Shown here: in pieces, positions 1 through 32,019 of the stretch
How positions within the stretch are numbered: position 1 is the first letter of the stretch
How the letters are laid out: each line of letters opens with the position of its first letter
DNA from: a virus
IMG/VR virus record: IMGVR_UViG_3300033991_000109
Location: 1-32,019 of that record
Direction: 5' to 3' (one strand)
Length of the DNA stretch: 32,019 nucleotides
The notes under the pieces: generated by a model
Databases searched by the model: none
What the model was told of the DNA's origin: nothing
Seen by the model: the letters and a program-made list of their open reading frames with translations, nothing else
Made by a program: the position numbers and the translations under genes

Positions 1-57
1 GTTGTTGAGCCACATGAAAGTCACTGTCCGGGATTTGAGGGAGGCGGTGAGAAATGA
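1..57 (+). CDS. 3' end of a small Cys/His protein (partial)
   Basis: The reading frame enters from the left edge and stops with TGA at 55-57. Only the last 18 residues are visible. They are identical to the C-terminus of the next gene (54-218), including a terminal Gly-Gly-Gly-Glu-Lys. The stop overlaps the next ATG (54-56) as ATGA. This is probably a paralogue of the next gene. No function can be assigned. Confidence 0.5.
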   Translation, partial: VVEPHESHCPGFEGGGEK

Positions 58-61
58 GCGA
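1..61 (+). repeat. 61-bp direct repeat, copy 1
   Basis: Positions 1-61 are identical to 162-222 (offset 161 bp). The repeat covers the last 18 codons of one mini-gene, the ribosome-binding motif at 39-50, and the start codon of the next gene. The copy may extend left of the window. Confidence 0.95.
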
Positions 62-218
62 ATGTAAACATAATAAAAATGGGGTGTGTCTACTACTAAC
101 GTGGATACATGGAACCAGAAGGGCGTGCAATCATCGACACTTATTCCGTATCGGTGGTGAGGTTGTTGAGCCACATGAAAGTCACTGTCCGGGATTTGAG
201 GGAGGCGGTGAGAAATGA
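54..218 (+). CDS. small Cys/His-rich protein
   Basis: This is a 54-residue protein. Cysteines and histidines are spread along it (C4, H6, C12, C25, H27, H29, then H-Cys near the end), a plausible single metal site. The start ATG overlaps the previous stop and is preceded by GGGAGGCGGTGA at 39-50. The C-terminus is Gly-Gly-Gly-Glu-Lys, encoded by the next gene's ribosome-binding motif. It resembles the short Cys-rich proteins common in archaeal virus accessory regions, and I do not recognise a family. Confidence 0.55.
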   Translation: MSECKHNKNGVCLLLTWIHGTRRACNHRHLFRIGGEVVEPHESHCPGFEGGGEK

Positions 219-222
219 GCGA
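162..222 (+). repeat. 61-bp direct repeat, copy 2
   Basis: This is the second perfect copy of positions 1-61. Identity ends at 222/61, where the two downstream genes diverge after three or four shared codons (Met-Ser-Glu or Met-Ser-Asp). Tandem duplication of a small gene, or recombination at the junction, would both give this pattern. Confidence 0.95.
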
Positions 223-565
223 TGAAAATGATATATTGGTGGTCTGCGACAAATGCGACGGGACTGGTATGGTGCCACTGAGCGACGATAAGAAATTCAT
301 ATGTCAGGATTGCGAATACGGCAATATTATGCTTGAACACGATGAATGTGAGGACTGCGGGGAAGAGAGAAAGAATTTCGTCCCACGGGACAAGCCCTGT
401 CCGGGGTGCGTAGAAAAGAACAAACAAATACAATTGATATCATCCGAACTGGAGCGGGCCAATGATGCGATGCGTACATATTGTGAAACTTGTCATGGTT
501 TATGTAGGGATTGTCCCATCGCCGAATTCCGTGACCGTCCTGGTAGGAAGGGAGGCGGTGAGTGA
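215..565 (+). CDS. multi-zinc-motif protein
   Basis: This 116-residue protein carries at least four CxxC knuckles (CDKC, CQDC, CEDC, CPGC) plus CETC and C-x2-C near the end. It reads like a string of zinc ribbons of the DnaJ central-domain kind (the first is CDKCDGTG). It starts by an ATGA overlap with the upstream stop, with the GGAGGCGGTGA signal at 201-211. It ends in Gly-Gly-Gly-Glu where the motif recurs at 550-561. A role in nucleic-acid or protein binding is likely, but the function is unknown. Confidence 0.65.
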   Translation: MSDENDILVVCDKCDGTGMVPLSDDKKFICQDCEYGNIMLEHDECEDCGEERKNFVPRDKPCPGCVEKNKQIQLISSELERANDAMRTYCETCHGLCRDCPIAEFRDRPGRKGGGE

Positions 566-594
566 TGAAATGAAATGTTTTAAGGTGGTATGAC

Positions 595-849
595 ATGGAT
601 TTAGTTCATACACACACCGTTGTATGGTATGACCGGTACGGCAACGAAATAGGTTGGGACAATGGCGTTATTATGGAAATCTGCATCCGTGTCCAACAAC
701 TCATCCGTGATGGTAGCGTAGCCAAGATTGTTATCGAACGAAATTATAAGACAGTAAAGGAAGAAGAGGAGGAAACCGACCAACTCATCGAAGAATTGGA
801 TAGTGCCTTTAAAAACATGGAGAAAGAAGGAAAGAAGGAGGTAAAGTAA
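595..849 (+). CDS. hypothetical acidic protein
   Basis: This is an 84-residue protein with no cysteine cluster. The N-terminal half is predicted beta-rich (residues 1-50). The C-terminal half is a charged helix with a run of Glu and Lys. The start is supported by AAGGTGG a few bases upstream. The stop TAA shares its last base with the next ATG (849). It is not recognised. Confidence 0.6.
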   Translation: MDLVHTHTVVWYDRYGNEIGWDNGVIMEICIRVQQLIRDGSVAKIVIERNYKTVKEEEEETDQLIEELDSAFKNMEKEGKKEVK

Positions 850-1466
850 TGACGAGGCCGAGCGGTAGGAAGTGCCCCAAATGCGGTGGCCCACTGGAAC
901 GAGGTCTCAACGAATGGCCTCAGTGGTGCAAGCAGTGCGATAAGATGGTATCAGCGGATGAGTCAATTTGGGATGAAGATGCTTATAAGAAAAAAGGAGG
1001 GGAGATGATGCTGAATTATAGAGAAGCGAACGATTTGTTAAAGAAAATAGATGACCTCAAGACCGAGGCGGAATATTGGTTAACTCGTGATGCTGAGGCG
1101 GAACGGAAACTCGAGGACGCCAAAGAAAAAATAAAGGAATTGGAAACTGGGTGCGCGGAACTACATAGAGTATTGACCGGATTATATATGTGGTATGGGG
1201 AACCCCTAACTACGAAGCAGAAAAGGATAGTAGAAGAAACACTGAAACGCTATGACCCGAAGGACCGCTACGGCAAGAAGGGAGGCGGTGAGAAAAAAAC
1301 CCCGGCCCCCGAGCCGGGTTGTCCGTCGTGCGCATATTATGCTATGGATTTGAGAATGGAGCCATGTGTGTCGTGCGACCGGAAACCGGGATGGAGGGGA
1401 AATCACTGGAGGATAAAACTGGAGGCGGTGAAAAATGACAAACAAGAGGGAGGCGGTGAGAAATGA
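849..1466 (+). CDS. composite protein: zinc ribbon, coiled coil, Cys-rich tail
   Basis: The 205-residue frame reads as three modules joined in frame. Residues 1-50 have CPKCGG and CKQC knuckles. Residues about 54-146 are a charged coiled coil with no cysteines until near its end, and finish in Gly-Gly-Gly-Glu. Residues about 148-205 hold CPSC and a C-x2-C pair and finish in Gly-Gly-Gly-Glu-Lys. A strong internal start signal (GGAGG at 996-1000, ATG at 1005 and 1008) lies at the first joint, so a 152-residue product could also be made from 1008. At the second joint the GGGAGGCGGTGA motif (1280-1291) is intact but the expected ATG is missing. I infer a fusion of formerly separate mini-genes. 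Function unknown. Confidence 0.6.
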   Translation: MTRPSGRKCPKCGGPLERGLNEWPQWCKQCDKMVSADESIWDEDAYKKKGGEMMLNYREANDLLKKIDDLKTEAEYWLTRDAEAERKLEDAKEKIKELETGCAELHRVLTGLYMWYGEPLTTKQKRIVEETLKRYDPKDRYGKKGGGEKKTPAPEPGCPSCAYYAMDLRMEPCVSCDRKPGWRGNHWRIKLEAVKNDKQEGGGEK

Positions 1467-1804
1467 AAAAATGCAAGACGTGTGCAAAGAGGAGCAACAA
1501 AGGAACACCGGTATATGATGGGTCATGTATTGATTGCCTCCGCGCCGAGGTCGCCCGCCTGGAGGCCGAGTTGAAGAAGAGGGACCAGGAAATTCGATGC
1601 GTCGCGCATGGATGTGACCCACCATACCCGAACGATGAATGTAGACGTCTTAAATGCGACAGGATTATCGAGCAGGAGTCGGGGCGGGCAAAGCCGGATG
1701 GCAACGTCACCCCATCAGATGTCAGTGGCGGGGTGAATACTGACACGTCCGGCCCCGAAACCCCGGCCCATAATAAGAAGACGGGTGACGGGAAAGATAG
1801 ATAA
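1463..1804 (+). CDS. zinc-motif and coiled-coil protein
   Basis: The protein has 113 residues. CKTC near residue 4 and CIDC near residue 22 form an N-terminal zinc site. A short heptad-like Glu/Leu/Lys helix follows (about residues 28-42), then more Cys/His, then a low-complexity Pro/Gly/Thr/Lys tail. It starts by ATGA overlap, preceded by GGGAGGCGGTGA (1448-1459). The function is unknown. Confidence 0.6.
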   Translation: MKKCKTCAKRSNKGTPVYDGSCIDCLRAEVARLEAELKKRDQEIRCVAHGCDPPYPNDECRRLKCDRIIEQESGRAKPDGNVTPSDVSGGVNTDTSGPETPAHNKKTGDGKDR

Positions 1805-1826
1805 AAAGAAATGTGGGAGGAATAAT

Positions 1827-2276
1827 ATGAGTGAGGATATATTAATCATGCGTATTCAAAAAACGGCCCACACAGAGGTTAAAGAGGAATGGAACATATG
1901 GAACATATTGAACCATATGGATGCACCCCTTATGTGCATATGGTGTGACAAAAGGTTCACACTCCGGGAATCAATTGAAAAACGAGATTACATGCACCTA
2001 TTTTACTGCTCAAAGGAATGTGAGGAGGCGCAAAACTCATTGTATGGGCGGGTCAAGACCTGGCTTATAGATCACATCCGGTGTCCGTTATACCGGTTAT
2101 ACTATGCAACAATCTTCCAATTTCAGCACAGAGAAAAGCGAAGGGTGTGTCCTAGTTGCGGTAGGAAAATGACTATGGAAACCGATTTCCTGCAAATGTG
2201 CCTGAACGAGCATTGTCCAGATAATGGGTTTGCAGCTTGCTTCGATAGTGAGGCTGGCAAATGGAAGGAGTTATAA
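1827..2276 (+). CDS. double zinc-site protein
   Basis: I chose the ATG at 1827 because GGAGG (1816-1820) sits seven bases upstream. The frame is open back to 1785 but has no such signal there. The 149-residue product has two four-cysteine sites: C37, C40, C61, C65 (the spacing of a treble-clef or FYVE-like finger) and C108, C111, C125, C130 (a zinc ribbon starting CPSCGRKM). A helical, hydrophobic stretch lies between them. A binding role is likely, but nothing more specific can be said. Confidence 0.65.
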   Translation: MSEDILIMRIQKTAHTEVKEEWNIWNILNHMDAPLMCIWCDKRFTLRESIEKRDYMHLFYCSKECEEAQNSLYGRVKTWLIDHIRCPLYRLYYATIFQFQHREKRRVCPSCGRKMTMETDFLQMCLNEHCPDNGFAACFDSEAGKWKEL

Positions 2277-2333
2277 ATTTCAGGAAGGATAGATAAACGG
2301 AAAACACCCCACAAAAGAGGCTGGTGAGTAGAA

Positions 2334-2453
2334 ATGGATAGAATAGTTGAAGTATCGCAGATAACACAATTCCGAGAGTATGACGGATGGGTCCAAGTAC
2401 TATGTATGGTTATTGATGATGTGATATACACTGACGAAATTAAGATATCTTAA
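2334..2453 (+). CDS. 39-residue hypothetical protein
   Basis: This short frame starts at an ATG six bases after GGTGAG and ends at TAA. It has a mixed hydrophobic and acidic composition, probably a small beta-strand protein. It lies between a zinc protein and the tRNA-like element. No family is recognised. Confidence 0.4.
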   Translation: MDRIVEVSQITQFREYDGWVQVLCMVIDDVIYTDEIKIS

Positions 2454-2471
2454 AGAAACGATAAGTTAACC

Positions 2472-2572
2472 GGCGAAGATTGGCTATCGCGAACACATCC
2501 AGGTAGCATCATTCCTCTGCCTGGTATTTCATCACCCTTGTGTTTGCTTGAGGTTCGATTCCTCTTTTCGCC
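2472..2572 (+). ncRNA. tRNA-like element (possible degenerate or intron-bearing tRNA)
   Basis: The 3' end looks like a tRNA. It has a T-arm with a TTCGATT loop (about 2549-2565) and a 7-bp acceptor-like pairing of 2472-2478 with 2566-2572 (one G-U). The middle does not fold as a normal cloverleaf. A 9-bp stem (2489-2497 with 2539-2547) encloses an 8-bp hairpin (2499-2506 with 2517-2524). If the 9-bp stem contains the anticodon stem, some 40 nt of loop would have to include an intron. No clear D-arm fits with this acceptor. Alternatives are a decayed tRNA or an unrelated structured RNA. Confidence 0.3.
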
Positions 2573-2587
2573 ATGGGAGGTGGAAAC

Positions 2588-2980
2588 GTGGTAAAGTTTG
2601 AGGAAGTAAAACCAGAGGAAATCAAGAAAGTAGAAGGCAAAGCACGTGGCAGATTCTCCACACCGATTATCCAGGAGTTTATAGAATCTGGCATGTATAT
2701 GGCGAAAATCGACAGGAAGAACGACCCCGCACTGGGGAAAAGACCCCTAATGAGCATCTATACTGGGCTTGGACAGACTTGCAGGAAACACATGTTACCC
2801 GTGAAAGTACAACAGGTGGATGGAGAAATCTATCTTAAGAGAATCGATATCACACCTGACGGAAAGCCAATCGCGGGTTGGAAGGAAAAGGCAGGATACA
2901 AGCCCAGAAAGAGTGCAGAAATAGAGCCAGATAAAGAAGAGGCAGTGGATATCGATGACGCCATATTTGAAAAAGAGTAA
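2588..2980 (+). CDS. hypothetical protein
   Basis: I chose GTG at 2588 because GGAGGTG lies six to twelve bases upstream. An ATG at 2573 would sit before that signal and directly at the tRNA-like 3' end. The product has about 130 residues, is basic in the middle and acidic at the C-terminus, and has no cysteine cluster. Residues 25-90 look like a compact alpha/beta fold. The end overlaps the next start by 26 bases in another frame. It is not recognised. Confidence 0.6.
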   Translation: MVKFEEVKPEEIKKVEGKARGRFSTPIIQEFIESGMYMAKIDRKNDPALGKRPLMSIYTGLGQTCRKHMLPVKVQQVDGEIYLKRIDITPDGKPIAGWKEKAGYKPRKSAEIEPDKEEAVDIDDAIFEKE

Positions 2981-3506
2981 GCGAGTCTTGATATGTGTGT
3001 CTGAACTTTATAATGCCAGAGAGCTTTTTGGCACTATCAAGGTACTCAAAGAAAACGGCATTGCTATAGATGTCGTTTCTGGACAGATATACATACAAGA
3101 TGAAAACAGTCCAAAACAATTGAGGCTGAAGATGACTTATGAAACTCTCGATACGCAGGATATCACAAACCGCTATGATGGTGTAATATGCGTATCAGGA
3201 GCGTTGAAACCCACAATGGCACAGTGGAAGAATAAAGTTATTCAGGATATCGTGCAACAGATGAATGCAGCAGGAAAGGTCTGCGCGGGAATTTGTTGTG
3301 CTGCACCCTCTGTGGGTCCTGCTATGAAAGGAAAAAGAGTTGCTACATACGATACCATTCGGGCGAAAGACTGGTGCGAAATTAATGGTGCTATTTTGAC
3401 AGGAAAGACCATGGAGATAGATGGAAATGTAATTACTGCTGCCAATGAGCAAAAGACAGAGGATTGGGCGGAGGCAATTGTGCAGTTCTTAATAAAGGGG
3501 GAGTAA
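2955..3506 (+). CDS. DJ-1/PfpI-family protein
   Basis: This 183-residue protein has the alpha/beta fold of the class I glutamine amidotransferase-like DJ-1/PfpI family. The N-terminal strand reads KRVLICVSELYNARE. Residues about 73-85 match the YDGVICVSG strand, and GICCAAPSVG (about 112-121) is the nucleophile-elbow region with a candidate catalytic cysteine. The C-terminus ITAANEQKTEDWAEAIV matches the family's closing helix. Known members are deglycases, chaperones or proteases, and the activity here is unknown. The ATG at 2955 overlaps the upstream gene, and a TTG at 2967 is an alternative. Confidence 0.8.
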   Translation: MTPYLKKSKRVLICVSELYNARELFGTIKVLKENGIAIDVVSGQIYIQDENSPKQLRLKMTYETLDTQDITNRYDGVICVSGALKPTMAQWKNKVIQDIVQQMNAAGKVCAGICCAAPSVGPAMKGKRVATYDTIRAKDWCEINGAILTGKTMEIDGNVITAANEQKTEDWAEAIVQFLIKGE

Positions 3507-3508
3507 CT

Positions 3509-3727
3509 ATGGTCTTCCAGAAGACAAACATAATTATTGAGATAGCAAAGTCCTCACGAAGTACTTGTCATTTGTGTGGAGACCAAATACATAAGGGAAG
3601 ACCAAGAATGGGTGTAGGTGATTATACTGGTTCATATGAGTTCTTCTGTGAGGAGTGTGCGAAGGAAATACTTAAGGAGAGATTGAAGCAACTGAAAGAA
3701 ATGATAAAGAATGCTGGTGTTAGGTGA
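3509..3727 (+). CDS. PARP-type-like zinc finger protein
   Basis: The start at 3509 follows GGGGGAG. The frame is open further upstream but lies inside the DJ-1 gene. The 72-residue protein has C20, C23, C47 and C50. The surrounding pattern AKSSRSTCHLCGDQIHKG then R-x-R-M-G resembles the N-terminal half of PARP-type zinc fingers, which bind DNA breaks, with the usual His replaced by Cys. A basic helix follows. DNA binding is an inference from this resemblance. Confidence 0.6.
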   Translation: MVFQKTNIIIEIAKSSRSTCHLCGDQIHKGRPRMGVGDYTGSYEFFCEECAKEILKERLKQLKEMIKNAGVR

Positions 3728-3984
3728 TGACATTGGAGATAGACCTTGAGTTTATTTTCAGATGGAGAGAAAGAATGAACATGAATTTTGATAACAACGA
3801 TGAAGACAGGGCTGCTGCCATTGATATGAGCTACGAAGTGATGGAAACATATATAGAAGCCATACTGGAAAGAGAAAGGTGTAAAACACCAGAAGGCTTA
3901 TCGACCGATGCAAAACAAAGATATGATGCGGCACAAATAATAATGAAAGATTTCCTTGAGATAAAGAATTTGCTGGAGGACTAA
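3727..3984 (+). CDS. hypothetical helical protein
   Basis: This is a protein of about 85 residues, largely alpha-helical and acidic. AGGTGAT (3722-3728) overlaps the ATG at 3727, so the TTG at 3733 or GTG at 3724 could be the true start. The upstream stop overlaps as TGATG. No motif is recognised. Confidence 0.55.
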   Translation: MTLEIDLEFIFRWRERMNMNFDNNDEDRAAAIDMSYEVMETYIEAILERERCKTPEGLSTDAKQRYDAAQIIMKDFLEIKNLLED

Positions 3985-3986
3985 TT

Positions 3987-4145
3987 ATGGGACAACAAAC
4001 AATAACCCTAACCCTCGACCGTGAGACCAAGAGAATGGTAAGATACAACAACAATGAGACCGAAGGGAATGCCACCTATTACTTCCCGAAAGTGTGGTTT
4101 AAGGATGGAGTTCCTGAAGTCGTAACTCTCACACTAGAGTGGTAA
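3987..4145 (+). CDS. 52-residue beta-rich protein
   Basis: This short gene has a clear GGAGGA six bases before the ATG. The product alternates hydrophobic and polar residues (starting ITLTLDRETKRMVRY and ending VVTLTLEW), typical of a small single-domain beta protein. It is not recognised. Confidence 0.6.
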   Translation: MGQQTITLTLDRETKRMVRYNNNETEGNATYYFPKVWFKDGVPEVVTLTLEW

Positions 4146-4181
4146 ACAGAATTTTAGATATTAATAAAGAGAGGGCTTAGT

Positions 4182-4358
4182 ATGGACAGATGTGAGAAAT
4201 GTGGGAGTGATATCCCTGGATTCCCTAAGACATACTTGAAGCTGCGCTATGTGAAGATTTTAGACCAAGCAGGAAGAGAAATCAAATGTCAGTGGCTCTG
4301 TATCAGATGTCGTGGAATCCTGAGAAAACAAGGATTAACTATCCGAATGGTGATATGA
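4182..4358 (+). CDS. zinc-ribbon mini-protein
   Basis: The 58-residue product has CEKCGSD at its start and CQWLCIRC about 30 residues later, making a four-cysteine site. It overlaps the next gene by ATGA at 4355-4358, indicating translational coupling. Its function is unknown. Confidence 0.6.
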   Translation: MDRCEKCGSDIPGFPKTYLKLRYVKILDQAGREIKCQWLCIRCRGILRKQGLTIRMVI

Positions 4359-4660
4359 TGGTTATCACTAAAGAAGAGTTCGAGGAAAGAAGAATCAACC
4401 CTAACATACAAAGAATAGGCAAGAATCAAGCGAAATTATTGGATATTCTACGGAAGGACCTTAGTAAAGCATGGTCACAAGCAGAACTACAAAAGAAACT
4501 GCATATTGAGTATATGTCTGCAGTTAATTACGCTTTGCATGCACTTCAGAAAAAAGGTCTAATCGAAAGTAAAATAGTCGAGGGAACTATCTACTGGAGG
4601 GCGATAGATGAAAACGTTCCTGGGGTCGTACTCGAAGATTCAAGAGATAGTAAAACATAA
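4355..4660 (+). CDS. winged-helix DNA-binding protein
   Basis: The ATG at 4355 is preferred because it overlaps the upstream TGA. The open frame continues to 4286 but lies inside the previous gene. The 101-residue protein carries a winged helix at about residues 24-85: helix (QAKLLDILRK), helix (SQAELQKKL), recognition helix (AVNYALHALQKKGLIES) and a wing ending in IYWRAI. It is the first of a run of wHTH proteins to 6759. It may be a transcription regulator. Confidence 0.7.
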   Translation: MMVITKEEFEERRINPNIQRIGKNQAKLLDILRKDLSKAWSQAELQKKLHIEYMSAVNYALHALQKKGLIESKIVEGTIYWRAIDENVPGVVLEDSRDSKT

Positions 4661-4862
4661 ACCCATGATAGCTAAGACTGAACTGGCGAGAGAGGTCGAG
4701 AGGAAGTGTAAGATATCTCGGTCGGAAGCTCTACAGTGGATTGATAAGGCTTTAGAGTATGGTCTTATACAGGAGATAAAACAGAGGAAAAGTGGAAAGC
4801 AGGGAAGACCACCAAGGAAATATATATGTCGACCAAAAGGGAGACGTGCTGAGGATGGATAA
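4608..4862 (+). CDS. winged-helix protein with AT-hook-like tail
   Basis: The 84-residue product starts after GGAGGG and overlaps its predecessor by 53 bases. Residues about 17-60 form a helix-turn-helix (KTELAREVERK then SEALQWIDKALEYGLI). The tail GKQGRPPRK resembles an AT-hook core (Gly-Arg-Pro flanked by basic residues), which binds the minor groove. It is probably a DNA-binding regulator. Confidence 0.65.
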   Translation: MKTFLGSYSKIQEIVKHKPMIAKTELAREVERKCKISRSEALQWIDKALEYGLIQEIKQRKSGKQGRPPRKYICRPKGRRAEDG

Positions 4863-5013
4863 AGCTGACATGTACAAAGGGTGGTTCGGACTGATTTTGC
4901 TGATGGTGATGATAGTTGTATTTCTGCCCACTGGGATAGCTAGTATGTGTTGTTTGTTTGTTATCATGGTGATATTCTTTGTAACAATACTCATATCATT
5001 TGGAGTTGCATAA
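4855..5013 (+). CDS. small two-helix membrane protein
   Basis: From the ATG at 4855 the product has 52 residues, with two hydrophobic segments (about residues 9-24 and 27-50) that would span the membrane as a hairpin. It overlaps the upstream gene by eight bases, and the start signal is weak. The function is unknown. Confidence 0.5.
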   Translation: MDKADMYKGWFGLILLMVMIVVFLPTGIASMCCLFVIMVIFFVTILISFGVA

Positions 5014-5015
5014 TA

Positions 5016-5276
5016 ATGACGGAAAAATTATATGCAAAGGTAGTTGTCCAGTCTATGCGCATGCTGGAAACAAACCAACTCGTTGCCGAGGGATATGTCG
5101 AAATTAATAAGCGCAAAATTCCCTGGGATGCTGTCATTAATCAGAAAATGGTGAGGTTTAACAGTGAACAAATGGAATTCCCTAAGATGGAGAAGGAGTT
5201 AAGGGAAATTGTCCTGTCCACAATCGGACAGGTGAACATTCCAGCGGTCAAAACGTTCACAGTGCAAAAAGGGTGA
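5016..5276 (+). CDS. hypothetical protein
   Basis: The ATG at 5016 follows the upstream stop directly, and the frame is open to 4947 inside the membrane-protein gene. The 86-residue product is alpha/beta with no cysteine cluster. It is the last gene of a unit, since a hairpin (5272-5292) and a new TATA box follow. It is not recognised. Confidence 0.6.
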   Translation: MTEKLYAKVVVQSMRMLETNQLVAEGYVEINKRKIPWDAVINQKMVRFNSEQMEFPKMEKELREIVLSTIGQVNIPAVKTFTVQKG

Positions 5277-5292
5277 CCGAATCTTGGTCACC
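5272..5292 (+). terminator. hairpin at end of transcription unit
   Basis: A 7-bp perfect stem (5272-5278 with 5286-5292) and 7-nt loop overlap the stop codon of the preceding gene. The bases after it are AT-rich rather than a clean T run. It could act as a terminator or as an operator for the promoter just downstream. Confidence 0.4.
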
Positions 5293-5296
5293 ACTA

Positions 5297-5304
5297 TTTA
5301 AATA
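5297..5304 (+). promoter_or_regulatory. archaeal TATA box for 5333 unit
   Basis: TTTAAATA lies about 33 bases before the ATG at 5333, in a strongly AT-rich stretch. Initiation about 25 bases downstream would leave a very short leader. The GGTGAT before the ATG would sit at the transcript's 5' edge. Confidence 0.45.
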
Positions 5305-5332
5305 CTCATAAATTAATATAAAAGGTGATACA

Positions 5333-5572
5333 ATGCGTAGGAGGTACTCAGAGGAGGAGATGCAAGAAGCGGAAAATAGAGCTAAGCGGAGAAATCAAAA
5401 GAGAAGGGAACAATGTTTTGCATGCAGGTTTCACGAACCTTTAAGTGAACCTGTTGAAAAGAGAAAGTGTACGAATAAAAAGGCGAAAGGAATTGTCTCA
5501 AAGGGTGATTCTTGTCCATTCTTCGAGAGAAGATGGCCAGAGAACTTAACGCCTGTAGAACTGGAGGAATGA
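5333..5572 (+). CDS. basic Cys-containing protein
   Basis: The 79-residue product has a highly basic, helical N-terminus (residues 1-26). It then has CFACRFHEP, a Cys near residue 46 and CPFF near residue 61, a plausible zinc or Fe-S site. AGGTGAT precedes the ATG. The stop overlaps the histone start as ATGA, so the two are probably co-translated. It may bind nucleic acid. Confidence 0.6.
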   Translation: MRRRYSEEEMQEAENRAKRRNQKRREQCFACRFHEPLSEPVEKRKCTNKKAKGIVSKGDSCPFFERRWPENLTPVELEE

Positions 5573-5790
5573 GTGTGGGAGAATTAAAATTTCAGACTAT
5601 TAAAAATGCCATGACGCATTACACAGGGATGAAAATCTCGGATAAGTCAGTGAGGGTCTTCACGGAGATAGTTGAAAGCTTCGTGAAAGAGATGGCTGAA
5701 CAATCTGCGAAGTTTGCGGGACATGCAAAAAGACAGACTATCCGAGAGGAGGATGTTCTTCTTGCGAGAGAAGTCGTAAAACGTCCATGA
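5569..5790 (+). CDS. archaeal-type histone-fold protein
   Basis: The ATG at 5569 is chosen for its GGAGG signal and ATGA overlap. This gives 73 residues, close to the 65-70 of archaeal histones. Helix 1 is about residues 5-15, loop 1 KIS 22-24, the long helix 2 about 25-52, loop 2 with R55-x-T57 53-58, and helix 3 with D62 59-70. The loop 2 arginine-threonine and helix 3 aspartate match the conserved R-T/D features of the HMf family. Such proteins form dimers that wrap DNA. In a virus genome it may compact viral DNA or alter host chromatin. It sits among winged-helix regulators. Confidence 0.85.
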   Translation: MSVGELKFQTIKNAMTHYTGMKISDKSVRVFTEIVESFVKEMAEQSAKFAGHAKRQTIREEDVLLAREVVKRP

Positions 5791-5804
5791 GTGGAGGGAG
5801 TTGA

Positions 5805-6089
5805 ATGCCCATTGACATGAGTAAATTTAGCGAGGGTGCAGCTCCCAAGAGAAAGAAGCTGCAGATTAACATTATGAAGATATTGCAGAAAAACCCTGAT
5901 AAAGCAGTTTCATCTGTGGATTTCGAGAGAATATTAAATGCAAGGAGACAGGCAATCAATCAGGCTTTGAGGTCGTTAGAAAACAAAGGAATGGTGGAAA
6001 GGGCATATATTAAAGATGGAGCGCGAAATGTGACTTTCGTGACTATAAGGGTTGAATATATTAAGATTGATATCTCAATGATGCTTTAG
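5805..6089 (+). CDS. winged-helix DNA-binding protein
   Basis: The start follows GGAGGGAG. The 94-residue protein has a basic N-terminus and a winged helix at about residues 20-80: MKILQKNPDKAVSSVDFERI, then a recognition helix (RRQAINQALRSLENKGMVER) and a wing. It is directly downstream of the histone and probably co-transcribed. It is likely a regulator, and its target is unknown. Confidence 0.7.
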   Translation: MPIDMSKFSEGAAPKRKKLQINIMKILQKNPDKAVSSVDFERILNARRQAINQALRSLENKGMVERAYIKDGARNVTFVTIRVEYIKIDISMML

Positions 6090-6097
6090 GTGATGTG

Positions 6098-6355
6098 ATG
6101 AGTCTTGAAAGAGCTTTGCAGATAGTAAAAACACTTGAAGAACACAAAGCCCTAGGGGGTTTTAGTGTTGACGAGATTGCTCAAGAGCTGGGTCAGTTTC
6201 CCAGTGATGTTGAACAAGAGTTCAAAAGCCTCCAAAAAGTTGGGGCTATTAAATGTTACATGTTTGAGGGTAAACTATATGCTGTCTATGAAAAGGCACT
6301 CACTACATCGGAGTATCCTGAAGAGACAAAAAAGACAGACATAATGTTTATATGA
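6098..6355 (+). CDS. winged-helix-like protein
   Basis: AGGTGAT ends four bases before the ATG at 6098, and the adjacent GTG at 6095 is an alternative. The 85-residue product has a helix-turn-helix at about residues 20-65 (FSVDEIAQELG then DVEQEFKSLQKVGAIKCY) and a short wing. It is part of the same DNA-binding cluster as the histone. Confidence 0.6.
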   Translation: MSLERALQIVKTLEEHKALGGFSVDEIAQELGQFPSDVEQEFKSLQKVGAIKCYMFEGKLYAVYEKALTTSEYPEETKKTDIMFI

Positions 6356-6425
6356 AGGCATGCCAGTCTTGGGAATGTCAAAAAAATGTATTCCTGACTT
6401 TGGTTTGCTCAAGAGTCAGCACAGT

Positions 6426-6433
6426 ATTTATAT
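6426..6433 (+). promoter_or_regulatory. TATA box for 6490 gene
   Basis: ATTTATAT lies 57 bases before the next ATG. A start about 25 bases downstream would give a leader of roughly 35 nt that includes GGAGG. A short inverted repeat (CTGACT and AGTCAG) sits just upstream at about 6393-6420 and may end the previous transcript. Confidence 0.45.
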
Positions 6434-6489
6434 CGAGAATGCGATATCAAGATAGCACAATCAAAAAATTGTGTGTTGGAGGAAAGACT

Positions 6490-6759
6490 ATGTGTCCGAT
6501 AGAGTTAGGAGAGTTCGAGAAGGGCAAGGAGCCCGATGCTGTAAAGGGGTCGACCGTGAAGCCAGCTGTTGAGAAGTTTCTCGCAGAGAACAGCGACAAT
6601 GCCTACACCACAAGGGAGATATCAGAGGCAATCGATGCGAACAAGGCAACTGTGAACCACACTGTTCGCAAGCTTGTGGAAGAGGGGAAAGTCGAGAGAC
6701 GCTCTGTCAGCGGGCTCATCTACAACAGGTGGTGCGGCGGGGAACCCAGCGAAGAGTAG
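6490..6759 (+). CDS. winged-helix DNA-binding protein
   Basis: The ATG at 6490 has GGAGG eight bases upstream and its own TATA box. The frame stays open to 6352 with no signal there. The 89-residue product has a wHTH at about residues 25-80: VKPAVEKFLAENSD, TTREISEAIDANKATVNHTV, RKLVEEGKVERR, then a wing. Its coding sequence is visibly more GC-rich than its neighbours, so it may be a recent acquisition. It is the last protein gene before a 390-bp non-coding stretch. Confidence 0.65.
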   Translation: MCPIELGEFEKGKEPDAVKGSTVKPAVEKFLAENSDNAYTTREISEAIDANKATVNHTVRKLVEEGKVERRSVSGLIYNRWCGGEPSEE

Positions 6760-6770
6760 TCATACTCTTC
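6751..6770 (+). terminator. perfect hairpin at gene end
   Basis: GAAGAGTA (6751-6758) and TACTCTTC (6763-6770) form an 8-bp perfect stem with a 4-nt loop across the stop codon. No strong T run follows. It may insulate the wHTH transcript from the RNA region, or act as a processing site. Confidence 0.4.
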
Positions 6771-6780
6771 ACCACTGCGG

Positions 6781-6898
6781 GGGTAAGGGCTTCCAGATAG
6801 CGGGTTTGCAAGTGGCGCGAAAGTTTGCAGGTTTCACCTTTTGCGCACGAAAGAAAATCTGCAGAACAAGCAAACCTCCCTGGCTAAAGTCCTTACCC
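6781..6898 (+). ncRNA. structured RNA candidate upstream of tRNA
   Basis: In this protein-free stretch the ends pair over 12 bp (6781-6792 with 6887-6898, one G-U). Inside are a 4-bp stem (6793-6796 with 6880-6883), a 7-8 bp stem (6802-6809 with 6870-6878) and an 11-bp hairpin with one bulged G and one G-U pair (6812-6823 with 6838-6848). Such nested pairing over 118 nt is unlikely by chance. It does not match tRNA, SRP or RNase P RNA as I know them. The strand is assumed from the neighbours. Confidence 0.55.
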
Positions 6899-6909
6899 AT
6901 TTACTTATT

Positions 6910-6980
6910 AGCATGGTAGAGTAATGGTATCTCGTAGGCCTCATGAGCCTAAGAAACGTGGTTCGATTCCCGTCCATGCT
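6910..6980 (+). tRNA. tRNA with CAU anticodon (Met or Ile2)
   Basis: The 71-nt cloverleaf has a perfect 7-bp acceptor (6910-6916 with 6974-6980), TA at positions 8-9 and a three-pair D stem. The D loop contains GG, and a perfect 5-bp anticodon stem carries loop CTCATGA, so the anticodon is CAT. The T loop is TTCGATT, but its stem forms five pairs only if one T is bulged. CCA is not encoded. It could be elongator tRNA-Met or tRNA-Ile read after C34 modification. The irregular T stem suggests either a divergent viral tRNA or early decay. Confidence 0.75.
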
Positions 6981-7045
6981 ATCTGGCATTCGGTTGTTGG
7001 GAACGTGCGATGCAGGTCCACTTTCTAATAATCGGCCAAATGAGT

Positions 7046-7123
7046 TGAAGAGAGTAGTCTTCGGGTGAAATTTAGCTGGAGATAACACCCATCGAAAGCT
7101 AGATTTGAGGATTGCTCTCTTCA
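7046..7123 (+). ncRNA. structured RNA candidate with possible pseudoknot
   Basis: A 9-bp closing stem pairs 7046-7054 with 7115-7123. Inside, a 10-bp hairpin stem pairs 7068-7077 with 7097-7106 (one G-U). GGGTG (7063-7067), just 5' of it, can pair with CACCC (7086-7090) in its loop, an H-type pseudoknot arrangement. The element ends 9 bases before AGGAGGTG and 26 bases before the ATG at 7150, so it could be a 5'-UTR switch or a separate RNA. I know of no matching family. Confidence 0.5.
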
Positions 7124-7149
7124 GCAATTATCAGGAGGTGCAGCGATTG

Positions 7150-7302
7150 ATGCAAATAGACAGTAAGTCAGCTCCTTTACAGGTGGGAGACAAAATAGAG
7201 ATGATAGTTAAGTCAATCTCACTTGGAAAGAATGGCATTGTTTATGTTACATTAGAAAATGAACAACTCTTCAAGAATACTGCCACTGTGATGAAGAGGT
7301 GA
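7150..7302 (+). CDS. TRAM/OB-like small protein
   Basis: The ATG at 7150 follows AGGAGGTG. The 50-residue product reads PLQVGDKIEMIVKSISLGKN then GIVYVTLENEQ, resembling the first strands of TRAM or other OB-type RNA-binding domains (xxVGDxxEVxIxSIxxxGxGI). It is shorter than a normal TRAM domain (about 60 residues). RNA binding is inferred only. Confidence 0.55.
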   Translation: MQIDSKSAPLQVGDKIEMIVKSISLGKNGIVYVTLENEQLFKNTATVMKR

Positions 7303-7306
7303 GATT

Positions 7307-7420
7307 ATGGGTTGTTATACAGAATCTGGGTATATAGCTTGTAGCAGATGTAGCTCAAAGTATTCATGTCCACAGAGTGATTATATTGGTGGAGATAGTC
7401 CGAGAGACAGGGGATGGTGA
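7307..7420 (+). CDS. 37-residue Cys-rich protein
   Basis: The ATG at 7307 lies seven bases after GAGGTGAG, which covers the preceding stop. Cysteines at residues 3, 12, 15 and 21 could bind one zinc. It is part of a close-packed series of mini-genes. The function is unknown. Confidence 0.45.
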   Translation: MGCYTESGYIACSRCSSKYSCPQSDYIGGDSPRDRGW

Positions 7421-7422
7421 TT

Positions 7423-7581
7423 ATGACAGAAATGCCAGATAGAGTTGATGAGGATGTCCCTTCGAAGGAAGAACTAGTAGAACTTGAGTGCACAGAGTGT
7501 AATGGACAGGTCTTTGCTATAAGACCCTCCTATGTAGGTGTAATTAACTGTCCGTACTGTGGCTCATATATTGAGGGATGA
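7423..7581 (+). CDS. zinc-ribbon mini-protein
   Basis: The 52-residue product has an acidic N-terminus followed by CTEC and, 19 residues later, CPYCGS: a textbook minimal zinc ribbon. GGTGAT ends two bases before the start. The stop overlaps the next ATG (7578). Confidence 0.6.
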   Translation: MTEMPDRVDEDVPSKEELVELECTECNGQVFAIRPSYVGVINCPYCGSYIEG

Positions 7582-7811
7582 TAATGATGAAAAGCAAAAA
7601 ACAAATAGCGGAAGAATTTAGTCAAAAACCTGCTGCTCTCGTGTTTCCAGGTGTACCGAAGCAGATAGAAAAAGGGATTTGTCCGCTGTGCGGGGAAGAG
7701 ATAAACGTAAAGGACTTTAGAGATGAACTCTCAAAAAAGGAGTATGAAATCTCAGGTGTCTGTCAAAAGTGTCAAGATGCAATATGGGGTAATCCACAAG
7801 TGGCAAGCTAG
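7578..7811 (+). CDS. zinc-ribbon protein
   Basis: The product has about 77 residues. CPLCGEE near residue 35 and CQKC near residue 62 form a four-cysteine site, with a basic helical N-terminus ahead. The frame begins ATGATAATGATG. The GAGGG signal fits the third codon (7584) best, so the real start may be 7584 or 7587. The function is unknown. Confidence 0.6.
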   Translation: MIMMKSKKQIAEEFSQKPAALVFPGVPKQIEKGICPLCGEEINVKDFRDELSKKEYEISGVCQKCQDAIWGNPQVAS

Positions 7812-7820
7812 GTGATGTAT

Positions 7821-8000
7821 ATGGATGAGAGACAGAGAAAGGTTATGATAACACTAGGGAAGGAACTTTTGAATGACTTCAATAAGGAAGTAATGTCAGG
7901 AATCCCTGATGAGCTAAAGCTAAATGATGATGAACTTATCAAGTTAGCTCAGTGGATTGAGAATATCAAAAAAACAGTTGATGAATTAAACAGGTACTGA
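7821..8000 (+). CDS. hypothetical helical protein
   Basis: The ATG at 7821 is chosen because AGGTGAT precedes it by the same distance as at 5333 and 8197. GTG 7812 and ATG 7815 overlap that signal. The 59-residue product is all helical and acidic, with no cysteine. The structured RNA region begins right after its stop. Confidence 0.55.
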   Translation: MDERQRKVMITLGKELLNDFNKEVMSGIPDELKLNDDELIKLAQWIENIKKTVDELNRY

Positions 8001-8180
8001 CAGGGTAGTGGGGTGAAAGGGCATGCGGCTATCGTCGGTTAGAATATTCCTCCGAGTATCTACCTCCGGCTACGTGTCCCACCGCACCGAGAAAGGACGT
8101 TAACAATTATACCCCGTTGTTAACTGCCCTCGGAAAGGTAGGGAGTAGAAGTGCTAGCTGCACCTCCGCTCTCTACCTTC
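8001..8180 (+). ncRNA. multi-stem structured RNA candidate
   Basis: This gap between genes is packed with complementary segments: a 6-bp long-range stem (8008-8013 with 8077-8082), CCGAG/CTCGG (8087-8091 with 8129-8133) enclosing a perfect 8-bp hairpin (8099-8106 with 8117-8124), and an 11-bp stem (8135-8145 with 8169-8179) enclosing a 4-bp hairpin (8151-8154 with 8160-8163). No reading frame covers it. It ends seven bases before the GGTGAT of the next gene. No known family is recognised. Confidence 0.55.
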
Positions 8181-8196
8181 TAAAGTAGGTGATAAT

Positions 8197-8514
8197 ATGC
8201 AATATCTGGTTAGGTGCAAAGAATGTCATATCAAGTGGTACTACATGAATCATTCAGATAGGTTGATTAAGGAGATTGAGGGTGGAAACACCACCTGTAA
8301 AATATGCGGGGGAATGTTGGCAGTTGAAAACATTCCACAAGAAGACCTTATTTTAATAACACAGCAAATGTCAAAAAAACATACTATAATCACAAAACGC
8401 ATTCTAACACGGTTGTTGGACAGAACAACTTATAAGTGGCAACAAAGTGCTGACCCTAAAGACCCCGAGTTAGAACTAAAGGAGGAAAATGCACATGAAA
8501 ACGACACTAAGTGA
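8197..8514 (+). CDS. zinc-ribbon protein
   Basis: The start follows AGGTGAT. The 105-residue protein has CKECHIKWYYM at its N-terminus and CKICGG about 28 residues later, a zinc ribbon. A helical basic region and an acidic tail follow. It overlaps the DUF3310 gene by 26 bases. It lies directly downstream of the structured RNA at 8001-8180, which could form its leader. Confidence 0.65.
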   Translation: MQYLVRCKECHIKWYYMNHSDRLIKEIEGGNTTCKICGGMLAVENIPQEDLILITQQMSKKHTIITKRILTRLLDRTTYKWQQSADPKDPELELKEENAHENDTK

Positions 8515-8725
8515 TGATGTAAACCATCCTGACCATTATATGGTTGGTGGGATTGAGACAATTGACATCTTGAAGGCGAAAATGACAAAAGAGCAGTTTC
8601 TCGGTTTTCTCCGAGGGAATATAATAAAGTATCTCACTCGCATGGAAAATAAGGGAGATACAATTAAGGATTTAAAGAAAGCACAGTGGTACTTAGAGAG
8701 ATTAATCACAGAGATGGAAGGTTGA
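8489..8725 (+). CDS. DUF3310 family protein
   Basis: The 78-residue product matches the phage DUF3310 pattern: VNHPDHY, GGIETIDILKA, FLRGNIIKYLTRMENKG and DLKKAQWYLERLI. The family is widespread in tailed viruses, and some members are described as nucleotide-kinase-related. Its biochemical role is not settled. GGAGG lies four bases before the ATG at 8489, and ATG 8495 is the alternative start. Confidence 0.85.
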   Translation: MHMKTTLSDDVNHPDHYMVGGIETIDILKAKMTKEQFLGFLRGNIIKYLTRMENKGDTIKDLKKAQWYLERLITEMEG

Positions 8726-8738
8726 ATGAGGGACTTTC

Positions 8739-9011
8739 ATGAGTAAAAGAAAGAAGCCCCATACAAACAACTGGAGTATAGTTGGTTGTGTGTTAGTGTC
8801 CGCTGGAATTTTAGTTTCCTGGATAGCTACAACACAATACATGGGAACACCGGATGAGTGCGAAGAAACAGATGAATGGGGAACCATCGCTCATCCTGAT
8901 AAGTGTATAGCAGAAAAGAGCGCCATGAATTCCGCGGGACAAGCATTCGAACAATTATCTTTAGTGTTTGTATTGGCTGGAATTGGATTTATATTATTCG
9001 GGAAAAGGTGA
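8739..9011 (+). CDS. small membrane protein
   Basis: This 90-residue protein has a basic N-terminus and a hydrophobic segment at about residues 13-31. A Cys-containing acidic loop follows (residues 35-65, CEETDEWG and one more Cys), then a second hydrophobic segment at about residues 70-87. This predicts a two-pass membrane protein with an outside loop that might hold a disulfide. The function is unknown. Confidence 0.6.
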   Translation: MSKRKKPHTNNWSIVGCVLVSAGILVSWIATTQYMGTPDECEETDEWGTIAHPDKCIAEKSAMNSAGQAFEQLSLVFVLAGIGFILFGKR

Positions 9012-9015
9012 GAGG

Positions 9016-9237
9016 ATGACAGAAAACGTGAAAATGCGACTGTATATCTACGACTGTGAGTTCAAGGCTATCTTCAAGCAGCATACCTGGGAGGAGACAG
9101 AAGAGAGCTACGTGAAGCACCCTGGTGTGAAGTACTTCTTGAAGAAGAACAAAACCACTGAGGGAAAGTGGGCATTGTTCAAAGGAACGGAATTCAAAAG
9201 ACACCTCACAGACGCGGAAGCAGCGTTATTGGGATAG
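9016..9237 (+). CDS. hypothetical protein
   Basis: The ATG at 9016 follows GGTGAGAGG, and the frame is open to 8968 inside the upstream gene. The 73-residue product is basic with mixed alpha/beta composition and no cysteine cluster. It is not recognised. Confidence 0.6.
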   Translation: MTENVKMRLYIYDCEFKAIFKQHTWEETEESYVKHPGVKYFLKKNKTTEGKWALFKGTEFKRHLTDAEAALLG

Positions 9238-9291
9238 AACTGAAGATATGTAAAAAAATGTAAAAATGCTAACTCGATAGGGGCGAGAGGT

Positions 9292-9696
9292 ATGCCTATC
9301 CCTAGAAGATATCTGTATAAGTCAGGAAGACAGATTAGAGAGGAAAGACTTAGGAATGCTGCCCGAAAGGAAATGAAACAGCAGATTCAGGAGATTAGAA
9401 AACAGAAGAGACAACAGGGAGAACAAATTGAGCCGGGAACTTTGACAGAAGCATGTTTTCATTTTGATAGAAAATACAAGTTGTGTATGTTCTTAAGATG
9501 TAATCCTGGTCAATGCGATGGTATTTGCCCCAATTGGAAAACATTCGAAAAGAAGTTCGTTCGTAAATATGGTAGGAGCAAACACATCACTAGGGGATAT
9601 ATGGACTGGTATGATTTAGTAACAAACCATAAGTGGAAGAGCGCACTGATACCGGCATCAGATAATCGGAACATTTCGCAGAAGACATTCGGGTGA
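9292..9696 (+). CDS. basic protein with Cys cluster
   Basis: This protein has 134 residues. Residues 1-50 are a very basic helix rich in Arg, Lys and Gln. Residues 54-85 contain five cysteines (C-x11-C, then C-x4-C-x3-C), which suggest a metal site. The rest is aromatic and basic. It is a likely nucleic-acid binder. The start is preceded by GGCGAGAGG. Confidence 0.6.
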   Translation: MPIPRRYLYKSGRQIREERLRNAARKEMKQQIQEIRKQKRQQGEQIEPGTLTEACFHFDRKYKLCMFLRCNPGQCDGICPNWKTFEKKFVRKYGRSKHITRGYMDWYDLVTNHKWKSALIPASDNRNISQKTFG

Positions 9697-9700
9697 TGCA

Positions 9701-9940
9701 TTGCCTAAAGTTATGGTGTATCCAGATGGAGCTATAATAATGGATTATGGCGGTGTGGGAGTATATGATAGGATTGATATGTCACCGTGCAGGATGTTTG
9801 AAATCTCTATTCAAACGTATATTGGGATTCAGAAAAAGGCAATAAACATCTTCATGAGGCACAGCCAAACATTGATGTATGTTTCCAAGATAGAGGAAAG
9901 TAAAGGAATTAAGTTAGATGCCAATCACGTACTATATTAG
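9701..9940 (+). CDS. hypothetical protein (TTG start)
   Basis: A TTG at 9701 preceded by GGGTGAT is the only start that fits. The 79-residue product is predominantly beta at the N-terminus (VMVYPDGAIIMDYGG) and helical later. No known motif is seen. Confidence 0.55.
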   Translation: MPKVMVYPDGAIIMDYGGVGVYDRIDMSPCRMFEISIQTYIGIQKKAINIFMRHSQTLMYVSKIEESKGIKLDANHVLY

Positions 9941-9949
9941 GTGGTAGAG

Positions 9950-10075
9950 ATGACAGTTGCTGAGATAGGAAGAACTATAGTATGTCCACGATGTGGCAGA
10001 CAGTATCGGTCGTGGCTGCCATATAAGATTGAAAGAAAGTGTTTATCGTGCGGGGAACAGTGGATGGAGGAATAG
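9950..10075 (+). CDS. 41-residue zinc-ribbon protein
   Basis: CPRCGRQY and, about 15 residues later, CLSCGEQW form a minimal zinc ribbon. AGGTGG precedes the ATG at 9950. It is one of many such mini-proteins in this region. Confidence 0.6.
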   Translation: MTVAEIGRTIVCPRCGRQYRSWLPYKIERKCLSCGEQWMEE

Positions 10076-10076
10076 T

Positions 10077-10235
10077 ATGATCTACGGACCAAGAAGATGT
10101 GGAAATTGTACCCACTTTCCTGGAAATGCTGCAATATGTAAGTTAGATACAATGAAAACTCGGAAGAGAGTATACTTTAATGATTATTCTTGTGAGAATT
10201 ACAAGGAGGGGGATAATGGAAAGAATCCCAGATGA
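10077..10235 (+). CDS. 52-residue Cys-rich protein
   Basis: The ATG at 10077 follows GGAGGAATAG. CGNCTHFPG, a further Cys near residue 22 and a Cys near residue 42 resemble the four-cysteine sites of short phage proteins that start CxxCxxF. It overlaps the next gene by 20 bases. Confidence 0.55.
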   Translation: MIYGPRRCGNCTHFPGNAAICKLDTMKTRKRVYFNDYSCENYKEGDNGKNPR

Positions 10236-10479
10236 AGAAAGAGAAATTCTAGAGAATACTCTGCAAAAGATAAAGGATGTAATCACAGAGTTTCATCTTA
10301 TGATAAATCACCCCTGGTATAAACCCACAGTTTTACAGCTCAAAAATTTAATACAAAGAGTAAAGGACCTAGTACAACACCCATTAGATTGTAAAGGGTG
10401 TGAAAAAGATGATGGAACCTGTAGAGAGGACTGCATAAGACATCCGCTGATGAAGGATTGTTACATTCCAAAAAGGTAA
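10216..10479 (+). CDS. helical protein with C-terminal Cys motif
   Basis: The start follows GGAGGGGG. The 87-residue product has a helical N-terminus (1-55). Its C-terminal segment holds CKGC, C-x3-C and one further Cys within 25 residues, a likely metal site. The function is unknown. Confidence 0.6.
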   Translation: MERIPDEEREILENTLQKIKDVITEFHLMINHPWYKPTVLQLKNLIQRVKDLVQHPLDCKGCEKDDGTCREDCIRHPLMKDCYIPKR

Positions 10480-10509
10480 GTAGATAAAAGGAAAAGGAAA
10501 GGAGGCCAA

Positions 10510-10758
10510 ATGGATATGACAAGCAACGAGATGGAACCTCTAGAAAAGCTATGGGAAGAGTTCGATAAAGAGATGCAGTCATATGATGAGGAATGCAATA
10601 ATTGTGATTATTTACATCAGTGGTCGGAAGCAAGAGAGTTCTGGGGGGCTCCATGTCACGAGGATTTAGCTGAATGCACTCTTCCAGGAGATAAGTTACT
10701 TGAATGTCCAAGATTTGCACAGTGGTTAATTAGAAAGGGATACAAATACCAGATTTGA
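10510..10758 (+). CDS. acidic Cys-containing protein
   Basis: The 82-residue product is preceded by GGAGG. Its N-terminus is acidic and helical. It then has CNNC, CHEDLAEC and a Cys before PRFAQW, four to five potential metal ligands. It is not recognised. Confidence 0.6.
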   Translation: MDMTSNEMEPLEKLWEEFDKEMQSYDEECNNCDYLHQWSEAREFWGAPCHEDLAECTLPGDKLLECPRFAQWLIRKGYKYQI

Positions 10759-10810
10759 GTTGATAGCTGAACAATAGAGGTTTGGAACTCCTGAAAAAGG
10801 AGGGATAGTG

Positions 10811-11005
10811 ATGCACAAAAGAACAAAAGAAATTCGTAAATATACTGAAATACCACAGAAGGAAATCGAGGATGACCAGTGGTCTAAACCGTTCCATGTA
10901 GGACAAGTTGTTGAATTATTTGGTGTTTCTATGCGGGTGGCTAAAATAAAAAGATTCAAGAAACAAATCGTTTTCGAACCTGCAGATGAGAAGGTGAATA
11001 AATGA
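10811..11005 (+). CDS. small beta-barrel-like protein
   Basis: The ATG at 10811 is six bases after AAGGAGGG, and GTG 10808 is the neighbour alternative. The 64-residue product has a basic N-terminus and a segment FHVGQVVELFGVSMRVAKIK then QIVFEP that reads like an SH3- or KOW-like barrel. The stop overlaps the next start (ATGA at 11002-11005). Confidence 0.55.
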   Translation: MHKRTKEIRKYTEIPQKEIEDDQWSKPFHVGQVVELFGVSMRVAKIKRFKKQIVFEPADEKVNK

Positions 11006-11121
11006 ATACTCAGTGTCCTAAGTGTGGTAAGATAATGCACGAAAAACGTGACAATGATGGAGACCGCGATTGGGTTTGTGGCCGATGGTGTGATTGTGGG
11101 TATAAAGAAGGGGATGTCTAG
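11002..11121 (+). CDS. 39-residue zinc-ribbon protein
   Basis: CPKCGKIM, then CGRWCDCG about 18 residues later, form a single zinc site. It starts by ATGA overlap and ends overlapping the next ATG (11114). Confidence 0.55.
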   Translation: MNTQCPKCGKIMHEKRDNDGDRDWVCGRWCDCGYKEGDV

Positions 11122-11341
11122 GCGGAAAGCAGAGATGTCAAAGTTAGTACTAAAGCGCACAGCTTTAGTAAAACCAGAAGATATAGAAAAAGATTATCCT
11201 GATGGGAATAAGACTCAAAAGGCTGCCGTCGATTGGGATAAATGCAAAATCTGTGGAAAGCCTATCAACCCAGACATTGGGTACTGTGAAGTATGTGAAA
11301 TAAACAAGGAGGATTTAGATGCCGAGAAGAAAAGAGATTGA
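11114..11341 (+). CDS. zinc-ribbon protein
   Basis: The ATG at 11114 overlaps the preceding stop and follows AAGGGG. The 75-residue product has a basic N-terminal half, then CKICGKPINPDIGYCEVCE near the C-terminus. The CxxC-x10-CxxC spacing is that of a compact treble-clef or DksA-like finger. It overlaps the next gene by 23 bases. Confidence 0.6.
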   Translation: MSRRKAEMSKLVLKRTALVKPEDIEKDYPDGNKTQKAAVDWDKCKICGKPINPDIGYCEVCEINKEDLDAEKKRD

Positions 11342-11852
11342 AGAAGCATGGAAAATACATGACTCTAACCCAGATGAGTTTGAGTGCCAAAAAGACAAGG
11401 ATTTCAGCAGTATACATAGTCACTATAATAAGGCATGTAAGAGAAAGGTGTTAGCATATGCGCAAACACACCCCATCGTTAGACAAAAGATGGAACAGCA
11501 AAAGGTGCATAAGGAAAAATGCAGAAAGTGTGGGAAAAAACTCTCGAAAAGGAAAATGATTGAGATGGAAATTGCAGTTAAAGAGGGGGTAAAAGAGAAG
11601 ATAGAGAAAGTTCTTTGGTGTTCTAAGTGTATACATACCTATAACCGCAGTGAACAGCTCAAGGCAAAGAAACTTGCTAGAGATATTTTGAAAAGACAGC
11701 AGCTTATTGAGGAAGCAGTTAAGAACTGTAAAAACTTCGGCAATGGTAATTTTACAACTACAACGTGCATGCAGTGTAAATATTGGGACCCATGTTACAA
11801 TGTGACAAAACAAAAGGGAAAGGAGAAAGTAGATAATTCGAGTGTGGTATGA
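11319..11852 (+). CDS. basic multi-zinc protein
   Basis: The start follows AGGAGG. The 177-residue protein is strongly basic. Residues about 68-105 hold CRKCGKKL and CSKC, a zinc ribbon split by a helical insert. Residues about 136-160 hold further cysteines (CKNFGNG, CMQCKYWDPC). A helical segment joins the two sites. It is likely to bind nucleic acid, but no family is recognised. Confidence 0.65.
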   Translation: MPRRKEIEEAWKIHDSNPDEFECQKDKDFSSIHSHYNKACKRKVLAYAQTHPIVRQKMEQQKVHKEKCRKCGKKLSKRKMIEMEIAVKEGVKEKIEKVLWCSKCIHTYNRSEQLKAKKLARDILKRQQLIEEAVKNCKNFGNGNFTTTTCMQCKYWDPCYNVTKQKGKEKVDNSSVV

Positions 11853-12041
11853 ATGTTCTGTAAGATGTGTGGAACGCTTATGCGAAGAGGTATCTGCCCT
11901 CGTTGTAAATCAACAGAGGGAAAGGACCCACCGCCTCCTACCCGAAGAGATGGTCTTACAGATACAGAAATACGCAAGCAGGAACATATCCAAAAGCAGA
12001 GGAAGAAGCAGTCCATCTGGGTAGTGCCCAATGATGACTAA
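11853..12041 (+). CDS. zinc-ribbon protein
   Basis: This 62-residue protein has CKMCG near residue 3 and CPRCKS about 10 residues later. The close spacing resembles a rubredoxin-like or zinc-ribbon N-terminus. A proline-rich stretch and a basic helix follow. It is the last gene of the left-hand plus-strand block, and the convergent helicase gene ends eight bases away. Confidence 0.6.
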   Translation: MFCKMCGTLMRRGICPRCKSTEGKDPPPPTRRDGLTDTEIRKQEHIQKQRKKQSIWVVPNDD

Positions 12042-12048
12042 TGCAAAC

Positions 12049-13224
12049 CTATTCATCTTTCTCGAGTACTTTCACAAGAGTTGCAGGACGTCCGCCTTTC
12101 AATCCCGACTTTTCCTGAATCAGAGTAATGCGTCCTTGTCTCTTAAGAAGCTCCAGTATCTGAGTTGATTGACTATACTCAAGACCAAAGTCTGTTAATC
12201 GGTTCTTAACCTGTGTGATGGTACAAAGGTCCATTTCTCTTACAACATTGAAAACCTCAGTGGTTTCAGCACCCTTCTTGATATCCATTCGCCAGCCATG
12301 AATCTTAGAAAACATTTCACCTAATGTAGGGTCCATTGCAATATGTAACTTAGAATCCCCACCATTTTGAGTGGCCATTGCATATCCCGCTGCTACCCTC
12401 TCATATAACATCTCCTCGAAGTGAGGAATATGAAGTCTATCTAGCTTTGCGTAGATACTCTTATCAAATATTACCTTTTCCACACTCTTTGACGTATCAA
12501 CAATCTTCTTAAGGTTCTGTCTCAAATTATGTAACGTTGTAGTACTAGGGAAAGACGTCTTCGCTAACCGTCTGCTTGCTTTAATTTCCTCGGACTCTGC
12601 TCTAGTAGGTACAAAATATATGAATATAAATCTTCTTCCTAAACCACTCGTTAGATTGAACCTTGCTGGCTGACTTCCTGTGAATAAACTCATATCAGTG
12701 ATGTACTGTATCTTACCTAGAGCCAGTCGTTTAATACAATATCCAGAGTCAAGGGCAGTTAACATAGCGCTATCCAAATTAACACTGTGGTCTTGTTTCA
12801 TAGAGTTCGTCAAAACTGCAAATTCATCGATTCCAAGGAGGCCTTCCCTATGGTCATAAGCAGCCCCATACTGTTTAACAGGCTCTCCATTAACTACCTT
12901 AATAGTTCCCGTAAAACCAGCTTCCGTCATTGCACCTTCAAACCCTGTCTGAATATGTTCACACCCACCAACAATACTAGTGGGTCCATCGAGAAACTTT
13001 TGTAGCATCAATGTCTTCATATATCCTGGTGGTGCACAAAAGAAAACATGAACACGCAAGTTACCTAATCTTCCGTGCTCTAAGAAAAACTCCCGCTTTC
13101 TGTTTTCCAAGTTTAATAAATGTGTGCCTATTGAGCAAATAAAAGGAGGAGCAAACCGTGATGCGAATGCTACCTTGCATTGGTCAAGGTAACTTAAAGA
13201 ATTGTTATAAAGGTCATCTTGCAT
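12049..13224 (-). CDS. MCM-like AAA+ replicative helicase, short form
   Basis: This AAA+ ATPase of about 391 residues has the order typical of MCM. The Walker A loop is CAPPGYMKTL, Walker B is GLLGIDEF, and a sensor-1-like TGSQPARF comes before a GRRFIFIYF segment that matches the MCM arginine-finger SRFDLIF. A C-terminal winged helix follows (about residues 325-390). The N-terminal DNA-binding and hexamerising domain of cellular MCM (about 250 residues) is missing. The first Gly of Walker A is Ala and the usual Ser is Thr. Its likely role is unwinding viral DNA. A TTG at 13233 overlapping the upstream stop is an alternative start. Confidence 0.75.
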   Translation of the reverse strand: MQDDLYNNSLSYLDQCKVAFASRFAPPFICSIGTHLLNLENRKREFFLEHGRLGNLRVHVFFCAPPGYMKTLMLQKFLDGPTSIVGGCEHIQTGFEGAMTEAGFTGTIKVVNGEPVKQYGAAYDHREGLLGIDEFAVLTNSMKQDHSVNLDSAMLTALDSGYCIKRLALGKIQYITDMSLFTGSQPARFNLTSGLGRRFIFIYFVPTRAESEEIKASRRLAKTSFPSTTTLHNLRQNLKKIVDTSKSVEKVIFDKSIYAKLDRLHIPHFEEMLYERVAAGYAMATQNGGDSKLHIAMDPTLGEMFSKIHGWRMDIKKGAETTEVFNVVREMDLCTITQVKNRLTDFGLEYSQSTQILELLKRQGRITLIQEKSGLKGGRPATLVKVLEKDE

Positions 13225-13229
13225 CGAAA

Positions 13230-13904
13230 TCAATCTCTGTTCATCAGGTTGTAAATCAGCTGTGCAGTTTCAGGACCGATACCTTCAACACTCTTCAACT
13301 GTTCGATATCCGCAAGACAAACTCCCTTAAGGGTTTTGAACCTATCAAAAAGTCTCTTTGCTTTAGAGCGGGTCAACCCAGGTACAGTTCTTTGCAACAT
13401 CTTCTGCGGGTCATACATCTCGTACTTAGCAGCAAGAGTTCTCTCTTCCCCCCATTTACCTTCACTTATCTTAGTGCACATTCTATGAGCCACTTCAATA
13501 AGGGTCTTATCATCGGGAAACCACATTACATTAATTCTTTCTCTAACGGTCAAACTTGCAATAGTTCCATATACAACATTAGGGTTAATCTGCATGTTCA
13601 ATTGTTGTTTGAACTTCCATTGTAATTCATCCAAAGAGCCACTGATAAAAAGAAACGGAATCTCATGCAGTTGTTTCAATCTTTTAACCTGTTCAAAGAT
13701 TCGTTTACTCTGAATACTTTGAACCAGGTCATTAATGGCTTTCCGCTCTATTCCAACAACCTCGGATGCAGGTTTTGTATTCCTTCTCAATACAATATCT
13801 GCATTCAATGCAGTAACTCTGAAGTCAATACCTTTCCCTTTAACCAAACTAACGAACTTTGGTTTTTCTCTACTGTCAATCAAAAATTCCCAACCGCGTT
13901 CCAT
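13230..13904 (-). CDS. XPF/ERCC4-family structure-specific nuclease
   Basis: The 224-residue protein has an ERCC4 nuclease domain with D10 in IDSRE and GIERKAINDLVQSI (E53, R54, K55, D59). This is the ERKxxxD signature of XPF, Mus81 and archaeal Hef. The C-terminus (about 165-224) has tandem helix-hairpin-helix segments (VPGLTRSKAKRLF and VEGIGPETAQLI). These enzymes cut branched or flap DNA 5' to junctions and act in fork repair. It is the first gene of a two-gene operon with the helicase. Confidence 0.9.
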   Translation of the reverse strand: MERGWEFLIDSREKPKFVSLVKGKGIDFRVTALNADIVLRRNTKPASEVVGIERKAINDLVQSIQSKRIFEQVKRLKQLHEIPFLFISGSLDELQWKFKQQLNMQINPNVVYGTIASLTVRERINVMWFPDDKTLIEVAHRMCTKISEGKWGEERTLAAKYEMYDPQKMLQRTVPGLTRSKAKRLFDRFKTLKGVCLADIEQLKSVEGIGPETAQLIYNLMNRD

Positions 13905-13966
13905 TGTGACACGTCCTGTATTCCAGTAACTCCGGAGAGCATGGTATTTAATATCGCATTTCGGGT

Positions 13967-13974
13967 ATTTAAAG
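13967..13974 (-). promoter_or_regulatory. TATA box for the nuclease-helicase operon
   Basis: On the minus strand TTTAAATA lies about 63 bases before the nuclease ATG, so a start roughly 25 bases downstream would leave a leader of about 40 nt. It lies in the 190-bp divergent region that also serves the rightward genes. Confidence 0.45.
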
Positions 13975-14017
13975 TTTCATGATTGTCGTACGCGCGCCAC
14001 AACGAGAGGCAGAAACC

Positions 14018-14025
14018 TTTATATA
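14018..14025 (+). promoter_or_regulatory. TATA box for the rightward replication operon
   Basis: TTTATATA with a purine-rich AGAAACC just upstream (BRE-like) lies about 77 bases before the GTG at 14095. A start near 14048 leaves a leader carrying AAGGAGGTG. A second TATAAAAG at 14056-14063 is possible, but its transcript would lose most of that signal. Confidence 0.5.
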
Positions 14026-14094
14026 GTAATAAGACAATATCTTGATGTCACCAAGTATAAAAGAAACCCACAATCAGTGTTTAAGGAGGTGTTT

Positions 14095-14322
14095 GTGACG
14101 GAAGAAAACGATGAAAAGGTAACGGTTGAGATAAAACCAGAGGATGAAGGAAAACCGTTAATCTTTTCAACTATCCTCGCCCAAAACGGGCAAGCAACCA
14201 TAAAGAAAGATATCCGGGAACGATTAAATCTTGAGCAAGGGGATACATTATATCTCAAGGTGTTGAAAGTGATTAATCCACAGGGAAAAACAACCTACGA
14301 GTCTGTGGAGACAATGCAGTAG
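14095..14322 (+). CDS. AbrB-like swapped-hairpin DNA-binding protein
   Basis: GTG at 14095 is chosen because GGAGGTG ends four bases upstream. The 75-residue product has the AbrB/MazE swapped-hairpin pattern at about residues 23-62: FSTILAQNGQATIKKDIRER then LNLEQGDTLYLKVLKV. Such dimers bind DNA as transition-state regulators or antitoxins, and no toxin partner is seen. As first gene after the divergent promoters, it may regulate both operons. Confidence 0.75.
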   Translation: MTEENDEKVTVEIKPEDEGKPLIFSTILAQNGQATIKKDIRERLNLEQGDTLYLKVLKVINPQGKTTYESVETMQ

Positions 14323-14343
14323 ACGTCACTGCGAGGGAATACC

Positions 14344-15456
14344 ATGGGAACACTAGAAGACAAAATAAACGCCTTAGGCGTTGAAAAAAGCGTAAAAGAG
14401 CAGTTGAATGCTCTCGCTGCCCGATGCGAGCAGAAATTGGGTATAAAGGCCGTATCGGTGGTGGAAAGATTTGAGAATGAGGTCAAGGCAGTTCGGAAGA
14501 AGCTTCCAGGCCTTGATGAGAAGACTGCTATGAAAAGAGCTTTTGTCAAGATTAAAGGAGAGTACAAACAGGAGCTCAGGTCAGATGCAGACTTCTTCGA
14601 GGGGGTAGTTATCGGAGTTAACGAACCCTTTGATATGGTACGTAGAGCCCGACAGGAAGCCAAAGAGATGTGGGTAACTGACAAGGAGAAGGCCATCAAA
14701 GAGGGGTATTGTGATGTGGATGGCAAACCTCTTGACCGCAAGGAAACCTACGCGAGTGGAGCATCCAACAGAAACTTCGGGAAACCACTCTCGGAGCACA
14801 GCTATATCCAGAATGTGTTCGGATTGTGCAGAAAGCAAGGGGACAAGGACTTCAAGGTATTCAAGATGGCATTGGGGGAGAACCTTGCTGGAAAGCTAAA
14901 GGTGCCTGTGATGGTTCCCACACAATTCCGTGCGAACGAGGCAACCACTCAGAGAGACCCAAACATCTTGAGTTTAAACCCCTACTCAAGGTTGGCGTTC
15001 GAGAAGATGCCCATACCCGAAGACTTCGATGTGCTCGACATCCTGTCTCACAAACAGCTTGAGAACATTACCGTGGAGTTGGACGAAGTTCCAGATTACC
15101 ACGGCAGGGTTCAGAATGACCCACAGCGGGTTGTTATCACTCAAGGTGATGTACAACACATATCTCCAGATGCCAACCCCACAACGGGAAACAAGATGAT
15201 GGTGCTAGACGACGAAACTATGGGTGATGATTCCATGGGTATAACCTGTTGGATTCCTCCACACCTTCACGATGTGATTGACTTCGGTGCGGGGTCCAGG
15301 GTTATCGTCGTTGGAAGCACAGTGCAGGCGGACTTCCAGGATGGAGTGAACTATCTCATTAATGTAACGGGGATATACGCACTGCCAGAATATAAGCTCC
15401 CACCGGATGAGGTACCAAGTGCTGTGGTCAAAAGGGACATGAGACAGGTAAGGTAG
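14344..15456 (+). CDS. RPA-like OB-fold ssDNA-binding protein
   Basis: This is a 370-residue protein. The N-terminal 80 residues are helical. FFEGVVIGVNEPFDMVRRAR and, late in the protein, ITCWIPPHLHDVIDFGAGS followed by RVIVVGSTVQADFQ and YLINVTGIYAL read like OB-fold strands of archaeal RPA/SSB proteins. Its place directly before a Sak4-like recombinase, near PolB and RNR, fits a single-strand binding partner. The assignment rests on pattern and context, not on a strict signature. Confidence 0.55.
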   Translation: MGTLEDKINALGVEKSVKEQLNALAARCEQKLGIKAVSVVERFENEVKAVRKKLPGLDEKTAMKRAFVKIKGEYKQELRSDADFFEGVVIGVNEPFDMVRRARQEAKEMWVTDKEKAIKEGYCDVDGKPLDRKETYASGASNRNFGKPLSEHSYIQNVFGLCRKQGDKDFKVFKMALGENLAGKLKVPVMVPTQFRANEATTQRDPNILSLNPYSRLAFEKMPIPEDFDVLDILSHKQLENITVELDEVPDYHGRVQNDPQRVVITQGDVQHISPDANPTTGNKMMVLDDETMGDDSMGITCWIPPHLHDVIDFGAGSRVIVVGSTVQADFQDGVNYLINVTGIYALPEYKLPPDEVPSAVVKRDMRQVR

Positions 15457-15473
15457 AGATGAGGTGATTTTTT

Positions 15474-16364
15474 TTGACAGGTTGGGCTGTACAGAACGGA
15501 AAAGAAGAAGCGCCCGAGCCTCAAATCTACACGAACTCCCAGGTTGAGCAGTGGTTAAAAGCCGGACAAAAAACCACTGCGTCGAAAATCTGTGTGGTTC
15601 TGTATGGGCATGATGGCGTGTGTAAGACTGGAGCAGCAATGGATTGTTACAAGGAAGAAGACTTAAAAGCCGGTAAGCAGATAATCGTCTTCGATTTGGA
15701 TGGAAGTGCTGGTCCTATAAAGTCTTCGTATCACAAGAACAGCGAGAACATAGTAATATTTGACCCATTTGTACTGACGGAAAAGGGTGAGATTGATTAT
15801 GTCTCGACGTATAATAAGATATTGGCTGTAGTTCGTTATCTCAATGAAAAGGAAAGCGAACTAAAGCTACACGCCATCATTTTTGATGGTCTCGATACCT
15901 TGCTGAAGATATGCGAGTATGTCATGAGGTATGAGGACCTAAAGTTGGACCCTAACACACAGATAAAAGATTCTTGGCAGTGGCAGCGTAGAAACAAAAG
16001 GTACCTCACTGTGGTTCTGTTGCTAAAGAAATTAAAGTGCATGAAGTTCTTTACAACACACCTTAAGGAAGAGAAAAAGTGGGTGTCCGCAGGTACGGGA
16101 AAGAGAGAATTAACTGTTGAGGGATACCATCCGGATTGGGAGAAAAGTACACCAGGAATCATGTTTCAAAAGGTACTATTGGATAGGAAACCAATCGCGG
16201 AAAATGGTGAGGTGGTGTTTGAGGCTGTCATGGAAAAGGCAAAGGGTGCGTTACACCTAGAGGGCAAGACATATACTATTGCCCGTGTAATGCAGGGCGG
16301 AGATACAGAGTGGATGGGACTCAAACAAATGATAAAGGAGCTCGAGTCCGAATCTGCTATGTAG
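15474..16364 (+). CDS. Sak4/RecA-like phage recombination ATPase
   Basis: A TTG start at 15474 follows GAGGTGAT with a T-rich spacer. The 296-residue P-loop protein has Walker A LYGHDGVCKT (G45, G48, K51, T52) and Walker B LHAIIFDGLDTLL (D138). A VFDLDGSAG strand lies between them. This layout matches the AAA_24/Sak4 RecA-core proteins of phages, which pair with an SSB to promote strand annealing or recombination. The OB-fold gene just upstream supports that role. Confidence 0.75.
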   Translation: MTGWAVQNGKEEAPEPQIYTNSQVEQWLKAGQKTTASKICVVLYGHDGVCKTGAAMDCYKEEDLKAGKQIIVFDLDGSAGPIKSSYHKNSENIVIFDPFVLTEKGEIDYVSTYNKILAVVRYLNEKESELKLHAIIFDGLDTLLKICEYVMRYEDLKLDPNTQIKDSWQWQRRNKRYLTVVLLLKKLKCMKFFTTHLKEEKKWVSAGTGKRELTVEGYHPDWEKSTPGIMFQKVLLDRKPIAENGEVVFEAVMEKAKGALHLEGKTYTIARVMQGGDTEWMGLKQMIKELESESAM

Positions 16365-16392
16365 CCCGCCCTTTAGTTTATTTGGTGATTAC

Positions 16393-17130
16393 ATGCAGTA
16401 CTATGCTATTTCGCCGCTAAACGGATTAGATGTTGTTAAGAATTGTTCTCATTATCTTGTAGTAGCCCAGTGGTTGAAAAACCAAGCGTATAGAGTGTTT
16501 TTCAAATCGCGAGTTGCGGCAGGATGTCATCTGATTCTAGATAATGGAGCCTATGAGTTTGGAGAGGCAATGCCTGATGAGGAGTACTGGATGTACATCG
16601 GGCAAATGAACCCATCCATAGTGGTTGCACCTGATAAATTTCAGGATGGTCAGGAGACTGTAATGCGAGTAAACAAATTTCTGAACCAGATGGAAACTCA
16701 ATTTATGGATAATCGATTCGAGGTAATGGGCGTTCCACAAGGCAAAACAATCAGAGAATGGTTTATCTGTTTCGAGTATCTTTGCGAAATGGTTGATGTT
16801 ATTGGAATACCGACTGCACAGTTTGGAGATAGGACAGGGATTGTAAGGCAGTTTCTCAGCTCTAAGATTGATGATAAAAAGACACCGAGGATTCATTTAC
16901 TTGGTCTTTGGAACCCAACCGAGGTAATGCATTATCACGATGTGCCCCGGGTACAAAGTATTGATACAAGTATGCCTTTTAAGTATGCAGAAAAAGGGTT
17001 ATCGCTATTCGCGGAAAAAAAACCCCCTGCGGACTGGAAACTGGATTGGGAGAAGAGCTACAATGAGACGGAGTTGAAGTTAGCTGCAGGCAATCTCAAG
17101 ACTTTTATGGAGATGTGTAAAGGTGTGTGA
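16393..17130 (+). CDS. dpdA: TGT-like transglycosylase, DpdA-type (DNA 7-deazaguanine insertion)
   Basis: The 245-residue protein follows the order of motifs of the tRNA-guanine transglycosylase barrel. LILDNGAY (D50, like the TGT DSGGFQ site) comes first, then VVAPDKFQDG (80-86), MGVPQG (112-117, like GxVQGG), RIHLLGL (166-172, like HLLGxG) and SIDTSMPF (D191, candidate nucleophile). It lacks the TGT zinc site and any PUA domain, and is much shorter than archaeal ArcTGT. Phage DpdA proteins exchange guanine in DNA for preQ0-type bases. Genes for all preQ0 synthesis steps lie in the same strand block, and PolB follows at once (8-base overlap). DNA rather than tRNA as substrate is inferred. 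Confidence 0.75.
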   Translation: MQYYAISPLNGLDVVKNCSHYLVVAQWLKNQAYRVFFKSRVAAGCHLILDNGAYEFGEAMPDEEYWMYIGQMNPSIVVAPDKFQDGQETVMRVNKFLNQMETQFMDNRFEVMGVPQGKTIREWFICFEYLCEMVDVIGIPTAQFGDRTGIVRQFLSSKIDDKKTPRIHLLGLWNPTEVMHYHDVPRVQSIDTSMPFKYAEKGLSLFAEKKPPADWKLDWEKSYNETELKLAAGNLKTFMEMCKGV

Positions 17131-19447
17131 ACAATATATTCTGATGGCATTCGACTATACGGTAAGAGGAGGTAAGCCGGAGATACACCTCTTCGCTAGG
17201 AATATTTCTACTAAGCATCAGATGGTGGTGGGCTACCGACCATATTTCTATGCACCTTGGGAGGATTGTTATCAGATTGCAGAGGAAGGTCCCTTTCCTG
17301 CTGTTGACCACGTAATGGTAGGAAAGATATATACGGAGTTACCGAAGGATGTTCCGGATATGGCTAAACGGTATCATGCATATGAGGATAAGATACCGTT
17401 TCCCTTGAGGTGGTTGATAGATAAAGGGATAAAAGCAGCCTTCCAAGTGGAGAAGGACGGAGTTTGTAAACCTATACCTGATTTTCACTGCCCAATGACA
17501 GTTTTTACGATTGACACAGAATTAGAAGTTGTTAAAAGACCTAATGGAAAATGGTCCACAATCCAAGATGCAATGATGGGAAAACAAATGATTGTGTCTG
17601 TTTGCTATGAGTATGAGGGACAGCGAACTTTGATTACAGCAAAGAACGAACTTGAGGAACAACGGATGCTACAGCAGTTAGTCAAAGATATACGTCAATA
17701 CGACCCTGATGTGTTAACCGGATGGAATGTATCTTTTGACTTAAGCTGTATAATCAATAGATGTTTACACTATGGGATGGACCCACATGATATATCGCCG
17801 ATGCATTATGTGGATATAAGGGAAAGAGAAATACATGTTGCAGGGAGAAATGTATTTGACTTACGAGAGGGTTTCCGGAAGTACTTCCAAGGACGAACAT
17901 TTGACTCTTATGCTCTTGAGGATATAGCTGCTAGAACAGAGTTTTTAGGTTACCCACCAGATGGATTTAACTACCACGAATACATGAACAGAGATAATAC
18001 TGCAATGATAGGTCCTTATAATGAAAGAGATGTGGATAGGACGGTTAAGCTCAATAAGATGTTAGACTTGATAAATCATTTTGATGGAGTGAGAAGAGTA
18101 GCAGGGTGCCGTTTGCAGGATTCTCTAAATACTAGCAAGTATGCAGACATCGCTATGTTAAGACAATACCATGGAAAATACGTACTTGGGACTAAAGGAT
18201 ATAAAGTTGATGTACAAAAGGTAGAAGGAGCGATGGTTCTAACACCAAAGCGCGGAGTACATAAGAATGTTATCATGATTGACTTTGCAGGAATGTATCC
18301 GTCAATCATCATGTCTAATAATATCAGTCCTGAATGCCTTTGCGGTCCGGACTCTGATGCTTTTGAAATTAATGGAGTGTATTTTAAGAAAAGGCCATGG
18401 GGTGTTGTGCCACAAACAGTAGAGGAATTTATGAACCATAGAAAGAGTATTAAAGCAGAAATGAAGAAGTATGATAGGAAACACCCATTATATAAGATTC
18501 TAGACCTCAGGCAATATAGCATTAAGCAGATGATTGCTGCAATATATGGTTTCTTTGGTTTCCCAGGAAGTAGACTATATTACCCTCAGGTTGCAGGAAG
18601 CATAACTGCAATGGGAAGAAAAAATATGATGAAGACTGTTGAGTTCATGAAGAAGCAAGGATTTGAGACAATTTACGGGGATACTGATTCACTACTCATT
18701 ACTGTTCGAGGGGATATGATAGAAGAGGGAAATCGGCTAGAGGGTATGGTAAATGATTTTTGGAAAGAAGAGGCAGCACGTATAGAAATGCATATGCCTC
18801 CAGTCATAGAGTTTGAGATAGGATATTCACAAGTACTTCTCAGTGCAAAGAAAAGATATGCAGGTCGTTGTACTTACTATAAGGGCAGACCAACAGATGA
18901 AATAATTATGAAGGGTTTCGAAGCAAGGCGTTCGGATTCAGCGTTAATAAGCCGTCAAGCACAAACGGATGTTTTAAACATGATTCTCAATGAAAAACCG
19001 GAAGCGGAAATTAGAAAGTATATTAGGAATATTGATGTAAGGTCTTTACCTTTCGAGGAAGTAGGTATTCCGGACCCTTTGAGAAAACCTCCGGAAACAT
19101 ATGTCAACAAAGCATCAATACTACATGTGTTTTACTCTAATATGTATCTGGGAAAGAGTTTTCAAGAGGATAGTCGACCATATGTGTTTTATATCAAAAG
19201 AGTAAAACCAGGGATGCCTGCCAATATTCTATTACCTATGCAAAATGGACAGAAAAAGTATTACAAGGTAGATAGGATTGCCCTAGAGAATGAACAAGAC
19301 TTAAAGGAATGGTGGGATTATATAGATTGGCGAACACAAGCACAAAAGGTGCTGGAAAATAAATTGGAACCAATATTATCAGCTTACGGATTATCAATGT
19401 CAGAGGTCAAGTCAGGACAGAGACAGATAACGTTAGGAGAGTTCTAA
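17123..19447 (+). CDS. polB: family B DNA polymerase
   Basis: This protein of about 774 residues has the full exonuclease and polymerase layout. Exo I is TIDTELE, exo II GWNVSFDL and exo III YNERDVD. Polymerase motif A is DFAGMYPSII, motif B KQMIAAIYGFFG, motif C YGDTDS, and a KKRYAGR motif follows. Motif B has Ala-Ala where most family members have Asn-Ser. All catalytic aspartates are present, so it should be an active proofreading replicase. GTG 17123 overlaps the upstream stop, and ATG 17144 is a shorter alternative. The length is close to cellular archaeal PolB. Confidence 0.95.
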   Translation: MCEQYILMAFDYTVRGGKPEIHLFARNISTKHQMVVGYRPYFYAPWEDCYQIAEEGPFPAVDHVMVGKIYTELPKDVPDMAKRYHAYEDKIPFPLRWLIDKGIKAAFQVEKDGVCKPIPDFHCPMTVFTIDTELEVVKRPNGKWSTIQDAMMGKQMIVSVCYEYEGQRTLITAKNELEEQRMLQQLVKDIRQYDPDVLTGWNVSFDLSCIINRCLHYGMDPHDISPMHYVDIREREIHVAGRNVFDLREGFRKYFQGRTFDSYALEDIAARTEFLGYPPDGFNYHEYMNRDNTAMIGPYNERDVDRTVKLNKMLDLINHFDGVRRVAGCRLQDSLNTSKYADIAMLRQYHGKYVLGTKGYKVDVQKVEGAMVLTPKRGVHKNVIMIDFAGMYPSIIMSNNISPECLCGPDSDAFEINGVYFKKRPWGVVPQTVEEFMNHRKSIKAEMKKYDRKHPLYKILDLRQYSIKQMIAAIYGFFGFPGSRLYYPQVAGSITAMGRKNMMKTVEFMKKQGFETIYGDTDSLLITVRGDMIEEGNRLEGMVNDFWKEEAARIEMHMPPVIEFEIGYSQVLLSAKKRYAGRCTYYKGRPTDEIIMKGFEARRSDSALISRQAQTDVLNMILNEKPEAEIRKYIRNIDVRSLPFEEVGIPDPLRKPPETYVNKASILHVFYSNMYLGKSFQEDSRPYVFYIKRVKPGMPANILLPMQNGQKKYYKVDRIALENEQDLKEWWDYIDWRTQAQKVLENKLEPILSAYGLSMSEVKSGQRQITLGEF

Positions 19448-19448
19448 T

Positions 19449-20216
19449 ATGTATGGCAAATATCAGATGGATAAGAAAAGATTGCTAAAGGCAATTGAGC
19501 AATTTATTTTGCAAAATCCTGTGACTGAGGATGAAGCAGTAATGCTTCTCGAGGAAGTGGGAGATAAGCTGTTGGATGGCTATACAATGGAAGCTATCGT
19601 CGAAAAAATGAACTTCGATATGCTGGAAGATATTATGATGAGGAATAAGAAGTTCACTGATTTCACTAGGGCGAATAATCCTAGAGGGAAGGAGGTATCA
19701 ACACCAGAGAGTTTGTTGATAGACCTCTCGAAAGATGCTGTTTTAACCCCTGTAGGAAAAAAGGCAGTAGATGATGCTCTTGTGGAGATAGGCATGTTAA
19801 GAAATGCATTAGCCCTTCATGATGAGGTCACGGAGTATCAAAATGAATTACCTTGGAAATGGTGGGGGAGGGGAGTGTGGCATCTTAATAAGGAAAAGGC
19901 ACTTGAAGAGCTCATCGATTTGATTCATTTTGTTTTTGTGTCGGTGGATGATATGGGATTTACACCAGTGGACTTCTATAATGCATACGTTAAGAAGAAC
20001 CAACACAACTGGAAAAGGTTTCAAGAAAAAATAGGATGGAATGTTAGTGCTAATGTTCAACAGGATAGTCCTCTCGATAATCGAGAGAAAGTGAAAGTAA
20101 CCTCGGTAGATAAATGTAAAAAATGTGGGAGAAAGATGAAAGTTGTGGGGTCAGGAATGACACATCACTATGAGTGCATCTACTGTGAGGGAGACAATGA
20201 ACGAGAAAAGAACTAA
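19449..20216 (+). CDS. dimeric dUTPase-like NTP pyrophosphatase with zinc ribbon
   Basis: The 255-residue protein contains, at about residues 110-200, the all-alpha dimeric dUTPase/MazG-like core: ALHDEVTEYQNELPWKWWG, then EKALEELIDLIHFVFVS (acidic metal ligands and conserved His-Phe), then NAYVKKNQHNWKRFQ. The N-terminal 100 residues are helical and of unknown role. The C-terminus adds a zinc ribbon (CKKCGRKM and CIYC). dUTPase hydrolyses dUTP to dUMP, keeping uracil out of DNA. It follows PolB by one base, in keeping with that task. Confidence 0.8.
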   Translation: MYGKYQMDKKRLLKAIEQFILQNPVTEDEAVMLLEEVGDKLLDGYTMEAIVEKMNFDMLEDIMMRNKKFTDFTRANNPRGKEVSTPESLLIDLSKDAVLTPVGKKAVDDALVEIGMLRNALALHDEVTEYQNELPWKWWGRGVWHLNKEKALEELIDLIHFVFVSVDDMGFTPVDFYNAYVKKNQHNWKRFQEKIGWNVSANVQQDSPLDNREKVKVTSVDKCKKCGRKMKVVGSGMTHHYECIYCEGDNEREKN

Positions 20217-20388
20217 GGAGGAGCTTGCAGAGTTGTTTAAAAGCAAGTTCCAGGAAGAGTTTGATATTCGCATACTCCCAGGGAAGAAACATTTGTGGAT
20301 TGCAATTAGTGAAAAGGAGGAATCAGATGGAACTAACGGAGTTCGCAAGGAAGATACTGGAACAACGCTATCTCAGAAAGAAGGGTGA
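20197..20388 (+). CDS. 63-residue hypothetical protein overlapping both neighbours
   Basis: ATG at 20197 follows GGGAGAC and lies inside the dUTPase end. The frame runs 62 bases into the RNR gene. The product begins with a basic helix (KRTKEELAELFKSKFQEEF) and a strand HLWIAISEKEE. It covers the 110-bp space between dUTPase and RNR, which would otherwise be non-coding. It may be real or only a leader for RNR translation. Confidence 0.45.
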   Translation: MNEKRTKEELAELFKSKFQEEFDIRILPGKKHLWIAISEKEESDGTNGVRKEDTGTTLSQKEG

Positions 20389-22429
20389 AAAGATTGAGAC
20401 TCCTGACGATATGTGTAGGAGAGTAGCTGCAGACATAGCCCTCGCTGAAGAGAAGGTTGTAGATAGAAAAAAGTGGGAGCAGAAATTCTATGAGATAATA
20501 TCCAAAGGATACTTCCTTCCGAATAGCCCAACACTCGCGAATGCTGGAAAAAAGAATCAACTGCTAAGCGCCTGCTTCGTTTTACCTATCGATGATTCAA
20601 TGGACAGTATTTATTCAAGACTTCGGGACATTGCAATGATACAAAAATTTGGCGGCGGAACAGGGATGAGTTTCAGTAATATAAGGCCGCGGGGAGACCC
20701 TGTGTCATCCACCCACGGAGTTGCTTCCGGCCCAGTAGCATTCATGGCAGCATACAATGGGGTCACAGAAAGTGTAAAGCAAGGTGGAATGCGAAGAGGA
20801 GCAAACATGGGGATTATGAGAGTAGACCATCCGGATATCGTTGAGTTTATAAAATGTAAGGATATTGAAGGCAAATTGGCCAATTTTAATATTAGTGTTG
20901 CTATTACCGATGAATTTATGGAGCTTGTACAAACAGATGGAAAAATGGCCTTAAGGTTTGATGGAAAGATAAGGGATACTGTTGATGCAAAAACTCTTTT
21001 TAAGCAGATTGCTTTACAATCCTGGAGAAACGGTGAACCGGGTGTATGGTTTATCGATATCACCAATAAAGCACATAAAGTACCTGGCATTATCGAAAGT
21101 ACGAATCCCTGCGGAGAACAACCTCTTCTTCCATTTGAAAGTTGCAATTTGGGAAGCATAAACTTGAGCAAGATGATAAAGAAAGGTGCTGTAGATTTTG
21201 AACTTTTGGAAGATGTAATCTATACTGGTGTGAGGTTTCTAGATAATGTAATTGATAGGAATGTATACCCGTTAGATAAGATAGAGAAACAAACTAAAGC
21301 AAATCGCAAAATTGGATTAGGAATTATGGGATGGCACGATATGCTTATTCAATTAAAAATAGCATATGACTCAGAACCGGCGATTGAACTCATACATGAG
21401 CTGATGTCATTCTTCCAAGAAACCGCACATGAAGCAAGTGTAGAGTTGGCACAGGAAAAAGGTCCTTTTCCTAACTGGATGGAGAGCTCCTATAAAAATG
21501 ACAAACACCCACCAAGAAATGCGGAAAGAATTACAATCGCACCCACAGGAACTATTGCTACCATTGCCAATTGCTCAGGAGGAATCGAACCTCATTTTGC
21601 GATGATGTATAGGAGAAAGGTTTTAGATAGTGAGTTCGAAGTTAAAAACTCCCTGCTAGAGAAGGAGCTAAAAGCACTCGACCTAAAATGGGACACTATT
21701 TGGGAGAACAATGGAACTCTGCAAGGATTAGGTGTTCCGCCAGATATAAAGCAGATATTTAAGACCGCACTTGAAATACCATGGCGTTGGCATATCAGAC
21801 ACCAAGCAACATTCCAAAAGTATGTGGATGCTGCAGTTAGTAAAACGATTAATGTCCCCACTGACACTCCAAAAGAAGACTTCGAACAGATGATACAGAT
21901 AGCCTGGCAAATGGGATGTAAAGGATTAACAGTGTATAGAGATGGTTCTCGACAAGAACAAGTTTTAAGTACTGGAAGGGCTAGAGGAAGACCGATGGAA
22001 AGGCCGCAAATATTAGATGCTAAATGTATTAAGATAAGGACCGGATGTGCTAGTCTTTTCACTACAGTAAGTACGTATGAAGGACAAGTGTTTGAGGTTC
22101 TAACTAATATTGGTAGGTCTGGAGGATGTCCTCAGGCAATGACAGAGGCGTTATGCAGGGTAATTTCAACTGCTCTTCGAGCTGGTGTTGATGTAGAGGA
22201 GATAGTCCATCAGCTCGAAGGTATACGGTGCCCTCATATTGGGCCTGCAATGGCAGGCGATAAACCAATCTTAAGTTGTCCAGATGCAATTGCACGCGCA
22301 ATTACCAAGGTGAAGCCTGTCAAATCAAAAGCAAGAACTATAGCACCTTGTCCGGAGTGTGGGGGAAGATTAATGTTTGCAGAAGGTTGTGAACAATGCT
22401 CGGAGTGTCCGTACAGTAAGTGTGGGTGA
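20327..22429 (+). CDS. nrdJ: class II (B12-dependent) ribonucleotide reductase with TSCPD domain
   Basis: ATG at 20327 has AAAAGGAGG seven bases upstream, and the open frame to 20225 lacks a signal. The 700-residue enzyme has C83 (SACF) and C273 (ESCNLGS) as the redox pair and N260-P-C262-G-E264 as the radical and active site. It also has FGGGTGMSFS and APTGTIA motifs. Residues about 570-650 form a TSCPD domain, and the last 25 residues are a cysteine cluster (CPECGG, CEQCSEC). No N-terminal ATP-cone is seen. There is no small subunit nearby, as expected for the adenosylcobalamin class. It makes dNTPs or dNDPs for viral replication without oxygen. Confidence 0.95.
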   Translation: MELTEFARKILEQRYLRKKGEKIETPDDMCRRVAADIALAEEKVVDRKKWEQKFYEIISKGYFLPNSPTLANAGKKNQLLSACFVLPIDDSMDSIYSRLRDIAMIQKFGGGTGMSFSNIRPRGDPVSSTHGVASGPVAFMAAYNGVTESVKQGGMRRGANMGIMRVDHPDIVEFIKCKDIEGKLANFNISVAITDEFMELVQTDGKMALRFDGKIRDTVDAKTLFKQIALQSWRNGEPGVWFIDITNKAHKVPGIIESTNPCGEQPLLPFESCNLGSINLSKMIKKGAVDFELLEDVIYTGVRFLDNVIDRNVYPLDKIEKQTKANRKIGLGIMGWHDMLIQLKIAYDSEPAIELIHELMSFFQETAHEASVELAQEKGPFPNWMESSYKNDKHPPRNAERITIAPTGTIATIANCSGGIEPHFAMMYRRKVLDSEFEVKNSLLEKELKALDLKWDTIWENNGTLQGLGVPPDIKQIFKTALEIPWRWHIRHQATFQKYVDAAVSKTINVPTDTPKEDFEQMIQIAWQMGCKGLTVYRDGSRQEQVLSTGRARGRPMERPQILDAKCIKIRTGCASLFTTVSTYEGQVFEVLTNIGRSGGCPQAMTEALCRVISTALRAGVDVEEIVHQLEGIRCPHIGPAMAGDKPILSCPDAIARAITKVKPVKSKARTIAPCPECGGRLMFAEGCEQCSECPYSKCG

Positions 22430-22433
22430 TATG

Positions 22434-22580
22434 ATGGAGATGCCAAAGAGATGTATGAAGTGTAATGCCCTTCTCGAGAAAAGGCATACATATGATAAAG
22501 CAGTGAGTCTAACAGTTGAAGTATATATCTGTACATTTTGTAAAATGGTTCATGAATTCGAGATAGAGCAGGCGGGGTGA
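22434..22580 (+). CDS. zinc-ribbon mini-protein
   Basis: CMKCNALL near residue 7 and CTFCKMVH about 26 residues later form the metal site of a 48-residue protein. GGGTGAT ends three bases before the ATG at 22434, and ATG 22431 is an alternative. It sits between RNR and the HD hydrolase. Confidence 0.6.
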   Translation: MEMPKRCMKCNALLEKRHTYDKAVSLTVEVYICTFCKMVHEFEIEQAG

Positions 22581-22584
22581 TTCT

Positions 22585-23121
22585 ATGCATCCGAAGTTTG
22601 CTAACTTTATTAAGACCTTTCTTTCGGAAACAGATGCAGAGGTTGTAATACAACTCTTTGAATTGTGTTGGAAACAGTTTAGAATTCTCAGAGCTAGTAG
22701 CACTATGAAGTATCACCATGAGGTAGAAAACTATATGCCCTACGGACTAGTTAATCACATTATGAGAACCGTGTGGGTAGCAAATGAGTTGTGCAGAGAA
22801 GAACAGGGAAAATACAATGAAAGTGTTCACAAACAAAATGACGTTATAATTGCTGCTTTTCTCCACGACCTAGGAAAAATACTTTCGTATCGACAGTCTC
22901 ATGCTCAGCTCGGGTTGAAGTATCTGCAGGTTAAGGAGATTACAGACAGCATCCGAGATATGGTTAGCCATCACCATCATAACTGGGATGTACACCCATG
23001 TCAGAATGTTTGGGAAAGAATCGTAGCATATGCGGATTATCTAGCATCCCGCCCGGAGATTGAAATCAATGCTCTCGAGGAATGGTACCTAAAACCGGAG
23101 GATGAAAAAGATGAGTTCTAG
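22585..23121 (+). CDS. HD-domain phosphohydrolase
   Basis: The 178-residue protein has the HD metal ligands H58 (VNHIMRT), H94-D95 (AAFLHDLGK), the H129-H132 run (VSHHHHNWD) and D151 (YADYLAS). HD enzymes cleave phosphate esters of nucleotides or nucleic acids. In this nucleotide-metabolism block, a dNTP or nucleotide phosphatase role is likely, but the substrate is not fixed by sequence. GGGTGAT precedes the start. Confidence 0.85.
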   Translation: MHPKFANFIKTFLSETDAEVVIQLFELCWKQFRILRASSTMKYHHEVENYMPYGLVNHIMRTVWVANELCREEQGKYNESVHKQNDVIIAAFLHDLGKILSYRQSHAQLGLKYLQVKEITDSIRDMVSHHHHNWDVHPCQNVWERIVAYADYLASRPEIEINALEEWYLKPEDEKDEF

Positions 23122-23908
23122 GCAAGAAATTAGCTGGGATTGGGAAAAGATGCCATTGAGTAAGTCAATGGTCCATATGTTTGAACAGTGCCCATATAGA
23201 TTCTTCTTACAGTTCATTGACAGATACCCGTTTGAGAAAACACCGGAGATGGCTGAAGGAAATAGGTTGCATGATGAATTGGACCAACTGTATAAAAAAA
23301 TAGATAAAACGGAGATAGTTACAGCAGCTGATATAGCTGAGGCATACAGAAAGTGTCTTCCACCAGTAATACAAATGCAGCGGTTCATAGAACTTGAGCA
23401 AAAGAGGTTCTCTACTGTAGCAACAAAAAACTTTTGGCCAGTGCTAACGGAAAGGTTCCTTGAGGATAAGGAGTTAATGTACTTTGGCACTTTAGATAGG
23501 TTTGATATTAATGAACGTGGAATTGGAGTGGTGATTGATTATAAAATGGGTAAATTTCACAAGTGGCTGGAAACTAAGTATCGCTTCGAACTTATGGGAT
23601 ATAAACACTTGTTAAAAGCTAATCAGAAAAAGCTTGCTGAAGAAGGGATTGAGTTTAAAGCTATCACATATGGAGTAATAGTATTTCTCGGTGGAGATGA
23701 AACAATTGTTTGGGAACAAGAAATAAAGGCAGTTACTGAGAGGACTTTCTATAAGAAAATCCCACATGTAAGGGGGTTAATTCAAAAGTACGATGAGGAA
23801 GGAGAATGGCCAAAAAAAATAACACCCTTATGCGCCTATTGTCCATTTGCAGGCAAACCGTGTCAACTTGAACAACAGTTGGTGGGTGAGAAAAAAGAAG
23901 GTGATTAG
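23111..23908 (+). CDS. Cas4/RecB-like Fe-S nuclease
   Basis: ATG at 23111 is chosen because CGGAGG lies nine bases upstream. The 265-residue protein shows LSKSMVHMFEQCPYRFFLQF (C27), H54, D129 in GTLDRFD and D143-x-K145 in VIDYKMG. FELMGY follows, then C241, C244 and C251 at the C-terminus. This is the PD-(D/E)XK core flanked by four cysteines that hold a 4Fe-4S cluster in Cas4, AddB and related exonucleases. No Cas1, Cas2 or CRISPR array is here, so a role in replication-linked end processing or recombination is more likely. Confidence 0.85.
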   Translation: MSSRQEISWDWEKMPLSKSMVHMFEQCPYRFFLQFIDRYPFEKTPEMAEGNRLHDELDQLYKKIDKTEIVTAADIAEAYRKCLPPVIQMQRFIELEQKRFSTVATKNFWPVLTERFLEDKELMYFGTLDRFDINERGIGVVIDYKMGKFHKWLETKYRFELMGYKHLLKANQKKLAEEGIEFKAITYGVIVFLGGDETIVWEQEIKAVTERTFYKKIPHVRGLIQKYDEEGEWPKKITPLCAYCPFAGKPCQLEQQLVGEKKEGD

Positions 23909-24157
23909 ATGGAAAATGTTCAGATAGTTGATAGATATGATGGAAATTATCCAGACCCTGAAACGATGTGTAAAGGACAATGTGAAGGACTAGGTTGGGT
24001 ACCAGTTCACAAGAACTATCCAAATGATGAGGAAGGACCGTGGCATGATTTGTGGGAGGAAGCTGAAATTATAAATCCTTCGGAAGATGGATGGCATTTC
24101 GTTACCTGCCCAACCTGTGGGGGAACTGGAAAAAGAAAATCAGAGGACAAGCCATGA
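23909..24157 (+). CDS. DnaJ-type zinc-motif protein
   Basis: The 82-residue protein has CKGQCEGLGW and, after 45 residues, CPTCGGTGKR. The pair is a single repeat unit of the CxxCxGxG zinc domain of DnaJ. Between them lies an acidic aromatic stretch. GGTGAT precedes the start. A chaperone-like or binding role is speculative. Confidence 0.6.
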   Translation: MENVQIVDRYDGNYPDPETMCKGQCEGLGWVPVHKNYPNDEEGPWHDLWEEAEIINPSEDGWHFVTCPTCGGTGKRKSEDKP

Positions 24158-24375
24158 GGATAAACTTTGGGGAAAAGAAAACCCTGTGTCCACAATGTGG
24201 TTTGTGGGCAAGCGCGGGAAAAAAGTGTATCTGGTGTGGTGCTGAGCTGCCGCTTAAGCATTTCATAAAAGTCCGATGCTCAAAGTGTCTGAAAATCACC
24301 TATGTAGAGAGAATGCATCTGTATGATAAAAATCGCTGTGTGTGGTGTAATGCAGATATAACGGTGGTCAAATGA
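24154..24375 (+). CDS. double zinc-ribbon protein
   Basis: It starts by ATGA overlap at 24154. The 73-residue protein has two four-cysteine sites: CPQCGLWA with CIWCGAEL, and CSKCLKIT with CVWCNADI. Its end overlaps the next gene (ATGA at 24372-24375). It is part of a coupled series leading into queD. Confidence 0.65.
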   Translation: MRINFGEKKTLCPQCGLWASAGKKCIWCGAELPLKHFIKVRCSKCLKITYVERMHLYDKNRCVWCNADITVVK

Positions 24376-24581
24376 AAAGGGTAAGAATGACCTATAAGCA
24401 GATGATGTCACAAAAAAGGCTCACAGAATATATTCAAGCACCTACTTGGGAGGAACAGCTAAAAAAGCGACCCCCATTAGGAACTCCAGAATATACTGAG
24501 TGGCTTAACGGCTTAACACCAGAACAATTTGAAAGAGAATTCGAAGAAAGAAGAAAAAAGACCCAGGAGGAGGTAAAATGA
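24372..24581 (+). CDS. hypothetical basic helical protein
   Basis: This is a 69-residue protein with no cysteines, a basic N-terminus and an acidic/basic C-terminal helix. A central segment RPPLGTPEYTEWLNGLTPEQ is rich in Pro and Thr. ATGA overlaps join it to both neighbours, so it is translated together with QueD. It is not recognised. Confidence 0.6.
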   Translation: MKRVRMTYKQMMSQKRLTEYIQAPTWEEQLKKRPPLGTPEYTEWLNGLTPEQFEREFEERRKKTQEEVK

Positions 24582-25081
24582 AGTTAGTTACCAAGAGAAC
24601 GTTTGCAGCTAGTCACAGGCTGCCGGACCACATGGGAAAGTGTAAGGGACTGCATGGTCATAACTGGAAGGTACGAGTTATGATGGAAGGAGAACAAATA
24701 ATCAAACCGGGAGACCCGCAGAATGGGATGTTGGTAGATTTTCAAAATGTCAAAGGCATCATAGATGCCCTCGACCACTCAGATTTAAATATACTGTTTA
24801 ATGAAGATGAACCACCAACAGCAGAGAATATAGCTCGATACCTTGGATACCAGTTGTACAGACTACAGGATAACATACACCGGGTGATTGTCCACATATG
24901 GGAGAGTGAAGATTCATTTATTGAATGGGATTCAGAAACAGATTTGGAACTCGATTACAAGATAAAAGAATCACTTACTGAAAGTCTATCCGATGTGAAA
25001 ACTCCCGAGGATGTTTCGAAACAAAGAGAGGCAAACAAAGATATTTTGAATGGTGATAGTGATGAAAGCGAAAGTCAATGA
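24578..25081 (+). CDS. queD: 6-carboxytetrahydropterin synthase
   Basis: The QueD core fills about residues 1-120 of a 167-residue product. Zinc ligands are H13 (FAASHRL), H26 and H28 (LHGHNW), and C22 is the catalytic cysteine. DFQNVKGIIDALDHSDLN, PTAENIA and ESEDSFIEW match the family. It turns 7,8-dihydroneopterin triphosphate into 6-carboxytetrahydropterin, the second step to preQ0. An acidic, probably disordered tail of about 45 residues is unusual. AGGAGG precedes the start, and the end overlaps queE. Confidence 0.95.
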   Translation: MKLVTKRTFAASHRLPDHMGKCKGLHGHNWKVRVMMEGEQIIKPGDPQNGMLVDFQNVKGIIDALDHSDLNILFNEDEPPTAENIARYLGYQLYRLQDNIHRVIVHIWESEDSFIEWDSETDLELDYKIKESLTESLSDVKTPEDVSKQREANKDILNGDSDESESQ

Positions 25082-25709
25082 AATATTTATATCGCTACAA
25101 GGCGAAAGTACCTGGATGGGAAGACCTACGGTGTTCGTTAGGTTTGCAGGATGTAATTTAAATTGCCCTTGGTGCGATACGCAGTATGCCAAGAAGGAGT
25201 TTAAAGAGATGGATATAGAAAGTGTAGTAGAAGAAATAAAGGAATATAACTGCAGGTACATCTGTTTCACTGGTGGAGAACCACTATTACAGTATGAAGA
25301 GCTCATAAATATTTCGGAACATTTCCCAGGGTATCATATCAGCGTAGAGACAAATGGCTCAATAGAGATTTTACAAAGACCAAACATTCAGAAGTTTGTC
25401 ATGGATATCAAATGCCCCTCATCTATGGTGAACAAAGACTATTACAGAGTTGCGCTGAAGAATGTAGAGAACTTAAACCATGAGGATGAGGTAAAATTTG
25501 TGGTTGCAACACAATCAGACTTATCGTTCATTGGGGAGTTATTAGATGGTTTGCCTAAAGAGATAGTAAAGTTGATATCTCCTGCATGGCCAGGAACACT
25601 AACACTTCCTGATTTAGCTGTTCAGATAGTAGACTGGAGAACACATAATGTTTTGCTACAGATACAACAGCATAAAATCATTTGGGGGACAGACAAACGT
25701 GGCGTGTAA
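25062..25709 (+). CDS. queE: 7-carboxy-7-deazaguanine synthase (radical SAM)
   Basis: ATG at 25062 follows GGTGAT. The 215-residue enzyme has the CxxxCxxC radical-SAM site CNLNCPWC (C31, C35, C38), FTGGEP (69-74) for SAM binding, and N-terminal FISLQGES typical of QueE. It rearranges 6-carboxytetrahydropterin to 7-carboxy-7-deazaguanine. It overlaps queD by 20 bases, so the two are coupled. Confidence 0.95.
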   Translation: MKAKVNEIFISLQGESTWMGRPTVFVRFAGCNLNCPWCDTQYAKKEFKEMDIESVVEEIKEYNCRYICFTGGEPLLQYEELINISEHFPGYHISVETNGSIEILQRPNIQKFVMDIKCPSSMVNKDYYRVALKNVENLNHEDEVKFVVATQSDLSFIGELLDGLPKEIVKLISPAWPGTLTLPDLAVQIVDWRTHNVLLQIQQHKIIWGTDKRGV

Positions 25710-25818
25710 GGGATGGCCAGATTGGAATAATAGAGGTTTTCGCTTATGGGTAATACAGATAGTCATAGCCTTCGGAGTGATGATTCTATGCCTGATAGCA
25801 TACACATACTGCGGGTAG
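25699..25818 (+). CDS. 39-residue single-pass membrane protein
   Basis: A GTG at 25699, nine bases after GGGGGA, opens a frame that overlaps queE by 11 bases and the next gene by 31. The product has an amphipathic N-terminus (WPDWNNRG) and then a clear transmembrane stretch of about 22 hydrophobic residues, ending YTYCG. The frame covers the gap between the two genes. Its function is unknown. Confidence 0.45.
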   Translation: MACKGWPDWNNRGFRLWVIQIVIAFGVMILCLIAYTYCG

Positions 25819-26282
25819 ATTGGTCTGCAGTTTTAATGTTATCTAAAGCTTTAGCACTCTGGGCTCAAAATCAGAATTTCACACAGATAGTTGCAGTAGC
25901 AAAAGGAGGTTTAATTCCGGGGGTCATCATTTCAAACCTGCTGGATTTACCTCTTGATGTTATAAAAGCAAAGAGAAAATCATCAGAACATTGTTCTCTT
26001 AGTCTTATGCAATACTGGGTTACGTATCCGGAATATGCCTACCTGCTGGTAGTAGATGATATTATCGATGAGGGAGAAACAATGGCATCAATTGCTTCTA
26101 TGTTACGTAGTCAAGAGGCAAGATTTCAAACAGTATCTATGCTGTATAAGAAACATTCAACATATAAGCCAAGATACTACGTACAAGACGTACCAAATAA
26201 ATCGCTGGTAATTTTTCCATGGGAAGATGAATTTAAGGAGAAAAAGAGATTGGAGGAATGGAATGAAAGACATTCAAAATGA
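25788..26282 (+). CDS. purine-type phosphoribosyltransferase
   Basis: ATG at 25788 follows GGAGTGAT, and the frame is open to 25746. The 164-residue protein has the PRPP-binding loop YLLVVDDIIDEGETM (about 102-116) and an upstream AVAKGGLIPGV (about 36-46). The layout resembles xanthine/guanine or hypoxanthine phosphoribosyltransferases. It could recycle guanine released from DNA by base exchange, or feed GTP to FolE2, but both ideas are inference from position within the preQ0 genes. Confidence 0.85.
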   Translation: MPDSIHILRVDWSAVLMLSKALALWAQNQNFTQIVAVAKGGLIPGVIISNLLDLPLDVIKAKRKSSEHCSLSLMQYWVTYPEYAYLLVVDDIIDEGETMASIASMLRSQEARFQTVSMLYKKHSTYKPRYYVQDVPNKSLVIFPWEDEFKEKKRLEEWNERHSK

Positions 26283-27132
26283 GCCAGATAGTCGTGGTGT
26301 TGCAATTAAGAAGGTAGGAATCTCGAAATGTCAGTTACCTTTTAGTTTAAAGGATAAGAGAGCAGGAACCCAAATGACAGTAGGAGAATGGAAGGTATCT
26401 GTAAAGTTAAAACACGATGCTCGTGGAACACATATGTCAAGGTTTATGGAAGTTCTACAACAGCATAGACCAGCGCAAATAAGTCTTAATTATTTACAGA
26501 CCATAGTAAAACCACAGATAAAGACGGCTTTAGGTGCCCAGAAGGCAGAAATCGAGGTTTCGTTTACGTATTTCATTTGGAAAGAAACACCAGTTACACA
26601 TAAGGATTGTGACCTTCCTGTCTATTGCAGGTTTGTGGTTTCCGATTATCATAAGCCTGTGCTTGAGGTAAAAACACCTATAACCACATTATGTCCATGC
26701 TCAAAGGAAATAAGTATACATGGAGCACATAATCAGCGTTCTTGGGTAACTATTCAAGTCATCTCACAAGCTTGGTTATGGATAGAGGACCTCGTATTAA
26801 TTGCGGAAGAAGCTGCGTCTTGTCCAATCTGGCCTTTACTTAAACGGCCCGATGAAAAGTATGTCACTGAAAAAGCGTTCGATAGCCCCCGATTCGTAGA
26901 AGATGTGGTTCGTGAAGTAGCTCTCGGAATAAGAAGGATTGCACCTAAGTATAATATCACCTGGTATAAAGTCATTTGTGAAAATGAAGAATCAATTCAT
27001 GTGCACAATGCATTTGCTGAACATGAGGAAGATATTGAGCTAAAGCCGTGGCAAAAGGCTGTTATGGCTCCTGGTCAGACAAAGGTGGATGAACATGCCG
27101 ATATGTCAAAAGTGTCACCTCAGCGCCAATGA
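26263..27132 (+). CDS. folE2: GTP cyclohydrolase IB
   Basis: ATG at 26263 follows GGAGGAATGG. The 289-residue protein carries the family's signatures: DARGTHMSRF near residue 52, PITTLCPCSKEIS (C144, C146) and HGAHNQRSW (153-161). FolE2 opens the GTP imidazole ring to give 7,8-dihydroneopterin triphosphate, the first step of preQ0 synthesis. It is the FolE type that can use metals other than zinc. It overlaps both neighbouring genes. Confidence 0.95.
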   Translation: MKDIQNEPDSRGVAIKKVGISKCQLPFSLKDKRAGTQMTVGEWKVSVKLKHDARGTHMSRFMEVLQQHRPAQISLNYLQTIVKPQIKTALGAQKAEIEVSFTYFIWKETPVTHKDCDLPVYCRFVVSDYHKPVLEVKTPITTLCPCSKEISIHGAHNQRSWVTIQVISQAWLWIEDLVLIAEEAASCPIWPLLKRPDEKYVTEKAFDSPRFVEDVVREVALGIRRIAPKYNITWYKVICENEESIHVHNAFAEHEEDIELKPWQKAVMAPGQTKVDEHADMSKVSPQRQ

Positions 27133-27760
27133 AAACATCAAGATGGTCCGAGGAAAAGGACCGTTAGATGCAGATTTGATGCTAGTAGGCGAAGCTCCCG
27201 GGTACGAAGAAAATAAAGCTGGAGAGCCTTTTATTGGGTCAGCAGGAAGATTACTAACGAAACACCTCAATGAGGTAGGTATCTCTAGAGAGGACACATA
27301 CATCACGAATGTTGTAAAATGTCAACCTCCGGGAAATAGAAACCCTACTCATAGCGAAATGATGGCGTGTAAGGAACACCTTTTAAGAGAGATTGTTTCC
27401 GTAAGGCCGAAGATAATAGTACTCATGGGAAGAATAGCTATTAAAGCACTCAGTGGAAGAACGGGGTCTATGAAGGATTTGCATGGTGTAGTTTCACATA
27501 TGACTATTGCTATCAAAGATGATGTGGACTCACTTCCTGTTGAAGTTGTTGTGGTTCTTACATATCACCCGGCTGCAGAGCTTTATCATGAGTTTTACAC
27601 CCAGTTTATTCAGGAAGACTGGAAGAAGATAAAACAACTCTTGGACGAGAAGAAAAAAGAAAAGAAAGTAACTGTTCAGATTCCACTCAATGTGGATAAT
27701 GAAAAGCAGTTAAAGGAACAAAAGAAATTTCTGGAGGGTTCAGATGAGCGTAGAACATAA
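27095..27760 (+). CDS. family-4 uracil-DNA glycosylase (4Fe-4S)
   Basis: ATG at 27095 follows AAGGTGG. The 221-residue protein has C4 and C7 plus C76 and C92 for the 4Fe-4S cluster. The uracil pocket motif is GEAPGYEENKAGEPFIGSAG (32-51), the strand motif ITNVVKCQPPGNRNPT, and the loop THPAAEL. It removes uracil from DNA. It shares the operon with dUTPase and a B-family polymerase. Archaeal-type family-B polymerases are known to stall at template uracil. The basic, Glu/Lys-rich C-terminal 50 residues are an extension. Confidence 0.9.
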   Translation: MPICQKCHLSANENIKMVRGKGPLDADLMLVGEAPGYEENKAGEPFIGSAGRLLTKHLNEVGISREDTYITNVVKCQPPGNRNPTHSEMMACKEHLLREIVSVRPKIIVLMGRIAIKALSGRTGSMKDLHGVVSHMTIAIKDDVDSLPVEVVVVLTYHPAAELYHEFYTQFIQEDWKKIKQLLDEKKKEKKVTVQIPLNVDNEKQLKEQKKFLEGSDERRT

Positions 27761-28523
27761 GCAAGCACAATTTAAGGATTCGAGTCGCAGGGCAGTTGTC
27801 CTGATGTCCGGTGGTTTAGATTCAACAACCATCGTGGGGAATTTGTTGATGAGAAAGTTCAAGGTGTTTCCGCTGTCTATAAACTATGGGCAGCGACATG
27901 CCGTTGAGATGGAAGCAATGAAATCTATCGTCCAGTGGTATCAAGACCAAAAACAACCTGTTGAAAACGTATTTGAGTTAAAGCTACCGGACCTTGCAAG
28001 AATAGGTGGTAGTGCATTGACAGACACATCAATTGATGTACCTGATAAGATGATAGAGGGAATACCAGTTACTTATGTACCGGGGCGCAATACAATCTTC
28101 CTATCGATAGCATTAGCTTATGCTGAAGTGAAAAAGTGCAAGAGTGTAGCTATCGGTGTAAACGCACTTGACTACAGCGGATACCCGGATTGTAGGCCAG
28201 AATATATTAAGGCAGTGGCTGAGGTAGCCAGATTATCGTCTAAGAGGGCTGTTGAAGGCAAACCCATCTTGATTGATACCCCAATTATCACAATGAAAAA
28301 GTCTGAGATAATTAAGATGGGAATGACATGTAGACCAGCAGTTCCATACCACTTGACCTGGAGTTGTTATAATCCTCAGGAAATCAAGGGCACCCTTGGT
28401 GAGAAGCTAAAGGGTGTTAAAAAGTGGAAACCATGTGGTACCTGTGATAGCTGTACACTTAGAGCGAAGGGATTTAAGGAAGCTGACACCGAGGACCCTG
28501 CATTAAAAGAAACAACGGTTTAA
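27744..28523 (+). CDS. queC: 7-cyano-7-deazaguanine synthase
   Basis: The 259-residue protein has the ATP-pyrophosphatase loop SGGLDS (22-27) and YVPGRNTIFLS. The family zinc site is C208, C231, C234 and C237 (PCGTCDSC). QueC converts 7-carboxy-7-deazaguanine to preQ0 with ATP and ammonia. It ends the rightward operon and overlaps the UDG gene by 17 bases. There is no QueF, ArcS or GAT-QueC in the window, so preQ0 itself is the last product that can be inferred here. Confidence 0.96.
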   Translation: MSVEHKQAQFKDSSRRAVVLMSGGLDSTTIVGNLLMRKFKVFPLSINYGQRHAVEMEAMKSIVQWYQDQKQPVENVFELKLPDLARIGGSALTDTSIDVPDKMIEGIPVTYVPGRNTIFLSIALAYAEVKKCKSVAIGVNALDYSGYPDCRPEYIKAVAEVARLSSKRAVEGKPILIDTPIITMKKSEIIKMGMTCRPAVPYHLTWSCYNPQEIKGTLGEKLKGVKKWKPCGTCDSCTLRAKGFKEADTEDPALKETTV

Positions 28524-28549
28524 GCTCCGGACGTTCGGAAGGATTAAAA

Positions 28550-28612
28550 GAGCAAAACCGCAAACCTAACGCCTGCTTAAATTCACTCGGGCGGCTGAAA
28601 GACGGTTCGCTC
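28550..28612 (+). ncRNA. structured 3'-UTR element after queC
   Basis: Three nested 4-bp stems fit without conflict: 28550-28553 with 28609-28612, 28557-28560 with 28603-28606, and 28570-28573 with 28590-28593, separated by internal loops. A competing 7-bp hairpin (28587-28593 with 28608-28614) is also possible. It could stabilise the queC mRNA end or stop transcription. It is weak evidence alone. Confidence 0.3.
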
Positions 28613-28616
28613 GAAT

Positions 28617-28658
28617 AAAAAAATAGCCCAAGGGAGTCATCGGAGCCAACTCCCTTGG
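28617..28658 (-). terminator. terminator of the leftward tail operon
   Basis: Read on the minus strand, a perfect 10-bp stem (28649-28658 with 28628-28637) with an 11-nt loop is followed by a T7 run (28617-28623). It lies 25 bases beyond the last minus-strand stop. It also sits between the converging queC and tail operons and could block read-through both ways. Confidence 0.7.
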
Positions 28659-28682
28659 ACCAACACACTGCGGGGAAAGGGT

Positions 28683-28814
28683 TTAGTGTGATTTAGACTT
28701 AAGACTTATAATCTTTCGACACTGTGTACAGAGGATATAGGGAACTGTTTTAAACCTCATTAAATCTTCACTTCCACATACAGGACAACAAACCACTTCC
28801 TCTTGTTCATCCAT
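28683..28814 (-). CDS. 43-residue zinc-ribbon protein
   Basis: This short minus-strand frame has CPVCGSED and CTQCRKI about 20 residues apart. GGTGG lies upstream, and the ATG overlaps the end of the previous zinc-ribbon gene. It is the last gene of the tail operon before the terminator. Confidence 0.55.
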   Translation of the reverse strand: MDEQEEVVCCPVCGSEDLMRFKTVPYILCTQCRKIISLKSKSH

Positions 28815-28935
28815 TTAAACCACCTTTGAAAACATGCCGACAGTCAGCGCAACGCCACACCCTAAATATGTCCAGATACTTTGTCTTTGAGCTACCACAC
28901 GACGGACAATTAATGGGTTTACACTTACTTTGCAT
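28807..28935 (-). CDS. 42-residue zinc-ribbon protein
   Basis: CPSCGSSKTKYLDIFRVWRC followed by A-D-C forms a zinc ribbon like that of transposon or transcription-factor ribbons. It begins three bases after the baseplate J stop, and its end overlaps the next gene by eight bases. Confidence 0.55.
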   Translation of the reverse strand: MQSKCKPINCPSCGSSKTKYLDIFRVWRCADCRHVFKGGLNG

Positions 28936-28937
28936 GT

Positions 28938-30050
28938 TTACACCTGCACTAGGGTAACAACTACCTTAACCGTATCCGTAACCGCCTTTTCATCAACATC
29001 AATAATAACATTCGTTGTTCCTGCAGGCGGTGAAACTGTATCTACTTTCAAGACTGTTATATCCTCAATCCACTCATCGCTTTCATCCTCTTCTGCGTCA
29101 TACACTGAATCTATTATCTTAGTATAAATTACATCTGACCCTGCACCAAGACCCATTATGTAATTCACTATAGCATCCTCAATTTGGTCATGCGCATCAG
29201 CGGGCATTTTTGTGCTATCAACAGTCACAGTGATATCTACATATATGTTCTGCTGCACCACCTCATACCAATCCACCGGAATACCTGCAGGTCTAGTCTC
29301 CTCAATAGCATCATCAACATCAGTATTAGGCTTAGTAACCCCATACACATATAATGTAGCTTTGTGAATGTCCAAATCTTCAAACGCACTAACGCTGATA
29401 ACGCCGCTTACTTCTAAAACTGCCAAACGAATGGCTTCCAGTGTTCCTCGAGCTAATGATATCAAAGCACCCTTACACCTAGCCCTAAACTCATCATCTG
29501 GTTCAACATCTTCTCCGCCCAATGTTGCACTTGCATTTGTAACTGAAGCTACACCAGCGATAGGAGTCTCTAGCTGTGTGATTGTGTTAGCTGCTAAATT
29601 ACCATTAGCCCCAGGCAATACAGCAGTTACATTCACAGTAGCTGTTCCCCCTGCAATAGTACAAAGAACATCGGTTGTAAACTTAATAACTTCATCGCCA
29701 GTGGTTTGAACCACAGTTCCTGCAGGAATAACAGTGCCATTAATCCCAGTGAAGGTAACCTGCCCGATAGCCTGTGAAGCTTCATTTCGAGTTTGTCCTA
29801 TAAGAGTAGCTACCCTATCTAGAGACTCTCCTGTTGCATAATCTACATAAGCGCTATAGTAAAAAGCTTCTGCCATCTCCCACAGTCTCTGCTCCTCTAA
29901 GGCTTGTACCTGTAATAGCTTCAGCATGGGGCTTGTATCCGTTAAATCGATATCATCCCCAAAAAGCTCTTTCGCCTTGGTCTTTTTCTCTTCTAAAATC
30001 TGGCTATATGTCTTAACGACAAACCCACTAAGCCCAACTCCGAATGTCAT
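28938..30050 (-). CDS. baseplate J-like protein
   Basis: This 370-residue protein matches the baseplate J (Mu gp47) family. The N-terminus has YSQILEEKKTKAKELFG then DLTDTSPMLKLL. TGESLDRVATLIGQTRNEA (about 75-93) follows, then the beta-rich central part ATLGGEDVEPDDEFRARCK and LARGTLEAIRLAVLEVSGV. The last third is the usual beta-domain (VDITVTVDS). It forms the wedge tips of contractile or long-tail baseplates. A GAGGTGA signal precedes the ATG. Confidence 0.92.
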   Translation of the reverse strand: MTFGVGLSGFVVKTYSQILEEKKTKAKELFGDDIDLTDTSPMLKLLQVQALEEQRLWEMAEAFYYSAYVDYATGESLDRVATLIGQTRNEASQAIGQVTFTGINGTVIPAGTVVQTTGDEVIKFTTDVLCTIAGGTATVNVTAVLPGANGNLAANTITQLETPIAGVASVTNASATLGGEDVEPDDEFRARCKGALISLARGTLEAIRLAVLEVSGVISVSAFEDLDIHKATLYVYGVTKPNTDVDDAIEETRPAGIPVDWYEVVQQNIYVDITVTVDSTKMPADAHDQIEDAIVNYIMGLGAGSDVIYTKIIDSVYDAEEDESDEWIEDITVLKVDTVSPPAGTTNVIIDVDEKAVTDTVKVVVTLVQV

Positions 30051-30059
30051 CTTCTCACC

Positions 30060-30434
30060 TCACTCCAGAACTATTAACGTTTTAACTTCCTCATCTGACA
30101 GTAACAAAATGGAAACCGACCATTTTTCCTTCCATACCTTATTCTCAGAGTACTGTTCCACCACAATACTCAGCACATCCTTAGTGTAAATATACTTAAA
30201 AGCAGTCTCCTCAAGTTCGCGCTTTTTAACCTTCTCGGTATCAATCTCGGTAACTGTTGCGAAATCAAATCCGAACTCAGGTGCAAATATATCGTCACCC
30301 AAGTGAGTTCTATACAATACCTTAAGGTCCTGTTGAACTTTCTCGCTATCTTCCACTAGAGATATATTTTTCAATTCATTGATGACTATATCCATTTGGT
30401 CATCGAGCTCAAATGTCTTTCCATAAACCATCAT
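30060..30434 (-). CDS. gp25-like baseplate wedge protein
   Basis: The 124-residue product sits between spike and baseplate J genes, the usual place for GPW/gp25. Its core QQDLKVLYRTHLGDDIFAPE then FGFDF matches the L-x-T-x-x-G-x-x-x-F-x-P-x-x-G pattern. Its N-terminus MMVYGKTFELDD is also typical. The ATG overlaps the spike gene's stop. Confidence 0.8.
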   Translation of the reverse strand: MMVYGKTFELDDQMDIVINELKNISLVEDSEKVQQDLKVLYRTHLGDDIFAPEFGFDFATVTEIDTEKVKKRELEETAFKYIYTKDVLSIVVEQYSENKVWKEKWSVSILLLSDEEVKTLIVLE

Positions 30435-31156
30435 GTCACCTCCACCTTATATTGAGACCCTGCAACATCCACTACCAACCAAACCTTACCGGAAACAGTA
30501 TCCCTCCATATTGCCTGCGTATTTGTAGAAAGGTTAGGTTCAACAGCCTGGATGTACGTGGGCAAAACGGTACCACCGCCACCACCAGTTCCCCATTTGG
30601 ATGAAGACCCCTCGGAATGTCCCCATATTGCATTACCGTCTCTCCATAACATTCCATCTTCTGGTACAGAGGGCATTCCCCCTTTATCCATTAGCTTTAT
30701 TATAAATCCCATCTGAATTTTATCAGGGTCAAATACAATTATATCTCCCTCAGGTATTTCCCATCCTTCTTCTATTATCTCATTTGATGTTGCAAATCCG
30801 CCAAGGATAAATGCATCCTTATAATCGAATTGAAGTTCCTTCTCCAAGTTTCTCTTGACTACCAAATTTTTATCAATCAGAAGTTTATCCATCGACCATT
30901 TAGAGAACCCCGCTAGTACAACATCACCTACTTGTATTGGCATAAGAACAACTGAGGTTCCTCCTTTTGGAAATACCACAGGAACATTAAGAATCTTTAC
31001 ATAATTCGTTTGTTCAGGAGCTACCTTTACCCTGATATCACATGTCATCTCTTCTCTATGAACTATATCCACAATTGCAGGAACGAGGGTCCAAACTCCA
31101 GCGAGCCTCTTATCAATTAAATCCCAAACCCTTTTTGCGAGGCTTCTACCGCTCAA
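30431..31156 (-). CDS. Gp138/gpV-like baseplate spike protein
   Basis: A TTG at 31156 follows GGAGGAGGATGA. The 241-residue protein has an N-terminal helix, then an OB-like domain (about 20-120) reading VPAIVDIVHREEMTCDIRVK, VPVVFPKGGTSVVLMPIQVG, DVVLAGF. The end is glycine-rich (GTGGGGGT) and beta-rich. The arrangement matches Gp138 N-terminal-domain spikes that pierce the cell envelope. The stop overlaps the gp25-like start. Confidence 0.8.
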   Translation of the reverse strand: MSGRSLAKRVWDLIDKRLAGVWTLVPAIVDIVHREEMTCDIRVKVAPEQTNYVKILNVPVVFPKGGTSVVLMPIQVGDVVLAGFSKWSMDKLLIDKNLVVKRNLEKELQFDYKDAFILGGFATSNEIIEEGWEIPEGDIIVFDPDKIQMGFIIKLMDKGGMPSVPEDGMLWRDGNAIWGHSEGSSSKWGTGGGGGTVLPTYIQAVEPNLSTNTQAIWRDTVSGKVWLVVDVAGSQYKVEVT

Positions 31157-32019
31157 TAATCATCCTCCTCCCAGTACTCATCTTCAAATTCTATTGGAAT
31201 TCCCTCACGGAATGCTTGATAAGCGTCACTCTCGCTACTAATCTCCTTAACATTCACTTCAACGATGTGCTCTACATCTGTACTTTTGTATTTAAAGCTT
31301 TGAGTCTTATAAAACTGCAACTTTGGAGCATATGTATATATCACATCACCATATTGTTCAACTATCGGTGAGTATTCTACCAAAAAGATTGTATCCTTAT
31401 TAATCTTAGGCACAAGTAGCATTTTGACTACCCATTCATCTTTCTTTTCTCCTGTTGCTGCAGTATCTGCTTTGGTTACACTTAGTAATCCTGTTTTCGC
31501 GCTAACACGCAGCCCCGAAGGAAATGCATAATTCGTAGGCATTCCATAAAATAACCCATTTCTAATGTACCATTTCCATTTACCTACCCAAACATCAACT
31601 TCCTCAGTTTTATAATTACCATCCTTCTGCTTTACTTTCTTCTTTTGTTTTTCAGTTTTTCCCATTTTACTACTTATAATAGTATCAATCCATCGTTTAA
31701 TTGACATTCCAGTATGAATATAATATCTGTCTTCCTCTACTTTAAAATCTTCATCATCATAGATGTAACCTACTTGAACGGCAGTATATCCTACCAATGT
31801 CTTAATTACATCCGACCATTTGGTTCCTTTAACAAATGAATCGTCAACAGATACATTAAGTAAGTCTGACACTTGCTCCTTACAAACAAATTTAGTAATA
31901 TTATCCGGTCCATCCACACTTCTAATAATCTCCTGGATAGTGCCACTAAATATAACTCCATGATGCTCCAGATACCCACTATCAATGATAATATCCGAGT
32001 TCTCACCAAATAAATTTCC
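31153..32019 (-). CDS. baseplate hub protein (gp27/gpD-like), partial
   Basis: The frame is open through the right edge, so the N-terminus is outside. 288 residues are visible. The first visible part reads GYLEHHGVIFSGTIQEIIRS, like the F-x-G-x-I strand of hub proteins of the late-control D/XkdQ type. Positively charged beta regions and a WVGKWKWYIRNGLFYGM segment follow. It is directly upstream of the spike, where hub genes normally lie. Family assignment is by order and weak motif. Confidence 0.65.
   Translation of the reverse strand, partial: GNLFGENSDIIIDSGYLEHHGVIFSGTIQEIIRSVDGPDNITKFVCKEQVSDLLNVSVDDSFVKGTKWSDVIKTLVGYTAVQVGYIYDDEDFKVEEDRYYIHTGMSIKRWIDTIISSKMGKTEKQKKKVKQKDGNYKTEEVDVWVGKWKWYIRNGLFYGMPTNYAFPSGLRVSAKTGLLSVTKADTAATGEKKDEWVVKMLLVPKINKDTIFLVEYSPIVEQYGDVIYTYAPKLQFYKTQSFKYKSTDVEHIVEVNVKEISSESDAYQAFREGIPIEFEDEYWEEDDY

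Follow-up and report, generated by a model that had tools for sequence, protein, structure and literature searches.

Positions 5569-5790 (plus strand) of a 32,019-nt viral DNA stretch, analysed at its full length and referred to here as the window, encode a 73-residue archaeal-type histone-fold protein in a tailed virus that likely infects archaea. The assignment draws on Pfam, PDB sequence matches, an AF2 model, Foldseek and syntenic orthologs in two related viruses (G014 and G023), and the gene lies within a block of four-Cys and winged-helix protein genes that recurs among the relatives of the virus. The virus probably uses this histone to organise or control DNA inside the cell it infects. 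The reading we favour, with a probability of roughly one half, is that the protein is an intracellular regulator of viral chromatin or transcription whose dimers act on the viral genome with the partners encoded in the same block.

The match of the protein to histone-fold families is far beyond chance. The top Pfam family is CENP-S (PF15630; 1.5e-9, 38.6 bits, cut-off 28), and Histone (PF00125; 3.9e-9, 37.3 bits, cut-off 26.4) and CBFD_NFYB_HMF (PF00808; 3e-7, 31.0 bits, cut-off 21.4) likewise score above their curated cut-offs, as do CENP-T_C (3.9e-7) and TAF (1.2e-5). PDB sequence matches include the archaeal histones HPhA (1e-6) and HMfA (2.6e-6), which are aligned nearly over the full length (64 and 67 residues, respectively). 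The protein is short, tailless and single-domain, is basic with a pI of 9.5, and is the only histone match in the window. The initial annotation, made from the sequence, had described an archaeal histone pattern including the R-x-T loop and the aspartate of helix 3, and the open reading frame, the Pfam and PDB matches and residues R55, T57 and D62 all agree with it. A histone fold is also what AF2 predicts, and the best matches are archaeal histones and not other helical proteins.

The AF2 model, built with 11 viral homologues, has a mean pLDDT of 90.8 and a short-long-short arrangement of helices (residues 8-19, 25-52 and 60-70). Helix 3 is of full length, with 11 residues, and the chain ends three residues later. 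Foldseek matched the model to HPhA, HMfA, HMfB and HHoB at TM scores of 0.82-0.92 and 1.0-1.6 Å, and its superposition on HMfB gave TM scores of 0.86/0.92 and 1.1 Å. The closest structures, HPhA, HMfA and HMfB, are homodimeric archaeal histones, and NF-Y pairs are also found among the fold matches. Canonical nucleosomal histones carry a signature formed by an Arg in loop L2 and an Asp seven residues downstream (PMC13260811). This R-D clamp is present in the viral protein as R55 and D62, exactly seven residues apart, together with T57. Thus, R52, T54 and D59 of HMfB are kept as R55, T57 and D62, and further conserved positions are H49 (H52 in the viral protein) and K45 (K48), while K56 is replaced by R59 with its basic character retained. 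The roles of HMfB residues beyond the R-T-D signature are well established, H49 for example being a dimer-dimer contact. Other positions have changed, namely K53 to Q56 (the Lys of RKT), R19 to K22 (the L1 Arg) and R10 to N13, and the HMfB stacking residues K30/E34/E61/R65 correspond to E33/S37/L64/E68. The position aligned to the L1 glycine, which is required for hypernucleosome stacking, is T19, with G20 adjacent. Because the Lys and the L1 Arg are replaced, giving RQTI and KI in place of the complete RKT(V) loop and the L1 RV motif, we classify the protein as an archaeal-type histone-fold protein and not as a canonical HMf-type histone. Judging from these residues, folding, pairing and DNA contact through L1-L2 are expected, but a canonical stacked hypernucleosome would not necessarily form.

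Two candidate starts are considered for the gene, because a Shine-Dalgarno-like GGAGG (5563-5567, plus strand) is followed by an ATG at 5569, after a spacing of 1 nt, and by an in-frame GTG at 5575, after 7 nt, and either may be used. Initiation at the GTG would yield a 71-aa product whose N-terminus, MGELKF..., resembles the MGELPI... of HMfA.

The block begins with a gene (5333-5572) for a basic protein with four conserved Cys (CxxC...C...C), which had no match in Pfam and is probably zinc-binding. The end of this gene overlaps the histone ATG by four nucleotides (ATGA, 5569-5572). Downstream of the histone are three winged-helix protein genes on the same plus strand: whA (5805-6089), matching MarR_2 at 8.3e-6, just under the cut-off that its G014 ortholog exceeds; whB (6095-6355), matching phrog_1368 at 5e-5; and whC (6490-6759), a TrmB/MarR-like protein matching phrog_1687 at 5.6e-6. 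These matches are weak, yet consistent, and with the ATGA overlap they bear out the earlier placement of the histone between a basic Cys protein and wHTH genes with overlapping or closely spaced starts. Further upstream are another winged-helix protein (4286-4660, plus strand; LexA_DNA_bind at 5.9e-5, MarR-like), whose true start is probably near 4358 and which is 37% identical to the product of G014 positions 3572-4060 and present in G023 and G020, and, just before the block, a small conserved protein (5016-5276, plus strand; 28.6% identical to the product of G014 positions 4323-4580). Sequence inspection and a scan revealed an archaeal TATA-box-like TTTAAATA at 5297-5304 (plus strand), 36 nt upstream of the four-Cys start codon. 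In G020 the four-Cys gene is likewise preceded by such a box, ATATTTATATA, and none is present in G014 or G023. Transfer RNA genes occur nearby, with a tRNA-Met (CAT) at 6909-6983, just past the winged-helix genes of the window, and tRNA-Lys, tRNA-Ile and an unassigned tRNA near the block of G023.

Related viruses were found by a scan with an alignment of a DpdA-like protein and then by one with an alignment of a protein that has no family match and for which MCM-like is our working label; no relatives were found with PolB alone as the query, and whA as a query added no carriers. The 95-kb G014 (IMGVR_UViG_3300037011_000606) shares 18 proteins with the window, in matching order, on the replication side and is collinear in the tail module too, with identities of 53% for the MCM-like protein, 43% for PolB and 50% for baseplate J. 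Its block, at 4.6-6.1 kb and with its terminase at 55 kb, has the gene order of the window, namely the four-Cys protein (42% identical), histone (34%), whA (54%), whB (43.5%) and whC (58%). The G014 histone (77 aa, 4883-5116) matches the viral histone profile at 2.4e-15 and Pfam Histone at 5.9e-8. The more distant 87-kb G023 (MCM-like protein about 45% identical) encodes the four-Cys protein, a histone (1.2e-9 to the profile), whA and whB, with whC further on, and the 43-kb G020 encodes the four-Cys protein, a 73-aa protein beginning with MEFKYQTLKN..., whA, whB and whC. The block is therefore kept in all three relatives that reach the region, a count that excludes the remaining related contigs, which, from their ranges, appear to end before it. 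The proteins in the histone slot of the four viruses are only 19-35% identical to each other, and, compared pair by pair, the viruses usually differ more in the histone than in any other gene of the block.

The slot protein of G020 scores 10.0 bits with a profile of the three orthologs, a score that one in 3000 shuffled sequences reached. It had no Pfam histone match and no significant Foldseek match, and it is without the T and the clamp Asp of the R-x-T/D signature. Its AF2 model has the three-helix layout of the window histone. We dropped it as a demonstrated histone and treat it only as a divergent positional homologue, because the model is weak (66) and without a significant fold match.

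The carrier is a single 32-kb IMG/VR virus record (IMGVR_UViG_3300033991_000109), which encodes Baseplate_J (3.1e-40) and other baseplate genes (28938-32019, minus strand) far from the histone block, along with PolB, ribonucleotide reductase, an ERCC4 nuclease and a PD-(D/E)XK nuclease. It is a tailed virus, on the basis of these baseplate genes and of the terminase in the collinear G014. An archaeal host is likely, as suggested by the histone itself, by PolB, whose best named matches are haloarchaeal tailed viruses (24%), and by TATA-like boxes at three of 16 lead genes versus 0.54 at random positions. The window also encodes a likely pathway of DNA 7-deazaguanine modification (16393-17130 and 24578-28523), comprising a DpdA-like transglycosylase, 27-31% identical to phage proteins of which some are annotated as DpdA, and QueD, QueE, FolE2 and QueC, with a phosphoribosyltransferase and a family-4 uracil-DNA glycosylase located between genes of the pathway. 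An AbrB/MazE-like protein (14077-14322; 1.9e-4, below cut-off) precedes a conserved 370-aa protein without an assigned family. A 394-aa ATPase-like protein with APPGYMKT (12049-13233, minus strand), for which Pfam, PHROG, NCBIfam and named phages gave no convincing match, is 45-81% identical within the virus group and is a good marker gene for it. Positions 2545-2573, approximately, resemble a tRNA T-arm and 3' end (GAGGTTCGATTCCTC...CGCCA), for which Rfam gave no support and no complete tRNA was found.

Like HMfA/HMfB, HPhA and HHoB, the window histone is a single tailless fold (66-71 aa in these cellular proteins) with a full helix 3, R-x-T and the clamp Asp, but its gene is viral and located inside a regulator block. 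It further differs from the HMf type in having Q for the RKT Lys, KI for L1 RV, LKFQTIKN for the helix-1 LPxAPxxR and changed stacking residues. Tailed viruses of prokaryotes also encode the alpha3 'phage histones', which share the histone fold; however, they have a truncated helix 3 without R-x-T...D and a C-terminal tetramerisation domain (PMC11390915), whereas the window histone has an 11-residue helix 3, the motif and no extra domain, and thus falls outside alpha3. These were the only tailed-virus histones in a 2024 UniProt survey, in which nucleosomal histones from prokaryotic sources were exclusively archaeal (PMC11390915). The histones of giant viruses such as Marseillevirus and Medusavirus are also virus-encoded, and nearly all named histones among the best BFVD matches come from large eukaryotic DNA viruses. 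In the fold matches the giant-virus histones are 15-30% identical to the window protein, but they are of the eukaryotic type and occur as paralogs or fused doublets, in contrast to the single fold with best archaeal matches seen here. Borg elements carry archaeal-type histones as well, but they are not tailed viruses and their histones are accompanied by modifying enzymes (PMC12660748). A paper on archaeal tailed viruses makes no mention of histones (PMC8651126). In the openly licensed literature we found giant-virus, alpha3 and Borg histones described and no nucleosomal-type histones in archaeal tailed viruses; earlier reports may exist elsewhere.

A DNA-pattern scan combined with a profile search identified 11 other IMG/VR contigs encoding archaeal-type histones, all above the Pfam cut-off; seven of the 18 hits to the pattern HAG[RS]KT are not histones. 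The pattern HAKRxT, the window histone alone and an alignment of it with HMf/HPhA, used as IMG/VR queries, found no relatives. Terminase was detected in four of the 11 histone-bearing records. In a fifth record, L031 (1349-4417), a terminase and a portal-like gene are followed 5 nt later by the histone, a context unlike that in the window, and in L022 a Baseplate_J gene precedes it. Two related contigs of 152 and 85 kb (L023, 9795-10034, and L030, about 9800-9990) share the gene neighbourhood of the histone, which is convergent to a long gene of structural appearance and lies close to a ribonucleotide reductase. Among cultured viruses, Methanocaldococcus fervens tailed virus 1 (MFTV1) encodes a histone, QNO11499.1 (PF00808 at 4e-10), annotated as 'hypothetical protein' (MT711370.1, 21436-21720, corresponding to L033, 3004-3288). 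This too is an archaeal tailed-virus histone, but it is HmvA-like (3.5e-9 to 8bdk) and in a histone tree pairs with HmvA (96/95), apart from the window protein. The tree covers 71 columns with 14 of its 17 inner branches open, and it separates the window and G014 proteins from the remaining viral and cellular histones at moderate support (82/93). The phylogeny suggests more than one acquisition of histones by viruses. None of the cellular histones compared is more than about 32% identical to the window protein, and one scan of genome contigs found no close cellular relative; its only hit, L003 (Roseomonas), is a chance match within a long sensor-like protein (WSDEDVLLAREV). As to whether the gene is host-derived or virus-specific, a question raised by the initial annotation, it appears from these comparisons to be a virus-lineage gene of some age, whose origin the 71-column tree does not place.

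We hypothesize that histone homodimers form and assemble, perhaps into tetramers, through the helix-3 interface, and that the assembled histone would bend DNA or wrap it inside the infected cell. The likely target would be the viral genome, on which the histone would act with the winged-helix and four-Cys proteins of a block plausibly co-expressed as one operon, and the outcome would be to set which viral genes the archaeal transcription machinery can reach. A role in the infected cell is proposed because the gene is positioned in a regulator block and at a distance from packaging genes, and because the fold is kept with DNA-contact and stacking residues loosened. The fast divergence, the loss of T and Asp in G020 and the altered residues argue against wrapping as the essential job, since such divergence and loss would be unexpected if it were. 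A kept pairing surface with changed DNA-contact and stacking residues is also the profile of a capping or poisoning subunit, and the protein may instead form mixed dimers with host histones that open or block host chromatin. The fast divergence fits an arms race of this kind, but the conserved neighbours are DNA-binding regulators that are equally suited to self-regulation, and we regard interference with host chromatin as unlikely, though a serious rival. Another serious rival, and a less probable one, is a transcription cofactor of the NF-Y/TAF/CENP-S kind that does not wrap DNA and partners a winged-helix protein. CENP-S as the best Pfam family, the NF-Y pairs among the fold matches and a G020 block that is kept with R-x-T/D lost from its slot protein point in this direction, whereas the retention of R-x-T and the clamp Asp in G014 and the window, and best structural matches that are homodimeric, do not.

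A virion core protein, packaged with the genome and condensing viral DNA in the capsid, would be comparable to the histones of Marseilleviridae, which have been shown to package virion DNA. The basic nature of the protein and the histone directly after terminase and portal-like genes in the unrelated L031 are compatible with such a role, but the window has only one 73-aa histone gene, which, like its counterparts in every related virus examined, belongs to the regulator block and not to the head or tail module. Moreover, G014 has a terminase, and terminase motors pack bare DNA under pressure. The authors of an HFTV1 cryo-EM study do consider that the capsid of an archaeal virus might contain histone-like proteins (PMC12494034). 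Thus, of the first interpretation, the histone identity, the viral location and the placement in a regulator cluster, now seen as a block in three related viruses, hold, and packing of the viral genome has become doubtful, a shade more so than host interference, because the gene is far from head and packaging genes and a terminase-driven virus needs no capsid nucleosomes. Histone genes are common in archaea, two-thirds of which have them (PMC13260811), and a host gene without a viral role could have been caught by chance as contamination or a passenger. This is contradicted by synteny, as the histone occupies an equivalent position in related viruses, and baseplate, PolB and ribonucleotide reductase genes are on the same contig; with the low identity to cellular histones and the absence of a close relative in the genome-contig scan, we consider such capture extremely improbable.

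Virus-encoded histones with the nucleosomal signature were previously known from giant viruses of eukaryotes, and here they are found in tailed viruses, where one lineage keeps the gene in a conserved block and other carriers, the cultured MFTV1 among them, are scattered. The finding bears on the movement of histones between cells and viruses, and it makes testable whether infecting archaeal viruses form chromatin or subvert it, and whether order in archaeal virus capsids involves histones. We tentatively suggest that a lineage of archaeal tailed viruses may possess an operon dedicated to chromatin regulation, whose fast-evolving virus-specific histone and several winged-helix proteins would jointly build or remodel chromatin during infection, and that nucleosomal-type histones may also have been acquired independently by several other tailed-virus lineages.
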